From Achromobacter spanius (GTDB taxonomy: Bacteria > Pseudomonadota > Gammaproteobacteria > Burkholderiales > Burkholderiaceae_B), in NCBI RefSeq assembly GCF_029637605.1, contig NZ_CP121261.1, positions 2,170,001 through 2,234,000 on the forward strand: DNA of 64,000 nt, in the 5' to 3' direction. Below are positions 1 through 64,000 of the stretch, piece by piece. Below the pieces are notes generated by a model that was given only the letters and a program-made list of their open reading frames with translations, ran no database searches and was not told where the DNA came from. Positions within the stretch are counted from its first letter, which is position 1. Each line of letters starts with the position of its first letter. Made by a program: the position numbers and the translations under genes.

Positions 1-1
1 T

Positions 2-352
2 TCGTCGTGGCAGCACGTGAAGAACGGCAAGCTGCGCGCGGTGGCTGTCGGCGGCTCGGAGCGTTCCAAGGCCGCCCCCGATCTGCCCACCATCGCCGAG
101 TCGGGCGTGCCGGGCTACGAAACCTATGAATGGAATGCCGTGTTCGCGCCGGCCGGCACGCCGCCCGCCATCGTGGATCAGGTGTCGCAAGCGCTGGCCA
201 AAGTGTTGAAGGATCCCGCCATTGCCGCGCAGTTGGCCGGCATCGGGGCGGAACCCATCGGTTCGACCCCGGCCGAGCTGGACACCTTCCGTCGCGCCGA
301 AATCGCCAAGTGGCAGCGCGTCGTCAAGGAAGCGAATCTGAAGCTGGATTAA
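2..352 (+). CDS. Bug/TctC-family tripartite tricarboxylate receptor, C-terminal part
   Basis: The reading frame is open from base 2 and encodes the last ~117 residues of a periplasmic solute-binding protein of the Bug (TctC) family. The tail matches the conserved second lobe: the block around LRAVAVGGSERS, then APDLPTIAESGVPGY, then a helix-rich end finishing KEANLKLD. These receptors bind organic acids or similar small solutes and are very abundant in Bordetella and Achromobacter. The N-terminal signal peptide and the ligand-binding first lobe lie outside the window, so no ligand can be proposed. A terminator-like hairpin follows at 413-440. Confidence 0.9.
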   Translation, partial: SSWQHVKNGKLRAVAVGGSERSKAAPDLPTIAESGVPGYETYEWNAVFAPAGTPPAIVDQVSQALAKVLKDPAIAAQLAGIGAEPIGSTPAELDTFRRAEIAKWQRVVKEANLKLD

Positions 353-412
353 GACCTGCCTGGCCAGCCGGCACATTGCCGGGCTGGCCGGGTTGGCGGA
401 AAGCCGGACTTG

Positions 413-440
413 CGGCGTCTTTCGGGGCGCCGTTTTTTTT
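413..440 (+). terminator. Rho-independent terminator after the Bug receptor gene
   Basis: A 7-bp stem (CGGCGTC pairing with GGCGCCG, including one G-U pair) is followed directly by eight T residues at 433-440. It lies 60 bp after the receptor stop codon and before hslR, as expected for an intrinsic terminator on the plus strand. Confidence 0.75.
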
Positions 441-537
441 GGAGTGCGCCCTACGCCAACGGAGGGCTGTTTTTCTTCGATGCGCGCTCGGGGCTATCAT
501 TGCGGCTTGGGCAAAACACATCGCAAAGCGCTTCAAA

Positions 538-918
538 ATGGACAAGATTCGACTCGACAAATGGCTGTGGGCCGCGCGCTTTTACAAGACGCGCAGCCTG
601 GCCGTGCAAGAAATCGGCAAGGGTCGGGTCTTTGTCAACGACCAGGCCGCCAAACCGTCGCGCGAAGTCTCGGCCGGCGACCGCGTCACCATCCGCAAGG
701 AAGACCCTGCGCTTCAAGTGCGGGTCGTTGCGGTCAGCGGCGTGCGTGGCCCCGCGCCGGTTGCGCGCCTGTTGTACGAAGAAACGCCCGACAGCATTGC
801 CGCGCGCGAACGCGCGGCGGAAATGCGGCGCCTGGCGCCGGAACCCGCGTTGGGCATTGAAACCGGCCGCCCCACCAAGCGCGACCGCCGGCTGATCGAC
901 CAGATGCGAGGCAAGTAG
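538..918 (+). CDS. hslR: Hsp15-like S4-domain RNA-binding protein
   Basis: This 126-residue protein begins with an S4 RNA-binding domain (IRLDKWLWAARFYKTRSLA, then GKGRVFVNDQAAKPSREV and GDRVTI). It ends in a basic tail, PTKRDRRLIDQMRGK, as in the heat-shock protein Hsp15. Known family members bind 50S subunits that carry a stranded nascent chain and help recycle them. The ATG at 538 was chosen because the S4 motif starts right after it; the longer frame upstream has no family similarity. The SUI1 gene follows 5 bp downstream, so the two are probably cotranscribed. Confidence 0.92.
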   Translation: MDKIRLDKWLWAARFYKTRSLAVQEIGKGRVFVNDQAAKPSREVSAGDRVTIRKEDPALQVRVVAVSGVRGPAPVARLLYEETPDSIAARERAAEMRRLAPEPALGIETGRPTKRDRRLIDQMRGK

Positions 919-923
919 GCATC

Positions 924-1286
924 ATGAAACGCAGCTCAAGCGGTGGCCTGGTCTATTCCACTGAAACCGGCCGCATGTGCCCGACATGCCGCCAGGCGCT
1001 CGCGCAATGCCTATGCAAAGCCGCCGCTCGCGCCGTGCCTGCCGGCGACGGCGTGGCGCGCGTATCCCGCGAAACCAAGGGGCGTGGCGGCAAAAGCGTA
1101 ACCGTCGTGCGCGGGCTGGCGTTGAACCCGATAGCGCTTGCTGCCCTGGGCAAGCAACTGCGCACGGCATGCGGCTCGGGCGGCACCACCAAGGATGGCG
1201 TGATCGAGGTACAAGGCGATCACTGCGAACGCATCATCAACGCCCTGACAAGCAGCGGCCATCGCGCCAAGCGCGCGGGCGGCTGA
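924..1286 (+). CDS. SUI1-family (YciH-like) translation factor
   Basis: The 120-residue product has the SUI1/eIF1 fold signature in its second half: GRGGKSVTVVRGL, then LGKQLRTACGSGGT and the basic end SSGHRAKRAGG. Bacterial YciH proteins of this family bind the small ribosomal subunit and have been linked to initiation fidelity or stress translation. The N-terminus carries a cysteine cluster (CPTC and CLC at residues ~19-31) that could bind a metal. It follows hslR by 5 bp, giving a small ribosome-related pair. Confidence 0.88.
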   Translation: MKRSSSGGLVYSTETGRMCPTCRQALAQCLCKAAARAVPAGDGVARVSRETKGRGGKSVTVVRGLALNPIALAALGKQLRTACGSGGTTKDGVIEVQGDHCERIINALTSSGHRAKRAGG

Positions 1287-1302
1287 ACCTGACGAGACTC
1301 TC

Positions 1303-1656
1303 ATGAATGATCTGGCAATAAGCAGCGTGGCCAGCTGGCACGCGCATGTGTACTTCGACGCGGCCAGCCGCGACGCCGCGTTTGCATTGCGTGAACAGGT
1401 GCTTGCGCAGTGGGACGGCAAGATGGAAATGGGGCGCTTCCATGAGCGCCCCGTCGGCCCGCATCCGCTATGGAGCTACCAGATTGCGTTCGCGCCCGAG
1501 CACTTCGCCGGCATCGCCACCTGGCTCACCTTGAATCACGGCGCGCTGGACGTGTTCATGCATCCGAACACGGGCGATTCACTGCGCGACCACCGCGATT
1601 GCGCGGTGTGGATCGGGCACAGCCATGTGCTGAACCTGCACGCGCTGGGCGGCTGA
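1303..1656 (+). CDS. DOPA 4,5-dioxygenase-like protein
   Basis: This short (117-residue) protein matches the small aromatic ring-cleaving dioxygenase family related to fungal DOPA 4,5-dioxygenase. Family marks are WHAHVYFD near residue 12, GPHPLWSYQIAF, LNHGALDVFMHPNTG and the closing DHRDCAVWIGH. The His-X-His in the first motif and the later histidines are the likely iron ligands. The bacterial substrate is generally unknown. It starts 16 bp after the SUI1 gene and is convergent with the polyphosphate kinase gene, with only 4 bp between the two stop codons. Confidence 0.85.
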   Translation: MNDLAISSVASWHAHVYFDAASRDAAFALREQVLAQWDGKMEMGRFHERPVGPHPLWSYQIAFAPEHFAGIATWLTLNHGALDVFMHPNTGDSLRDHRDCAVWIGHSHVLNLHALGG

Positions 1657-1660
1657 CTCT

Positions 1661-2962
1661 TTACAGCGCACGACCCACGATCAGCGGGTCCAGCGCCAAG
1701 CCGGGTTCACCGCCTTTACCTTCATAAGGCAGGCGGTTCAGCACATAGCGCATGGCGTTCAGGCGTGCGCGCTTCTTGCAGTCCGACTTCACCACGATCC
1801 ACGGCGCGTCGGCGGTATCCGTGTGCGCGAACATTGCTTCTTTGGCGCGCGTGTAGTCGTCCCATTTATCCAAGGACGCCAGGTCCACCGGGCTCAGCTT
1901 CCACTGTTTCAACGGGTGCACCTTGCGCTGCAAGAAGCGGCGACGCTGCTCTTCACGGCTGACCGAAAACCAGAACTTCACCAGGTGGATGCCGCTGGAT
2001 ACCAGGTGGCGTTCGAAGTCTGGTACCTGACGCAGGAAGTCCAGGTATTCCTGCTGCGAGCAAAAACCCATCACGCGCTCAACCCCGGCCCGGTTGTACC
2101 AGGACCGGTCAAACATCACGATCTCGCCGGCGGTCGGCAGATGCTGGACATAGCGCTGGAAGTACCACTGGCCCTTCTCGGTGTCCGAGGGCTTTTCCAA
2201 CGCCACCACGCGCGCGCCACGCGGATTCAAGTGTTCCATCATGCGCTTGATGGTGCCGCCCTTGCCCGCCGCGTCGCGCCCTTCAAACAGAATCACCACG
2301 CGCTGCCCGGTCGCCTTGACCCAGGCTTGCAGCTTCAGCAGCTCCACCTGCAACTGGTACTTCTGCTTTTCGTAATTGCGACGCAGCATGCGGTGACGAT
2401 AGGGGTAGATGCCTTCGCGCCAGTCCATCGCCAGTTCTTCGTCGGGATTGCGCCGCGTGCCGGGCGCCTGCGTGTTGGCCTCCAACAGCGCGCGATGCAC
2501 GGCGCGCGCGTCGTCGGCCGACAGTTCTTCGATGACGGAACGCAGGGCCTCGTGGGCTTGCGCTTCGGCGCCTACGGTATAGCGGCGGGCAATATCCGCC
2601 AGTACCGACACCGTTTCCTGCCGCGCGGCGTCTTCCCGGGCCACTACCTGGGCGGCTGCCTGGGCGGTTGCTTGGGTCGCTACCTGGGTGGCTACTCGGG
2701 TCTTTGCCTGGGCCGTTGCCTGAGCCGTTGCCCGGGTTGTTGCCTGAGGCACCGCCGAGCTCGCTGGCTGAGCCACTGCGCGCTTAGCTCGCGCCACCCT
2801 TGCCTTTCCGGCCTTGTCGGCGGACAGCGCCGAACCCGCGGCCGTCGCGCTTCTGGTTGCGGCGCTGCGTTTGGCCACGCTTGGCGACGCGCTGCGGCGC
2901 TTGCGCGGCGCCGTCGCAACATTGTCATTGTCCGGGGTGGCTTGCGGTGTCTTCTCTGTCAT
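1661..2962 (-). CDS. ppk2: Polyphosphate kinase 2 with long basic N-terminal extension
   Basis: The C-terminal ~255 residues form a PPK2 domain: the entry motif WREGIYPYRHRM, P-loop FEGRDAAGKGG near residue 226, Walker B FDRSWYNRAGVERVMGF near 284, and the lid HLVKFWFSVSREEQ. PPK2 transfers phosphate between polyphosphate and nucleotides. The preceding ~175 residues are unusual. They are rich in Lys, Arg, Ala, Ser and Thr (residues ~20-70), then carry a QAT/QAA repeat region (~73-108) encoded by a 12-bp minisatellite. The ATG at 2962 was chosen because the 55 codons upstream in frame look non-coding. An N-terminal extension this long is not needed for kinase activity, and its role is unknown. 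Confidence 0.93.
   Translation of the reverse strand: MTEKTPQATPDNDNVATAPRKRRSASPSVAKRSAATRSATAAGSALSADKAGKARVARAKRAVAQPASSAVPQATTRATAQATAQAKTRVATQVATQATAQAAAQVVAREDAARQETVSVLADIARRYTVGAEAQAHEALRSVIEELSADDARAVHRALLEANTQAPGTRRNPDEELAMDWREGIYPYRHRMLRRNYEKQKYQLQVELLKLQAWVKATGQRVVILFEGRDAAGKGGTIKRMMEHLNPRGARVVALEKPSDTEKGQWYFQRYVQHLPTAGEIVMFDRSWYNRAGVERVMGFCSQQEYLDFLRQVPDFERHLVSSGIHLVKFWFSVSREEQRRRFLQRKVHPLKQWKLSPVDLASLDKWDDYTRAKEAMFAHTDTADAPWIVVKSDCKKRARLNAMRYVLNRLPYEGKGGEPGLALDPLIVGRAL
2645..2750. repeat. Imperfect 12-bp coding minisatellite inside ppk2
   Basis: Roughly nine degenerate units resembling TGGGCGGTTGCC follow each other and encode the Ala/Thr/Gln-rich segment of the polyphosphate kinase extension. 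The unit length is a multiple of three, so gains or losses keep the frame. Confidence 0.7.
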
Positions 2963-3149
2963 CGATCCTGTCCTTGCTGCGCTTGTCGTCTGCCCCGCCG
3001 GCCGGCCCAGGGCGAGCGGCCCGTCAGGGGCAAGGCGCAACCCTACCTGCTTGCATGCGGCGTGGAATTGACGAGAATCAAAGGTTGTAACATTTTTTAC
3101 AACACCGGGCGCCGCTACACTGCCCAATCCTCATCGCTCCCTGCTTCTC

Positions 3150-3596
3150 ATGTGGTCACGCATCAAGCGCTTTCTGTCCGGCCCGCCCCCGCCTGAAGAT
3201 CCTTTCCGGCAAAGCGTGAGCTTCGACGACGCCGGATTCACCCGGCACTGCGAGCTGGCACGCGCGATAGGCTTGCAAGCGTTCTGGCCTTGGGCGGACG
3301 TGCACGAGTTCGGCTTTTCGTTCCAGCGCGCGCTCTATCCCGACCCCTGGCATGGCGACTACATGGAAAGCCTGTGGTACCTGTGGGTGCGCTGCGAAGA
3401 CGGCGACATGATGCGGGTGTTCATTGATGAACCACTGCTGGACGCCGACCACTTGCCGCCCGCTTTGCTGCGCAACCTGCCCGGGCTGGACATAGGCGTG
3501 CTGCACGCCGGGCTGGCGACCGCTCGCCGCGGCTTGCGCCATTTTGAAGGCGAGGGCGAGTGGGCCGCCTGGCGCCGCGATGGCGCCGCGCCATAG
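3150..3596 (+). CDS. Hypothetical protein
   Basis: This 148-residue soluble protein starts MWSRIKRFLSG and is rich in aromatic residues (FWPWADVHEFGFSF, ESLWYLWVRCEDGDMM). It has no signal peptide or membrane helix. I do not recognise a family. Codon use and composition match the neighbours. It stands alone, divergent from the polyphosphate kinase gene (187 bp between starts) and upstream of another uncharacterised gene. It is probably a real conserved protein, but no function can be assigned. Confidence 0.65.
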   Translation: MWSRIKRFLSGPPPPEDPFRQSVSFDDAGFTRHCELARAIGLQAFWPWADVHEFGFSFQRALYPDPWHGDYMESLWYLWVRCEDGDMMRVFIDEPLLDADHLPPALLRNLPGLDIGVLHAGLATARRGLRHFEGEGEWAAWRRDGAAP

Positions 3597-3717
3597 CCCC
3601 TAGTCATCGCGCGGCACCTGGAGGCCGGGCACGGCACTTGCTGAGACGCTGGCCCCGTTGACGCGGTCAAACCCGCTTACTACAGTCAAGACCGATGACC
3701 CCATTTTTTGGTGCGCC

Positions 3718-4533
3718 ATGAACTCCCAGGAAAACACGCTGTCACCATGGAAGCGCTTGCGCGCGCACCGTGGCGGGCGCGTCGCGTTAAGTGCAGGGCT
3801 GATCGTGCTGGCGGCCATTGCGGCCACGCAAGCGTGGGACCACCTGGGCGAACGCGCTCAGGAAAAGGTCGCTACCGCGGAAATCCGCAAAGTCGCCGAT
3901 ACGCTCAGCCAGATGGTGGCGGGCGCCGAGGGCGAGCCGGACTCGCTGCCATCCATCGACCCCACCCCCAAGGCCAAGGGCTTCTATGGCGAACTGGAAC
4001 GGGCCGTCAAGACCGTGGCCAGTGAACGGGTGGCGCAGCACAAGGCCTATCTGACCGAACTGAAAGACATCGGCATGCCCCGGCTGCTGGATGCGCACCG
4101 GCTGGCGCTGGACACGGGCCTGATCGAGAGCCGGATGATTCTTGAGCAGGCCGAGCGACTGGTACCCAAGTACCGCGACCAAAGCATGCAAGTGCTGCAA
4201 GACATGCCGGAGCTGATACGGTCGCTGGCCATCCGCGAACCCGAGAAGCAGAAAATGATGAGCACCCTGACCGCAACCCTGGCGCGCCGCAGCGATAGCC
4301 TGGGGCAGGTCTGGGTGCTGGAAACGCGCATCCTGCACGAGTTCGGCCAGATGATTTCATTGCTGGATGACAACCGTCAGTTTTGGTACGCCGACCACGA
4401 CGAGCTGATGTTTGAACGCGATGGCGACTTGAAGCGCTTTAACCAACACATGGTGGCGATCAACAAGATGGCGTTTGAACAGGAACGGTTGGGCAAGCAG
4501 CAGTTGGCGAACCTGTTCGCGGTGCTGCCTTGA
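3718..4533 (+). CDS. Hypothetical membrane-anchored alpha-helical protein
   Basis: The 271-residue product has a basic N-terminus (SPWKRLRAHRGGRVA), one membrane helix (LSAGLIVLAAIAATQAW, about residues 24-42) and a long hydrophilic, mostly helical outer part. This suggests an inner-membrane anchor with a periplasmic domain. The ATG at 3718 was preferred to the in-frame start at 3658, since the basic-then-hydrophobic topology begins there. I recognise no enzymatic motif. The gene is convergent with the CopD-like gene, with about 31 bp between the stops. Confidence 0.65.
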   Translation: MNSQENTLSPWKRLRAHRGGRVALSAGLIVLAAIAATQAWDHLGERAQEKVATAEIRKVADTLSQMVAGAEGEPDSLPSIDPTPKAKGFYGELERAVKTVASERVAQHKAYLTELKDIGMPRLLDAHRLALDTGLIESRMILEQAERLVPKYRDQSMQVLQDMPELIRSLAIREPEKQKMMSTLTATLARRSDSLGQVWVLETRILHEFGQMISLLDDNRQFWYADHDELMFERDGDLKRFNQHMVAINKMAFEQERLGKQQLANLFAVLP

Positions 4534-4564
4534 GCGTCCGGGCTGAGGATCCGCGCAGCCCCGA

Positions 4565-4990
4565 TCAGAACGGCTTGACCACCACCAGCGTCACGATGAC
4601 CGCGCACGCGATCACGGTGAATGGCGCGTAAAGGTCCACCAGCGGCGGGCGCTTGAGCGAGCCCTTGACCATCCGGCGCAACGACGCGCTTTGCATGCCC
4701 AACAAGGCCGACAGCGCCAGCGCGCAGCCCACCTTAACCCAGATCCAGCTCATGGCGAACCAGCCGAACGTCATGGCCAGGTGCAGGCCGATCAACCACG
4801 ACACCACCATGGCTGGCGTCGTGACCCACAGCGTCCAGCGCCGCAGCGCGCCCAGCATCTTGCGCTCTTTCGGCGCTTCGTCGTCGTTCTGCGGTTGCGA
4901 CGACAACAGGAACAGAGAGGCGAACAGCGAACCGACGATCCACGTGACCACCGCCGCCACGTGAGCCATCTTCAAGAGTTGATACGTCAT
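4565..4990 (-). CDS. CopD/HemJ-like integral membrane protein
   Basis: This 141-residue protein has four predicted membrane helices: AHVAAVVTWIVGSLFASLF, TTPAMVVSWLIGLHLAM, WVKVGCALALSALLG and FTVIACAVIVTLVVV. The histidine in the first helix and one in the second (GLHLAM) fit the CopD/HemJ superfamily, which covers copper-resistance membrane proteins and an oxygen-independent protoporphyrinogen oxidase. Which branch it belongs to cannot be told by eye. Its ATG overlaps the stop of the upstream lipoprotein gene (ATGA), so the two are translationally coupled. Confidence 0.72.
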   Translation of the reverse strand: MTYQLLKMAHVAAVVTWIVGSLFASLFLLSSQPQNDDEAPKERKMLGALRRWTLWVTTPAMVVSWLIGLHLAMTFGWFAMSWIWVKVGCALALSALLGMQSASLRRMVKGSLKRPPLVDLYAPFTVIACAVIVTLVVVKPF

Positions 4991-5850
4991 GGCGCGGGCT
5001 TGTCCGCGCCTGCTTCGGCCGCCGGCTCGGTCTTCTCGCTGATCGCGGCCGGGCCCGAGGGGCCGTTCGCCGTAGCCGGGTTCAGCGTGTCGGCCGGCGC
5101 GTCCGGCGAGACCACGGGGTCAGCCGGCGGTTCGGCGGGCTTGGAGGCCGCTGGCGGCGTGGACGTGGTGCTGGACATGGCGGGCTGAGCAGCGCTGGCT
5201 GGGCCGGGCGAAGCCGCTTGTGGCGCCACCTGGGGCACGGCCTGCGGCACAAGCTTGGGCGCAGCTTGGGGCGTAAGTTGGGGAGAAACCCGGGGCGAAA
5301 CATGCGGCGCCGCGGCCGCCTCGGCATCTGGCAGGAAGCGTTGCAAAAGCTGGAAAAATCCTTCGTAGAACTTCGGCCGCGACACCGTCTGGCTGGCCGT
5401 CTTCACCAGCGAATCGTCGCTGGAACCGAACGGCATCGACACTTGGCCCAGCACGCTGACGCCCACGCTGGCCGAGCTGCTGGTGCGCTTGATGGAATAG
5501 CGGTCTTGCACCGCATTGGCGAACACCGTGGCGCGCTGGTTGGCGCTGCCGTCCGACGCGCAATCAATATTGAAATTGATCTGCGTGTGCAAGCCGTCTT
5601 CGCCCTGGAAATTCTTGTGGCCGGACACCCGCGCCGGGTCGAAGCGATCGATGTTGTAGCCCTGGCTCAGCAAAGCACGGCGGCCCGCATCGCAGGCCGT
5701 GGTACTGGCGGTGGGGAAGGTGCGCGAGTACACGTCGTTCTGCGTGAAGTCTTCGCGTTCGTAGGCAGGCTTGGGGGAGGTACATCCCGCCAGGATCGCC
5801 GTCAGGCAGACAAACAGGGCAACAGGCAGACGACGGGTAACGCAGGGCAT
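4987..5850 (-). CDS. DUF2242-like lipoprotein with Pro/Ala-rich tail
   Basis: The 287-residue product starts with a lipoprotein signal (LFVCLTAILAGC, lipobox cysteine near residue 23), so it should be membrane-anchored. The middle region (NDVYSRTFPTASTTACDAGRRALLSQGY and KNFQGEDG) resembles the uncharacterised DUF2242 family. The last ~110 residues are a disordered Pro/Ala/Gln run with repeated P-Q-x-x-P units, probably spanning periplasm or cell wall. The start at 5850 was chosen for the signal peptide; 66 upstream in-frame codons lack any. It overlaps the CopD-like gene by 4 bp. Confidence 0.75.
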   Translation of the reverse strand: MPCVTRRLPVALFVCLTAILAGCTSPKPAYEREDFTQNDVYSRTFPTASTTACDAGRRALLSQGYNIDRFDPARVSGHKNFQGEDGLHTQINFNIDCASDGSANQRATVFANAVQDRYSIKRTSSSASVGVSVLGQVSMPFGSSDDSLVKTASQTVSRPKFYEGFFQLLQRFLPDAEAAAAPHVSPRVSPQLTPQAAPKLVPQAVPQVAPQAASPGPASAAQPAMSSTTSTPPAASKPAEPPADPVVSPDAPADTLNPATANGPSGPAAISEKTEPAAEAGADKPAP

Positions 5851-5954
5851 GAGGGGTCCAGCTTTTGGCGTAAAGCGGGCATTATCGACCAGAAAGAAAC
5901 GGCTGGCGAATGGCTGGCGGCCGGTTCCCCCCAGCCAGTGATGCGTTGAAACAG

Positions 5955-6932
5955 TTAATTCACCCGGATACACCTCACCTCGTGTCCCGCCGCCACGGGC
6001 ACGATGTCGGGCACCGCCGCCTGGCAGCGCGGCTCTGCAAAACCGCAACGCGGCGCGAATGCGCAGCCGGGCGGCAAGGCGGCCAGGTCGGGCGGCGACC
6101 CCGGTATGGTCTCCAGCCGCTGACCCTTTTGCATGGCGCCATGCGCGCGGCCCTTCAGCAGCGCCAGCGTGTAGGGATGACGCGGCGCGCGCAGCAGGTC
6201 CGCCACGCTGCCCTGCTCCACGATGCGCCCGCCATACATCACCGCCACCCGGTCGGCAATTTCCGCGGCGGCGCCGATGTCATGGGTCACAAACACGATG
6301 GCCAGCCCCAGTTCGCGTTGCAGCTCGCGCAGCAACAGCAGAATCTGGATCTGCACCGTGGCGTCCAGGGCGGTGGTGGGTTCGTCCGCCAGCAGCACCT
6401 TGGGGTTGCAGGACAGGGCCAGCGCAATCATGGCGCGCTGGCGCATGCCGCCGGACATTTCATGCGGATAGGCTTGCAGCCGCCGCTCGGGGCTGGGAAT
6501 ACGCACGCGCTCGAACAGCGACAAGGCGCGCGCACGCGCCTCGGCGGCGCTCTTGCCGGTGTGCCGGCGCACCATCTCTTCAATCTGGCGGCCCACGGTG
6601 TAGACCGGGTCCAGCGCCAGCAACGGCTCCTGGAACACCATCGACACCACCGGGCCGCGCATGGCGGCTAGCTCGCGGGCGTTCATCGCCAGCACGTCGC
6701 GACCATCCACGCTCATTTCTCCGCTGATGCGCGTGCGGCGCGGCGGGTGCAGCCGCATCAGGGCGCGCAGTGTCACGCTCTTGCCGGAACCAGATTCGCC
6801 GATCAGCGCCACGGCTTCTCCGCGCCCCACTTCCAGGTTCACGCCATTCAAGGCATGCACGGTCTTGGCGCCCGCCTGAAAGGCGACTTCCAGATTGCGG
6901 ATGCGGACCAAGGGGGTTGTCGGCGCGGTCAT
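5955..6932 (-). CDS. Oligopeptide/dipeptide ABC transporter ATPase, DppD/OppD type
   Basis: This 325-residue ATPase has Walker A GESGSGKSVT, signature MSGGMRQRAMIALAL, Walker B LLADEPTTALD and switch His (VFVTHD). It ends with the C-terminal domain of the OppD family, including the iron-sulfur-type cysteine stretch PPGCAFAPRCGFAEPRC. It energises uptake together with the next ATPase. The ATG at 6932 overlaps the stop of the preceding ATPase gene by 4 bp. It is the last gene of the operon. Confidence 0.93.
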   Translation of the reverse strand: MTAPTTPLVRIRNLEVAFQAGAKTVHALNGVNLEVGRGEAVALIGESGSGKSVTLRALMRLHPPRRTRISGEMSVDGRDVLAMNARELAAMRGPVVSMVFQEPLLALDPVYTVGRQIEEMVRRHTGKSAAEARARALSLFERVRIPSPERRLQAYPHEMSGGMRQRAMIALALSCNPKVLLADEPTTALDATVQIQILLLLRELQRELGLAIVFVTHDIGAAAEIADRVAVMYGGRIVEQGSVADLLRAPRHPYTLALLKGRAHGAMQKGQRLETIPGSPPDLAALPPGCAFAPRCGFAEPRCQAAVPDIVPVAAGHEVRCIRVN

Positions 6933-7984
6933 GTCAGCGCTCCGGAAGCGGCATAGCCGGAATCGGGTTGATGGATCAGGCACCGCACGGCATGGCCGCC
7001 CTGCTGCGTCACGACAGGCGCCTCGGCCGCACAGGCGGCGCGCGCAAACGCGCAGCGGGTATGGAAGCGGCAACCCGAAGGCGGGTCGATCGGGTTGGGC
7101 GGGTCGCCCGACAAGGGCGCCGATTCCGTGCGCTGCCCGGGTTCCATCGACGGCATGGAACGCAGCAGCGCTTGCGTGTAGGGATGGCGCGGCGCGTCGA
7201 ACACCTGATCCACCGGCCCCAGTTCCACGACTTCGCCCAGGTACATCACCATGACGCGGTCCGAGATGTAGCGCACCACGTTCAAGTCGTGGCTGATGAA
7301 CATATAGGTCAGCCCGAAATCGTCCTTCAGGTCCAGCAGCAGGTTCAGCACCTGCGCCTCGACCGACTTGTCCAGCGCGGACACCGCTTCGTCCAGAATC
7401 ACCAGCCTGGGGTGCAAGGCCAGCGCGCGCGCGATGTTCACGCGCTGGCGCTGGCCGCCCGACAGTTCATGCGGGTAGCGGCCGGCAAAGCGCTGCGCGT
7501 CCAGGCCCACGCGGCCCAACAGCCCGCGCGCCACCGACACGGCGTCGCGCTTGGGGCTGCCGTGCACCAGCGGGCCGAAGGCCACGGAATCTTCGATCGT
7601 CATGCGCGGGTTCAACGACGAATAGCTGTCCTGGAACACCATCTGCGTCTGGCGGCGGAATTCGCGCAGCGCCAACGCGCGCGAGCCTACCGCCATGCCA
7701 TCGAACACCAGTTCGCCTCGGTCCTGTTTGATCAGTTGCATGACCAGCCGCGCGGTGGTGGACTTGCCGCAACCGGATTCCCCCACCACGCCCAGCGTCT
7801 CGCCCTTCTTCACGTCGAAGTCCACGCCGTCCACCGCGCGCACCGCGTTGCCGCCCCGGCCACGCGACAGCGGATCGCGCTTGAGCGGAAAATGCTTGAC
7901 CAGGCCGCGCACGCTCAACAAGGACTGGGCCGGGCCGCCCACGTCTTCATGCGCCACGCGCACTGCATCGATGACCGCATTCAT
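6929..7984 (-). CDS. Oligopeptide/dipeptide ABC transporter ATPase, DppF/OppF type
   Basis: This 351-residue ATPase has Walker A GESGCGKSTT, Q-loop MVFQDSYSSLNPR, signature LSGGQRQRVNIARAL, and the C-terminal cysteine block SGCRFHTRCAFARAAC. The Walker B segment reads LVILDEAVSALD, with Ala where most relatives have Pro; the catalytic Glu is intact, so activity should be kept. The start at 7984 overlaps the upstream permease gene by 4 bp. Here the F-type ATPase precedes the D-type one, the reverse of the usual dppABCDF order. Confidence 0.93.
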   Translation of the reverse strand: MNAVIDAVRVAHEDVGGPAQSLLSVRGLVKHFPLKRDPLSRGRGGNAVRAVDGVDFDVKKGETLGVVGESGCGKSTTARLVMQLIKQDRGELVFDGMAVGSRALALREFRRQTQMVFQDSYSSLNPRMTIEDSVAFGPLVHGSPKRDAVSVARGLLGRVGLDAQRFAGRYPHELSGGQRQRVNIARALALHPRLVILDEAVSALDKSVEAQVLNLLLDLKDDFGLTYMFISHDLNVVRYISDRVMVMYLGEVVELGPVDQVFDAPRHPYTQALLRSMPSMEPGQRTESAPLSGDPPNPIDPPSGCRFHTRCAFARAACAAEAPVVTQQGGHAVRCLIHQPDSGYAASGALT

Positions 7985-8877
7985 TCCTTGACCTCCATGG
8001 CCGAGCGCAGTCCGTCGGACAGCAGGTTGAAGGACATCGACGTGATGAAAATCATCACGCCCGGCAGCGCCGCGACCCAAGGCTGGGTGTAGATGGCGGT
8101 GCGCAAGGTGTTCAGCATCAAGCCCCATTCCGGCTCGGGCGGACGCACGCCCAACCCCAGGAACGACAGGCCAGAGGCCAGGATCATGGACACCGAGATC
8201 AGGCTGGTGGAATACACGAAGATGGGACCCAGCACGTTGGACAGCACATGGGCACGCACGATGGTCAGCGGCGATGCGCCCGAGGCCCGCGCCGCGTCCA
8301 CGTAGTCGCTGCGCCGCACCTGCGTGGTGACGCTTTCGGCCACGCGCACGATCTGCGGAATGAAGACGATGGTGAGCGACAGCAGCGCGTTGAAGATGCC
8401 CGCGCCCAAGGTGCCCGACAGCGCAATGGCCAGCAGCACCGACGGAAACGCATAGAACACGTCCACCACCCGCATGATCAGCGTGCTGGTCCAGCCGCCC
8501 GCGTAGCCCGCCAGGATGCCGATGGCGCTGCCCACCACGAACGCCGCGATCACCGGCACGATGCCCATGAACAGCGACAGCCGCGCGCCCAGCATCAAGC
8601 GCGACAACATGTCGCGGCCCAGCTCGTCCGCGCCCAGCGGATAGCCTTCGGTGCCGATGGGCCGCAGGCGCTTGAGCATGGACGCATGGAACGGATCCGC
8701 CGGCGTGATCCATGGCGACAGGATGGCGATGATGATCAGCGCCAGGACCACGCCGCCGGCGGCCAGCGCCACCGGGTCGCGGCGCAAGCGGCGCAGCACG
8801 TTCGACCAATAGCCCGGCGATCGCGCCACGGGCGCCACGACCGGCGTGGCGGTCAGGCTGGCAACGGAATCCGACAT
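7981..8877 (-). CDS. Peptide-type ABC transporter permease, DppC/OppC type
   Basis: This 298-residue inner-membrane permease has the OppC layout: a first helix (AAGGVVLALIIIAILSPWI), the DELGRDMLSRLMLGARLS motif and the EAA-loop region (YVDAARASGASPLTIVRAHVL). The ATG at 8877 was chosen over the in-frame ATG at 8892 because an AAGGAG Shine-Dalgarno sits 6 bases before it. It pairs with the DppB-type permease, whose stop lies one base upstream. Confidence 0.93.
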   Translation of the reverse strand: MSDSVASLTATPVVAPVARSPGYWSNVLRRLRRDPVALAAGGVVLALIIIAILSPWITPADPFHASMLKRLRPIGTEGYPLGADELGRDMLSRLMLGARLSLFMGIVPVIAAFVVGSAIGILAGYAGGWTSTLIMRVVDVFYAFPSVLLAIALSGTLGAGIFNALLSLTIVFIPQIVRVAESVTTQVRRSDYVDAARASGASPLTIVRAHVLSNVLGPIFVYSTSLISVSMILASGLSFLGLGVRPPEPEWGLMLNTLRTAIYTQPWVAALPGVMIFITSMSFNLLSDGLRSAMEVKE

Positions 8878-8878
8878 G

Positions 8879-9832
8879 TCAGCTCCTTTCAATGCGAGGG
8901 TCGAACAGGCCTTGCAGGATGTCGACGGCCAGGTTCAAGACCACGAAGAACAAGGCCAGCACCAGGATCGTGCCCTGCAGCAGGGGCAGGTCGCGCTGGA
9001 AGATGGCGGCGTTGAGCAGGAAGCCCGTGCCCGGCCACGAGAACACCGTTTCGATCAGGATGGAACCACCCAGCAGATAGCCCAATTGCAGGCCCATCAC
9101 CGCCAAGGCCGTGGGCGCGCAATTCTTGACGACGTGCAGGAACACGCCCAGGTCGGTCAGGCCGCGCGCGCGCAAGCCCACCACGAATTCCTGCGACAGT
9201 GTCTCGGCCACCAGAGCGCGCACCGTGCGCGCGATGATGCCCATCGGTATCACCGACATCGTCACGGCGGGCAGGATCATGTGGCGGATGTGCGCCCAGT
9301 CCGCCGCCCATTCGCCCGACCCGCCCGGCCCCGCGCCCGTGGGCGGCAGCCACATCAGCTGCGTCGAGAAGATGATGACCAGCACCATGCCCAGCCAGTA
9401 ATGCGGCACGCTGACGCCGAAGACCGACACGAAGGAGGCAATACGGTCCAGCGGCGAATTGCGAAAGTACCCGCCGACAAAGCCCAGGAATGCACCCACG
9501 ACAAAGCCCAGCAGCGTGGCCAGACAGGCCAGCCGCAAGGTGTTTCCCACGGCCTTGAAGACTTCGGCCGACACGGGGCGGCCGGTGGCGATGGATGTGC
9601 CCAGGTCCCCATGCAACGCGCGCCACAGCCAGCCGGCGAATTGCTCGACCAAGGGGCGGTCAAAGCCGTAGAGCTGCATCAATTGCCGTTGCAGGTCGGC
9701 GGACGCATCGGGAGGAAGAATGGACACCAGCGGATCGCCGGGCGCCAGATGGATCAGCAGGAAACAGAGCAGCGCGACCCCCACCATGATGGGCAAGGCG
9801 TACACGATGCGCCGCAGGATGTAAGACAGCAT
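8879..9832 (-). CDS. Peptide-type ABC transporter permease, DppB/OppB type
   Basis: This 317-residue permease begins MLSYILRRIVYALPIMVGVALL, a typical DppB/OppB N-terminus, followed by LLIHLAPGDPL and the EAA loop EFVVGLRARGLTDLGVF. Five to six further helices follow. An in-frame GTG three codons upstream (9841) is an alternative start; neither start has a clear Shine-Dalgarno. It is the first permease after the binding-protein gene, separated by a 14-bp-stem hairpin that may set the expression ratio. Confidence 0.92.
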   Translation of the reverse strand: MLSYILRRIVYALPIMVGVALLCFLLIHLAPGDPLVSILPPDASADLQRQLMQLYGFDRPLVEQFAGWLWRALHGDLGTSIATGRPVSAEVFKAVGNTLRLACLATLLGFVVGAFLGFVGGYFRNSPLDRIASFVSVFGVSVPHYWLGMVLVIIFSTQLMWLPPTGAGPGGSGEWAADWAHIRHMILPAVTMSVIPMGIIARTVRALVAETLSQEFVVGLRARGLTDLGVFLHVVKNCAPTALAVMGLQLGYLLGGSILIETVFSWPGTGFLLNAAIFQRDLPLLQGTILVLALFFVVLNLAVDILQGLFDPRIERS

Positions 9833-9849
9833 AGGCGTCACCGGCTAGG

Positions 9850-9882
9850 GCGCCGAAGGCCGCACGGCGCGGCCTTCGGCGC
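9850..9882. other. Strong RNA hairpin between binding-protein and permease genes
   Basis: A perfect 14-bp inverted repeat (9850-9863 with 9869-9882) closes a 5-base loop. No T-run follows on the minus strand, so it is not a standard terminator. Such hairpins between a binding-protein gene and its permease genes usually protect the upstream message from 3' exonucleases or cause partial termination, keeping the binding protein in excess. Confidence 0.7.
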
Positions 9883-9890
9883 GTTCAGGA

Positions 9891-11558
9891 TCAATCCATC
9901 GACATGGTGGCGATATCGATGAACCAGCTCTTGGGCTGCACCACGCCCTTGACCTTCGGCGAAATCGCGCGCGGGCCGACGTCATGCGCAATCCAGACAA
10001 ACGGCGCCTCTTCCACCACGCGCGCATGCAGCTTGGCAAGGGCGGCGTCGCGTTCGGCGGGGGTAAAGGTGGTGCGCGCATCCTTGATCAAGCCGTCGAT
10101 TTCGGCGTTGCCGAAATAGCCCCAGTTGTTGGAGGCCGGCGGAAAGGTCTTGGTGCTGGCAAAGCGCACGATGGCGAAGAACGGGTCCATGGCCGCGAAG
10201 CTGACGTTGATGGCGTCGCTGCCGTTGGCCGACGGGTCCTTGGCGCCCTTGCGCCAGTTGGTGAACAGCGTGTTCCACTCCACCACGTCAAAGCTCACGT
10301 CGAAGTAGCAGTCCTTCAGGTTCTGCTGCACGAACTCGTTCATGGGCAGGGGTTGCATCTGGCCGGAGCCCGATGCCGAGGTCTGTACCTTCACCTTGAT
10401 CGGCTTGGCCTGGGAATAACCCGCTTCGGTCATCAGCTTGCGCGCGGCGTCCGGGTCGTACTTGATGTCGAACTTGGGGTTGCCCCACCACGGATGGCCC
10501 GGGGGCACCGTGCCCTTGGGTTCGCCCATCATGCCGCCCAGCAACTGCTTGAGCTCGCCCCGGTTCACGCACAGGTTGGCGGCCTTGCGTACGCGCACAT
10601 CCAGCCACGGCGAGCCTTCCTTGAACGACAACTGCCACGGCCACACGTGCGGCTGTTCATTGGAGTAGATGATGAAGCCACGGCTCTTGATGGCGTCAAA
10701 GGCATCCGGCGCCGGCGCTTCAATCCAGTCCACCTGGCCGGACATCAACGCGGCCGTGCGCGAGTTGGCTTCGGGCAGCGGCAGCATCACCACGCGGTCG
10801 ATCTTCGGGCGACGCTTTTCGTCCCAGTACTGGTCGTACTTCACCACTTCGAGCCGTTCACGCGGCACGAACTTGTCCATCTTGAAGGGGCCGGTGCCCG
10901 AGGCATCGGCGGCAAAGGCGGCCCAGGCCTTTTGCGAACGCTCGGCCGGATCCGTGACGGACGCCGGCACCTCGGCCAGCTTCTTCTTCCACTGCGCGGG
11001 CGACGCCATGTACAGATTGGTCAGGTTGATCGGCAGGAAGGAATCCGGCTCGGACGTCGTCAGTTCCACCGTCAGGTCATCGATCTTTTTCGCGGACCTA
11101 AGAGTCGGCATGCGCGAGGCAGTCACGCCAACCTGGCTGGCGTCGAACTGCGGCGCGCTCTTGTCCAAGACCTTGCCCACGTTCCACACCACGGCGTCGG
11201 CGTTGAAGTCGGACCCGTCATGGAACTTCACGCCGGGGCGCAGCTTGAACACCCACTTGGTCTTGTCCGCCGCGTCCACGTCCCACGACACGGCAAGGTC
11301 GGGAATCAACACGCTGGGGCCGTCCTTCTTGGACAGGTCCCATTGCGTCAGGCCGTCGTACATCGGAATGCCGGTGAAGCGGTTTCCCTCAAAGCCTTGG
11401 TCGGGCTGGCCCAGCGTGCGGGGGATGTCGCCGGCGGTCATGCCGATGCGCAACACCTTTTCGGCATGGGCCGCGCCAGGGGCGATCACTGCAACGCCAG
11501 CCGCCGTCAGCGCAAGCGCGGCGGCATAGGACTTGAGGCGGAAACTCCGTGTCTGCAT
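9891..11558 (-). CDS. Peptide-type ABC transporter substrate-binding protein (SBP family 5)
   Basis: This 555-residue periplasmic protein has a signal peptide of about 32 residues ending AAHA. Family 5 features follow: TQWDLSKKDGPSVLIPDLA, WVFKLRPGVKFHDGSDFNADAV, and the C-terminal NNWGYFGNAEIDGLI. The family covers binding proteins for di/oligopeptides, nickel, opines and some sugars, so the substrate is open. The ATG at 11558 has a GGAGA Shine-Dalgarno 5 bases upstream. It heads the five-gene transporter operon. Confidence 0.93.
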   Translation of the reverse strand: MQTRSFRLKSYAAALALTAAGVAVIAPGAAHAEKVLRIGMTAGDIPRTLGQPDQGFEGNRFTGIPMYDGLTQWDLSKKDGPSVLIPDLAVSWDVDAADKTKWVFKLRPGVKFHDGSDFNADAVVWNVGKVLDKSAPQFDASQVGVTASRMPTLRSAKKIDDLTVELTTSEPDSFLPINLTNLYMASPAQWKKKLAEVPASVTDPAERSQKAWAAFAADASGTGPFKMDKFVPRERLEVVKYDQYWDEKRRPKIDRVVMLPLPEANSRTAALMSGQVDWIEAPAPDAFDAIKSRGFIIYSNEQPHVWPWQLSFKEGSPWLDVRVRKAANLCVNRGELKQLLGGMMGEPKGTVPPGHPWWGNPKFDIKYDPDAARKLMTEAGYSQAKPIKVKVQTSASGSGQMQPLPMNEFVQQNLKDCYFDVSFDVVEWNTLFTNWRKGAKDPSANGSDAINVSFAAMDPFFAIVRFASTKTFPPASNNWGYFGNAEIDGLIKDARTTFTPAERDAALAKLHARVVEEAPFVWIAHDVGPRAISPKVKGVVQPKSWFIDIATMSMD

Positions 11559-11933
11559 GTGGTTCTCCAATGTCTTGCAAAATGCCTTCCCCGCGAGGGT
11601 GCGGCGCGCGTGAACAGGGTTAGTACACAGATTTTGTATAAGCAATATCCGTGCCATTTTTTGAACCGGGAAGCAGAGTCAGGGATAGTCCCAGGCCGGG
11701 TTGGGAACCGCCGGGCGCGGTGCCGGGCGGGTCCGGCGCGCGAACGTGTCCGAGCGCGCGCGAAGGATCAATGCAGAGGGATTACCAGCGGATGCGGCAA
11801 GAGGCGTTAAGTAGAAGGCAGACCGGTGGCAAGCACCAAGCCGGCGCGAAGTGCGCCTCCTTTGCGCCGCCTTTGCGCCGCCTTGGTGCAGCATGCACAT
11901 GTCCGCGCATCAACGCGTCAGTGCTTCAGTGCT
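11559..11933. other. Intergenic region upstream of the ABC transporter operon
   Basis: 375 bp lie between the binding-protein start and the stop of the carbamoylase-like gene. An AT-rich stretch near 11625-11665 should hold the transporter promoter on the minus strand. The rest is GC-rich and its short open frames look non-coding. I see no RNA gene or repeat. Confidence 0.5.
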
Positions 11934-13223
11934 TCAACCGGCAACGCCCGCTTGCGCCAGCATGGCGCGCAGCAGGACGTTGCATCCAGCCTCTAGATGA
12001 TCGGGGCGCGCGTCTTCGATTTCGTTGTGGCTGATGCCGTCCTTGCACGGCACGAAGATCATGGCCGCGGGCGCGACGCGGGCGACGTAGACGGCGTCGT
12101 GACCCGCCCCGCTGACCACGTTCATCGCCGACAAGGACAGGTCGCGCGCGCCTTCGCGCACCGACTGCACCAAGGCGGGCTCGAACGGTTGCGGCGCAAA
12201 GTACACCACCTGCTCGATCTGCGCCGTGACACCTCGGCTATCGGCAGCCGCGTCCACCGCCGCGCGCAAGGCCGCGTCCATGGCCGAGAGCGTGGCGTCG
12301 TCGGCCGCGCGCAGGTCCACGGTCAGGCGCACGCGGCCGGGAATCACATTGCGCGAATTGGGGAACACATCCATCCAGCCCACCGTGGCACGCGCATCGG
12401 GCGCATGCGCCAGGGCAATCTGGTTCACCGCCAACACCAGCTCGGACGCCGCCAGCAAGGCATCGCGGCGCAGCGGCATCGGCGTGGGGCCGGCATGCGC
12501 CTCGACGCCCGTCAGCACCACGTCGTACCAGCGTTGGCCCAAGGCGGCAGTCACCACACCAATCACCGTGTCGGCGGCTTCCAGCACGGGGCCTTGCTCG
12601 ATGTGCGCCTCGAAGTAGGCGCCTACGTCATAGGCAGTGGCGCCGTCCTGCCGCGTTGGCGGCACGGCAACCTGGCCCGCATAGCCAATGGCCTCCAGGG
12701 CCTGGCTGACGCTGACGCCCTCGCGGTCCTGCTGCGCCAGCGCATGCTGCAAGGTGAAGGCCCCGGCATACACGCCCGAGCCCATCATCACCGGCACAAA
12801 GCGCGAGCCCTCTTCGTTGGTCCACACGGCCAGTTCCAGCGGCGCCTCGGTCTGCACGCCATGGTCATTCAGCGTGCGCAACACCTCCAGCCCGGCCAGC
12901 ACGCCGTAGTTGCCATCGAACTTGCCGCCCGTGGGCTGGGTGTCGATGTGGCTGCCGGTCATGACGGCGGGCAAGTCGTTGTTGCGGCCCGGGCGGCGGG
13001 CGAAGATATTGCCGATGGCGTCCACGCGGACATCACAGCCGGCTTCTTGTACCCAGCGCACGAACAGGTCGCGCCCCTGGCGATCCAGATCGGTCAAGGC
13101 CAGGCGGCACACGCCGCCTTTTTCCGTACCGCCAATCTGTGCCAGATCCATCAATGACTGCCATAGGCGCGCGCCATCCACGCGCAGGTCGGCCAGCGTT
13201 TCGGTAGCGGGGGCAAGGCTCAT
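11934..13223 (-). CDS. Zn-dependent N-carbamoyl-L-amino-acid hydrolase / allantoate amidohydrolase family
   Basis: This 429-residue M20-type amidohydrolase has the metal motifs GSHIDTQPTGGKFDGNYGV (His, Asp), WTNEEGSRF (Glu) and FEAHIEQGP (His), plus the C-terminal GAGHDAVYVARV and KDGISHNEIE. Members hydrolyse N-carbamoyl amino acids, allantoate or ureidoglycolate; the exact substrate is not readable here. The ATG at 13223 was chosen because AGGAG lies 6 bases upstream. It is downstream of, and codirectional with, the MFS gene (101 bp gap), so the transporter may import its substrate. Confidence 0.9.
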   Translation of the reverse strand: MSLAPATETLADLRVDGARLWQSLMDLAQIGGTEKGGVCRLALTDLDRQGRDLFVRWVQEAGCDVRVDAIGNIFARRPGRNNDLPAVMTGSHIDTQPTGGKFDGNYGVLAGLEVLRTLNDHGVQTEAPLELAVWTNEEGSRFVPVMMGSGVYAGAFTLQHALAQQDREGVSVSQALEAIGYAGQVAVPPTRQDGATAYDVGAYFEAHIEQGPVLEAADTVIGVVTAALGQRWYDVVLTGVEAHAGPTPMPLRRDALLAASELVLAVNQIALAHAPDARATVGWMDVFPNSRNVIPGRVRLTVDLRAADDATLSAMDAALRAAVDAAADSRGVTAQIEQVVYFAPQPFEPALVQSVREGARDLSLSAMNVVSGAGHDAVYVARVAPAAMIFVPCKDGISHNEIEDARPDHLEAGCNVLLRAMLAQAGVAG

Positions 13224-13324
13224 AGGGACTCCTGTTGACATGGGGCCGCGCACGCTCGCGGCTCGGGTTCTGGTTCGGACTCGCCCGATTCTGCTCTGTG
13301 TACCAGCGCCCTGCCAAGACCCAT

Positions 13325-14680
13325 TTACAAGACGTTGCCCTGGCCGTGTTCGCGCGTGAGGCTCTGACGGTAGCTGGCGCAGCCCGCCGCCAGCAGCAGC
13401 ACGCACAGCGCGGTCGCCCCCGCAATCAGCAGCGACAGCGACTGCCCCACCGCGCCGGGGGTGCCGAACAGCCGGTCGGTCAGCAAGGCCACTGCCGTCG
13501 TGCCCACACCCAGGCCGATCAAATTGGAGATCAACAGGAACAGCGCCGAGACCTGCGCACGAATCTGGTTGGGCGGCAGGATCTGCATCGCGGCGGTGGA
13601 CGTCGGCATCGGAAACGAAGCGAAGAACATGGCGGGCAGCAGCAGCCCGACCGACAGCCACACGCTGTCCACCTGCGTGAACGCCACCGCCGGCAGCGCC
13701 ATGCCCACCGCGCCGATCACGCCCGCGCGCAACGGCGCATCGCGATAGCCCCGCTTGGCCAGTCCGTCCATCAACCAGCCGCCGCAGAAGACGCCGGCCG
13801 TGTTGGCCACCAGCACCACCACGCCCAGCATGTAGCCGGTATCCACGGGCGACATGCCGAACCGGCGCATGTAGAACGCGGGCGTCCAGCTCAGCAGCGC
13901 GAACAGCACCATGGCGTAGAAAGAAAAGCCCAGGTAGTGGCAGAAGAACGTGCGGCGGTGCCGGCCCAGAAACTGGAACGTGTCGCGGATGCTGGGCTTG
14001 TGCGCCTGGCCGTCGGCGGCGCGGCGCAAGCCCAGCCGCTGCGGGTCGCGCACGGTCAGCAAAATCAGCAGCGCCACCAGCAAGCCGGGTAGCCCCACGA
14101 TAAAAAACGTGACCTGCCAGGGCCGCATCGCGCCCACCCAGGGCACCACCACGCTGTCCACGCTTTTCAGCAGGTTGATGACATAGCCGCCGATCAGGAA
14201 GGCCATGCCGCCGCCAATGAACGAACCAATCGAATAGACACCGACCGCGCGGCCGAGCTTGTCGCGCGGGAACATGTCGCTAAGCATGGAATAGGTGGCG
14301 GGCGACAAGGCGGCCTCGCCCACGCCCACGCCGATGCGCGCCAGGAACATGTGCGCAAAGTTGCGCGACAGGCCGCAGGCAGCCGTCGCCAGGCTCCAGA
14401 ACGCCACGCCGATCGCGATGATCTTCGGGCGGGAATAGCGGTCGGCCAGCAAGGCGATGGGGATGCCCATGACGGCATAGAACAAGGAAAACGCCAGGCC
14501 GTGCAGCAGGCTGAACTGCGTGTCTGACAGTTGCAGATCGTGCTTGATCGGTTCGATCATCAGCGCCAGGATCTGCCGGTCGACGAAGGAAAATATGTAC
14601 GCTAGCATGCATATCACCACGACGTACCACTCGTAGGCGTAGCGTCTTTTGGCCAGTGGCGGCAGCGTGGCGTCAGTCAT
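13325..14680 (-). CDS. MFS transporter
   Basis: This 451-residue, 12-helix major facilitator has the loop 2-3 motif GIPIALLADRYSRPK and a first helix with FVDRQILALMIEPIK, typical of the spinster-like/hexuronate-type branch. After six helices there is a central loop (LTVRDPQRLGLRR), then six more helices. The ATG at 14680 follows an AAGG sequence. It is divergent from the AraC gene (105 bp between starts), which probably controls it, and precedes the carbamoylase-like gene. Confidence 0.9.
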   Translation of the reverse strand: MTDATLPPLAKRRYAYEWYVVVICMLAYIFSFVDRQILALMIEPIKHDLQLSDTQFSLLHGLAFSLFYAVMGIPIALLADRYSRPKIIAIGVAFWSLATAACGLSRNFAHMFLARIGVGVGEAALSPATYSMLSDMFPRDKLGRAVGVYSIGSFIGGGMAFLIGGYVINLLKSVDSVVVPWVGAMRPWQVTFFIVGLPGLLVALLILLTVRDPQRLGLRRAADGQAHKPSIRDTFQFLGRHRRTFFCHYLGFSFYAMVLFALLSWTPAFYMRRFGMSPVDTGYMLGVVVLVANTAGVFCGGWLMDGLAKRGYRDAPLRAGVIGAVGMALPAVAFTQVDSVWLSVGLLLPAMFFASFPMPTSTAAMQILPPNQIRAQVSALFLLISNLIGLGVGTTAVALLTDRLFGTPGAVGQSLSLLIAGATALCVLLLAAGCASYRQSLTREHGQGNVL

Positions 14681-14785
14681 GTTTTTTCCCTTGTCTTGTC
14701 CTTGTTCTGTCCATCGTTTGTAGGCCTTTGCGCCGCCGGACTCTATACGCCGCGCGCAACGGCTGTTCCCACCGCGCAGGAAAGC

Positions 14786-15820
14786 ATGTTCAACGACACC
14801 TATCCGCTGAACCGCCATTGCTTGCTGAACTCGGGCAACGCCGCCGAGGTCAAGGATCAGGTCAGCCAACACTTGTGGTCGCACCGCATGTGCGTCGCCC
14901 AGGGAAAACCCTTGCAATCGCGGCTGTACGGCGTGTTCTTTGGCAACGCCGCGCTGTTTGATCTGCACTACGGCGCCGAAGTCGAGATCGACGCGGGCGA
15001 CATCGCCAGCTACTACCTCATCCGCATCACGTTGCAAGGCTCGGGCCTGGTCACGCTGGGCAAGCGCAGCGCGGCCATGCAGGCGGGCAGCCTGACGATT
15101 TCATCGCCATCCGAACCCAGCATCATCAGCATCGGCCGCGACTGCCGCAACCTGATCCTGCGCGTGGAACGGCAGGCGCTTGAACATCAGTTGCAACGCC
15201 TGCTGGACCGGCCCATCAAGCACGCGCTGGTCTTCGACCTGGCGGTCGGCCCCGATTCTCCAGGCCTGGCCGCCGTGCGCGAAACGCTGGACTATCTTTG
15301 CCGCCTGTACCAGCACCCCGCCATCGACGGCGTCACGCAGACGCTGGCGGCGGGCTTTTCCGACTACCTGCTGGCCTTGCTGCTGACGCAACTGCCGCAC
15401 AACTATTCCGACGCGCTGCGCGCCGACCATCGCCAGCCCTTGCCGCAGCATGTGCGCCGCGCGCGCGACTACATCGAGTCCCATGTCGATGAAGCGATTT
15501 CATTGGCTGATTTGGCGGCGCATTGTGGCGTGTCCGTGCGCACGCTACAAAACGGCTTCACGCAGTTTCTCAAGCAAAGCCCCAGCGACTACGTGCGCAA
15601 CCAGCGCCTGACGCTGGTGCACGCCGCGCTGGAGCAAGCCCGCGCGGGCGACAGCGTGACCGACATCCTGCTACGCCACGGCGTAACCAGCTTCGGGCAT
15701 TTCGCCACGCATTACCGCAAGCGCTACGGATGTTTGCCCTCGGACACCCTGCGCCAAAATCGTAGGATGGGTGAAGCGCGAGAAGTTATCCAAAAGAAAT
15801 GGAATGGAGATCGCGCGTAA
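14786..15820 (+). CDS. AraC-family transcriptional regulator with repeat-derived C-terminus
   Basis: The 344-residue protein has an AraC-type ligand-sensing N-terminal domain (residues ~1-215) and two C-terminal helix-turn-helix units (SLADLAAHCGVSVRTLQNGF and VTDILLRHGVTSFGHFATHY). The normal family end is near RKRYGCLPSDTLR. The remaining ~20 residues and the stop codon are supplied by a palindromic repeat element that starts at 15761 and has run into the gene. The ATG at 14786 follows AGGAAAG. It is divergent from the MFS gene, its likely target. Confidence 0.9.
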   Translation: MFNDTYPLNRHCLLNSGNAAEVKDQVSQHLWSHRMCVAQGKPLQSRLYGVFFGNAALFDLHYGAEVEIDAGDIASYYLIRITLQGSGLVTLGKRSAAMQAGSLTISSPSEPSIISIGRDCRNLILRVERQALEHQLQRLLDRPIKHALVFDLAVGPDSPGLAAVRETLDYLCRLYQHPAIDGVTQTLAAGFSDYLLALLLTQLPHNYSDALRADHRQPLPQHVRRARDYIESHVDEAISLADLAAHCGVSVRTLQNGFTQFLKQSPSDYVRNQRLTLVHAALEQARAGDSVTDILLRHGVTSFGHFATHYRKRYGCLPSDTLRQNRRMGEAREVIQKKWNGDRA

Positions 15821-15941
15821 CCCATCGCGCGAAGGTGGTGTTGTGGCTGCGGGCGTTAAGAACTCCGCCGCTGCTTGATGGGTTGCGCGCGTTGCGCAGC
15901 GTTGTTCTTTTTTAGGGAGTCTCGCGCTTCACCCATCCTAC
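15731..15941. repeat. Palindromic repeat element, copy 1, with adjoining araC 3' end
   Basis: The core element (15762-15941) is bounded by a perfect 21-bp inverted repeat: 15762-15782, starting GTAGGATGGGTG, pairs with 15921-15941. Inside it is a second inverted pair (GCGCGTAACCCATC against GATGGGTTGCGCGC). Bases 15731-15760 are the end of the AraC coding sequence, duplicated along with the core in copy 2, offset by exactly 253 bp. Confidence 0.9.
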
Positions 15942-15983
15942 TGGGTTGCGCGCGTTGCGCGGCATTCGCGCGTAACTCATCGC

Positions 15984-16194
15984 TGCCTGCCCACGGACAC
16001 CTTGCGCCAAAATCGTAGGATGGGTGAAGCGCGAGAAGTTATCCAAAAGAAATGGAATGGAGATCGCGCGTAACCCATCGCGCGAAGGTGGTGTTGTGGC
16101 TGCGGGCGTTAAGAACTCCGCCGCTGCTTGATGGGTTGCGCGCGTTGTGCAGCGTTGTTCTTTTTTAGGGATTCTCGCGCTTCACCCATCCTAC
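15984..16194. repeat. Palindromic repeat element, copy 2
   Basis: It aligns with copy 1 at an offset of 253 bp. The core (16014-16194) differs at only two positions. The first 30 bases, a relic of an AraC 3' end, differ at four. They still encode nearly the same peptide (CLPTDTLRQN against CLPSDTLRQN). A 42-bp spacer (15942-15983) with related GC-rich sequence separates the copies. No gene lies between 15821 and 16304. Confidence 0.9.
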
Positions 16195-16304
16195 GGTTGC
16201 GCGCGCCGCATTCCCTTGCCGGATCTGAACGACGCTTGCGCGTTTGGCGCAGCCCGCGCCCCGCGCCACCTCTAGGATCAAACCTTCATCGAAGGAGCTT
16301 GATC

Positions 16305-17402
16305 ATGCGAATCAGCGTCATAGGCGGCGGACACGGCTGCTACGCGGCAGCAGCCGAACTAGCCGAAAAAGGACACGAGGTGCGCTGGTGGCGCCGCGAC
16401 AGCGCCGCGTTCCAGGGCTTGCGCGAAGTGGGCGCGCTGACGGTCACCGACTATCGCGGCACGCGCCACGTGCCGCTGGGTTCAGGCCCCGGCCACCTGA
16501 CGCTGGCCGACGCCTTGCAAGACGCCGTAGCCGACGCGCAAGTGCTGGTCATTCCCCTGCCCTGCACCACCCACGACGCGCTGGCGCCCGCCTTGGCGCC
16601 GCTGCTGCAAGACGGCCAGGTGGTGTTCCTGCCGCCCGGCACCTTCGGCAGCTACCTCTTCGCGCGCGCGCAGAAAGACGCTGGCAACCCCGCTCGCGTT
16701 GCCTACGCGGAAACCGGCACCCTGCCCTATCTGGCGCGCAAGCACGGCAACACAGTCGTGATCAGCGGCTACGCCACGCGCCTGCCCACCGGCGTGTTCC
16801 CCAGCCGCCTGACCGACAACGCGCTGGCGCTGCTGGGCCAGGCCTACCCCAGCATCGAACCCATTGAAGACGGACTGGCCGGCGCGCTGATGAACGCCGG
16901 CCCCATCATTCACCCACCGCTCATCCTGATGAATGCAGGCCCCTTGGAGCATTTCGACAAGTGGGACATCCATAACGAAGGCACGCAGCCGTCCATCCGC
17001 CGCGTGACCGACACGCTGGACGCCGAACGCGTGGCCATCCGTGTAGCCCTGGGCTACGCCGCGCCGCACTTTCCGCTGGCCGATCACTACGCTAGCGAAG
17101 GCGACGAATGGATGTACGGCCGCGGCGCGCACGGCAAGCTGACCGACAGCGGCGACTGGCGCGAAACCATCGACCTGCACACGCACCGCTACATGCAGGA
17201 AGACACGCGGCTGGGCCTGTCTTTCCTGGTGTCCGCCGGCCGCTGGGCCGGCGTGCCGACGCCGGTGGCGCAGGGCCTGCTGAATATCGCCAGCGCCATT
17301 ACCGGCCGCGATCTCTACGCCGAAGGCCGCACGCTGGAACGCCTGGGGCTGGACCGTTTGTCGCGCGCTGGCATGGCGGAATTGCTGGAACAGGGGTGCT
17401 GA
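16305..17402 (+). CDS. NAD/NADP-dependent octopine/nopaline dehydrogenase family protein
   Basis: This 365-residue enzyme has an N-terminal Rossmann fold (VIGGGHGCYAAAAELAEKGHEV) and the C-terminal helical domain of the opine dehydrogenase family (MNAGPIIHPPLILMNAGPLE, with the conserved catalytic-type His, then HFPLADHY and the late LGLSFLVSAGRWAGVPTP). Relatives oxidise or form N-substituted amino acids (opines). The start has a GAAGGAG site 8 bases upstream. The next gene starts 2 bp after its stop, so the pair is an operon. The actual substrate is unknown. Confidence 0.88.
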   Translation: MRISVIGGGHGCYAAAAELAEKGHEVRWWRRDSAAFQGLREVGALTVTDYRGTRHVPLGSGPGHLTLADALQDAVADAQVLVIPLPCTTHDALAPALAPLLQDGQVVFLPPGTFGSYLFARAQKDAGNPARVAYAETGTLPYLARKHGNTVVISGYATRLPTGVFPSRLTDNALALLGQAYPSIEPIEDGLAGALMNAGPIIHPPLILMNAGPLEHFDKWDIHNEGTQPSIRRVTDTLDAERVAIRVALGYAAPHFPLADHYASEGDEWMYGRGAHGKLTDSGDWRETIDLHTHRYMQEDTRLGLSFLVSAGRWAGVPTPVAQGLLNIASAITGRDLYAEGRTLERLGLDRLSRAGMAELLEQGC

Positions 17403-17404
17403 GC

Positions 17405-18385
17405 ATGGAAGACAGAATCTGCGTGATCGGCGCCGGCCGCATGGGCGAAGGCATCACCCTGTCGTACATTCATGCGGGACGCGACGTGACGCTTATCGAC
17501 ATCAAGCCCAGAACGCCCGCCGAACAAGCCGAGCACCACGCGCGCGTGCGGGCCAACCTGCGCCGCGAACTGGGCACACTAAGCCGCCTGGGTTTACTGG
17601 ACGCCGCACAGGCCGACACCGCCATGCAGCGCGCGCGTGTGTGCGGGCGCGACGACGCCATTGCGGATCTTCAACGCGCGCGCGTCGTCTTCGAAGCCGT
17701 GCCCGAACGCCTGGACGCCAAGCGCGACGCCTTTGCCTGGCTGGGGCAGGTCTGCTCGGCCAACGCCATCATTGCGTCAACCACCTCAACATTTCTGGTG
17801 ACCGAGCTGGCGGAGCTGGTGCAATACCCGGAACGCTTTCTGAACGCGCACTGGCTCAACCCGGCGTATCTGATTCCGCTGGTTGAGGTCAGCCGGGGGC
17901 CGCGTACAAACGATGCCGCCTTGCAAGCCTTGCTGGACGTGCTGCGCCAGGCCGGCAAGGTGCCCGTGCAGTGCGCACCGTCGGCGGGCTACATCGTGCC
18001 GCGTATTCAGGCACTGGCGATGAACGAGGCCGCCCGCATGGTCGAGGAAGGCGTGGCCAGCGCTGAAGACATCGACACCGCCGTGCGCCTGGGATTCGGA
18101 TTGCGCTTTTCGGTGCTGGGCTTGCTGGAATTCATTGACTGGGGCGGCGGCGACATCCTGTACTACGCGTCGCGCTACCTTGAAGGCGAGATCGGCCCGC
18201 GCTTCGCATCGCCGGACGTCATCGCCCGCAACATGGAGCAAGGCCGCAACGGGCTACGCGATGGCAAAGGCTTCTACGACTACACCGGCGTGGACGTGGA
18301 CGCCTACAAAATGGAGCGCCTGGGGCAGTTGTGCAAGCGGCTGGAAGTGATGGGGCTATTGCCGCGCGCGGGTGGCGCGCGCTAG
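17405..18385 (+). CDS. 3-hydroxyacyl-CoA dehydrogenase family NAD-dependent enzyme
   Basis: This 326-residue protein has the Rossmann motif VIGAGRMGEGITLSYIHAG, the binding segment FEAVPERLDAKRDAF, HWLNPAYLIPLVEVSRG, and a C-terminal helical domain ending GLRDGKGFYDYTG. The HxxNP and GKGFYDY features mark the family that includes 3-hydroxybutyryl-CoA dehydrogenase, L-gulonate dehydrogenase (lambda-crystallin) and L-carnitine dehydrogenase. The size fits a single-function member. It is coupled to the opine-dehydrogenase-type gene, so the two probably act on successive intermediates of one pathway. Confidence 0.88.
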   Translation: MEDRICVIGAGRMGEGITLSYIHAGRDVTLIDIKPRTPAEQAEHHARVRANLRRELGTLSRLGLLDAAQADTAMQRARVCGRDDAIADLQRARVVFEAVPERLDAKRDAFAWLGQVCSANAIIASTTSTFLVTELAELVQYPERFLNAHWLNPAYLIPLVEVSRGPRTNDAALQALLDVLRQAGKVPVQCAPSAGYIVPRIQALAMNEAARMVEEGVASAEDIDTAVRLGFGLRFSVLGLLEFIDWGGGDILYYASRYLEGEIGPRFASPDVIARNMEQGRNGLRDGKGFYDYTGVDVDAYKMERLGQLCKRLEVMGLLPRAGGAR

Positions 18386-18414
18386 CCAAACCCTCAGTGC
18401 ACGCCCGCTTCAAC

Positions 18415-19710
18415 TCAGTGTGCGTCCGCTTCAAGAATGCGATACGCCAGACGCACGCGGGCCTCGTTCGGAATATTCCGATTCGCCAGGATCACCACGC
18501 CGACCTTCCTGGCCGGCACGAACGCCACGTAGGCGCCGAAGCCGTTGGTGGAACCGGTCTTGTTGATCCACACATCGGCGCGCGGCGCCTGCGGCGGGGT
18601 CAAAGCCTTGGCCGGGTGGCTCTGGCTGTTCAACGTGCCCGCGTTGGCGGCCAACAGCGCGTCCAGCGTGACTGGGTACGCCAGTTGTTCCCACGCCAGG
18701 TCCTGCGTCATCGGACCCACGTCGTAGTAGCCCACGTGCGTATCCGCCAGCGCCTTGGCCATCACGGCGTCACCAATGACGCGCTTGGCAATCTTTGCTT
18801 CCCGCGCGGCCTTGGCGCTGAATTCGCGCGGGGCAGACGCCACACCCATGTTGGCGTCCACAAAACGGATCAGGTCGCTGGCGCTGGTCTTCACGCCGTA
18901 GGCTTCGTCGGCCAACACGCCTGGGTTCACGCGCACCGGCGCGTTCTGCTTGTTGTAGCCCTGCGCGTAGTCACCCATCCTGGCGGCCGGCACGTGGATA
19001 TACGTGTTGGCCAAGCCCAGCTTGGGCAACAGCGTCTGCTCCATGGCTTGCGCATACGACTCACCCAGGCTCTTGGCCGCCACCACGCCCAGCATGCCGA
19101 TGCTGGGGTTGGCGTAGGTGCGGTACGTGCCCGGCGTGTAGCGCGGCGTCCACGCGGCCAGGTAGGCCAGGAGCTGGGCGTCGTTCGTCACCGCGTCCGG
19201 CACTTGCAAGGGAAAGCCGCCGCCCGTGTGGGTGCCCAGGTGGATCAGGTTCAGTTTGCCGAATACCGTTCCTTGCAAGGCCGGCAAGAAGCGCGCCGGG
19301 CTGTCGGAGAGCGACAGCTTGCCCAGCGCCTGGGCATAGGTTGCCAAGGTGGCGGTAAAGGTCTTGCTGATGGAGCCCAGCTCGAACAGCGTGTCGCGGC
19401 TGACGGGCGTGTGCGTTTGCAACGACGCCACGCCATAGTTCCGGAATTCATGGTGCCCATCGCGTGTGACGGCAATGGCCAGCCCGGCCACGTCGTACTC
19501 CTGCATCAGCGCGTGCACGGCGTCGTCGATATCGGCGCCGGCCGGCACCGGCTCGTCGCGTACGGGCTGGCCCGCGGTGGCGGATTGATCGGGCTGCGCA
19601 GGCGACGAACCCGCCTGCACGCCGGACACGGCCACCAACGAGAACATGGCGCCGCCGGCCATGATGGCCAGGGCTTGCAAGACAGCGCGTCGCGCGGCGT
19701 GAAACGTCAT
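18415..19710 (-). CDS. Class C (AmpC-type) serine beta-lactamase
   Basis: This 431-residue exported protein has a signal peptide ending SGVQA near residue 33. The three class C motifs are present: SISK at residues 113-116 (nucleophile Ser113), YAN in RTYANPSIGMLG, and KTG in INKTGSTNGFGAY. It should be periplasmic and hydrolyse cephalosporin-type rings. It is somewhat longer than E. coli AmpC because of a ~50-residue linker after the signal peptide. The upstream neighbour is the divergent riboswitch/dehydrogenase unit; no AmpR-type LysR gene adjoins it, so induction is not evident. Confidence 0.92.
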   Translation of the reverse strand: MTFHAARRAVLQALAIMAGGAMFSLVAVSGVQAGSSPAQPDQSATAGQPVRDEPVPAGADIDDAVHALMQEYDVAGLAIAVTRDGHHEFRNYGVASLQTHTPVSRDTLFELGSISKTFTATLATYAQALGKLSLSDSPARFLPALQGTVFGKLNLIHLGTHTGGGFPLQVPDAVTNDAQLLAYLAAWTPRYTPGTYRTYANPSIGMLGVVAAKSLGESYAQAMEQTLLPKLGLANTYIHVPAARMGDYAQGYNKQNAPVRVNPGVLADEAYGVKTSASDLIRFVDANMGVASAPREFSAKAAREAKIAKRVIGDAVMAKALADTHVGYYDVGPMTQDLAWEQLAYPVTLDALLAANAGTLNSQSHPAKALTPPQAPRADVWINKTGSTNGFGAYVAFVPARKVGVVILANRNIPNEARVRLAYRILEADAH

Positions 19711-19828
19711 TTCTATCGTCCTCTTGGTTCCCGCCGGCCGAACAACGTGCGCGGCGAACGCGACATAGTACTAACCCTGAATCAATTACGACAGGAACTT
19801 GGCTATTCTCTACCCCGTCGATTCAAGA

Positions 19829-20018
19829 CCGCGTAGAAGAGACTGGCCCTTGCGGCCGGCGCCGACGGAGCAACCGCCCCGGAAACTCTCAGGCAACAGG
19901 ACTGCGCGCGTATAGACAATCTGGAGAGAGGCGCCGTGCGCGCCCACCGAAGGGGAACCCCGCCGCAACCGTCGGCCGGGTGAAGCTCTCAGGTATCAAA
20001 GACAGATGGGGTGCCGCA
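19829..20018 (+). promoter_or_regulatory. Tandem glycine riboswitch
   Basis: Two consecutive glycine aptamers are readable. Aptamer 1 (about 19829-19918) contains GGAGCAACCGCC, GGAAACTCTCAGGCAACAGG and the closing strand CTGCGCG. Aptamer 2 (about 19919-20018) contains GGAGAGAGGCGCC, CACCGAAGGGG, CCGCCGCAACC, GAAGCTCTCAGGTATCAAAG and GACAGATGGGG. The paired ACTCTCAGG / GCTCTCAGG cores are the hallmark of the class. It lies 36 bp before the start of the D-amino-acid dehydrogenase gene. Known tandem glycine riboswitches usually turn genes on with glycine. Confidence 0.93.
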
Positions 20019-20054
20019 TCCGTATTGGTTGCGGCCACACCGTCTGGAGCCACC

Positions 20055-21302
20055 ATGCCCCGCATCGCCATCATTGGCGCCGGTATCACCGGCGTCACGT
20101 CCGCCTATGCCTTGTGCAAACTCGGATACCAGGTCACCGTCTACGACCGCCAGCGCTATCCCGCCATGGAAACGTCCTACGCCAACGGCGGCCAACTGTC
20201 CGCCAGCAACGCCGAGGTCTGGAACAGCACCGCCACGATCTTCAAAGGACTGCGCTGGATGTTGCGCAAGAATGCGCCGCTGTTGCTGAACCCCCGGTTC
20301 AGTTGGCACAAATATTCGTGGCTGGCGCAGTTCATGGCGCAGATTCCCAACTACCGCGACAACACCATCGCCACCACCCGCCTGGCCATCCAGGCCCGCC
20401 AGCACTTGTTCGACATGGCCGAGGCCGAAGGCATCGACTTCGACCTGGAACGCCGGGGCATCCTGCACATCTACCATGACGCCAACAGCTTCAAGGCAGC
20501 GCACCGCGCCAACGCGCTCCTGCAAGCTGGCGGCCTGGACCGCTACGCGGTGACCGCCGACGAAGCCCGCGCCATCGAACCCACCCTGCAAACCGGATGC
20601 CACGGCGGCTTCTACACGCCATCGGACGCCACCGGCGACATCCACAAGTTCACCCGAGGCCTGGCCCACGCCTGCGAACGCCGTGGCGTGACCTTCGTGC
20701 AAGACGCCGACATCGCCACCATCCGCCCGCACAACGGCGCTTACGCGCTGGACGTGCGACACAACGGCGGCACCGAACGCAAACCGCACGAGGCCGACGC
20801 CATCGTGGTGTGCGCGGGATCCGCCAGCCGACAATTCGCCAAGCTGCTGGGCGACAGGCTGAACATCTACCCGGTCAAGGGCTATTCGATCAGCGTGCAC
20901 CTGGACGACGCCGACAGCCGCGCCGCCGCGCCCCACGTAAGCTTGCTGGACGAAGCGGCAAAGATCGTCACCAGCCGCCTGGGCGACCGCTTCCGCGTGG
21001 CGGGCACGGCCGAGTTCAACGGCTTCAACCTGGACATCCGCGCCGAGCGCGTGCAACCCCTGATCGACTGGACCCGCAAGCATTTTCCCAACGTGATGAC
21101 GTCGCGCGTGGTGCCTTGGTGCGGTCTGCGCCCAATGACGCCCAACATGCTGCCGCGCGTAGGGCCGGGCAAGCGCCCGGGTGTGTTCTACAACACCGGA
21201 CATGGGCACTTGGGCTGGACCTTATCGGCGGCGACAGCGCAGGTGCTGGCGGAGAGCGTCAGGGCGGCGCTTTCTTCGTCACCAACAGCACATACGGGTT
21301 GA
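20055..21302 (+). CDS. D-amino-acid dehydrogenase / glycine-oxidase-like FAD enzyme (DadA family)
   Basis: This 415-residue flavoprotein begins with the FAD motif [17 protein letters not shown], then [18 protein letters not shown], and ends with [16 protein letters not shown] and the second FAD contact [15 protein letters not shown]. This layout is that of the DadA small D-amino-acid dehydrogenase. The ATG at 20055 follows GGAG; the in-frame start at 19980 lies inside the riboswitch and was rejected. Control by glycine suggests that the enzyme oxidises glycine or a D-amino acid whose breakdown relieves glycine excess. Its 3' end overlaps the convergent M23 peptidase gene by 44 bp. Confidence 0.9.
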
Positions 21303-21813
21303 TAGCCCCGCCGTCATAAATTCCATAATGCAAATGCGGCGGCGTTCCTTGGGCATTCCCCGTATTGCCGACGTAACCCAGCACGTCGCCCGGCACCACC
21401 AATTGCCCGCGTTCAATGTCGGCGTAGCCGTCCAGATGCGCGTAGTAATGCCGTTGGCGGCCGGGGCCCAGCACCCACACCACCTGGCCGCCCAGGTTGT
21501 TCGTGCCAACTTGCAGCACCACGCCTTCGGTGGTGGAAAGCACGGGTGTGCCACGCGGGGCGAAAATGTCGATGCCTTCGTGGCGCCGGCCGCCAGACCG
21601 GGCCGCGCCCCACGTGTCAGTGAGGCGTCCGGAGGAAACGCCCTGCACCGGCACGGGCAATGACGTAGGGGCTTCTTGCCAGGCGAGCCGCGCCATATGC
21701 CATGGCGCGCGCGCCGCGTCGGGCAATCGCGGCCACGCCCAGACCGCCAGCGCGGCCAACAAGGAAAGTACGACGATGCGCCTGATGAAGCGCAGGACAG
21801 GGTTGAAGTTCAT
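21259..21813 (-). CDS. M23-family (LytM-type) peptidase
   Basis: This 184-residue protein has one N-terminal membrane helix ([18 protein letters not shown]) and an M23 domain: [16 protein letters not shown] (His and Asp zinc ligands), HYYAHLDGY, and [12 protein letters not shown] (HxH motif). The zinc set looks complete, so it is probably an active cell-wall endopeptidase facing the periplasm. The ATG at 21813 was chosen for the basic-hydrophobic N-terminus. It overlaps the convergent dehydrogenase gene by 44 bp. Confidence 0.88.
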
Positions 21814-21854
21814 GAACGGTTCGACGCCGAGCGGGCGGAGGGGTTCCCCCCGTG

Positions 21855-23114
21855 TCAGGCGAACACCAGGCACACCGGCGTGGGCACCTGAGCCACTACG
21901 TCGGGGTTCTCCAGGCGCCCCGTTGCGGCATCGATACGCAAGCGCAGAATCGAATCGCCCTTCTGGTTCAGCGCGTACAACGCACCGCCATCCGGTGCCA
22001 TGGTCAGCGCGCGCGGAAAGCGCAATCCTTCCGTCCAGACTTGCAGCGGCGCGAGCGCGCCGTCCGCACCGATGCCAAAGACCCCGATGCTGTCGGCTTG
22101 CGGGTGATCGTTCTGCACGCGGCGGGTAGACACATACAGAAAGCGGCCGGACGGATGAATAAGCAGTGACGCCGCGTTGCCCGTACCGGTAAAGCCGGCG
22201 GGCGTGGCCGGGACGGTATGGCGGGGTTCCAGGACGCGGCCCGCAATGACGTCATACCCGTAGCACGCCACGCTGGCATCGAGCTCGTTGACGACATACA
22301 ACAGCGCGCCGTCGGGATGCAGCGCCAGATGGCGCGGCCCGCTACCCGGGGGCAGTTCGGTGCGGCCGGAGAGCGACAAGTTACCGTCTTCAAGCGTGAA
22401 CGCATTGATGCGGTCGCTGCCCAGGTCGGTAGCCAACACGCGCTGGCCGGTGGGGTCGAACAGCACCATGTGCGGGTGGGCGGACTGCTGTTCGGGACGC
22501 GGGCCGGAGCCGGTTTCCTTGACGATGCCCGACACCGCGCCCAGCGATCCGTCGCGGTTGATGGGCAGCACGTTGTAGGTGCCGCCCAGGTATTGCGCGG
22601 TGACCAGATGCTTGCCGTCGGGCGATACCGCCAGGTGCGCCGGCGCGGTGCTGGATAGGGACAGCGGCTGCCGGTTCAACAATCGCAGGCTACCGTCGCC
22701 TTCAATGGCGTAGGCCTCGGCCGTGCCCCTGGGCAGCCCTTGCCAGTGTTCGATCTCGTTGATGGCATACAGAAAGCGCCGCGTGGGATGCACGGCCAGA
22801 TAGGACGGGTTGTCGCTTTCCATTACCTGGACCAGCCGCCAGCCTTGCGCGCGCATCGCAAACACGTGGATGCCCGCGGACGGTGGCCCGCCTGCCGTGC
22901 CGCCCGGCGCGTCGCGCGTGTAGGTGCCCACGTAGGCAAAGGCAGTGGAATCGGCGGCGGATGTCAGGGAGACGGGGGACGTCGTGGAGGTGGAGGATGT
23001 GGCAGATGCCGACGCACCCATCGCGGACAGCCACGGCCCTGCGGCGCTTGCGGCCGACAAGCCGCCGGCAAGCTGGATGAAGGATCGGCGCGGCGCGCTG
23101 GAAAGCGTGTTCAT
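21855..23114 (-). CDS. Exported lactonase, 7-bladed beta-propeller (6-phosphogluconolactonase-like)
   Basis: This 419-residue protein starts with a twin-arginine signal ([11 protein letters not shown]), so it is likely exported folded. The remainder is a lactonase propeller of the YbhE type: FAYVGTYTR near the start, [39 protein letters not shown] and [18 protein letters not shown]. Cytoplasmic relatives hydrolyse 6-phosphogluconolactone; an exported version more likely acts on a free sugar lactone. It starts 32 bp after the stop of the FAD oxidase gene, fitting an oxidase/lactonase pair. Confidence 0.88.
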
Positions 23115-23145
23115 GGCAGGTTCCGGCAAGGCGTAGCGTGCGTCA

Positions 23146-24684
23146 TCACGGGCGCACCGACATCGCGTGGTGGAAGACATTGTTCGGATCGTAGCGGCGC
23201 TTGACCTGTTGCAGGAAAGGATAAAGCTCGTCTGCGCCGTAATACAACTGTGGCCAAAAGGCATGCGCGAGCATGTCGCGGTCCGGGTAGTTGATGTAGC
23301 ACCCTTGATAGCGGTCGCCGGGATACGGCGTGCCCGCAAACCCCGACGAGGAGGACGGGGCCGCCGGGTCCGCCGGGTCCGTATACACGTCGCGGTAAAA
23401 ATCCGTCATCCAGCGCAAATGGACGGCGTCCTGGTCGGTGTGGGTCCAGTAGGTTTGGTATTGCAGCTTCATGACCGATTCACGCTGATGCACGGCGGTG
23501 TCGCGCAGGCGTTCAGGCCGGTTGATGGCGCCGCCATAGGAGTCCACCTGCAACAGCGACTGGCGCAGGTCGGCGCCTGGCATGTCGCGAGTCAGATGCG
23601 CGTAGATGCGCGCGGATTCATGCGCGCTGAAGTTGCGCTTCATGTAGGCGGACTTGTATTTGCCGCGCTGGTTGGGCCCCGAGCCATTGAGCGTTTGCGT
23701 GGCCGCCAGCCAGTCGTAGCGGATAACCGTGTGCGGCTCGCTACAAAGCAAGTCGCCGCCCATGCGCGGGCGCGGCAGGCCCGGCGTGGTGGCGCGCGCG
23801 GCAACCGGCGCGCACGCACGGAAGCGGTTCAGAAAATCTTGCAGCACCGTCAGGTCTCGGCAGGTGCCGTCGGGGTTGCAGAACTGGACGATCATCACGA
23901 TCTGCCCCGCCGCCTGATGCGTGAGCTTCAGCAACGAGAACATGCCCCAGGTGTCGGCGGCCCTGCCCCGCGTTTCCCAATAGCTGCCATAGATGTCCAG
24001 CAGTTGCGCAAAGCGCCGGGGCGTCATGCCGGCCCAGTCGAATGCAACGGTGGCGATGGCCACTTCGCGCAGGGCCTGGGGCAGCGCGGCAAAACCATAG
24101 CTGGTGATCACGCCGAAGTTGCCGCCGCCCGCGCCTCGGCAGGCACGGAACAGGTCGGCGTCGCGCGTGGCTTCGACGGTGCGCGGCACGACGTTGCCGC
24201 CTGCGTCCACGGTCAGGATGTCGACCGCGCTCAGCCAGTCGCACGCCAGCCCTTGCAGGCGCGACAGCAGGCCGTAGCCGCCGCCCGTGATGTGGCCGCC
24301 CGCCGCCACCGAATAGCAGGACCCGCCAGGCAAGGACACGCCGTGACGCTTGTAGAGGTCCAGGTCGCCGTTCCAGTTCTGCGAACCGGCCGCAATGCGC
24401 AGCAGCCCGTCGGATGACGGCGGCACGCGGTCCAGCAGGCTCAAGTCCAGGATGGCGCCGCCCGGATTGTTCGAGACGAAGTCCTCGTAGCAATGGCCGC
24501 CGCTGCGTATCGTGGGGCGCTTGCCCTGCGCCACGATGCGAGCCAGGGCGTGGGCCGCGTCTTCGGGCGTTTCACAGAGTTCGATGCGCGCGGCGGCATC
24601 GCCAGGCTGAGCGGGCCACCGCAGGTTGAAGCCCTTTTTCAGGGTCTTGTAGCGGGGATCGTCGTGGGTCACGCTGATGCTCAT
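23146..24684 (-). CDS. Berberine-bridge-type FAD-linked oxidase, probably bicovalent flavin
   Basis: This 512-residue oxidase has the FAD-binding motif [13 protein letters not shown] with flavin-linking His64, and [20 protein letters not shown] with Cys123 in the place of the second flavin bond. The C-terminal BBE segment [13 protein letters not shown] closes it. Bicovalent members often oxidise sugars or oligosaccharides to lactones. I see no signal peptide. The ATG at 24684 follows GGGAGG. Its neighbours are a lactonase downstream and a GlxA-type regulator 92 bp upstream on the same strand. Confidence 0.88.
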
Positions 24685-24776
24685 GTCGGCTTGCCTCCCG
24701 GGCCTGGGAGTCAGGCCGCGACGCATCAAGGATAGGCCGAGAGCGCCCCGAACATCTGTAAGAGGAGTCCGATTTT

Positions 24777-25739
24777 CTACTGATACCGTTCGCGATATCC
24801 CACCGGCGACATGCCGCAATATTTATTGAAGATGTCGCGAAACGCCTTGGTGTCGTTGTAGCCCACTTCGTACATGACTTCGGCCACGCTCTTGCGCGAG
24901 CTTTCCAGCCGTTTCTTGGCCGCTTCCACGCGCACTCGCTGCAGGTATTCCACGATGCTGTTGCCCGTGGCCTGCCGAAAGCGCCGTTCCAGCGTGCGGC
25001 GTCCCATGGCATGACGGCCGGCCAGATCTTCCACGGTGATTTTTTCCGTGTAGCGGCCTTCGATGTAGGTCTGCACGGCGCGCACCACCTCGTCGGCGTG
25101 GGCCTTCTGGCCCATGAATACCGCGAACGGCAATTGGCTCTGGCGGCTCCAGTCCAGTTGGAAATACTTGGCGCACCAGATGGCGGTGTCGCGGTCGGTG
25201 TATTTTTCGATCAGGTGCAGCACCAGATGCGCCGCTGAAAATGCGCCGCCGCTGGTGTAGACGCCGTTCTCGGCCATGACGACGCGGTCGCTGATCCAGC
25301 GGACATTCGGAAACAGGCTGGCGTACAGGTTCTGCGCCACCCAATGCACCACCGCCTGCTGTCCGTCCAGCACGCCGCCCGCGGCCAACAGCGCGGCGCC
25401 CATGCACAGGCTGGCCACTTCGCCGCCGTTGCGATGATGGGTCGACAACCAATCGACCAGCTCGCGGTTGGACTGGACCACGTCGGACACCGTGCCCAGC
25501 AATGGCGGTGCAATGCAGATGTCGATGTGCGGCGCGTCGGCCAACACCAGATCGGCCTGTACCTTGATGCGCCCTTCATCCAGGCTGACCTCGCGCGTAA
25601 GCGCCAGGGTGCGCACGTGGAATTGGGGTTCGCGCCCTTGCGCGGCCAGGTAGTTATTGGCCACCAGGAAGCCGTGGCGCGCGGTTTCCAGGGACGCAAT
25701 GTTGGTGCCCGTGGGCAGAAGAAACGCGACGTTTTTCAT
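24777..25739 (-). CDS. GlxA-type AraC-family regulator with DJ-1/PfpI-like domain
   Basis: The 320-residue protein has an N-terminal DJ-1/PfpI-like (type 1 glutamine amidotransferase-like) domain with the nucleophile-elbow segment [17 protein letters not shown]-terminal AraC helix-turn-helix pair follows ([20 protein letters not shown] and [21 protein letters not shown]). An in-frame ATG four codons upstream (25751) is an equal alternative start; no clear Shine-Dalgarno decides it. It lies just upstream of, and in line with, the oxidase and lactonase genes, which it may control. Confidence 0.9.
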
Positions 25740-25919
25740 GACGCTAAGCATACGCCCGAGCGTTGACGCAATCCACCCGCAAGAATGTCGCAATCCCCTA
25801 TCTGAAAGCGCTGCCGATCCCGATAAAGTGGCGTTTACGGCCTGGGAGGCCGGACGGCGGCAGGCGTGGCCAGCGGGCACGCCCCGCCGATACAACAACA
25901 GCGACCAAAGGAGTGTGCG

Positions 25920-26279
25920 ATGGAAGAATACGTAGATGGTTTCTTGCTGCCGGTGCCCAAGGCCAACCTGGCCGACTACAAGAAGATGGCGGAACAGGCC
26001 AAAGTGGTCTGGCTGGATCATGGCGCGCTGGATTACCGCGAATGCGTGGCTGATGAACTGGGCGGTGAAAACATGCGCTCGTTTGCCGAAGCCGCGGGCG
26101 TGAAGGACGGAGAAACAGCGGTCTTCGCCTGGATTCTGTATGCCAGCAAGGCCGACCGCGACCGCATCAACCCGCTGGTCATGGCCGACCCCCGCCTGGC
26201 AAATATGAGCGGTTGCGAAAACGTGTTCGATTTCAAGCGGATGTGCTGGGGCGGATTCACCACCTTGGTAAGCAAATAA
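25920..26279 (+). CDS. DUF1428 family protein
   Basis: This 119-residue protein has the family opening YVDGFLLPVPKANLADYKKM and the later FAWILYASKADRDRINPLVM and MCWGGFTTLV. DUF1428 is a ferredoxin-like-fold family with no known reaction. The ATG at 25920 follows GGAG 8 bases upstream. The next gene, a VOC protein, starts 127 bp downstream in the same direction; such small dimeric alpha/beta-barrel proteins often occur together. Confidence 0.9.
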   Translation: MEEYVDGFLLPVPKANLADYKKMAEQAKVVWLDHGALDYRECVADELGGENMRSFAEAAGVKDGETAVFAWILYASKADRDRINPLVMADPRLANMSGCENVFDFKRMCWGGFTTLVSK

Positions 26280-26405
26280 AAAAGTGACGCGGCGTGTCGA
26301 TCTTGGCACCGCCCGTTCGTCGTATAGGCAGGGACCAAACGGTAAAGCCTCTTGTGACGCCGCTCCGTCCCCCACCCACCACTCAACCGTTTTCGGAGAC
26401 GCATC

Positions 26406-26903
26406 ATGGCAACGCCCGCCACCACGCCCATTCCCGCCGGCATGCACACGCTGACCGCGCACATCATCTGCGAAGGCGCTGCCGACGCCATCGCCTTCTA
26501 CAAAAAGGCCTTCAACGCCGAGGAGCTTGCGCGCTTGCCCGGCCCCAACGGCAAGATCATGCACGCGGCTGTGCGCATCGGCGATTCCGTGCTGATGCTG
26601 ATGGATGATTTCGCCGAATGGGGCAGCCTGGGCCCGAAGGCGCTCAAAGGCACGCCCGTCACGCTGCATTTGTACGTAAAGGACGTAGACGCCGCGATGA
26701 AGCAAGCTGTGGACGCCGGCGCCACCCTGGCGATGCCCGCCGAAGATATGTTCTGGGGCGACCGCTACGGTCAGGTGTTGGACCCGTTTGGCCATCGCTG
26801 GTCGATCGCCACGCACCAGTTCGACTACACGCCCGAAGAAATCCAGCAGAACATGGCCAAGATGGGCGAGATGTCGGGTTGCGGCGACGCCAGCAAGAAG
26901 TAA
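26406..26903 (+). CDS. VOC-family (PhnB/glyoxalase-like) protein
   Basis: This 165-residue protein has two beta-alpha-beta-beta-beta modules of the vicinal-oxygen-chelate fold. Marks are AHIICEGAADAIAFYKKAFNAEE, GKIMHAAVRIGDSVLMLMDD, TLHLYVKDVDAAMKQAVDAG and WGDRYGQVLDPFGHRWSIATH. This matches the PhnB-like branch. The substrate is unknown. GGAGA precedes the ATG by 6 bases. It follows the DUF1428 gene on the same strand. Confidence 0.9.
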   Translation: MATPATTPIPAGMHTLTAHIICEGAADAIAFYKKAFNAEELARLPGPNGKIMHAAVRIGDSVLMLMDDFAEWGSLGPKALKGTPVTLHLYVKDVDAAMKQAVDAGATLAMPAEDMFWGDRYGQVLDPFGHRWSIATHQFDYTPEEIQQNMAKMGEMSGCGDASKK

Positions 26904-26991
26904 GCACACGGCCAGGCTTAGGGCACGCAGGTCTGCACGGCCTGCGTTTGACCAGAGTTCGCCCTGCGTTTGCCCTGCCCCTGCGCGCTAC

Positions 26992-27504
26992 TTATTGCGG
27001 GTACGGCCCCAGGAAATCCAGCTTGGCGAGCTTCACGCCCGCATTGCGCAGAATCGCGTAGGCGGTCGTCACGTGGAAGTAGAAGTTCGGCAGCGCAAAG
27101 CTCAGCAGATATGTGTCGCCCTTGAACTCGGGCTTGAAGTCGCCGAAGTTGATGACGATCTGCCGGTCCTCGGCGCCGTCGAACTGCTCGGGCGTCACGC
27201 TTTGCAGATAGGCGATCGTGTCCTGGATGCGTTGCTGCAATTGCGCAAACGTGGTTTCTTCATCGGGAAACTTGGGCGCCTGCCCCTGCGACAAACGCTG
27301 CACGGCGAACTTGGCCGCATCGCTGGCGCGTTGGATCTGGCCCGACAAGGGGTACATGTCAGGCGCCAGGCGCGCGTTGACCAGGTCAGCGGGGTCGGTG
27401 CCCGCTGCTTCGGCATGGGCAAGGCCCTTTTCCAGCAGGCTGGCCAGCACGGTCAAGCCGCGGATGAACACGGGCACGGATGCCTGATAAACAGAAAGCG
27501 TCAT
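26992..27504 (-). CDS. DUF1993 family protein
   Basis: This 170-residue protein starts MTLSVYQASVPVFIRGL and has the family features APDMYPLSGQIQRASDAAKF, INFGDFKPEFKGDTYLLSFALPNFYFHV and LGPYPQ. DUF1993 proteins are helical, DinB-like bundles without a defined role. The ATG at 27504 was chosen from the family N-terminus. The gene is convergent with the VOC gene (88 bp gap). Confidence 0.87.
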   Translation of the reverse strand: MTLSVYQASVPVFIRGLTVLASLLEKGLAHAEAAGTDPADLVNARLAPDMYPLSGQIQRASDAAKFAVQRLSQGQAPKFPDEETTFAQLQQRIQDTIAYLQSVTPEQFDGAEDRQIVINFGDFKPEFKGDTYLLSFALPNFYFHVTTAYAILRNAGVKLAKLDFLGPYPQ

Positions 27505-27649
27505 GGCAGGAAGTTCCAAAGGGGTTCGTCTGCTTGGCGCGCGCAGAAGGCGGCAAACGCCAGGGATGCGGCGATCTTACAGCCGCCGGATGCCATTTTC
27601 CTGGCGCCCGGCCTCGACATATCCATTCCCGAAACCGGAACAATCCTGT

Positions 27650-28741
27650 CTAGGATTTTGGCCGGCCCGCGCCGGTGCGGCGCAAGCCCTGGAAGAACCG
27701 CCACACCAACGCCGACGCATCCGGCCCGACCCGGGCGTGATACTTCACCGAGGCGTCGCCCCCACTCCAGGCATGCTCCAGCCGCGTGATCTCACATAGG
27801 CGCAGCACGGCTTTGCGACCGCGCAGCAAGTCCACGCGTCGGTAGGCCTTGTCAGTGCCCAGGCCTAGCACGCGCTCAACCGGCACGTCTTCGGGGCGCA
27901 GGTCGTTCAGTGCGCGGAACTGCTCGAACAATTGTTTGGCGTTGCGCGGCGCCACCGCCGGGTCGAGTTGGCCTTGAAGAATCAGCGCGGGCATGCCCAG
28001 TTGAAACACGGCCGGGTTCGACACGCTTGCCAGCATCGGCAGCAAGGGCTTGACCGAGCCGCGCCGCATGGTGCTGATGCCGCCCGTGGCACTGTGGGCG
28101 TCGCCCACCACCGGCCCGGAGTGCATCGCCACCGCCGCGATCAATGACGGATGGCGCAAGGCCACCAAGGCCGCCATGCCCGCGCCCGCAGACAGGCCCG
28201 CCACATAGACACGCTCGGGGTCCAGCCCGTACCGCGCCACTTCCGACTGGATCAGCGCCGCGATCAAATCGGCCTCGGCGCCGCCATGGGCGTCATCGGG
28301 CTGGAACCAGCGCCAACAGCGCTGCACCTGGCGCGTCATGGACTGCTGCGGATACAGCACCATGAAGCCACCAGCGTCCGCCCATTGGTTCATCCGGGTG
28401 CCCCGCGCGAACGCCAGCGCGGTCTGGCGACAGCCATGCAACATCACCACCAAGGGCATGCCCGTGGGCGGCGCGGAAACCGGGGTATAGCGCGCGAAGC
28501 TCAGTTGCCGCCCCTGACCATCGGAAAACTGCCGGGAGCCTTCCCAGCGCCCGCTACCCAGCGATGGCGCCACGGGCTGCCGTGGAGCAGCCGTGGCCGG
28601 CCCTGTCTTGGCCGCCGCCTTGCGCGCCGACGTGGCCCGCTTGCGGGCTGGCTTGGGCGTCGCCATGCGCATCGCCGTGCGTTGCAGCTTGCTCAGCTTC
28701 TTTGCCGCTTTGAAAAACAGATTGGTAAAACTGCGCGCCAT
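27650..28741 (-). CDS. PHB-depolymerase-family esterase with basic N-terminus
   Basis: This 363-residue alpha/beta hydrolase of the esterase-depolymerase family has the oxyanion segment MLHGCRQTALAFARGTRMN, lipase box GLSAGAGM (nucleophile Ser), a later Asp region (QGQLDPAVAP) and the catalytic His in ITRLEHAWSGGD. The first ~45 residues are Lys/Arg/Ala-rich (ATPKPARKRATSARKAAAK) with no signal peptide. The basic tail may tether the enzyme to polyanions or granules; that is inference. Its function could be short-chain PHA or feruloyl-type ester hydrolysis. Confidence 0.88.
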   Translation of the reverse strand: MARSFTNLFFKAAKKLSKLQRTAMRMATPKPARKRATSARKAAAKTGPATAAPRQPVAPSLGSGRWEGSRQFSDGQGRQLSFARYTPVSAPPTGMPLVVMLHGCRQTALAFARGTRMNQWADAGGFMVLYPQQSMTRQVQRCWRWFQPDDAHGGAEADLIAALIQSEVARYGLDPERVYVAGLSAGAGMAALVALRHPSLIAAVAMHSGPVVGDAHSATGGISTMRRGSVKPLLPMLASVSNPAVFQLGMPALILQGQLDPAVAPRNAKQLFEQFRALNDLRPEDVPVERVLGLGTDKAYRRVDLLRGRKAVLRLCEITRLEHAWSGGDASVKYHARVGPDASALVWRFFQGLRRTGAGRPKS

Positions 28742-29115
28742 TGGTAGGCCTCGGCCAGTAAACCTGCTAGAACCTCCCGGCCGGGCCGGGGCCGCCCGTC
28801 AGCCATTGCAAACGGGACACCAACGCGACGGCGATGGTCAGAACGGTAAGAGTATCTGTTGCGCTGACGCCGATGCGCCAACGCGGGTGCGAGCCCAGGA
28901 AAAAGAACAAAGGTCCGCCTCTACGGGCGGTTGGACAGCCGCATGAAATGTATCACAGGGTAACCGTGGAATAGGTCGGATCCGATCGATCCCGTGCGCC
29001 GGACTTGCACAATATCAAGCGCGACCCGCATCCCCCGCGCCCACCACCCCGCCAACCATTGAGCCCGCCGCCCAAAGCGCTTATGGTTGTAGCCTTGCAT
29101 CAATAAGACGTATTC
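28742..29115. other. Intergenic region without visible gene
   Basis: 374 bp between the divergent esterase and hemolysin III genes. It should hold both promoters. I see no repeat, RNA gene or convincing small reading frame. Confidence 0.5.
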
Positions 29116-29760
29116 ATGTTTCCCAACGACCGCCCCCAAACCTTCGGCGAAGAAATCGCCAACACCATCAGCCACGGCGTCGGCGCCGTGGGCGCTTTGG
29201 CCGCCGCGCCCATCCTGATTGTGGCGGCAGTCCGTCAGGGCGATGCCGCCTTCATCGCGGCGGCGGCGGTTTTCGCGGCGTCGATGTGTTTGCTGTATCT
29301 GGCGTCCACCATCTATCACGCCTTGCCGCTGTGCCGGGCCAAGCAGATATTCAACGTGCTGGACCATTCGGCCATTTACCTGCTGATTGCCGGCACCTAT
29401 ACGCCGTTTGCCTTGGGCGCGCTGCGAGGCCCCTGGGGCTGGACCTTGTTCGGGCTGGTGTGGGCGATGGCGTTGCTGGGTGTGGGACTGAAGGCCAGCA
29501 AGCGGTTGAACCGCCCTGCCCTGTCCACCGGTTTGTACCTGGCGATGGGGTGGCTGGTGATCATCGCGGTCAAGCCGCTGATCGAAAGCGTGCCCTCGGG
29601 CGGGCTTGCCTGGTTGGTGGCGGGCGGGCTGGCGTACACAGGCGGCGTGGTGTTCTTCGTGTTTGACAACCGCTGGCGCTACAGCCATTTCATCTGGCAT
29701 CTGTTTGTGCTGGCGGGCACGGTCTGCCACTTTTTTGCGGTGCTCTGGTACGCGGCCTGA
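29116..29760 (+). CDS. Hemolysin III / YqfA-type membrane protein
   Basis: This 214-residue protein has seven predicted membrane helices of the PAQR-like Hly-III family. Marks are EEIANTISHGVGAVGALAA (conserved His), LYLASTIYHALP, DHSAIYLLIAGTYTPFALG, and the closing HFIWHLFVLAGTVCHFFAV with two histidines. The conserved Asp/His set suggests a metal site as in alkaline-ceramidase-like proteins. The family name comes from a weak Bacillus hemolysin; in most bacteria it is a housekeeping membrane protein of unknown function. Confidence 0.92.
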   Translation: MFPNDRPQTFGEEIANTISHGVGAVGALAAAPILIVAAVRQGDAAFIAAAAVFAASMCLLYLASTIYHALPLCRAKQIFNVLDHSAIYLLIAGTYTPFALGALRGPWGWTLFGLVWAMALLGVGLKASKRLNRPALSTGLYLAMGWLVIIAVKPLIESVPSGGLAWLVAGGLAYTGGVVFFVFDNRWRYSHFIWHLFVLAGTVCHFFAVLWYAA

Positions 29761-29787
29761 GCTTTACGCAACCCCGCCACGAGAGGC

Positions 29788-30555
29788 CTATCGATGCCGC
29801 AGGTAGTCGGTAGGCGCGCGCCCCAGCACGCGGCGGAACATCGTTGAGAAAGCGGCGGGGCTTTGGTAGCCGAAGTCCAGCGCAATCGCGGTAACCGAGC
29901 CGCCAGCCGCCAGGCGGGCCAGCGCCAAGACCACGCAAGCACGTTGGCGCCATTGCGCAAACGCCATTCCCGTCTGCTGACGGAAATATCGGCTGAACGT
30001 GCGCGGGCTCATGTGCAGCCGGTCAGCCCAGGTTTGCGGCGGCATGCGCGCATCCGGCGTGGCGATGAAAGCGCGGCATAGCGGCGCCAGCTTCTTGTCG
30101 CGCGGCAGCGGAATGTGCAGCGGCAACACGGGCGCGCTATCGACCTCGTGCAGCAGTAAAGCCGCCAACGCGCCGTCGCGGCCAGCGGGGTCATAGGCCG
30201 CGGGCATGTCTACCGCGTCCAGCAGCAACTGCCGCAACAGCGGCGACACCTCGATTACTTCGCACACCTGTTGATCGGCGCGCGCCGCGCCCGGTTCGAT
30301 ATACGCGCTACGCGTGCTGACGTCCCACATGCGTACCTGATGGGTCACGCCAGCGGGAATCCACACTGCACGCTGCGGCGGCACCACCCAATTTCCGTCG
30401 CGCGTGACCACATGCATGACGCCGGTCGCGCCATACAGCAGTTGAGCGCGCCGATGCGCATGCGCGGGCAGCACATGGCCGGGCGGGTAGTCGTTGCCGA
30501 TGGCGACCACCGCGCGGTCCAACGCGTCGTAGCGGTCGATATGGGTGTTGCGCAT
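29788..30555 (-). CDS. AraC-family regulator with N-terminal cupin
   Basis: This 255-residue regulator has an N-terminal cupin (GNDYPPGHVLPAHAHRRAQL, with the HAHRRAQ metal-type motif, then GVMHVV and VWIPAGVTHQVRM). The C-terminal AraC domain contains WADRLHMSPRTFSRYFRQQ and VTAIALDFGYQSPAAFSTMF. An in-frame ATG at 30588 would add 11 residues; neither start has a clear Shine-Dalgarno. It is divergent from the TSUP exporter gene (~106 bp) and probably regulates it, an arrangement common in proteobacteria. Confidence 0.9.
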   Translation of the reverse strand: MRNTHIDRYDALDRAVVAIGNDYPPGHVLPAHAHRRAQLLYGATGVMHVVTRDGNWVVPPQRAVWIPAGVTHQVRMWDVSTRSAYIEPGAARADQQVCEVIEVSPLLRQLLLDAVDMPAAYDPAGRDGALAALLLHEVDSAPVLPLHIPLPRDKKLAPLCRAFIATPDARMPPQTWADRLHMSPRTFSRYFRQQTGMAFAQWRQRACVVLALARLAAGGSVTAIALDFGYQSPAAFSTMFRRVLGRAPTDYLRHR

Positions 30556-30661
30556 GCAAGAGAAGTGATTTGGCCGAAACTCGAACATTATTGTCCAAAG
30601 CGCGATAACCAGCCACCGCCCTCCGCCGTATCGTCCTGGCTTGTTCTACAGGATGAATGCC

Positions 30662-31501
30662 ATGCTCTATCTATTACTGGCGCTGTTCGGCGGACTCAGC
30701 GGTGTCACGACCGTGTTGTTCGGCTTTGGTGGCGGCTTCGTCGTGGTGCCGGTGCTGTATGGCGTACTGACCGCCATGCATGGTGCAAACTCCGGCGCAA
30801 CCCCGGGCGCCATCGACCTCATCGGCCAGTCCGCGATGCATATCGCCGTCGCTACGTCCACCTGCGTGATGGTGGTGAACGCCATCGCCGCGACGCGCAA
30901 GCATCAGCGCGCGGGCACACTCTTGCGGGCGTACATCTGGCCGCTGGCGGCTTATATCGCCGTGGGCGCGCTGCTGGGCGCGTGGGCCGCCACGCGCGTC
31001 AGCGGCGAGCTGGTGCGTTGGGCCTTCATCGCCTACCTGGCCGTGACCATCCTGGACTGCCTGCTGCGCCAGGGCTTCCTGGCACAAGCCGACGCCCACG
31101 CGCCCGCGCCCTTGGGCCGAGGCGTTGTGGTGGGTGGCGGCGTGGTGATCGGCGCCATCGCTACGTTTCTGGGCGTGGGCGGCAGCGTGATGACGGTGCC
31201 GCTGCTGCGCCGTCGCGGCCTGCCGATGGCCCAGGCGGCGGCGATGGCAAACCCGTTGACCTTGCCGGTGGCCATCGTGGGCACCGTGGCCTACATGGCG
31301 GCGGCGCGCAGCCTGCCTGCCCCGCTTGCGCCGTGGATCATCGGCTATGTCGACCTGCTGGCTTTCGCGGTGCTGGCGCTGGGCTCGTTGGCGGGCATCC
31401 GGCTGGCAGCCCCACTGATTCCCCGCATTCCCGACCGCCTGCACGCACGCATCTACATCGCGCTGCTGGCGCTGGTGATGGTGAGCATGCTGCTGATCTG
31501 A
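30662..31501 (+). CDS. TSUP (TauE/SafE) family anion exporter
   Basis: This 279-residue membrane protein has eight or so helices in two repeats. Marks are LFGGLSGVTTVLFGFGGGFVVVPVLY at the start and FLGVGGSVMTVPLLRRRGLPM in the second half, the glycine-rich TauE motifs. Family members move sulfite, sulfoacetate or similar small anions across the inner membrane. The ATG at 30662 has AGGA 8 bases upstream; an in-frame ATG at 30653 is an alternative. It is divergent from the cupin-AraC gene. Confidence 0.9.
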   Translation: MLYLLLALFGGLSGVTTVLFGFGGGFVVVPVLYGVLTAMHGANSGATPGAIDLIGQSAMHIAVATSTCVMVVNAIAATRKHQRAGTLLRAYIWPLAAYIAVGALLGAWAATRVSGELVRWAFIAYLAVTILDCLLRQGFLAQADAHAPAPLGRGVVVGGGVVIGAIATFLGVGGSVMTVPLLRRRGLPMAQAAAMANPLTLPVAIVGTVAYMAAARSLPAPLAPWIIGYVDLLAFAVLALGSLAGIRLAAPLIPRIPDRLHARIYIALLALVMVSMLLI

Positions 31502-31534
31502 CTGGCCGTCGCAACGAACTACAACGGCAACTAC

Positions 31535-31698
31535 GTAGGATGGGTGCAGCGCGCGGTGTCCGCGGCTAGATCGCCGGGGCACCATCGCGCGTAACCCATC
31601 TGGCAGCGGTCAGATTTATATCCATCGGCGGCTGATGGGTTGCGCGCGTTTGGCGCTTGGATTTTTCTGAACGTCTCCTCGCGCTACACCCATCCTAC
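31535..31698. repeat. Palindromic repeat element, copy 3
   Basis: Bounded by a 19-bp inverted repeat with one mismatch (starting GTAGGATGGGTGCAGCGCG; ending CGCGCTACACCCATCCTAC), with the inner pair GCGCGTAACCCATC and GATGGGTTGCGCGC. These ends match the two copies near 15.8-16.2 kb while the centre differs. It fills part of the 481-bp gap 31502-31982; the rest (31699-31982) shows only the promoter region of the next gene. Confidence 0.87.
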
Positions 31699-31982
31699 GA
31701 CCGTCCCGTCAATACTGGGTTGCTGTCGCCTGGCCATCACATCATGCGCAGGGCACATTCGTGGGCCGCAACTTTCCATGCGCGCACACCTGCCGACACA
31801 TCGCGACCAGCAGCCACTACGAAACCACGCAAAACGTTTCCGCCGCCGCCGCAGGGGCTTCCTTCCTACAGGGCCGCGCCCGCTCGTGGCCTGCCGACAC
31901 AGGAAAACACATCGCGAAACTTGCGCCTGGGCACGTGGGGTCTTCATCATGGTTGGACACTTAACCGGAACACGGAGGTTTC

Positions 31983-32375
31983 ATGCAGCGTTCCACTTAC
32001 GCATTCCTATCCGCCGCCATCCTGACGACGGCGCTGTCCGGTGCTCCCGCGATGGCGCAGAACGCCAGCCAGCCGGCCGCTCAGCCGCAGATGGCGCCCG
32101 CCATCACCCAACCCACCGACCAGCAACTGCAGCGCTTTGCGTCGGCATCGCAGAAGGTGTCGGGCGTGGTTGACGAATACCGTCCCAAGGTCGACGCCGC
32201 GAAGACCAACGACGACAAGCAGAAGGTCGTGCAGGAAGCCGACGCGAAGATGGTGCAGCTGGTGCGCGCCGACGGCCTGACGGTTGAAGAATTCAACGGC
32301 ATCGGCCAGGCCGTGCAGAAGGATCCGCAGTTGAAGCAAAAGGTGATGAACCTGAGCCAGGGCAAGTCGAAGTAG
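31983..32375 (+). CDS. DUF4168 periplasmic protein
   Basis: This 130-residue protein has a signal peptide ending APAMA near residue 25. A helical DUF4168-type domain follows: TDQQLQRFASASQKVSGVV, then KVVQEADAKMVQLVRADGLTVEEFN. An ideal Shine-Dalgarno GGAGG lies 5 bases before the ATG, suggesting strong expression. The function of the family is unknown; many members are stress-linked periplasmic proteins. Confidence 0.87.
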   Translation: MQRSTYAFLSAAILTTALSGAPAMAQNASQPAAQPQMAPAITQPTDQQLQRFASASQKVSGVVDEYRPKVDAAKTNDDKQKVVQEADAKMVQLVRADGLTVEEFNGIGQAVQKDPQLKQKVMNLSQGKSK

Positions 32376-32578
32376 GACATACAGGCATGACCGGCCGGAC
32401 CGGGGATTGTCCGGCCCGCGCCACGCGTTCTTTGAGCGCGTGGCGCTTTTCATTTGCGCGTTGCGATTTGCGCTTCCGATCCGCGCTGCCCACTCGCGCC
32501 ACGTTTTCCGCGCCACCGGAAAGCAGTATCCTGGCTGCCGGTTCTGCTATCGACCCCATCTGGAAGGAGCACGGCATC

Positions 32579-33277
32579 TTGACCCCGGATCTCACCCTGT
32601 ATGACCTGGCTGGCGCCGACGAGACGCTGCGCTTCAGCCCGCATTGCTGGAAAACGCACATGGCGCTGGCCCACAAGGGGCTGTCGGCCAAGACCGTGCC
32701 GTGGCGCTTCACCGAAAAAGAAGCCATCGAATTTTCAGGCCAGAAGCTGGTGCCCGTGCTGGTGCATGACGAGCACATGGTCAACGATTCGTGGCGTATT
32801 GCCTGCTATCTGGAAGACACCTTCCCCGAGCGGCCACCGCTGTTCAATGGCGAGGGCGGCCGCGCGCTCGGCTTATTCGCGAACTCCTGGGCGGACGCCA
32901 CCTTGGTGCCAACGCTGGCGCGCTTGCTGCTGCCCACCATCCACGAGCTGATCCACGAGAAGGACAAGGACTATTTCCGCGCCTCGCGCGAAAAGCGCTT
33001 TGGCAGGCTTGAAGATCTGCCGGCCGGTTACGCCGAACAGATCGACCTATTGCGAACAGCGCTTCAGCCTTTGCGCCACACGCTGGGCAAGCAGCCTTTT
33101 TTGTCGGGCGCACTGCACGGCTATGCCGACTATGCCGTCTTCGGCATGTTCATGTGGGCACGCTGCACCAGCCCGCTTGAACTGTTGGCCGAAGACGACC
33201 CCGTATACGCGTGGCGTGAACGGCTGCTGGACGCCTTTGGCGGCCTGGCGCGCAAGGCGCCGACCGCGGTCCGCTAA
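32579..33277 (+). CDS. Glutathione S-transferase family protein (TTG start)
   Basis: This 232-residue protein has a thioredoxin-like N-terminal GST domain (DLTLYDLAG, FSPHCWKTHMALAHKGL, VPVLVHDEHMVNDSWRIACYLED) and a helical C-terminal domain (GALHGYADYAVFGMFMWAR). TTG at 32579 was chosen because GGAAGGAG sits 9 bases upstream and the beta-strand TLYDL follows at once; the longer frame to 32387 has no family similarity. The SPHCWK motif suggests a redox or thiol-transfer activity. Its substrate is unknown. Confidence 0.85.
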   Translation: MTPDLTLYDLAGADETLRFSPHCWKTHMALAHKGLSAKTVPWRFTEKEAIEFSGQKLVPVLVHDEHMVNDSWRIACYLEDTFPERPPLFNGEGGRALGLFANSWADATLVPTLARLLLPTIHELIHEKDKDYFRASREKRFGRLEDLPAGYAEQIDLLRTALQPLRHTLGKQPFLSGALHGYADYAVFGMFMWARCTSPLELLAEDDPVYAWRERLLDAFGGLARKAPTAVR

Positions 33278-33357
33278 GAGGGGCCACCAAGCGGGCTTGC
33301 CAAGGCGGCTTGCCAATACGGCCCGCTAATAGGGACCGCTAAGAGGTCCCCCGCTGA

Positions 33358-34119
33358 TCAGGTCTTCAGGCGGTAACCCGTCTTGAAGATCCAGCGCACG
33401 CCGATCAGGCATGCCAGCAGGAACACCAGCGTCATGCCCACGCTGACGCCCAGGCTGACGTCCGATACGCCATAGAACGCCCAGCGAAAGCCGCTGACCA
33501 GGTAGACCACCGGGTTGAACAAGGTGGCGGTCTGCCAGAACGGCGGCAGCATCTTGATGGAATAGAAGGTGCCGCCCAGGAAGGTCAGCGGCGTGACGAT
33601 CATCAGCGGAATGATCTGCAGCTTCTCGAAGCCGTCAGCCCACACACCGATGATGAAGCCGAACAGGCTGAAGGTCACGGCGGTCAGTACCAGGAAGCCC
33701 AGCATCCAGAAGGGGTGGGCAACCTCGAACGACACAAACAGCCGCGCCGTGGCCAGCATGATCAGCCCCAGGATGATGGATTTGCTGGCCGCCGCCCCCA
33801 CATAGCCCATGACTATTTCCACGTACGAGATAGGCGCGGAATGGATCTCATAGATGGTGCCGGAAAACCTGGGCATGTAGATGCCGAACGAGGCGTTGGC
33901 GATGCTTTGGGTCAACAGCGACAGCATGATCATGCCGGGCACGATGAAAGCCCCGTAGCTGACTCCGTCGATCTCGACCATGTGCGAGCCGATGGCCGAG
34001 CCGAACACCACGAAATACAGCGACGTGGAAATCACGGGCGACAACACGCTTTGCATCAGCGTGCGCCAGGCGCGGGCCATTTCAAACAGGTAGATAGCGC
34101 GTATGGCGTAGAAGTTCAT
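33358..34119 (-). CDS. ABC-2 type exporter permease
   Basis: This 253-residue membrane protein has six helices of the ABC-2 type. Marks are [39 protein letters not shown], the motif [20 protein letters not shown], and [19 protein letters not shown] before the last helices. It works with the ATPase encoded just upstream; the ATPase stop overlaps its ATG by 4 bp. Family members export polysaccharides, drugs or lipids; the cargo is unknown. Confidence 0.9.
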
Positions 34120-35039
34120 GATTGACCGTGTACCAGGCTGACGAAGATGTCCTCAAGCGAGCTTTCCGATGAACTCAAGTCGGTGAATTCGATCTGGAGC
34201 CGGCCCAGGTCCTGCAGCAACTGCGAAATCTGGCCGCCGCCCTGGTTGTCATAGGTATAGACCAGCGTGTAGCCGTCGGCGGACAGGTCCAGTTGATAGG
34301 CGTCCAGCGCGGTGGGAATACCCGGCAGCGGCGCCTTCAGGGTCAGGCTCAGTTGGCGCTTGCCCAGCTTGGCCATCAGCGCGTTCTTTTCTTCCACCAG
34401 GATGATCTCACCCTGGCGGATCACGCCGATGCGGTCGGCCATTTCCTGCGCTTCTTCGATGTAGTGAGTGGTCAGGATGATGGTGACGCCGCTTTCACGC
34501 AACCGCCGCACCATTTCCCACATGCCGCGCCGCAATTCCACGTCCACGCCCGCCGTGGGCTCGTCCAGGAACAGAATGGCCGGCTCATGCGACAGCGCCT
34601 TGGCGATCATCACGCGGCGCTTCATGCCGCCCGACAAGGCCATGATGCGGCTGTCCTTCTTGTCCCACAGCGACAAATCGCGCAGCACTTTTTCTATGTA
34701 GGCCGGGTTGGCCGGCTTGCCGAACAGGCCCCGGCTGAACGTAACCGTGTTCCACACGCTTTCGAATGCGTCGGTGGAAATTTCCTGGGGCACGAGTCCG
34801 ATCTTGGAACGCGCCGCGCGAAAGTCCGACACGATGTCATGGCCATCGGCCAGCACGCGGCCGTCGGACGGGTTGACGATGCCGCAGATGATGCTGATCA
34901 GCGTCGTCTTGCCCGCGCCGTTCGGCCCGAGCAAGGCGAAGATTTCACCGCGCTGAATATCCAGGTTGACGCCCTTGAGCGCCTGGAATCCCGAGGCGTA
35001 TCGCTTGGATAAACCTTGAATTGAAATAACCGGCTGCAC
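34116..35039 (-). CDS. ABC-2 type exporter ATPase
   Basis: This 307-residue ATPase has Walker [13 protein letters not shown], signature [16 protein letters not shown], Walker [21 protein letters not shown] and switch [10 protein letters not shown]. It belongs to the DrrA/NodI-like group and carries a C-terminal accessory domain. The start was set to a GTG at 35039 after a G-rich stretch; a TTG at 35051 would add four residues. It is coupled to the permease gene by a 4-bp overlap. Confidence 0.9.
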
Positions 35040-35134
35040 ACAAGCCCCCAACGTGATCGATAGCCGGGGATTTTACTCGTTACACCAGGGCCGCTTGGTC
35101 GGCCTGGTGGAACGCTGTGTTTGACATCTGGAAA

Positions 35135-36109
35135 CTACCGCCCCCAGCGCAGCACCAGGGGGTCCAGCCGGCGGGCGGTTTCCAGCAGGCCCTGGCGCAC
35201 CTCGTCGCGCATGGGCGGGAACGGATGCCGGGGCGCGTCGCAATCAATCACCCCGCCCGCCTTCATCAAGGCCTTGGCCGTCAGAATGCCACCCTGGCGG
35301 TTTTCATAGTTGATCAGCGGCAGCCAGCGTTCATACAGGCGGTAGGCCTCGTCGCGCTGGCCCGCGCGATGCGCCTCGATGATGGGGCGGATACCGTCGG
35401 CAAAGCCGCCGCCCGTCATCGACCCCGTGGCGCCGGCATCCAGGTCCGGCAGCAGCGTGATGGCCTCTTCGCCATCCCAGGGGCCTTCGATGGCCGCCCC
35501 GCCCAGCGCAATCAGGTCACGCAGCTTCGAGGCCGCGCCCGCGGTCTCGATCTTGAAATACGAAACCTGTTCGATCTCGCGCGCCATCTTCGCCAGCAGC
35601 GCGGCCGACAGCGGCGTGCCCGCCACCGGGGCGTCCTGGATCATGATGGGAATATCCACCGCGTCCGACACCTGCTGGAAGAAGGCTTCAATCTGCGCTT
35701 CGGGCACCCGGATGGTGGCGCCGTGATACGGCGGCATGATCATCAGCATGGCGGCGCCCTGGTCTTGCGCGCGCCGGCTGCGCGCCGCGCAGACGCGCGA
35801 GCCGAAGTGCGTAGTGGTGACGATGACCGGCACGCGGCCGCTTACGTGTTCAAGAATGGTCCGCGTCAGCACCTCGCGCTCGTCGTCCGACAGCACGAAC
35901 TGCTCCGAGAAATTGGCCAGGATGCACAGGCCATCCACGCCAGAATCGATCATGAAGTCCACCGCGCGCTTCTGGCTGGGCAGGTCCAGCTCGCCCGATT
36001 CGGTGAACGTGGTGGGCACCACCGGGAAGATGCCGCGATAGCGCGGCGCCTGGGGTGCCGGGGTCGGGGTTTTGCTTGGAGTCAAAGGCATGGGCATGGG
36101 TTTGGTCAT
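35135..36109 (-). CDS. Dihydrodipicolinate synthase-family aldolase (2-keto-3-deoxy acid type)
   Basis: This 324-residue TIM-barrel aldolase has the DapA family signatures: GIFPVVPTTFTESGELD, the tyrosine region MLMIMPPYHG and the Schiff-base lysine in QVSYFKIETAGAASK. In this operon, downstream of a sugar-acid dehydratase, it most likely cleaves or dehydrates a 2-keto-3-deoxy sugar acid rather than making lysine precursors. The N-terminus has an extra Pro/Thr-rich 20 residues. It starts 9 bp after the dehydratase stop. Confidence 0.87.
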   Translation of the reverse strand: MTKPMPMPLTPSKTPTPAPQAPRYRGIFPVVPTTFTESGELDLPSQKRAVDFMIDSGVDGLCILANFSEQFVLSDDEREVLTRTILEHVSGRVPVIVTTTHFGSRVCAARSRRAQDQGAAMLMIMPPYHGATIRVPEAQIEAFFQQVSDAVDIPIMIQDAPVAGTPLSAALLAKMAREIEQVSYFKIETAGAASKLRDLIALGGAAIEGPWDGEEAITLLPDLDAGATGSMTGGGFADGIRPIIEAHRAGQRDEAYRLYERWLPLINYENRQGGILTAKALMKAGGVIDCDAPRHPFPPMRDEVRQGLLETARRLDPLVLRWGR

Positions 36110-36118
36110 GACGGCGGC

Positions 36119-37291
36119 TTACTCGATGATGTTGAAATCGTTCAGATATTCGGTCTTCAGCGTCAGCCCCAGCCCGGGCTTGTTGTCGTCCAGGTCGATA
36201 AATCCTTCCTTGGCCACCGGCTCGCCGTCGAAAATGTAGTAGAACAACTCGTTGCCGACTTCCACATCAAACATCGGAAAGTACTCGCTCATGGGCGAGG
36301 CCAGCGTGCTCATCGTCAGGTGGTAGTTGTGCATCTGGCCGGCATGCGGAATGACCGGCACGCTGTAGGCTTCGCACAGCGCGTTGATCTTGTGCGCCGC
36401 CGTGATGCCGCCCACGCGGTTGGTGTCGTACTGCACCACCGACACTGCCTTCCTGTCCAGCAGTTGCTTGAACCCATACAGCGAAAATTCGTGCTCGCCG
36501 CCCGAGATCGGAATCGAGGTCAGTTGGTTCAGCTCGGCGTAGCCGTCGATGTCATCCGCAATCACAGGCTCTTCCAGCCAGCGCGGCTCAAACTTTTCAA
36601 GCTTGGGCAGGATGCGCTTGGCGTATTCCAGGTTCCAGCCCATATAGCATTCCAGCATCAGGTCCGTGTCGTAGCCGATGACTTCGCGGATGGCCTCCAC
36701 CGATTTCAGGTTCTCGACCACGCCCTTTTGCAAATGCGCGGGCCCATAGCCAAAGCGCATCTTGAACGCGGTGAAGCCCTGGTCCAGATAGGTTTGCGCC
36801 TCGTCCTGCATGGCTTTCAGGTCGGTGCGGTACAGCTTGGAGTAATAGACGGGAATCTTCTCCTTGGTGCGCCCGCCCAGGAGCTTGAAGACGGGCTTGC
36901 CCACCGACTTGCCCAGGATGTCCCAGATAGCCAGGTCCACGCCGGAAATCGCCGCCATCGTCACGCCCTTGCGGCCCCACGCATGCGTGGCGCGGTACAT
37001 GCGCTGCCACAGGTATTCGTAGTCCCAGGGGTCCTGTCCCACCACCAGGGGCGACAGGTACTGGTCGATGATGGTCTTGGCCACGCGCGGGGCCAGCGCC
37101 ACATTGCCCAGCCCGACGATGCCGTCGTCCGTTTCCACTTCCACCACCGTCCAGCCATGAAAGCGGAACGTGCTCATGGTTTCCTCGCGTGAATAGAGCA
37201 GGTCCATGGCGTTGGAGCAGAAGTTGCCTTGCGGCGGCACGGTCTTGCCGGTCCATTCAAAAACGCGGGCGCGGACGGATTTGATCTTCAT
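36119..37291 (-). CDS. Enolase-superfamily sugar-acid dehydratase, L-rhamnonate dehydratase-like
   Basis: This 390-residue enolase-superfamily enzyme carries metal ligands in MLECYMGWN (Asp/Glu series) and [10 protein letters not shown], then [14 protein letters not shown] and the catalytic-His segment [12 protein letters not shown]. The GEHE and [10 protein letters not shown] motifs are those of the rhamnonate dehydratase subgroup. It would remove water from an aldonate to give a 2-keto-3-deoxy acid. The true substrate may be another six- or five-carbon aldonate. The ATG at 37291 was chosen from the family N-terminus [13 protein letters not shown]. Confidence 0.87.
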
Positions 37292-37304
37292 GGTGTGATC
37301 CTGT

Positions 37305-38330
37305 TCAAACAAAAGAGGTTCGGTGCGATGCGCCCATGCGGCAGGCGATCAGGAACGCCTGCCAGGTGGCGTCCACATTGGCGCGGCCCTGGCCCGCGAT
37401 GTCGTAGGCAGTGCCGTGCGCGGGCGTGGTGATGGGAATGGGCAGGCCGCCCTGCACCGTGACGCCGCGCGAAAAGCCCAGCAGCTTGATCGCGATCTGC
37501 CCCTGGTCGTGATACATGGTGACAATCGCCTGGAACTGGCCGGCCTGCGCTTTCAAGAAAATCGTGTCGGCGGGAAACGGCCCCTGCACCGGCAGCCCTT
37601 CCTCGTTCATCTGGCGCACGGCGGGCTCGATGATGTCGACTTCTTCGCGCCCGCATGTGCCGCCGTCACCGCCGTGCGGGTTGAAGGCCGCCACCGCCAC
37701 GCGCGGCGCGGCGATGCCATTGGCCTGCAATGACCGATAGATCAGGCGCGTGGCGGCCTTGATGCCGTCAACGCTAAGCGCGGCGGCGGCGTCCTTGAGC
37801 GGAATGTGTGACGACACGCGCGAGGTCCATAGATCGCCCAGCGTATTGAATTCACAGAAGTAGCCGGTCACGCCCAGGTACTGAGCAAAGTGATGCAGCT
37901 CGTCGTCGTGCCGCAAGCCGCCCTGCTTCATGGCGTACTTGTTCAAGGGCGCAAAGCAGATGGCGTCGATATGCCCGTTGCGCGCCGCGTCCATGCAAGC
38001 GTTCAGTACTTGCAGCACCGACGCGCCGCCGGGCGCCTCGGCCTGCCCCACGGTCACCTGGTCGGCCCGCACGGTGTCCATGGCCAGCCATGCGGGCTGG
38101 TGGGTATCGGCGCGGCTTCGCACCGCGGCCATGCTGTCCACGGCTTGCGTCGGCACCTGCACGCCCGCCACGCGCTGGCCTTCGCGCCACAACCAGGCAT
38201 CGCCCACCAGCACGATGTTGGCGCGCTCGCACGCTTCGGGTCGGGCCAGCAGGCGGGCGATCAGCTCGGCGCCGATGCCGGCCGGGTCGCCCAGGGTCAG
38301 GGCAATAACGGGTTTTTGCTGCGTGTCCAT
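37305..38330 (-). CDS. PdxA2-type 4-phosphate dehydrogenase
   Basis: This 341-residue member of the PdxA family has [12 protein letters not shown] at the N-terminus, metal/phosphate-site motifs NPHGGDGG and [15 protein letters not shown], and the NAD-binding end [18 protein letters not shown]. PdxA proper makes vitamin B6; PdxA2 paralogues oxidise D-threonate or D-erythronate 4-phosphates. The catabolic setting favours PdxA2, yet no DUF1537-type sugar-acid kinase gene is present nearby. It follows the Bug receptor gene by 6 bp and precedes the dehydratase by 13 bp. Confidence 0.88.
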
Positions 38331-38336
38331 GTCAGG

Positions 38337-39329
38337 TCATTCCACGGAAATGTTGTTCTTCTTGATGATGCTGGCGTAGCGCTGGTTCTCGGCGGTATGA
38401 AACTGCGCGAACTGCGCCTGGCTCATCGGGGTGATGTCCGCGCCGATCGCCAGCAGCCGGGCCTGCGTTTCAGGCAGGGCCAGGATCTGGTTCACGTCAT
38501 CGTGGATGCGCTTCTGGATGGCGGCGGGCGTGCTGGCCGGCATGTAGATGCCGTACCAGGCGCTCATCTCCACGCCGGGCACACCGGCCTCGGCCATGGT
38601 GGGCACATCGGGAAGCTGGGGATTGCGGCGGGCGCTCAGCACCGCCAGCGCCCGCACTTTGCCGCTCTTGATATGCGGGATGACGGACGACGCCGTTTCA
38701 AACGCCATCTGCACCTGTCCGCCCATCAGGTCCACCATGGCGGGGCCGCTGCCGCGATACGGAATGTGCGTCATCTGCACGCCCGTGGCGTCCTTGAACA
38801 ATTCGGCGGCAATGTGCTGCGTGCTGCCCGAGCCGCTGCTGGCGAAATTGAATTCGCCCGGACGTTGCTTGATCAGCGCAATAAGCGCCTGCACGGACTC
38901 GGCGGGCACCTGGTTGTTGACCACCAGGATGTTCGGCACCGCCCCCACGAACACCACCGGCGTCAGGTCACGGTCATTGTCGTAACCCAGCTTCAGCAGA
39001 TGCGGGGCGATGGCGTGGGCGGTCGAGACCCCCATCACCATGGTATGGCTGTCGGCCGACTTCGCCGCCTGGTCCGCCGCCAGCGTGTTGGAGGCGCCCG
39101 GCTTGTTTTCCACCACCACGGTCTGTTTCAGCATCGGGCCCAGGCGGTCAGCCACGGCGCGTGCCATGGCGTCGGTGCCGCCGCCGGGCGCGGAGCCCAC
39201 CAACAGGCGCAGGGGTTTGTTCGGCCAGTCGGCGTTTTGCGCCTGGGCGGGTGCCAGGCTTGTCAGGCACAGCGCGGCGGCGGCCAGGGCGGCGAAGGCG
39301 CGAATGGCGCGGCTCTTACGGATCTTCAT
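38337..39329 (-). CDS. Bug/TctC-family solute receptor
   Basis: This 330-residue periplasmic binding protein has a signal peptide ending PAQAQ. Bug family marks are WPNKPLRLLVGSAPGGGTD, VVENKPGASNTLAADQAAK, FASSGSGSTQHIAAELFK, and IPYRGSGPAMVDLMGGQVQ. It heads the sugar-acid operon, so it probably binds the operon's substrate, an aldonate. No TctA/TctB membrane components are nearby, which is common for Bug genes. The LysR gene is divergent from it. Confidence 0.92.
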   Translation of the reverse strand: MKIRKSRAIRAFAALAAAALCLTSLAPAQAQNADWPNKPLRLLVGSAPGGGTDAMARAVADRLGPMLKQTVVVENKPGASNTLAADQAAKSADSHTMVMGVSTAHAIAPHLLKLGYDNDRDLTPVVFVGAVPNILVVNNQVPAESVQALIALIKQRPGEFNFASSGSGSTQHIAAELFKDATGVQMTHIPYRGSGPAMVDLMGGQVQMAFETASSVIPHIKSGKVRALAVLSARRNPQLPDVPTMAEAGVPGVEMSAWYGIYMPASTPAAIQKRIHDDVNQILALPETQARLLAIGADITPMSQAQFAQFHTAENQRYASIIKKNNISVE

Positions 39330-39386
39330 GGTTTGTCTCCTTGATATTTCTTCGCCGCTTACGGCTTTTGTTGTGAAGCCATCTTA

Positions 39387-39416
39387 GAAACATCGCCTGT
39401 TTCCGTAAAATGAAAC
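39387..39416. promoter_or_regulatory. Candidate LysR operator: triple GAAAC/GTTTC array
   Basis: Between the divergent Bug receptor and LysR genes, GAAAC (39387), GTTTC (39399) and GAAAC (39412) form two overlapping inverted repeats spaced by 7 and 8 bases. LysR-type regulators bind such interrupted palindromes in the shared promoter, which makes this the best operator candidate. Confidence 0.5.
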
Positions 39417-39450
39417 TTTTGCACCAATCGTTCACTACAGGCGATCAATC

Positions 39451-40386
39451 ATGGACCGCACTTTGAATGTTCCCGCCCTGCTTTCGCGGCTGCGCATGCG
39501 CCAGATCGTGCTGTTGCTGGCCATCGACGAACGCGGCACGCTGCGGGCCGCGGCGTCGCAACTGAACATGACCCAATCGGCCGCCAGCAAAATGCTGCAC
39601 GAACTGGAACTGGCGCTGGGGCAGCCGCTGTTTGAACGGGTGGGACGCGGGCTGGCGCTGACGCCGGCCGGCGCCTGCGTGATGGGGTATTTCCGGGGCA
39701 TGCGCGGCACCATGTCGTCGCTGGCGCGCGAGCTAGACGAACTGCGGCTGGGCAGCGCCGGCAAGCTGTTCATCGGCAGCATCATGGCGGCGTCGCCCGG
39801 GCACCTGACCGATGCGCTGCTGCGCTTGAAGCAGACCTATCCGCTGCTCGCCGTAGAGATAGCCACCGGCACCAGCGACCTGCTGATCACCCGCTTGAAC
39901 GAGGGCAAGCTGGATGTGGTGATCGGCCGAATGCTGACCCTGTCGGATCGCAACTACGTGTTCCGGCCGATCGGCGACGAGGCGCTGTCCGTGATCGCGG
40001 CGGTGGACCATCCGCTGGCCGCGCCGCAGTCCGTGCATAAGCGCCTGGACTTTGAGGCGATGCTCGCGTATCCCTGGATTCTGCAACCGCACGGCAGCCC
40101 GATGCGCGACGTGATCGAACAGGAATTCCGGTCGCACAACGTAGCGACCCCGCCCGGGCTGATCGAATCGGCGTCCATCCTGACGACCACCAACCTGGCG
40201 ATGAAGTCGCACATGCTGGGCGTGATTCCGGAATCGGTTGCCAGCCGGTACGCGGCGCATGGCCTGTTGGCGATATTGCCCTACCAGATTCGCCAAACGC
40301 TGACCGCCTTCGGCAGCATCGTGCCGCGCGACCGTCCCTTGAGCGCGGCCGGGCAGCACTTTATCGACTTGCTGCACGACAATTGA
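39451..40386 (+). CDS. LysR-family regulator of the sugar-acid operon
   Basis: This 311-residue LysR protein has an N-terminal winged helix (RMRQIVLLLAIDERGTLRA, then ASQLNMTQSAASKMLHELE) and a C-terminal ligand domain (KLFIGSIMAASPGHLTDALL). The layout resembles GbpR-like galactose-binding-protein regulators, which control sugar uptake. It is divergent from the Bug receptor gene by 121 bp, so it very likely controls the operon 35135-39329. Confidence 0.9.
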   Translation: MDRTLNVPALLSRLRMRQIVLLLAIDERGTLRAAASQLNMTQSAASKMLHELELALGQPLFERVGRGLALTPAGACVMGYFRGMRGTMSSLARELDELRLGSAGKLFIGSIMAASPGHLTDALLRLKQTYPLLAVEIATGTSDLLITRLNEGKLDVVIGRMLTLSDRNYVFRPIGDEALSVIAAVDHPLAAPQSVHKRLDFEAMLAYPWILQPHGSPMRDVIEQEFRSHNVATPPGLIESASILTTTNLAMKSHMLGVIPESVASRYAAHGLLAILPYQIRQTLTAFGSIVPRDRPLSAAGQHFIDLLHDN

Positions 40387-40487
40387 CGATGATGCTTGCG
40401 CGTTAGCGGAAAATTAGCGGAATTTACCAACGCCGAGACGTACAATCGCCGATTGCGCAACCCGCGCGTTTTACCCGAGGTTTCCCC

Positions 40488-40829
40488 GTGAGTGCATTGC
40501 CCGCCTGCCCGTCCTGCCAATCCGAATACACCTACGAAGACGGCGGCCTCTACATCTGCCCGGAATGCGCGCATGAGTGGTCGGCCCAAGATACCGCCGC
40601 TGTCGTCGAAGAAGCCCGCGTCTACCGCGATTCAGCCGGCAACGTGCTTCAAGACGGCGACACCATCACCGTCATCAAGGACCTGAAGCTCAAGGGCTCA
40701 AGCGGCGTGGTGAAGATGGGCACGAAGGTCAAGGGCATCCGCCTGGTCGACAGCGACCACGACATCGATTGCAAGATCGACGGCTTTGGCCAGATGAGCC
40801 TCAAGTCGGAATTCGTGAAAAAGATCTGA
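40488..40829 (+). CDS. phnA: PhnA/YjdM zinc-ribbon protein (GTG start)
   Basis: This 113-residue protein has an N-terminal zinc ribbon ([21 protein letters not shown]) and the C-terminal PhnA domain ([20 protein letters not shown], then [20 protein letters not shown]). Despite its name, it lies outside the phosphonate-cleavage pathway in most genomes; its role is unclear. GTG at 40488 was chosen as the family N-terminus [11 protein letters not shown] large hairpin follows at 40837. Confidence 0.9.
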
Positions 40830-40836
40830 CCCCACG

Positions 40837-40873
40837 CGCCCACCCGGGCGGCACCGCGCCGCGCGGGTGGGCG
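40837..40873. terminator. GC-rich hairpin, possible bidirectional terminator
   Basis: A perfect 10-bp inverted repeat (CGCCCACCCG with CGGGTGGGCG) encloses a 17-base, itself GC-rich loop. It lies between the convergent phnA and cco-cluster genes. There is no T-run, so strength is uncertain. Confidence 0.45.
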
Positions 40874-40892
40874 GCCATTCAAGGCTGCGAAT

Positions 40893-41129
40893 TCAAAGAT
40901 CTTCGTCTTCCGCCGCTTTGGGCATCAGGTACGCCGTGAGCGTGCTGGACATGCCCGCCATCACCCACAGCACGAAGAACGACACCGTGTAAAAGCCCAC
41001 GCGCCCGGTGGGCACGTGCCCGAAGATCGCCACATCCAGCGGGTCGATCAGCGCGAAGATCAGCGCGCTGCCTATCCCGGCCGCCAGGAACGACGGCCAC
41101 AGAATCCACATCAATGAACGCAGGCCCAT
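40893..41129 (-). CDS. Small conserved membrane protein at the end of the cbb3 cluster
   Basis: This 78-residue protein has two membrane helices (PSFLAAGIGSALIFALI and VGFYTVSFFVLWVMAGMSS) and an acidic tail. I do not recognise its family. Its place as the last gene of the cco operon, 15 bp after the FixH-like gene, suggests a part in assembling or stabilising the oxidase. Confidence 0.72.
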   Translation of the reverse strand: MGLRSLMWILWPSFLAAGIGSALIFALIDPLDVAIFGHVPTGRVGFYTVSFFVLWVMAGMSSTLTAYLMPKAAEDEDL

Positions 41130-41144
41130 CTGTGCTCTCCCTGC

Positions 41145-41381
41145 TTAAGGCTTGGCTTGCGCGGCGCCCGCGCCCTCGCTCGCCGGGGGTGCAACCTGTT
41201 CGATGACCAGGCCGCGCTTGACCACGCCGTCCTGGATAGGCTCGTGGATGAAGTTGCTGTAGGCGAAGTAGATCGTGACAAAGCATCCGATCATGGCCGC
41301 GAACGGGCCGGCCATCAGAATCCACGGCCAGGGTTCCTGGTACCAGGGTTTCGGGATCGGGGCGTGTTGGGCAAGTGTCAT
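41145..41381 (-). CDS. ccoH: Short FixH/CcoH-like protein
   Basis: This 78-residue protein opens KPWYQEPWPWILMAGPFAAM, the conserved FixH/CcoH N-terminus with its one membrane helix, and retains the short block GVVKRGLVIEQ. The periplasmic beta domain of ordinary FixH (about 150-170 residues in all) is missing; only an Ala/Pro-rich end follows. CcoH helps assemble cbb3 oxidase. It follows ccoG by 18 bp. This is a truncated or minimal version; the gene is intact, with no sign of a frameshift. Confidence 0.78.
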   Translation of the reverse strand: MTLAQHAPIPKPWYQEPWPWILMAGPFAAMIGCFVTIYFAYSNFIHEPIQDGVVKRGLVIEQVAPPASEGAGAAQAKP

Positions 41382-41399
41382 GAGCAGTCCTTGGCGGGC

Positions 41400-42890
41400 T
41401 TAATCGGGTACGTAGAAACTGGCGGCTTCGTCGGTCTGGATGGACCGGTTTTCGCCGTCGTGGCCGCGCGCGCGCAGCGTGATGGGATGGGCGCCAGGTT
41501 CCACGCCCGCGGGCGCCCGGATCACCATGGGCACCAGCTTGTTGGCCGCCGCTTCCACGTCGACCGTGTCCGAGCCTGCGCGGCCGGCCATCACTTGCAG
41601 GCCGGGCATGCCGTCGGCCGACAGGCGCAGCCGCATTGCCGTGTCCGACGTGTTGATGATTTGCAGGCGGTAGACGTTTTCAATCTGGCCACCCGCCACT
41701 TCGCGCCCCAGCGCGCCCCGGTCGCGGATGACGTCCACCCGCAAGGGGTTGCGCATCGCCAGCGAGGCAACAAACGCCACGGCAAGGATCAGGATCAGCG
41801 TGCCGTAGATCAGCACGCGCGGGCGCAACAGATGCGAACGCGCGCTTTGGGCGCTCAGGCCGTCTTGCATGGCGCGGTCCGACGTGTACCGAATCAACCC
41901 GGGTTCGTACTGCATCTTGTCCATGACCTGTTCGCAGGCGTCGATACAGGCGCCGCAGCCGATGCACATGTATTGCAGGCCGTCGCGGATGTCGATGCCG
42001 GTGGGGCAGACCTGCACGCACAGGCTGCAATCCACGCAGTCACCCATGCCGGCCGCCTTGTGGTCGACCTTGCGCGAGCGCCCGCCACGCGGGTCGCCAC
42101 GGCGCTTGTCATAGGTCACGACGAAGGTGTCGGGGTCCACCATGACGCTCTGGAAGCGGGCGTACGGGCACATGTACTTGCACACGGATTCGCGCATGAA
42201 GCCCGCGTTGCCCCAGGTGGCAAAGCCGTAGAACAGCATCCAGAACCATTGCCACGGGCCCAGTTGCAGCGTGTACAGTTCATGGCCCAGTTCGCGGATG
42301 GGCGCGAAATAGCCGATGAAGGTGGACCCCGTCCACCAGGCCAGCGCAATCCACAAAAAGTGCTTGGTAATTTTCAGGCGTGCCTTGCGCAGGCTCCACG
42401 GCGACTCGTCCAGGCGAATGCGCGCAATGCGGTCGCCTTCGACCTTGCGCTCGATCCACATGAAGATTTCGGTGTAAACGGTTTGCGGACAGGCGTAGCC
42501 GCAGAACAGCCGGCCCGCCACGGCGGTGAACAGGAACAGCGCCAGCGCCGAGATCACCAGCAGCACGGCCAGGTACACCACGTCTTGCGGCCACAGCACC
42601 AACCCGAACAGGTAGAACTTGCGCGCGCCCAGGTCGAACAGCACGGCCTGGCGGCCATTCCATTGCAGCCAGGGCAAGCCGTAGAAGATGAGCTGGGTGA
42701 TGAACACGAACGCAATGCGCCAGCGGGCGAAGATGCCGCTGACGGATCGCGGATAGATCTTGCTGCGCACGCCCGCCAGCGTCTGCTCCAGGGTTTCAGC
42801 CCCGGGGCGTGGCGGCCGGGTGTGCGGGCGCCAGGGCGGCGGGTCGCCGCCAGGCGGCGTGCCCACGCTTGCGGTTGACCCATCATCCAT
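41400..42890 (-). CDS. ccoG: Cytochrome cbb3 oxidase accessory protein CcoG (FixG/RdxA)
   Basis: This 496-residue polyferredoxin has five or so membrane helices and two iron-sulfur cysteine clusters (CVDCSLCVQVCP and CIGCGACIDAC). Upstream cysteine motifs are RLFCGYACPQTVYTE and VCKYMCPYARFQSVM. The C-terminal ~120 residues form an immunoglobulin-like FixG domain after the last helix. CcoG is thought to reduce copper(II) for insertion into the CuB site. It follows ccoP by 78 bp. Confidence 0.95.
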   Translation of the reverse strand: MDDGSTASVGTPPGGDPPPWRPHTRPPRPGAETLEQTLAGVRSKIYPRSVSGIFARWRIAFVFITQLIFYGLPWLQWNGRQAVLFDLGARKFYLFGLVLWPQDVVYLAVLLVISALALFLFTAVAGRLFCGYACPQTVYTEIFMWIERKVEGDRIARIRLDESPWSLRKARLKITKHFLWIALAWWTGSTFIGYFAPIRELGHELYTLQLGPWQWFWMLFYGFATWGNAGFMRESVCKYMCPYARFQSVMVDPDTFVVTYDKRRGDPRGGRSRKVDHKAAGMGDCVDCSLCVQVCPTGIDIRDGLQYMCIGCGACIDACEQVMDKMQYEPGLIRYTSDRAMQDGLSAQSARSHLLRPRVLIYGTLILILAVAFVASLAMRNPLRVDVIRDRGALGREVAGGQIENVYRLQIINTSDTAMRLRLSADGMPGLQVMAGRAGSDTVDVEAAANKLVPMVIRAPAGVEPGAHPITLRARGHDGENRSIQTDEAASFYVPD

Positions 42891-42968
42891 ATGCTGCTCC
42901 GTACGGTGAATCCGATGATGTGGGGCCGGCCGTGCGCGGCCCGCCCCACCTAAGCGCCGCTGGCCGAC

Positions 42969-44033
42969 TTACTTGACCAAGGGCGCGGTGCCGACTGCGA
43001 CGGTGCCGACCGCCGCGGTATCGACCGCCGGGGTTCCTGCCGCCGGGGTATCGACCGCTTTGGTATCGACGGCCTTGGTATCAACCGCCTTGGCATCAAC
43101 CGCCTGCGCTTCTCCCGCAGCGTCGGGCTTGTTCGACAAGCCCCACACCCAGGCCGTCAACACCTTGATCTGTTCAGGATTCAGGATGTGCTCGTGCGCG
43201 GGCATGCGGTTGTCGCGACCGTCCAGGATGGTCTTCACGATCGACGCTTCCGACGACCCGTACAGCCACACGTCGTCGGTCAGGTTGGGCGCGCCCATCA
43301 GTTGGTTGCCCTTGCCGTCCACGCCGTGGCAGGCCACACAGAAGTTGCCGAACTCGCGCTTGCCACGAAACACGCGAATGGGGTCCGCCGTCAGGCCCGA
43401 CAAGGAACGCACGTACTGCGCGATGTCGCCCGCCGCCTTGGCGTCAATGGCAGACTTCCAGGGCGGCATTACGCCATGGCGGCCTTCCTTGATGGTCTTC
43501 ATGATGACTTCCGGCGAACCGCCGTGCAGCCAGTCGCCATCGGTCAGGTTGGGAAAGCTGGGGCCGCCCTTGGCGTCCGAGCCATGGCATTGCGCGCAGT
43601 TGTTCAGGAACAGGCGCTGGCCGATTTCACGGGCGCCCATGTCTTGCGCAATCTGCGGCACGGTCATGGTTTCAAAACGCGCGTAGATGGGGCGCACGGC
43701 GTTGGCCATCTGGGCCTGGTGCCGCGCCACTTCTTCCGTGCTGCTGTAGCCCAGCTGGCCCTTGTACGAGCCCAGCCCCGGCATGAAGAACAGATAGCCC
43801 AGCGCGAACAGGCAGGCCAGCAGGTACATCCACGTCCACCACGTGGGAACGGGGTTGTTCAGTTCGGTCAGGTCGCCATCCCACACGTGGCCGGTGTCTT
43901 CCACCTGCCCGGCGGCAGGCTTGGCGCCCAGCCAGCGGCGCTGCGTGTACAGCAGCCACACGCACCAGAGCACGCCGCCCACGGCGACCACCGAAATGAA
44001 TATCCCCCAGAAGCCATTGACGAAATCGCTCAT
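42969..44033 (-). CDS. ccoP: Cytochrome cbb3 oxidase subunit III, dihaem CcoP
   Basis: This 354-residue protein has a membrane region of two helices (GIFISVVAVGGVLWCVWLLY; TWMYLLACLFALGYLFF) and two cytochrome c modules with CAQCH and CVACH haem-binding sites. Axial methionines lie in HGVMPPW and DNRMPAHEHIL. The last ~45 residues are an added VDTKA-type repeat tail absent from most CcoP. Its ATG overlaps the ccoQ stop. Confidence 0.95.
   Translation of the reverse strand: MSDFVNGFWGIFISVVAVGGVLWCVWLLYTQRRWLGAKPAAGQVEDTGHVWDGDLTELNNPVPTWWTWMYLLACLFALGYLFFMPGLGSYKGQLGYSSTEEVARHQAQMANAVRPIYARFETMTVPQIAQDMGAREIGQRLFLNNCAQCHGSDAKGGPSFPNLTDGDWLHGGSPEVIMKTIKEGRHGVMPPWKSAIDAKAAGDIAQYVRSLSGLTADPIRVFRGKREFGNFCVACHGVDGKGNQLMGAPNLTDDVWLYGSSEASIVKTILDGRDNRMPAHEHILNPEQIKVLTAWVWGLSNKPDAAGEAQAVDAKAVDTKAVDTKAVDTPAAGTPAVDTAAVGTVAVGTAPLVK
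42985..43108. repeat. 15-bp coding minisatellite in ccoP tail
   Basis: About eight degenerate 15-bp units (consensus near GGTATCGACCGCC plus two bases) encode the VDTKA/VDTPA/VGTVA pentapeptide tail of CcoP. Unit length keeps the frame when copies are gained or lost. Confidence 0.75.
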
Positions 44034-44206
44034 GATCGATTCGCTCCATCTTGTTGTGCCTGGCCGAATTCATCGGGCAGGGCGAACGGCAACAGGGCCG
44101 CATCGCGGTTGGCGCCCTGGCGGCCGCGCGAGCAGGCCCACCAGACGATGCCGAAAAAGGTCGCCATCGAAATGGCGGTAACGATTGCGCTCAGGTAAGC
44201 CACCAT
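44030..44206 (-). CDS. ccoQ: Cytochrome cbb3 oxidase small subunit CcoQ
   Basis: This 58-residue protein has one membrane helix (SAIVTAISMATFFGIVWWAC) followed by a short polar tail containing RGANRDAALLPFALPDEF. Size, helix and place between ccoO and ccoP are those of CcoQ/FixQ. It was found by direct translation: the ATG at 44206 lies 2 bases after the ccoO stop, and its stop overlaps the ccoP ATG (ATGA). Confidence 0.9.
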   Translation of the reverse strand: MVAYLSAIVTAISMATFFGIVWWACSRGRQGANRDAALLPFALPDEFGQAQQDGANRS

Positions 44207-44208
44207 GA

Positions 44209-44970
44209 TCAGCCTCCCGTGGCCGGTTGTGTGACCGCCTGCTCGGCGGGTTGCACAGCGGACTGCGCGGCCGATTCAGCGGCCTTCCTGGCCTCTTCCG
44301 CCTTCCTGGCCTCTTCCGCCTGCTTGGCTTCGGCCGCCTGCTTGGCGCGGCGCACGCCCACGCCCAGGCTTTGCAGGTAATCCACCAGCGCGTCCTCTTC
44401 CGTCTTGCCTTCGATTTCCTTCGGCGCGGCGGCGATCTGTTCATCCGTGTACGGCACGCCCAGCGTGCGCAAGGCACGCATGCGCTCGGCCACGTTCTGG
44501 CCGGTGATCACCGTCTTTTGCAGCCAGGGATAGGCGGGCATGTTCGATTCCGGCACCACCTTGCGCGGGTCGCGCAAGTGGATGCGGTGCCAATCGTCGG
44601 AATAGCGTTCCCCCACGCGCGCCAGGTCGGGCCCGGTGCGCTTGGAACCCCACAGGAACGGGTGGTCGAAGACCGATTCCGCCGCCGTCGAATACGACCC
44701 ATAGCGTTGCACTTCGGCGGCCAGCACGCGCACTTGTTGCGAATGGCAGCCCACGCAGCCTTCACGGATGTATACGTCGCGGCCCATCAGCCGCAGCGGG
44801 CTGTAGGGCTCGACGCCCGCCACGGGCTGGGTGGTGCTGTGCTGGAAGAACAGCGGAATGATCTGAACCAGGCCCGCGAAGGACACCACCAGGATGCTCG
44901 CGATGATCATCCAGCCGATGTTCTTCTCAAGCGTCTGGTGAGAAAAGAAGCCGGTTTTATTGTTGGCCAT
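44209..44970 (-). CDS. ccoO: Cytochrome cbb3 oxidase subunit II, monohaem CcoO
   Basis: This 253-residue protein has an N-terminal membrane anchor ([20 protein letters not shown]), a haem c site [10 protein letters not shown] with conserved YIREGCVG before it, and an axial Met in [10 protein letters not shown]. The last ~50 residues are an added Ala/Glu/Lys-rich, coiled-coil-like tail ([14 protein letters not shown]). The ATG at 44970 follows GAGG. It lies 10 bp downstream of ccoN. Confidence 0.95.
44285..44338. repeat. 18-bp coding minisatellite in ccoO tail
   Basis: Two identical 18-bp units (44285-44302 and 44303-44320) and one diverged unit (44321-44338) encode the hexapeptide AEEARK-type repeat of the CcoO tail. 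Confidence 0.8.
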
Positions 44971-44980
44971 GATGTCCTCG

Positions 44981-46477
44981 TCAAGCAGTGGCCGGCACGA
45001 CGGGCGCGACAGGCGCGGCGACCGACGGGCGAGCGGCATGGGGATCGTCTTCGGGAATGGCGGGGTTGACCGGCAGCGCACCGCGCACCGTCATCCACAC
45101 GTTCCAGGCCATCACGAACACCCCCGACAGGAACAAGGTGCCACCCAGCAAGCGGATCAGGTAGTACGGCGCGCGCGTCTTCAGTTCTTCAACGAAGCTG
45201 TAGACCAGGGTACCGTCGCTTGCGGTGTCACGCCACATCAGGCCCTGCTGCACGCCGGCAATCCACATGGCGGCGATGTACAGCACCACGCCGATGGTGG
45301 CGATCCAGAAGTGCAGTTCGATGGCCTTCACGCTGTACATCTTTTCGCGGCCGTACAGACGCGGGATCAGGTAGTAAAGCGAGCCGAAGGAAATCATCGC
45401 CACCCAGCCCAACGCGCCGGAATGCACGTGGCCGATGGTCCAGTCCGTGTAGTGCGATAGCGAATTGACCGTGCGGATCGACATCATCGACCCTTCGAAC
45501 GTGGACATGCCGTAGAACGACAGCGCGGTGACCATGAACTTCAGGATCGGGTCGGTGCGCAGCTTGTACCAGGCCCCTTGCAGCGTCATGATGCCGTTGA
45601 TCATCCCGCCCCAGGACGGCGCCAGCAGAATCAGCGAAAACGTCATGCCCAGCGATTGCGTCCAGTCAGGCAGCGACGTGTACAGCAAGTGGTGCGGACC
45701 CGCCCACATGTAGGTGAAGGCCAGCGCCCAGAAGTGGACGATGGACAGGCGATACGAATAGATCGGGCGGCCGGCCTGCTTGGGCACGAAGTAATACATC
45801 ATGCCCAGGAAGCTGGTGGTCAGGAAGAAACCCACGGCGTTGTGGCCATACCACCACTGCACCATGGCGTCCTGCACGCCGGCGTAAGCCGAGTACGACT
45901 TCCACATCGAGACCGGCATTTCAATGTTGTTGAAGATGTGCAGGATGGCGATGGTGAGGATGTACGAGCCAAAGAACCAGTTGGCCACGTAGATGTGCTT
46001 GGACCGGCGCTTGATGATGGTGCCGAAGAAAACGATGGCATAGGCCACCCAGACCAGCGTGATCAGGATGTCGATGGGCCATTCGAGTTCGGCGTATTCC
46101 TTGCTGCTGGTGAACCCCATCGGCAAGGTGATGGCGGCGGCAACGATAACGACTTGCCAGCCCCAGAACGTGAAGGCGGCAAGCTTGTCGCAGAACAGCC
46201 GCGTCTGACAGGTGCGCTGGACCACGTAGTACGACGTGGCGAACAACGCGCTGCCGCCGAAGGCGAAGATCACCGCGTTGGTGTGCAGCGGGCGCAGGCG
46301 GCCGTAGCTGAGCCATGCGGTGTCGAAATTCAACTGAGGCCAAATCAGCTGCGCGGCGATAAAAACGCCCACAGCCATGCCGACAATCGCCCAAACCACC
46401 GTCATGAGCGCGAACTGCCTCACGATCTTGTAGTTGAAGGTGTCGGCCTTGCTTGCGATTGCGGCGCAATCGTTCAT
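44981..46477 (-). CDS. ccoN: Cytochrome cbb3 oxidase catalytic subunit I, CcoN
   Basis: This 498-residue haem-copper oxidase subunit has twelve membrane helices. Haem and copper ligands sit in [24 protein letters not shown] (CuB His), WAGPHHLLY (CuB His pair) and [17 protein letters not shown] (haem His ligands). The final step of respiration at low oxygen takes place here. The ATG at 46477 follows AAGGG. A perfect FNR box lies 67 bp upstream. Confidence 0.96.
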
Positions 46478-46543
46478 CACCCTTCCCCCAAAGTAACAAA
46501 TAGCTCCAGGCTTGAATGATGGGACCGGGTCTAGAAGTCGGCG

Positions 46544-46557
46544 TTGATATGGATCAA
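46544..46557. promoter_or_regulatory. Perfect FNR/ANR box upstream of ccoN
   Basis: TTGATATGGATCAA is a perfect match to the FNR consensus TTGAT-N4-ATCAA. It lies 67 bp before the ccoN start, so an FNR-type regulator should switch on ccoNOQP when oxygen is low. Confidence 0.9.
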
Positions 46558-46614
46558 GCGCGCGTGGGGCAGCAAGGGAACGCGGCAACGCCGCAACGCA
46601 TCAGCAAGGGTTTG

Positions 46615-46788
46615 TTATGAATTGAAGCCGCTGCCGCTGGCGCGGCCGCTGTCGTCGTCGCGCAGGATCGCCGTGCCGGCGCTGTCGGTATCGTCGTACT
46701 GGCCGTTGAACACGGCCCACCAGAGCGCTACGCCGATGGCCAGCACGAACAGCAGGGACAAGGGCAGCAGCAAGTAGAGAATGGTCAT
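46615..46788 (-). CDS. ccoS: Cytochrome cbb3 oxidase maturation protein CcoS
   Basis: This 57-residue protein has one membrane helix (YLLLPLSLLFVLAIGVALWW) and the CcoS signature GQYDDTDSAGTAILRDDD. CcoS is needed for cofactor insertion into CcoN. It is encoded after the ccoI-type gene with an ATGA overlap, and its stop is 138 bp before ccoN. Confidence 0.93.
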   Translation of the reverse strand: MTILYLLLPLSLLFVLAIGVALWWAVFNGQYDDTDSAGTAILRDDDSGRASGSGFNS

Positions 46789-47774
46789 TGCGCTGCTTCC
46801 ATCTTGGCCACGTCCAGCGCGCCCGCATTGGTTGCGCTGCCGGACCAGTCGCGGCGGCACAGGCGCCACGAGTTATAGGCAACCGCCAAGGACGACACCA
46901 GCATCGTGATGGCGGCCAGCCAAGGCTGCACCCAGCCCATCAACGCCAATGGCGTCATCAGCAGATGCCAGACCAGCGAGCCGTAGAGGTTCTGCCGCGC
47001 CTTGTGGCGCGCCTGCCGCAACAGCGCATCCAGCGCGGAGTCGGGCATCGTGGGGTGTGCCGCCAGCGCCGAGTGCGCGGACGCCATCGCCGTGGGCACC
47101 GCCATCGACATGGCGCAAGGGCAGCTCATGACCAGCAGCGCCACCATCACGGGCAGGCTGTGGGCGGGGTCGATATAGGCCCAGCCGATGGCGGCGGCCA
47201 GCGCCAACGCCACCTGCGCCAGCACGAAACGCGACGCCAGGCGATCGGCGCGAGCGCCCAGGTCCAGCCGCTGCGCCTCCACGCGCTGATGGCGCACCCC
47301 GCCCGCCGCGCCGCCAAAGGATTGGCGGGCGCACAGTTCCAGGTAGCGCGCGGTCAGCAGGAACGCCACGAACATCGTGACGGAATCAAAATAGACTTCG
47401 CCGCGCCCCGTCCAGGTGGCGTGCACGCTGGGAATGAACGCGGCGACGATGCCCAGCGCCACCGGCACGTCCATGCCGGCGCGGCCGTGGCGCAGGTTGT
47501 CGCCGGCATGGCGCCAAATGGGCCAGGCCGAATACAGCACCACGGGAATGGTCAGCGCGAAGCTGGCCCAGTTCATCAGCACGATGGCCCAGTCCAGCGT
47601 TTCCAGGGCGTCGGCGGGCATGCTGTCGTGACGCAGGTAGCCGGGCCAGGCAAACATCATCACCTGCATCATCGCCAGCCAGGCCAGCGACAAGCGCACC
47701 AAGGCATGGCGACGCTGCTGGCGGTCGGTATCCGACAGGCAGGACGGGACGGCGAAAATCGATTTTGCTCGCAT
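46785..47774 (-). CDS. CcoI/FixI-derived membrane protein lacking all ATPase domains
   Basis: This 329-residue protein matches the membrane part of CcoI, the copper P1B-type ATPase of cbb3 assembly. Matches are WLAMMQVMMFAWPGY, the conserved GMDVPVALGIVAAF and GEVYFDSVTMFVAFLLTARYLE, CPC in VMSCPCAMSMAVPTAM, and the last two helices (WHLLMTPLALMGWVQPWLAA). The N-terminal metal domain, the TGES actuator loop between helices 4 and 5, and the whole DKTGT phosphorylation/ATP domain between helices 6 and 7 are absent. It cannot pump by ATP hydrolysis. The frame is intact and overlaps ccoS by ATGA, so it is a kept gene, not a decaying one. Confidence 0.85.
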   Translation of the reverse strand: MRAKSIFAVPSCLSDTDRQQRRHALVRLSLAWLAMMQVMMFAWPGYLRHDSMPADALETLDWAIVLMNWASFALTIPVVLYSAWPIWRHAGDNLRHGRAGMDVPVALGIVAAFIPSVHATWTGRGEVYFDSVTMFVAFLLTARYLELCARQSFGGAAGGVRHQRVEAQRLDLGARADRLASRFVLAQVALALAAAIGWAYIDPAHSLPVMVALLVMSCPCAMSMAVPTAMASAHSALAAHPTMPDSALDALLRQARHKARQNLYGSLVWHLLMTPLALMGWVQPWLAAITMLVSSLAVAYNSWRLCRRDWSGSATNAGALDVAKMEAAQ

Positions 47775-47808
47775 GCGCCGATGGTAACGAGCGCCCCCGC
47801 CCAGCACC

Positions 47809-47822
47809 TTGATCTGGATCAA
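47809..47822. promoter_or_regulatory. Perfect FNR/ANR box upstream of the ccoI-like gene
   Basis: TTGATCTGGATCAA matches the FNR consensus perfectly, 35 bp before the start at 47774. It implies that the ccoI-like and ccoS genes have their own oxygen-controlled promoter, second to that of ccoN. With a class II spacing the transcript would begin very near the start codon. Confidence 0.88.
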
Positions 47823-47874
47823 GCCGCTTTTTGTCGCGGCTTGCCTGGCGTGTCCAGCGTGTCCACAGATCGGA

Positions 47875-49143
47875 TCAAGGGCGTTGCTGGCGCAGCACGT
47901 CCACCACCGCGCGAGTCAAGGCGGCCAGATCGTCGCCATCGATCGTCAGCGCCGGTGTCAGGTACACGACGTTGCCAAACGGACGCACCCATACGCCGGC
48001 GTCGACCAGCCGGCGCTTCAAGGCTTCGCGGTCGGTGATGCCGTCCAGCTCCACCACGCCAATTGCACCCAGTACGCGCACGTCGCGCACCCAGGGCAAT
48101 TCACGGCATGGCTCCAGGCCGGTCGCCAAGGCCTGGGACAGCGCTTGCGCCTGCGCCAACCGGGGTTCGGACTCGAACAGATCCAGCGAGGCATTGGCCG
48201 CCGCGCACGCCAGTGCATTGCCCATGAACGTGGGGCCGTGCATCAGCGCGTGCGCCGGGTTGTCGGACCAGAAGGCGTCGAACACCCGGTTGCTGGCCAC
48301 CGTGGCGGCCAGCGGCAGCGTGCCGCCCGTCAGCGCCTTGGACAAGGTGATGATGTCGGGCTTGATGCCGGCCTGCTCAAAGGCGAACATCGTGCCGGTG
48401 CGCCCGAAGCCGGTGAAGATTTCGTCAAAGATCAGCAAGAGGCCGTGGCGGTCCGCCAGGCGGCGCAAGCGGCGCAGCACTTCCGGGTCATGCAGCAACA
48501 TGCCGCCCGCGCCCTGCACCAGCGGCTCGACCAGAATGCCCGCCAGTTGCGGCGCGCGCGCTTGCAGGAATTGATCCAGCGCGGCGTAGGCGGCGTCGTC
48601 GCGCGGCAGGTCCACGATGTCGTGCTCGGCCAGCATGCCCCGGTACAGGCTGTGCATGCCGTCGTCGGGGTCGCACACGGCCATGGTGCCGAACGTATCG
48701 CCGTGATAGCCGCCCCGAAACGCCACAAAGCGGCTGCGGCCGCGCTCGCCCTGGTTCAGCCAGAACTGCACCGCCATCTTCATGGCGACTTCTACCGCCA
48801 CCGACCCGGAGTCGGTGTAGAAGACGCGGTCCAGCCCCGGCCCCAGCAAGCCGGCCAGGCGGCGCGCGAGCGTCAGCGCGGGCTCATGGGTCAGGCCCCC
48901 GAACATCACATGCGGCATGGCGTCCAGTTGCGCTCGCACGGCCTGGGCGATGTGCGGGTGGTTGTAACCGTGGCAAGCCGTCCACCAGGACGCCACGCCA
49001 TCAATCAGGCTGCGCCCGTCCGCCAGTTCCAGCCGGCTGCCGTGGCTGCGCACGACGGGCAGCGGCGGCGTCACCGTTTTCATTTGGGCATAGGGAAGCC
49101 AGATATGGGGTTGGCCCTGGGCCACCCAGTCGGGCGTGTGCAT
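47875..49143 (-). CDS. bioA: Adenosylmethionine-8-amino-7-oxononanoate aminotransferase
   Basis: This 422-residue PLP enzyme has the BioA N-terminus (HIWLPYAQMKT), then SWWTACHGYNHP, FYTDSGSVAVEVAMKMA, the cofactor Asp in LIFDEIFTGFGRTG and the Schiff-base lysine in TLSKALTGGTLPLAA. It makes 7,8-diaminopelargonate from SAM and KAPA, the third step of biotin synthesis. It is divergent from bioF (147 bp between starts); the shared region should hold both promoters. Confidence 0.95.
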   Translation of the reverse strand: MHTPDWVAQGQPHIWLPYAQMKTVTPPLPVVRSHGSRLELADGRSLIDGVASWWTACHGYNHPHIAQAVRAQLDAMPHVMFGGLTHEPALTLARRLAGLLGPGLDRVFYTDSGSVAVEVAMKMAVQFWLNQGERGRSRFVAFRGGYHGDTFGTMAVCDPDDGMHSLYRGMLAEHDIVDLPRDDAAYAALDQFLQARAPQLAGILVEPLVQGAGGMLLHDPEVLRRLRRLADRHGLLLIFDEIFTGFGRTGTMFAFEQAGIKPDIITLSKALTGGTLPLAATVASNRVFDAFWSDNPAHALMHGPTFMGNALACAAANASLDLFESEPRLAQAQALSQALATGLEPCRELPWVRDVRVLGAIGVVELDGITDREALKRRLVDAGVWVRPFGNVVYLTPALTIDGDDLAALTRAVVDVLRQQRP

Positions 49144-49290
49144 GGTTAAGCTCCGAAAAAAACAAGCGCGGTCTCATGGCATTCCTGGCGTCCCGGACGC
49201 CGGAAAACGCCGTGCGCCTCCACTACAATGGCCCGCATTCTACGGCTTGGCGCGGGCGCTCCCCTTGCCCGGCCGCTGCCGGAACGATTG

Positions 49291-50478
49291 ATGTCTAAGC
49301 TGGATTCCCTGTTTTCTTCCGAGTTGGCCGCCGCCGACACCCGCCGCGTGCGCCGCCGCCTGCGCACCGCCACGGCCGCGCCGCCCGGGCGCATTGTGCT
49401 CAATGGCGCGCCCGTGCTGAACTTTTCCAGCAATGATTACCTGGGCCTGTCCAAGCACCCGCTGCTGATCGAACGCGCCCGGGAATGGGCGGCCCGCCAC
49501 GGCGCGGGCGCGCAAGCATCGCGGCTGGTATGCGGCAACCTGGACTTGCACGAACAGGTGGAGGCCAAGCTGGCTCGCCTGAAAGGCACCGAAGCCGCGC
49601 TGCTGCTGGCCTCGGGCTGGCAGGCCAACGCCGCCGTGCTGCCTGCCTTGCTGCGCGCCGCCGCCAGCCAAGGCGACATCGAGCTGTACGCCGACAAGCT
49701 CAATCACGCCAGCCTGCACCAGGGTTGCCAGGCGGCCGGGGTCAGGCAGATCCGCTTCCGGCATAACGACCTGGATCATCTGGACAGCCTGCTCGCGGCT
49801 CGCGCGCAGGCCGGCGCGGGCAAGCCCGTGGCCCGCTTCATCGTCACGGAAAGCGTGTTCAGCATGGACGGCGACCGAACCGACGTTGTCCGGCTGGCGG
49901 ACCTGGCCGACCGCTACCAGGCCTTTGTCTATCTGGACGAAGCGCATGCCACCGGCGTGCTGGGTCCGGGCGGCATGGGCTTGGCAGGCTTGGCGCCGGG
50001 GCGTATCGACCTGGCGATGGGCACGTTCAGCAAAGCATTGGGCGGATTCGGCGCCTATGTGGCCGGGTCGCGCGCGCTGTGCGACTACTTGATCAACACC
50101 TGCTCTGGCTTCATCTACACGACGGCATTGCCGCCCGCCGTGCTGGGCGCCATGGACGCCGCGCTGGACCTGGTGCCCACGCTGGACGCCGAGCGCGCCT
50201 GGCTTGCCGCCAGCGGCGACCGGTTGCGCGCCGCGCTGCAAGGCATGGGCCTGGACACGGGCGATTCGTCCACGCAGATCGTGCCCGCCATCGTGGGCGA
50301 CGAAGCGCGCGCGCTGGACATGGCGGGCACGCTGGAACGCCGTGGCCTGCTGGCCGTGGCCATCCGCCCGCCCACCGTGCCTGCCGGCACCAGCCGACTG
50401 CGCCTGACGCTCAGCGCCGCGCACCGCGACGCCGACGTCGCGCAACTGATCGATGGCATCAAGGCGGTGCTGGCATGA
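49291..50478 (+). CDS. bioF: 8-amino-7-oxononanoate synthase
   Basis: This 395-residue PLP enzyme has the KAPA-synthase signature: LNFSSNDYLGLSKHP, HGAGAQASRLVCGN, DEAHATGVLGPGGMG and the cofactor lysine in MGTFSKALGGFGAYV. It condenses pimeloyl-ACP/CoA with alanine. The ATG at 49291 was chosen over the in-frame ATG at 49228. Its stop overlaps the start of the hydrolase gene (ATGA), so bioF, bioH-like and bioCD form one operon. Confidence 0.95.
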   Translation: MSKLDSLFSSELAAADTRRVRRRLRTATAAPPGRIVLNGAPVLNFSSNDYLGLSKHPLLIERAREWAARHGAGAQASRLVCGNLDLHEQVEAKLARLKGTEAALLLASGWQANAAVLPALLRAAASQGDIELYADKLNHASLHQGCQAAGVRQIRFRHNDLDHLDSLLAARAQAGAGKPVARFIVTESVFSMDGDRTDVVRLADLADRYQAFVYLDEAHATGVLGPGGMGLAGLAPGRIDLAMGTFSKALGGFGAYVAGSRALCDYLINTCSGFIYTTALPPAVLGAMDAALDLVPTLDAERAWLAASGDRLRAALQGMGLDTGDSSTQIVPAIVGDEARALDMAGTLERRGLLAVAIRPPTVPAGTSRLRLTLSAAHRDADVAQLIDGIKAVLA

Positions 50479-51140
50479 GCCCCACGCGCCCCACCCTGCT
50501 TTTCGTACACGGCTGGGCGTTCGACGCGTCTGTCTGGACGCCGCTGCGCGCCGAGCTTGGCGACTGGCCACACGCCGTTGCGGACGCCGGCTATTTCGGC
50601 GCCGCGCAATCGCCGGCAGCAGGCACCGGCCCCGTCATCGCCATCGGCCATTCAATGGGCGTCCTGCGCTTGTTGCGGGACCTGCCGGCCGACTGTGTGG
50701 GCCTGGTGTCGATCAACGGGTTCCCGCGCTTTGGCGCCGCGCCGGACTTTGACGCCGGGGTGCCGCGCCGCATGCTGGACCGCATGATGAAAAGGCTGTC
50801 GACCGACCCCGTCGCCGTTTTGCAAGACTTTCGCGAGCGCTGCGGCGACGCTTCCGCTTTCGATGCTCCACGCCTGGAACCGCTGGCCCGCGACCTCGAA
50901 GCCTTGCGCGACGAAGACCAGCGCGACGCCCTGGCGGCGCTGCCGGTTCCCTTGCTGATTTTGGCCGGACAGGACGACCCCATCGTTCCCGCCGCCATTA
51001 CGCAAGCCGCGTTCGGCGGCCGCGCGGGTGATGAACGGCACGATCTGGAACACGGCGGCCATTTGTTGCCGGTGTCGGCCGCGCCCTGGTGCGCGCGCCA
51101 CATCGCCGCGTTCATCGACCGCGTGGCGCGTGCCGCCTGA
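50475..51140 (+). CDS. BioH-like pimeloyl-ACP methyl ester esterase
   Basis: This 221-residue alpha/beta hydrolase has HGWAFDASVW near the start, nucleophile Ser in IAIGHSMGVLRLL, Asp in LAGQDDPIV and catalytic His in EHGGHLLPV. In a biotin operon it should remove the methyl group from pimeloyl-ACP methyl ester. At 221 residues it is shorter than E. coli BioH (256), mainly in the lid. It overlaps bioF by 4 bp and bioCD by one base (TGATG). Confidence 0.85.
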   Translation: MSPTRPTLLFVHGWAFDASVWTPLRAELGDWPHAVADAGYFGAAQSPAAGTGPVIAIGHSMGVLRLLRDLPADCVGLVSINGFPRFGAAPDFDAGVPRRMLDRMMKRLSTDPVAVLQDFRERCGDASAFDAPRLEPLARDLEALRDEDQRDALAALPVPLLILAGQDDPIVPAAITQAAFGGRAGDERHDLEHGGHLLPVSAAPWCARHIAAFIDRVARAA

Positions 51141-52576
51141 TGCAAGCCACGCCACGTAACGCCTGGGTCGGCGCTCGCTTCGGCGCGGCTGCCCACCGCT
51201 ATGAAGATCACGCGCCCATCCAGCGCATTACCGCCGAACGGCTGGCCAGCGATATCGCTTGCCTGCGCTTGCCCGCGCGTCCTCGCATTCTGGAGATCGG
51301 CTGCGGCACCGGCTTGCTGACCCGGGCCCTGGCGCGCCGGCTGGGCGAGGCGGACTGGACCATCACCGACATCTCGCCCGCCATGCTCGCCGCCGCCCAG
51401 CGCGGCCCGGCGCTACCCGGCACGGCGCGCTTCCAGTTGCTGGACGGCGAACACCCCCAGGCGCTGGATGGCGAGTACGACCTGATCTGCTCCAGCCTGG
51501 CAGTGCAGTGGTTCACCGACCTGAACGCCGGTCTGGGTCGGCTGGCCGCGCTGTTGGCGCCCGGCGGCCATCTGGCCGTGGCGACGCTGGCCGACGGCAC
51601 CTTCGCCGAATGGCAGCAGGCGCATCAGGCGGCGGGCTTTGTCGCCGCCACGCCGCCCTACCCGCCGTGCCAGGTCATCCGTCCCGCCATGAGCAATCTG
51701 GCCGGTGGCGTGCGCGGCGAACGGCTGATACAACATCATCCTGATGGCCTGACTTTTTTGAAGGGCCTGAAAGGCATCGGCGCCACCACGCCCGCGCCCG
51801 GACGCCCGCCGCTATCCGCGGCGGCGCTGCGCCGCGTGCTGGCGGCGTTTGACGAACAAGGAGCCACGGTGACGTATCACCTGGCCTACGGTATGTGGAA
51901 AAAATCAACGCAACGCCCCGCCGGGGTTTTCGTGACCGGCACTGACACCGGCATCGGCAAGACGCTGGTGTCCGCCATCCTCGCGCGCGCCTGGAACGCC
52001 GACTACTGGAAACCGGTGCAGACCGGCGTATCCGAAGAACGGGGCGACACCGACACCGTGGCCGAACTGGCGCAACTGCCGCCCGAACGCCTGCTCCTGC
52101 CCGCCTACGTGCTGCAAGCGCCACTGTCGCCCTGGGCCGCCGCCACGCTGGAAGACACCGTCGTCGACGCGACCAGCATCGTGCCCCCCGCCACCACCGC
52201 GCCCTTGATCGTGGAAGGCGCGGGCGGCCTGTACGTGCCCATTGACGACACGCACATGATGATCGACCTGATCGCCCGCCTGGACATGCCCGTGGTGCTG
52301 GCGGCGCGCAGCGGCCTGGGCACCATCAACCACACTTTGCTCAGCCTGGAAGCGCTGAAGCGCCGTGGCATCCCGATTCTGGGCGTGGTCATGAGCGGCC
52401 CGCTGTCCCCCGGCAACAAGGAAGCCATCGAACGCTTCGGCGACGTCCGGGTGCTGGCCGAAATCCCGCCGCTGTCACACGTCGACGCGGCAACGGTCGC
52501 CAAGCTGGCGCAGGGCATTCCGCCTCTGGAGGAATGCCTGGCGGCGCTGGGCGAGGCGCCGACGGTGGCGGATTAG
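51140..52576 (+). CDS. bioCD: Fused BioC malonyl-ACP methyltransferase - BioD dethiobiotin synthetase
   Basis: One 478-residue frame holds two biotin enzymes. Residues 1-251 match BioC: the SAM site ILEIGCGTGLLTRAL, DISPAMLAAAQ, and the late DLICSSLAVQWFTDL. Residues ~252-478 match BioD: the P-loop VFVTGTDTGIGKT, YWKPVQTG, VEGAGGLYVPI and the base-recognising end. No stop separates them; an in-frame ATG at 51893 (MWKK) could also start BioD alone. BioC begins biotin synthesis and BioD closes the ureido ring, so the fusion joins an early and a late step. Confidence 0.93.
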   Translation: MQATPRNAWVGARFGAAAHRYEDHAPIQRITAERLASDIACLRLPARPRILEIGCGTGLLTRALARRLGEADWTITDISPAMLAAAQRGPALPGTARFQLLDGEHPQALDGEYDLICSSLAVQWFTDLNAGLGRLAALLAPGGHLAVATLADGTFAEWQQAHQAAGFVAATPPYPPCQVIRPAMSNLAGGVRGERLIQHHPDGLTFLKGLKGIGATTPAPGRPPLSAAALRRVLAAFDEQGATVTYHLAYGMWKKSTQRPAGVFVTGTDTGIGKTLVSAILARAWNADYWKPVQTGVSEERGDTDTVAELAQLPPERLLLPAYVLQAPLSPWAAATLEDTVVDATSIVPPATTAPLIVEGAGGLYVPIDDTHMMIDLIARLDMPVVLAARSGLGTINHTLLSLEALKRRGIPILGVVMSGPLSPGNKEAIERFGDVRVLAEIPPLSHVDAATVAKLAQGIPPLEECLAALGEAPTVAD

Positions 52577-52629
52577 GGGTCAGGAAGTACGGTCTTGCCA
52601 AATTTTGCCAAGCCCCCTAATCTACGGCG

Positions 52630-52878
52630 ATGGGCACCATGAACATTTCCCTCCCGGACGCGCTGAAATCCTTTGTTGACGAACAGGTCTCCGAAAGAGG
52701 CTACGGCACCAGCAGCGAGTATGTCCGCGAACTCATCCGCAAAGACCAGGACCGCCTTCAGTTGCGAAGCTTGATGCTTGCCGGCGCATCTTCCGCCCAA
52801 GCAGCGCCAGCCGACGCCGCCTATTTTTCTGACCTGCGTTCCCGAATCAGCAATGGCTCCAAGCCTGGCACAAAGTAG
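52630..52878 (+). CDS. parD: ParD/CopG-type antitoxin
   Basis: This 82-residue protein has the ribbon-helix-helix ParD signature (MNISLPDALKSFVDEQVSE, then GYGTSSEYVRELIR) and a flexible C-terminus. The stop codon overlaps the toxin start by one base. An alternative start is the ATG at 52639. It should bind DNA and neutralise the ParE toxin. It starts 53 bp after bioCD. Confidence 0.9.
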   Translation: MGTMNISLPDALKSFVDEQVSERGYGTSSEYVRELIRKDQDRLQLRSLMLAGASSAQAAPADAAYFSDLRSRISNGSKPGTK

Positions 52879-53207
52879 TGAAAGCCAAACCTGTGATTCC
52901 GCGTTTGCAAGCAAACGCGGATATCGACACAGCCATCGCCTACTACGTACTCGAGGCATCTGAGCAAGTCGCGTTCGGCTTCCTTGATGCCTTGGAGCGT
53001 GCTTACTCACACCTTGGCCGTCACGCAACAACGGACTCTATTCGATACGCACACGAACTGGATTTGCCCGGGCTTCGGTCATGGCCACTCACCCGCTACC
53101 CTTATCTGGTTTTCTACGTCGAACGCACGGACCATATCGATGTTTGGCGCGTTCTGCATCAGAAACGTGACATTCCAGCGTGGATGCTTGGCCCTCAAGT
53201 TACGTGA
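52878..53207 (+). CDS. parE: ParE-type toxin (GTG start)
   Basis: This 109-residue RelE/ParE-superfamily toxin has ANADIDTAIAYYVLEASEQVA, LDALERAYSHL, LPGLRSWPLTRYPYLVFYVE and IDVWRVLHQKRDIP. ParE toxins of this type inhibit DNA gyrase. GTG at 52878 overlaps the antitoxin stop. Pairing, order and overlap are those of type II toxin-antitoxin operons. Confidence 0.9.
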   Translation: MKAKPVIPRLQANADIDTAIAYYVLEASEQVAFGFLDALERAYSHLGRHATTDSIRYAHELDLPGLRSWPLTRYPYLVFYVERTDHIDVWRVLHQKRDIPAWMLGPQVT

Positions 53208-53249
53208 GCAGACAACAGCACCGCCCGCTCCGCCTTCCCGTGCCCCGCG

Positions 53250-54140
53250 CTAGCCCGTCTGTTTCGCCATGTCGATAAACGCCCGTAACGCTGACGACAC
53301 GCGACGTTGGCGCGGGTAGTACAGCATGAAGCCAGGTATCGTCGGGCACCAGTCATCAAGCATCCGCACCAATTGCCCCGATTGCAGCAGGTCGCGCACG
53401 TAGTGTTCCGGCACGCAACTGATGCCGATGCCGTCCACCGCCGCGCGCACTTCCGCGTGCACGTCGCTAAGTGCGATGCGGCCGGTCACGTCGACTTCCA
53501 TGGCAACGCCATCCTTTTCGAATTCCCACTTGTAGAAGCGCCCGCTAGGAAAGCGGTAGCGCACGCACGCGTGGTTCAACAAGTCATGGGGATGATGGGG
53601 CAATTGCCTTCCTGCCAGGTAGGCGGGCGAAGCGACCACCACCGCGCGCAAGGCCGGGCCGATCTGCACGGCCACCATGTCTTCGGGCACGGCCTCCAAC
53701 AAGCGCACGCCCGCGTCAAAGCCGGATGCCACGATGTCGACAAAGCTGTCGTCCTCGGCGATTTCCAGCTGGATATCCGGATAGGCAGCCAGGAAGCGCG
53801 CGGCGAACGGCATCAGCAGCATGTAGGACGCAGCCCGCGACGTGTTGATGCGCAACGTGCCGGACGCGGCGCCGCGAAAGTGGTTCATTTCTTCAAGCGC
53901 GTCGCCCAGGTCGGCCAGCGCGGGAAGCAAGCGTTCGGCCAGGCGCTGCCCGGCCGCGGTCAACGCCACGCTGCGCGTCGTCCGATTGAACAGGTTCACG
54001 CCCAAGCGCTCTTCCAGGTTGCGGATGGCGTAGCTGACGGCGGACGTGGACAGGGCCAGTTCCTCGCCCGCGCGGCGAAAGCTGCAATGCCGGGCCACGG
54101 CGGCGAACGCGGCCAGATGGGACAGGTTATCCGCCTGCAT
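53250..54140 (-). CDS. LysR-family regulator divergent from alcohol dehydrogenase
   Basis: This 296-residue LysR protein has the winged helix (LSHLAAFAAVARHCSFRRAG, then ALSTSAVSYAIRNLEERL) and a C-terminal effector domain (GTLRINTSRAASYMLLMPF). It is divergent from the zinc alcohol dehydrogenase gene, with 105 bp between starts, and should control it. This pairing is common in proteobacteria. The ATG at 54140 was chosen from the family N-terminus. Confidence 0.9.
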   Translation of the reverse strand: MQADNLSHLAAFAAVARHCSFRRAGEELALSTSAVSYAIRNLEERLGVNLFNRTTRSVALTAAGQRLAERLLPALADLGDALEEMNHFRGAASGTLRINTSRAASYMLLMPFAARFLAAYPDIQLEIAEDDSFVDIVASGFDAGVRLLEAVPEDMVAVQIGPALRAVVVASPAYLAGRQLPHHPHDLLNHACVRYRFPSGRFYKWEFEKDGVAMEVDVTGRIALSDVHAEVRAAVDGIGISCVPEHYVRDLLQSGQLVRMLDDWCPTIPGFMLYYPRQRRVSSALRAFIDMAKQTG

Positions 54141-54245
54141 GGTTATGCAAATTCCTTCAATAAAACATGCGGAAATTCTAGCTTGATAGCGGCGATAGCG
54201 AGGCATATTGTGAACGCCTGCTTAACAAATTCCTGCGAATCGATC

Positions 54246-55310
54246 ATGACCCAAGCCCGTGGCTATGCCGCCCACAGCACTGACACCCCGCTCGTTCCCT
54301 TCAGCTTCACGCGCCGCGAGCCGGGCGACGACGAAGTGCTCATCGACATCCTGTACAGCGGCATCTGCCATTCCGACCTGCATCAGGCGCGCGGCGATTG
54401 GGGCAACTCGATGTACCCGATGGTGCCGGGCCACGAAATCGTCGGCCGCGTCGCGCAAGTGGGCAAGAACGTCACCCAGTTCAAGGCGGGCGATTACGCC
54501 GGCGTGGGCTGCATGGTGGATTCCTGCCGGCACTGCAAGGCCTGCCGCCTGAACCTGGAGCAATACTGCGAGCAAGGCGCCACGCTGACCTATAACGACA
54601 AGGAGCGCGGCAGCGACCAATTGACGTTCGGCGGCTATTCCGACCACATCGTTGTCAAGGAACACTTTGTCGTTCGGGTATCCGACAAGCTGGACCTGAA
54701 AGCCGTGGCTCCCCTGCTGTGCGCCGGCATCACCACCTATTCGCCGCTGCGCCACTGGAAGGTCGGCCCCGGCCAGAAAGTGGGCGTTATCGGCTTGGGC
54801 GGCCTGGGCCACATGGGCGTGAAATTCGCGCACGCGATGGGCGCGCACGTGGTGATGATCACGACGTCCGCCGACAAGGGCCGCGACGCCAGGCGCCTGG
54901 GCGCCGACGAAGTTCTGGTGTCGCGTGACGCAGAGGCGATGGCCGCGCATGCCGGCTCGTTTGATTTCCTGTTAAACACGGTGCCCGTCAGCCATGACGT
55001 GAATCCGTACCTGGCATTGCTGACGCTGAACGGCACGATGGCGCTGGTGGGCGCGCTGACGCCGCTGGATCCGATCCCGGGCGCCAATCTCATCATGGGG
55101 CGCAAGTCGATTGCCGGCTCGGCGATTGGCGGCATGCAGGAAACACAAGAGATGATGGACTTCTGCGCCGAACACGGCATTGTCAGCGATGTCGAGATCG
55201 TGACGATCCAGGCCGTGAACGACGCCTACGAGCGCCTGGCCAAGAACGATGTGAAGTACCGCTTCGTGATCGACATGGCCTCGCTTGAGAAAGAGGCGGC
55301 CGCCGCCTGA
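54246..55310 (+). CDS. Zinc-dependent alcohol/aldehyde dehydrogenase, YahK-like
   Basis: This 354-residue medium-chain dehydrogenase has catalytic zinc ligands in SGICHSDLHQARGDW and MVPGHEIVGRV. The structural-zinc cysteines are CMVDSCRHCKACRLNLEQYC, and the cofactor site is VGVIGLGGLGHMGVKFAHAMG, followed by TTSADKGRDARRLGADE, which suggests NADPH preference. This matches the broad cinnamyl-alcohol/YahK aldehyde reductase group. Confidence 0.9.
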   Translation: MTQARGYAAHSTDTPLVPFSFTRREPGDDEVLIDILYSGICHSDLHQARGDWGNSMYPMVPGHEIVGRVAQVGKNVTQFKAGDYAGVGCMVDSCRHCKACRLNLEQYCEQGATLTYNDKERGSDQLTFGGYSDHIVVKEHFVVRVSDKLDLKAVAPLLCAGITTYSPLRHWKVGPGQKVGVIGLGGLGHMGVKFAHAMGAHVVMITTSADKGRDARRLGADEVLVSRDAEAMAAHAGSFDFLLNTVPVSHDVNPYLALLTLNGTMALVGALTPLDPIPGANLIMGRKSIAGSAIGGMQETQEMMDFCAEHGIVSDVEIVTIQAVNDAYERLAKNDVKYRFVIDMASLEKEAAAA

Positions 55311-55332
55311 CGCGCAAGCGTGCTGGGCTAGG

Positions 55333-55360
55333 GAAAAAAAAGGGTGCCCGAAGGCACCCC
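55333..55360 (-). terminator. Rho-independent terminator for aceA
   Basis: Read on the minus strand, GGGTGCC-TTCG-GGCACCC forms a 7-bp stem with a UUCG tetraloop and is followed by eight Ts (55341-55334). It lies about 110 bp beyond the aceA stop. Read on the plus strand it may also slow transcription leaving the dehydrogenase gene. Confidence 0.9.
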
Positions 55361-55468
55361 GAATCCACCCTACAACAGCACCTACAACTACAACTGCAAA
55401 GCAATCAATCTCGTCACCCGGTCAACGGCTTACCGGGCGACGGGTCATGCGATAACGCAACCAGGCGA

Positions 55469-56788
<1,320 letters not shown>

Positions 56789-56951
56789 GGTCATGCTCCT
56801 GGTCAGTAATGGGAAAACTTCAAAAGATTCGCGTCTTGCATTGCGTGAATCGTTGGAGAAAGTCTATGCCTCTGCTGCAGGGCAATGTGGGCTTATGTCT
56901 TATAGAAGATGAAAAATGTTTTCCTTTAAAATCAAAGAATTAAAACTTCTA

Positions 56952-57050
56952 TTTCGTATTGCGGAATGAATTTGCCATCTGTGAAATGCGCTTTGGTTGC
57001 GCAGCAGCAGGAACTTTCACATGACGAGACTTACATTTCATAATGCGGAA
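56952..57050. promoter_or_regulatory. Two matched operator-like sites between aceA and queF
   Basis: TTTCGTATTGCGGAA (56952-56966) and TTTCATAATGCGGAA (57036-57050) agree at 13 of 15 positions and lie 84 bp apart, about eight helical turns. Each is an imperfect palindrome (TTTC...GGAA). They are the only conserved motifs in the AT-rich 334-bp gap (56789-57122), so a regulator of aceA, perhaps IclR-like, may bind both. No gene was found in the gap. Confidence 0.5.
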
Positions 57051-57122
57051 ATCTGGCGTTTTTCCGACCGCCTACAATGCCGCTATTCCCGCTTATCCCT
57101 CTAGACACCCTTCTTTATTGCC

Positions 57123-57947
57123 ATGACCCTGTCTCACGGCCCGCTGGGCCAGAGCGTGGCCTACGCCTCGCAATACGATCCCTCGCTGCTGTTCCCCATC
57201 GCGCGCTCGCACAATCGAGCAGCGCTGAACCTGGAAGCCGGCAAGCTGGCCTTTACCGGGGTGGATATCTGGAACGCCTACGAGCTGTCCTGGCTGGACG
57301 CCAAGGGCAAGCCGCGCGTCGCCATGGCCACGTTCTCGGTGCCGGCCGACAGCCCCAACATCATTGAATCCAAGTCGTTCAAGCTCTATCTGAATTCGTT
57401 CAACCAGACGCGGTTGGTAAATTCGGCTGCCCTGCGCGGGCGCCTGGAGCGCGACCTGAGCGCCGCCGCCGGCGCGCCGGTTGGCCTGGATTTCTTCCTG
57501 CCGCAACGCTTTTCCGAATTGCGGATGGCGGAGATGGACGGCATCTATATCGACAAGCTGGACATCGAGATCGACACCTACGAGCCCGCGCCCGAAGTGC
57601 TGCGCACCCGGCCCGGCGACGTGGTCGAGGAAACGCTGGCCTCGCGCCTGTTGAAGTCCAACTGCCCCGTGACCGGCCAGCCCGATTGGGCCAGCGTGCA
57701 GATCCGCTACCGGGGCGCCCCCATCGACCGCGAATCCTTGCTGCGCTATCTGGTGTCGTTCCGCCAGCACGCCGAATTCCACGAGCACTGCGTGGAACGC
57801 ATCTTCAGCGACATCCAGGCGGCCTGCGCCCCGGAACACCTGACGGTCTACGCGCGCTACACACGCCGTGGGGGGTTGGACATCAACCCGTGGCGCAGCA
57901 ACGTTGAAACGTCGCCCCCGGCCGACGTGCGCACGGTTCGCCAATAA
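57123..57947 (+). CDS. queF: NADPH-dependent 7-cyano-7-deazaguanine reductase, two-domain QueF
   Basis: This 274-residue enzyme reduces preQ0 to preQ1 in queuosine tRNA modification. The bimodular (YqcD-type) layout is visible: the substrate motif [16 protein letters not shown] at residues ~80-95, and the second module with catalytic Cys181 in [15 protein letters not shown] and the end FHEHCVERI. The length is normal. Confidence 0.95.
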
Positions 57948-58080
57948 GCCAAGCTCACGACCAGTTACAGATTCACCTCGCACCGCCGATATCGTCTAAG
58001 GTTCCCACGGCATCAGGCGGGCCGCCCGGCCCGCCGCCACATCCGAACCTCAGCCATTTCACTTCCCCCAGGAGGCGGCA

Positions 58081-59235
58081 ATGCAAGTCCGTGATTGGTT
58101 TGTCGAGCGTCAACCGGAATTCGCGCAATGGCGGCAAGACCTGCACGCACATCCGGAATTAGGTTTTCAAGAACACCGCACCGCCGAACTGGTGGCGGAA
58201 AAGCTCAAGCAGTGGGGCCTGGAGGTGCATACCGGCATCGGCCGCACGGGCGTGGTGGCGGTGTTGCGGGGTGAACGCCCCGGTAACCGTCGCATCGGGC
58301 TGCGGGCCGACATGGACGCGCTGCCCATGCAGGAAAAAACCACCCTGCCTTATCGCTCCACCCATGAAGGCAGCTTCCATGGCTGTGGGCACGATGGGCA
58401 CACGGCCACGCTGTTGGCGGTGGCGCAACACCTGTCGCAGAACCGAGACTTTGCAGGCACCCTTAATTTCATCTTCCAACCGGCCGAGGAAACGCTCGCC
58501 GGCGGTGCGGCGATGATCGAAGACGGGCTGTTCACGCGCTTTCCCTGCGACGAAATCTATGGCCTGCACAACAACCCGATGCTCGGCAAGGGCCGCGTCG
58601 CCGTACGCGAAGGCGCGCTGCTGGCCGCCTGCGACGGCTTCACCATCCGCGTGCATGGCATCGGCTGCCACGGCGGCATGCCGCAGCAGGGCAACGACCC
58701 GGTCGTGATCGCCAGCCAGTTGGTGGGCATGCTGCAAACCGTGGTCAGCCGGTCTCTGGACCCGCTGGTGGCGGGCGTGGTCAGCGTGGGCATGATGAAC
58801 GGCGGCACCGCACCCAACGTCATCCCCGACCTGATGGAACTGCGGGGCACCGTGCGCACCATGAGCATCGCCGCGCGCGAAACCGCATTGCGGCGCGTAC
58901 GGGAAATTTGCGACGGGCTGGCCCTGTCCAACGCCACCCGCATCGACTGTGAATTCGGCCTGGGCTGCCCGCCCACCATCAACGCGCCCGGCCCGGCCGC
59001 CACGGTCGCCGCCGCGGCGGCGCGCGTGGTCGGCATCGACGCGGTGGACGACCGGGTCACGCCCTTGATGGCCTCGGAAGATTTCTCCTACCTGCTTCAG
59101 GAATGTCCCGGCGCCTACTTCTTCGTCGGCCAGGACGGCCATTTCTGCCATCACCCTGAATACGATTTCGACGACGACATCCTGCCCACCGGGGCGGCCG
59201 TCTTCGTAGAGATCGTGCGCGACCGCCTGGGCTGA
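58081..59235 (+). CDS. M20-family amidohydrolase (hippurate hydrolase-like)
   Basis: This 384-residue metal-dependent amidohydrolase has RQDLHAHPELGFQE at the start, RADMDALPMQE, the metal motif HGCGHDGHTATLLA, the catalytic Glu in IFQPAEETLAGG and MASEDFSYLLQECPGAYFFVG near the end. Relatives cleave N-acyl amino acids such as hippurate or N-acyl-lysine. GGAGG lies 4 bases before the start. The MFS gene downstream may import its substrate. Confidence 0.92.
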   Translation: MQVRDWFVERQPEFAQWRQDLHAHPELGFQEHRTAELVAEKLKQWGLEVHTGIGRTGVVAVLRGERPGNRRIGLRADMDALPMQEKTTLPYRSTHEGSFHGCGHDGHTATLLAVAQHLSQNRDFAGTLNFIFQPAEETLAGGAAMIEDGLFTRFPCDEIYGLHNNPMLGKGRVAVREGALLAACDGFTIRVHGIGCHGGMPQQGNDPVVIASQLVGMLQTVVSRSLDPLVAGVVSVGMMNGGTAPNVIPDLMELRGTVRTMSIAARETALRRVREICDGLALSNATRIDCEFGLGCPPTINAPGPAATVAAAAARVVGIDAVDDRVTPLMASEDFSYLLQECPGAYFFVGQDGHFCHHPEYDFDDDILPTGAAVFVEIVRDRLG

Positions 59236-59332
59236 TCCCTCCCTTTTCTGCTGTCGAGTCCACGGACCGCGTTGCCATGCAACGCGCCCGTGGGTCCCCA
59301 TGCGCCTGTACGGCGCTTCGCAGGAGTCCGTG

Positions 59333-60751
59333 ATGACGCTTCCGTCTTCCCCCGCTTACCAAGTTTCCGCCGCCATGCGTCGACGCGTGGTCATTGCATC
59401 GGTGCTGGGCAACGCCTTCGAGTGGTTCGATTTCGCCATCTACGGCATGTTCGCCGCCGTGATTTCGCGCCTGTATTTCCCCACCGGCGACACGGCAACG
59501 TCGCTGCTGCTGGGGCTGGCCACCTTTGGCGTGGCCTTTGCGGTACGCCCGATCGGCGGCCTGGTGCTGGGCATGTACGCAGACCGCCACGGCCGCCGCC
59601 GCGCGTTGTCGCTGATGATTTTGATGATGGCCGGCGGCACCGCCCTGATCGGCCTGCTGCCCACCTATGCCTCCATCGGCGTGGCGGCCAGCGTGCTGAT
59701 GCTGGTGGCGCGGCTGATCCAGGGGTTTTCCGTGGGTGGCGAGTACGCCAGCGCCAGCGCCATGCTGGTGGAATTCGCCCCCACGGGGCGGCGCGGCCTG
59801 TACGGCAGCTTTCAGATGTGCTCGCAGTCGCTGGCGTTTTCAGCCGGGGCCGGCGTGGTCTACCTGCTGTCGTCGAATTTGTCGACGGCAGATCTGGAAA
59901 GCTGGGGTTGGCGCGTGCCGTTCCTGTTCGGCATCCTGATCGGGCCCATCGGCTATTACCTGCGCACGCAGGTGGACGAAACGCCTGAATTCCGCCGCTT
60001 TCAGGACCAGCTCATCAAACCCGAACGCACTACGCTGCGCACGCTGTTTTCGCGTTATCCGCGTGAATTGATTGGGTCGTTCTGCATTGTTGTGACGGGC
60101 ACGGCGTCGAACTACGTCATGTTGTTGTACCTGCCCATCTTCGCCGTCACGGAATTGGGGCTGACGATGGGTGACGCGCAACTTAGCAGCGCCTTGGCCG
60201 CCGTGCTGCTGCTGGTGCTGTGCCCCTTGTCCGGTGCGCTATCGGACCGCCTGACGCGCCGCGCTCTCATGCTGCCGGCCACCTTCGCCTTTGGCGTGGT
60301 CACGTGGTTCATGATGGCGCGCGTGCTGCATGCACCGTCCTTCGCCACGCTCTTGCAGGCGCAATTGTTGGCGGCGGCCTGCATGGGTTTCATGTGGGGG
60401 CCCACGCCCGCGCTGATGACCGAGATCCTGCCCGTGAATGTGCGATCAACTGGTGTGTCGCTGTCTTACAACCTGGCGGTGATGTTGTTTGGCGGCTTGG
60501 CGCCCTTCATCAACACCGCCCTGATCCAGCAGACCGGCAACCTGATGGTGCCGGCCTATTACGTGGCGCTGTGCGTGCTGATCGGTTTGATTGGGCTGAT
60601 GCTGCTTGGCCCGGGCAAGCCAGGAGGAGACGGCGTTCAAAAGAAGTCAGGATCGGGTGGCGAAGCCCTGAACACGTCAGGACCGGGCGACCGCGCCCCC
60701 CGGCAGCACGGGATCGGCGCGGCGCGCCTGCACGGCGATCCACTGCGCTAG
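59333..60751 (+). CDS. MHS-family MFS symporter
   Basis: This 472-residue, 12-helix transporter of the metabolite:H+ symporter group has GNAFEWFDFAIYGMFAAVI at helix 1 and VLGMYADRHGRRRALSL at the 2-3 loop. These carry organic acids or betaines. AGGAG lies 6 bases before the ATG at 59333. The last ~50 codons are a disordered Gly/Pro-rich tail that overlaps the convergent MFS gene by 75 bp; this tail may be an accident of the lost natural stop. Confidence 0.9.
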   Translation: MTLPSSPAYQVSAAMRRRVVIASVLGNAFEWFDFAIYGMFAAVISRLYFPTGDTATSLLLGLATFGVAFAVRPIGGLVLGMYADRHGRRRALSLMILMMAGGTALIGLLPTYASIGVAASVLMLVARLIQGFSVGGEYASASAMLVEFAPTGRRGLYGSFQMCSQSLAFSAGAGVVYLLSSNLSTADLESWGWRVPFLFGILIGPIGYYLRTQVDETPEFRRFQDQLIKPERTTLRTLFSRYPRELIGSFCIVVTGTASNYVMLLYLPIFAVTELGLTMGDAQLSSALAAVLLLVLCPLSGALSDRLTRRALMLPATFAFGVVTWFMMARVLHAPSFATLLQAQLLAAACMGFMWGPTPALMTEILPVNVRSTGVSLSYNLAVMLFGGLAPFINTALIQQTGNLMVPAYYVALCVLIGLIGLMLLGPGKPGGDGVQKKSGSGGEALNTSGPGDRAPRQHGIGAARLHGDPLR

Positions 60752-62059
60752 CAATGCCGCCGCCGCGAAGGCCACGCCCGCGCCCACCCACGGCCCCTGG
60801 CGGAATCCTGCATCCAGCAGCAGGCCGAACGCCAGCGGGCCCAGGGCCGAGCCCACGTCCATGCCCGAATACACCAGCCCATAGACAGACCCGGTGGACC
60901 CCTTGGGCGTGACGCGGCGGATCAGCATGTCGCGCGAAGGCGCCGCCACGCCCGAGCAGAAGCCGGCCAGGCCCACCACCGGCGCAGCCAGCGCGGCGGG
61001 CACCAGGCCCAGGGCCAGCACCACCAGCGTCAGGCCGGCCAACAACAGCGCCACCATCACGGTACGCTCGGTGCGCGGGTTGGCCGACACCAGAAAGCCG
61101 CCCGCCGCCATGCCCACGGCCGACGCCACCATGTAGCCGGACAAGGCCGAGCTGGCCACCACTTCTGACAGGCCGTACAACTGGTCCAGCAGCGGAATCG
61201 TGTAGTTTTGCACCGACGACAGCGCAATCGACGTGCACGCAAAGAACAGGAATGCGCCCCACAGCGCGGGCTTGGACAATAGCGTCGCCAGGGTGGTCAG
61301 CACGCCTTCTTGCGGTTCGGCTGCCGCCTTGGGCTGGGGCTTGCTCTTCGACTGAGGCCCCGACTGAGGCCCCGACTGAGGCCCCGACTGTGCCCCCGAC
61401 TGGATTGCCGCGCTGGCGGCCTGGGCGTCTTCGCTGGCGTCAGCGTCCAGTGGCATTGGCCCGCCAAGCAGCTTGCCGCCCAGCACGGTCAACACCAGCA
61501 CCACCGCCACCAGCCCCGCGGCGCTGTACGCGGCCACGCGCCAGTCGGCCAGCAAGGTGATCGTGGTCATGAATATCGGCGTCAACGCCCACCCCAAATT
61601 GCCAGTCAGCCCGTGCGCTGAAAACGCATGCCCCAGGCGCGACGGCGTGATGCGGTGGTTGATGATGGAGTAGTCGACCGGATGGAAGACCGAATTGCCG
61701 ATGCCGCCGACGATGGCGGCCGCCATCAGCATGGGGTAGCCGTTGGCCGAGCCGATCAACACGCCCGACAACACAAAGCACGCCAGCCCGAACCACAGCA
61801 CGGGCCGCGCGCCAATGCGGTCCACCACGAACCCCGAGGACGCCTGGCCAATGCCCGACACCACGTAGAACGTGGCGACCAGCGCCCCCACCCGCGCGAA
61901 GTCCAGGCCAAACGCCGTGGCCAGCGACACGTTGAGTAGCGGCAGCACCAGTTGGAAAAAGTGCGATGCGGCGTGCGCAACGCCGATCAGCAGAATGGTC
62001 TTCCAGTCGCGCCGGCGGACATCGGCGTCCGACAGCAAGGGTGTGGCGGCGGTGTTCAT
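60677..62059 (-). CDS. MFS transporter with QSGP-repeat central loop
   Basis: This 460-residue 12-helix transporter has a first helix near TILLIGVAHAASHFFQL, the loop 2-3 motif GFVVDRIGARPVLWF and FHPVDYSIINHRITPSRLGHAF. A central cytosolic loop of ~45 residues is made of QSGP repeats. No Shine-Dalgarno precedes the ATG at 62059, and an intrinsic terminator ends just before it. An in-frame ATG at 62092 would lie upstream of that terminator and adds 11 residues. The 75-bp overlap is with the convergent MHS gene. Confidence 0.88.
   Translation of the reverse strand: MNTAATPLLSDADVRRRDWKTILLIGVAHAASHFFQLVLPLLNVSLATAFGLDFARVGALVATFYVVSGIGQASSGFVVDRIGARPVLWFGLACFVLSGVLIGSANGYPMLMAAAIVGGIGNSVFHPVDYSIINHRITPSRLGHAFSAHGLTGNLGWALTPIFMTTITLLADWRVAAYSAAGLVAVVLVLTVLGGKLLGGPMPLDADASEDAQAASAAIQSGAQSGPQSGPQSGPQSKSKPQPKAAAEPQEGVLTTLATLLSKPALWGAFLFFACTSIALSSVQNYTIPLLDQLYGLSEVVASSALSGYMVASAVGMAAGGFLVSANPRTERTVMVALLLAGLTLVVLALGLVPAALAAPVVGLAGFCSGVAAPSRDMLIRRVTPKGSTGSVYGLVYSGMDVGSALGPLAFGLLLDAGFRQGPWVGAGVAFAAAALLAQWIAVQARRADPVLPGGAVARS
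61349..61396. repeat. 12-bp coding minisatellite in the MFS loop
   Basis: Three identical tandem copies of CGACTGAGGCCC (61349-61384) are followed by one variant copy (61385-61396). They encode the QSGP repeat in the transporter's central loop. Confidence 0.92.
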
Positions 62060-62061
62060 TG

Positions 62062-62082
62062 AAAAAAGCCGCCAAAGCGGCT
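62062..62082 (-). terminator. Rho-independent terminator after pgsA
   Basis: On the minus strand, AGCCGC-TTTG-GCGGCT forms a 6-bp stem followed by six Ts. It lies 41 bp after the pgsA stop and ends 2 bp before the ATG of the MFS gene, so transcription of the MFS gene needs read-through or another promoter. Confidence 0.7.
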
Positions 62083-62122
62083 GGTGGCGCACGCAGCAAT
62101 GCGGTGCGCGGGTTGTCTCCGG

Positions 62123-62695
62123 CTACAGCGCTTTTTCGCGGATGGCGGGCCAGGCGCGCTGCAGGTAATACAGCATCGACCAGACCGTCAGCACCGCGGC
62201 AACGATGATCAGCACGTCGCCCAGCAGCTTGGTGCTGATGCCATAGACGGGCTGGTTGTACAGTAGGCAGGGAATCGCCACCATCTGGGCGGCGGTCTTG
62301 AACTTGCCCAGTCGGTGCACGGCGACACTGGCGCTGGCGCCGATCTTGGCCATCCATTCGCGCAAAGCGGAAATGGTGATTTCACGGCCGATGATGATCA
62401 GCGAGATAAAGGCGTCGACGCGGCTGAGGTCCAGCAGGACGATCAGCGCGGCGCAGACCATCAGTTTGTCGGCAACCGGGTCCAGGAAGGCGCCAAAGGC
62501 CGAGGTCTGGTTCCAGCGGCGGGCCAGCCAGCCGTCGAACCAGTCGGTCAGCGCCGCGATGATGAACGCCCACGCCGCGAAAGTGTCGCGCGTGGGGACC
62601 GACATCCAGCTCTCGGGCAGGTAGAACAGCCCGACCACCAGCGGAATCATGGCGATGCGCAGCCACGTCAGGATAATGGGTACGTTAATTGGCAT
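62123..62695 (-). CDS. pgsA: CDP-diacylglycerol-glycerol-3-phosphate 3-phosphatidyltransferase
   Basis: This 190-residue membrane enzyme makes phosphatidylglycerol phosphate. The CDP-alcohol phosphotransferase motif is visible as DWFDGWLARRW, then GAFLDPVADKLM. There are about four to five helices. The start MPINVPIILTWLRIAMIP is typical. It lies just downstream of uvrC on the same strand, the usual uvrC-pgsA order in proteobacteria. Confidence 0.95.
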   Translation of the reverse strand: MPINVPIILTWLRIAMIPLVVGLFYLPESWMSVPTRDTFAAWAFIIAALTDWFDGWLARRWNQTSAFGAFLDPVADKLMVCAALIVLLDLSRVDAFISLIIIGREITISALREWMAKIGASASVAVHRLGKFKTAAQMVAIPCLLYNQPVYGISTKLLGDVLIIVAAVLTVWSMLYYLQRAWPAIREKAL

Positions 62696-62775
62696 AGTGT
62701 TCGTATGCTACATCAGCCGGATGACGCTGGCTGCATCGGCACGGTGGGGTGGCCGTGCTTCGGCCGGCCTGGGGG

Positions 62776-64000
62776 CTAGCCACGCAGCGCCTCGTAGATG
62801 CGTTCCGCCAGGTCCTGGGAAATGCCGTCAACCGATGCCAGGTCCTCGATGCTGGCGGACGCCACGCCCGAAAATCCGCCGAATCGGGCCAACAGGCGCT
62901 GGCGGCGGCGGGCGCCCACCCCTTCAATTTCTTCCAGCCGCGACACATTACGCGTCTTGGCGCGGCGCGCCCGCATGCCGGTGATGGCAAAACGGTGCGC
63001 CTCGTCGCGCACCTGCGCAATCAGCATCAGCGCGGCGGACTCGCCGCCCAGCGCCACGGGGGGCCGCTCGTCGGCGAACACCAGGGTTTCCAGGCCAACC
63101 TTGCGCCCTTCCCCCTTGGCCACGCCGACCAGCGTCTGAATGTCCAGCCCCAATTCCGCGAACACCTTGCGCGCCACTTCGACCTGGCCCTTGCCACCGT
63201 CGATCAGCACCAGGCCCGGCATCTGCGCGTCGCCGTCCGCCACCTTGGCGAAGCGGCGCGTCAGCACCTGGCGCATGGCGGCGTAATCGTCGCCCGGGGT
63301 GATGCCGGCAATGTTGTAACGGCGGTAGAGCGAGGGCTGCATGTCGTGGTGTTCAAACACCACGCACGATGCTTGCGTGGCTTCGCCGGCCGTGTGGCTG
63401 ATGTCGAAGCATTCGATGCGCAGCGCATCCAGCGCGGCTTCGTCGGTGTCCAGGTCCAGCGCCTCGGCCAGCGCCAGGGTGCGGCCGGCGCGGGCGCCGG
63501 ATTCTGTCAAGGCGCGGGCCAGCGCCATCTCGGCGTTCTTGCCCGCCTGTTCCAGCCACGAACGGCGCGCCCCCTGCGGACGGGTCAGCAAGCGTGACGG
63601 CCGTCCGCCCGCCTGCTCGATCAGCAGGTTGATAAGGTCAGGGTCGGGCAAGGCGTGTGAGCAGACCAGCACGGGCGGCATGGCGTTGTCCGTGTAGTGC
63701 TGGGCGACAAAGGCCTCAAGCACCTGCGGCGCGGCTTCGCCTTCGGCGTGCGTCGGAAAGAAAGGCTTGTCGCCCAGGTGACGGCCGCCACGCACCATCG
63801 CCAGGTTCACGCAGACCTTGCCGCCCGCCACGGCCACCGCGATGATGTCGGTGTCTTCGCCGCTGGTGTTCTCCATGGTCTGCTGATGCAGGACGCGCGC
63901 CAGCGACCCCATCTGGTCGCGCAGCGCGGCGGCTTCCTCAAAGCGCAGTTCACCCGCCGCCTGCTGCATGCGCGCTTCGATTTCGCCCATGACATCTTTC
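62776..64000 (-). CDS. uvrC: UvrABC system protein C, C-terminal part
   Basis: The frame is open to the window edge and encodes the last ~408 residues of excinuclease subunit C. Visible parts are the UvrB-binding UVR segment ([20 protein letters not shown]), the RNase H-like nuclease region ([35 protein letters not shown]) and the C-terminal helix-hairpin-helix pair ([20 protein letters not shown] and [14 protein letters not shown]). The N-terminal GIY-YIG nuclease lies outside the window. Confidence 0.95.

Follow-up and report, generated by a model that had tools for sequence, protein, structure and literature searches.

The first gene of the cbb3 oxidase (cco) locus in Achromobacter spanius encodes CcoI, a copper P-type ATPase, reduced to its membrane helices. 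We lean towards the view that the cytosolic domains were lost once, in an Alcaligenaceae ancestor, and that the remaining protein, here called short CcoI, has been retained as an assembly factor for cbb3 oxidase that binds copper in the membrane independently of ATP. We consider this the best-fitting reading because the copper residues are invariant, purifying selection is strong and the gene is linked to cbb3.

A membrane-only CcoI at the head of the cco locus

In the window, the whole stretch of 64,000 nucleotides that was analysed, short ccoI is the first gene of a same-strand run that continues with ccoS, ccoN and further cco genes to ccoP, ccoG and ccoH:

46785..47774, minus strand: short ccoI, ATG start, 329 aa, membrane-only CcoI descendant (MA, MB, M1-M6)
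46615..46788, minus strand: ccoS (TIGR00847 and PF03597), ATGA overlap with short ccoI
44981..46477, minus strand: ccoN, catalytic subunit of cbb3 oxidase, ATG chosen inside a longer ORF (match G000:C1:2215077-2216441)
42969..44033, minus strand: ccoP
41400..42890, minus strand: ccoG (FixG-type; cupric reductase homologue)
41145..41381, minus strand: short ccoH, 78 aa, N-terminal part of FixH only

The TGA of short ccoI shares ATGA with the ATG of ccoS, the coupling that the initial annotation had pointed out. Among 68 short genes, ccoS adjoins short ccoI in 61 by rule and in six of the other seven by eye.

The initial annotation had described the protein as the membrane part of CcoI with CPC kept and with no N-terminal metal domain, TGES loop or DKTGT/ATP-binding domain. 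The alignment and the placement of the protein with CcoI in the tree bear this out. MA begins about 20 aa after the N-terminus, and no N-terminal CxxC heavy-metal domain is present; the actuator TGE loop, the phosphorylation domain with its DKTGT and the nucleotide-binding domain are likewise absent from the alignment, while the P1B membrane domain of eight helices, with CPC in M4, is there. Both deletions are clean, as had been claimed: in the alignment, the M2-M3 loop measures 14-26 aa in 40 short forms versus 120-127 aa in 13 full CcoI, and the M4-M5 loop 23-41 aa versus 208-299 aa. When the protein was run against P1B and Cu-ATPase profiles, the Pfam match spanned just positions 103-180, the tail of the 181-position E1-E2_ATPase profile; the protein scored 89.6 bits to TIGR01511 against a cut-off of 397, and it stayed far under the cut-offs of the NCBIfam Cu-ATPase models. 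ATP-driven Cu(I) transport is not expected of short CcoI, whose fold is a predicted one, because the catalytic domain is absent.

CcoI/FixI, the CopA2-type P1B-1 ATPase for cbb3, has in common with short CcoI the ccoN neighbourhood, the MQxM, CPC and MxxSS motifs and the tree position, and short CcoI is up to 58-60% identical to the CcoI of genus g55 over MA-M2. Unlike CcoI/FixI, short CcoI is without N-terminal metal domains, actuator, P and N domains, and has 329 aa where translated full CcoI has 744-846 aa. CopA (CopA1-type P1B-1; structures 3rfu, 4bbj, 7r0g) is a full ATPase, whereas the short form sides with CcoI in the tree.

CcoH measures 57-105 aa, the N-terminal part of FixH only, in the window and at all 12 other Alcaligenaceae loci of the L203-L215, L217 set; in two other families it has 165-171 aa, and two more outgroup loci gave no readable ccoH. 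CcoH is thus a second cbb3 assembly factor without its outer domain, a loss that happened independently of the CcoI reduction. We rejected the idea that its reduction is the partner of the CcoI reduction because, within Alcaligenaceae, short CcoH accompanies short CcoI (seven loci) and full CcoI (five loci) alike.

Copper-pathway residues

The copper path of AfCopA, as given in the available passages of PMC9433437, comprises the entry residue M158, C380/C382 in M4, Y682/N683 in M5 and M711/S714/S715 in M6. Our alignments map these residues to M101, C218/C220, W269/H270 and M291/S294/S295 of short CcoI. Two of these sites lie in the window as follows:

47115..47123, minus strand: CPC codons (C218-P219-C220) in M4 of short CcoI
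46965..46967, minus strand: H270 codon in M5 of short CcoI (Asn in full-length CcoI)

A length filter of 300-335 aa kept 67 short proteins, among them two duplicates (L006, L103) and a second copy broken near its end (L073); L008 (339 aa) was used only in the 68-gene sets (ccoS adjacency and FNR boxes). Residue conservation was scored in an alignment (A1) of 52 sequences, from which 15 near-identical genus rows were omitted. M101, both CPC cysteines, H270, M291 and S294 are invariant in all 52 short forms, S295 is kept in 51, and the MxxSS motif of M6 is present. The YN motif of M5, in contrast, is absent: W/F-H stands there in 40 of 40 short forms versus Asn in 13 of 13 full CcoI. Two further residues are new relative to CcoI/FixI, namely Q187 (40/40 short forms versus 0/13 full CcoI) and M224 (38/40, where all 13 full CcoI have Leu). 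Scoring of M5 in 106 full ATPases left 25 unscorable, with no GDG motif read, and 23 that failed the pattern; YN could be seen by eye in 22 of the latter, L002 being the exception.

With Asn-to-His and the other differences fixed and the copper residues invariant, the deletion of the engine appears to have been accompanied by a retuning of the copper path, not by its loss. These residues also bear on whether short CcoI is a pure scaffold, a helical bundle that docks CcoN, CcoS and CcoG, with copper arriving wholly via SCO/PCuAC and the copper ligands inherited and unused. We regard this as unlikely: it agrees with a gene that remains beside ccoS and with conserved residues that lie in or near helices between variable linkers, but it offers no evident reason to keep the CPC cysteines, M101, M291 and S294 at 52/52 and S295 at 51/52, nor to fix His for Asn. 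The conservation pattern would favour copper handling over a bare scaffold.

Distribution and link to cbb3

Within Achromobacter, the short form occurs in 36 of 37 genomes, the present one included, and the one missing it is a 57% complete genome. Of 268 Alcaligenaceae genomes, 199 gave a match at E<=1e-20, and these matches spread over 36 of 43 genera. Tabulating short against full CcoI, as had been proposed, we read 182 of the 199 (E<=1e-52, 31 genera) as short forms, with ORF length known for the listed rows and the others assigned by score, and with the gene of one genome (G107) disrupted by an insert. Another fifteen resemble full ATPases, namely 12 ORFs of at least 770 aa, G249 (672 aa), G251 (cut by a contig end) and G221 (assigned by genus and score); the remaining two are fragments (G089, G275). 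An assembly gap, a concern raised at the outset, is excluded because dozens of independent assemblies carry the same short form, and the accompanying concern, that related genomes might not conserve it, falls away with its conservation across the family.

Beyond the family, a sample of the order (399 genomes) gave nine Alcaligenaceae members with matches of 447-551 bits, and, among the matches listed, at most 175.8 bits in other families, nearly all of them ORFs of at least 700 aa and a few shorter. In a phylum sample of 398 genomes, only the genome's own match went beyond 1e-54. Such searches could miss a short form with a different deletion pattern. In the contig search, which returned the best 80 of 239 relatives, the top seven (L123-L129) are Alcaligenaceae short-form matches. 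Plasmid records gave 283 matches, all of them covering less than 80% of the query.

The presence of the gene follows that of the oxidase. Counted by hand, 201 genomes have ccoN (E<=1e-150), and 192 of them have a short or full CcoI match, versus seven of the 67 that lack ccoN. Nine ccoN genomes had no match to the short query (G166, G180, G120, G154, G176, G177, G178, G190 and G192); a full ATPase is present in the first two, and ccoN lies at or near a contig edge in G120 and G154. We further examined six loci without the short form, two each in genera g46 and g55, one in G262 (g67) and one in G133 (g35). At the first five, ccoN is immediately preceded by a full P1B ATPase; in G133 the full ATPase lies near a ccoN-like reading frame, not directly upstream. 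Since a full P1B ATPase is found where the short form is missing, the two look like alternatives at one locus.

Two genomes (G065, G070) have short ccoI and no ccoN match above the cut-off. Two others (G015, G026) carry a second ccoN and a second short ccoI copy (L072, L073); L072 is intact and without an FNR box, and L073 is broken near its end.

Short CcoI might instead be a passive Cu(I) channel or carrier that moves copper between periplasm and cytosol down its gradient, possibly an importer feeding CcoG/CopZ. We hold this to be distinctly unlikely, as the gene tracks cbb3 and an ungated copper leak would be harmful. What speaks for it is that pump-path residues are kept at the entry (M101), CPC and M6, and that in AfCopA simulations, according to excerpts of PMC9433437, copper moves from the entry site toward M711.

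Single origin and purifying selection

In a tree of 58 rows and 304 membrane columns, 40 short forms fall into one clade (100/100), which groups with full CcoI of g55 and g67, apart from CopA; support for which full forms stand closest to it is not firm (94/92 and 85/32). Long branches lead to CopA_L005, CopA_L002 and F_L117, and S_L065, S_L070, CopA_L005 and CopA_L109 are odd in composition. The clade shows a single origin of the short form, and the cytosolic domains would thus have been lost once, in an Alcaligenaceae ancestor.

Selection was assessed on 32 genus sequences, including the second copy L072. The median dN/dS within the genus is 0.117 (range 0.04-0.27, 496 pairs), and together with the family-wide conservation this upholds the earlier claim that the gene is under selection. 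A recent pseudogene is rejected on the same two grounds. The gene could also be a relic whose protein does nothing, maintained because it carries the promoter or couples the translation of ccoS; it does, after all, come first behind an FNR box and shares ATGA with ccoS. In G107 (genus g31, 4.0 Mb), moreover, short ccoI is cut by an IS481-type transposase gene (L119 2053-3003, minus strand) where ccoN is also incomplete. This co-decay, however, fits a function tied to cbb3, and the low dN/dS and the conservation in 31 genera with invariant membrane residues run against a relic, a reading that the selection test largely refutes and to which we assign next to no probability.

The FNR box and its spacing to the start codon

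The perfect FNR box that had been ascribed to the gene is present, and only two such boxes occur in the 64 kb window:

47809..47822, no strand assigned: perfect palindromic FNR/ANR-type box, centre 41.5 nt upstream of the short ccoI ATG
47781..47786, minus strand: predicted -10 element TACCAT, 6 nt before the ATG
46544..46557, no strand assigned: second perfect FNR box, upstream of ccoN

When up to one mismatch in ten is allowed, an FNR box is centred between 40.5 and 45.5 nt ahead of the ATG in 59 of 68 short genes; the other nine have no well-placed box. The box at this distance is perfect in 49, and 35 boxes are centred exactly at 41.5. By loose matching, a -10-like hexamer is found in 63 of the 68 upstream regions, with TATAGT in 14 genes. 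Class II FNR sites are usually centred at -41.5. With this spacing, transcription would start on or beside the ATG, and we predict a family-wide, FNR-driven transcript of short ccoI that is leaderless or nearly so. Full ccoI genes of g46 carry a perfect box 40.5-41.5 nt from the ATG, whereas in g55 the boxes lie at other distances and the G262 gene has none; because the g46 genes share the box position, the promoter layout is not unique to the short form.

Other copper ATPases and copper supply

The genome encodes five other P-type ATPases (L001-L005). L001, with CPC and an N-terminal CASC, is of the CopA1 type and reaches 594 bits against TIGR01511. L002, which we take to be of the Zn/Cd type, has CPC, no CxxC and no YN in M5 and scores 407 bits against the cut-off of 397; L003-L005 are below it. 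The search for a full-length CcoI elsewhere in this genome, called for earlier, found none: both proteins that pass the cut-off, L001 and L002, group with CopA, apart from CcoI. As Cu-ATPases of the CopA side are thus present and no CcoI was found, copper export is probably left to CopA, with short CcoI acting downstream of or beside it. Three SCO and two PCuAC matches were also found in the genome.

Short CcoI could work in trans with an ATPase, pairing in the membrane with CopA or with a soluble ATPase domain that has escaped recognition. Indeed, all 26 short-form genomes searched (along with two others) have a Cu-type P1B ATPase of ordinary length, above the TIGR01511 cut-off in 25 of the 26. 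Even so, we consider a trans partner very unlikely: we know of no P-type ATPase that borrows its membrane domain from another chain, and a P/N-domain query of five short-form genomes returned, besides the short form, nothing but long P-type ATPases of 718-1158 aa, with no stand-alone domain. A split gene with a free P/N domain was likewise not found in these five.

The small short-form genomes G101, G187, G241, G242 and G245 have one full Cu-ATPase each among the matches listed. In G101 (2.0 Mb), this gene (G101:C1:1663510-1665678) adjoins a convergent PCuAC gene, a pair hinting at CopA-to-PCuAC supply.

Discussion

For short CcoI as an assembly factor, we infer copper binding, the direction of transfer and contact with CcoN as follows. 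Within the membrane core, M101, C218/C220 and a retuned M5-M6 site (H270, M291, S294/S295) would bind Cu(I), which would then be handed to CcoN to fill the CuB site. Instead of being supplied from the cytosol at the cost of ATP, the copper would come from the periplasm through SCO/PCuAC, CopA being its ultimate exporter. In its most specific form, that a former P-type ATPase, its engine gone for good, persists throughout the family and, without ATP, relays copper in the membrane to load the CuB site of cbb3, with a His site replacing the pump's Asn, we give the proposal slightly less than an even chance. Counting against the assembly-factor reading are the two short-form genomes without recognisable ccoN (G065, G070), the 9/201 ccoN genomes without a match, the 9/68 genes without a placed FNR box and the layout in G133.

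CcoA has an MFS fold and is unrelated to short CcoI. It is, as short CcoI is proposed to be, a membrane copper protein serving cbb3, an MFS copper importer in the account excerpted from PMC5829832. According to the sections available of PMC7558416 and PMC12617631, model bacteria cannot do without CcoI/FixI for cbb3, even when copper is added; it can therefore be argued, against the ATP-free reading, that ATP-driven export matters. Current models make cbb3 strictly dependent on ATP-driven CcoI, and a review (PMC7558416) describes as puzzling the demand for copper in the cytosol that follows from this.

A further point against the assembly-factor reading comes from Bordetella bronchiseptica, which we take to be a member of Alcaligenaceae and, judging by its family only, presumably a carrier of the short form; bacteria of this kind may assemble cbb3 poorly. 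In parts of PMC11257404, its cco transcripts are reported as abundant, and a cco-only strain as one that could not be made. Full-text searches of open-access literature found, in the papers that they listed, no description of short CcoI, and a survey of beta-proteobacterial copper proteins omitted the CcoI class by design, as stated in an excerpt of PMC6769254.

To the initial annotation, the present analysis adds that the short form arose once, that no relatives were found outside Alcaligenaceae, that His is fixed for Asn in M5, how far the FNR box lies from the ATG, and that cco loci without the short form carry a full P1B ATPase in its place. Alcaligenaceae cbb3 loci with only the membrane shell of CcoI amount to a natural separation-of-function experiment between pump and intramembrane copper donor. 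If our reading is true, metallation of cbb3 would have no intrinsic need for ATP-driven cytosolic export, and copper delivery by the membrane core of CcoI would be separable from pumping. Short CcoI would then be an unusual descendant of the P-type ATPases, one that has permanently given up ATP.
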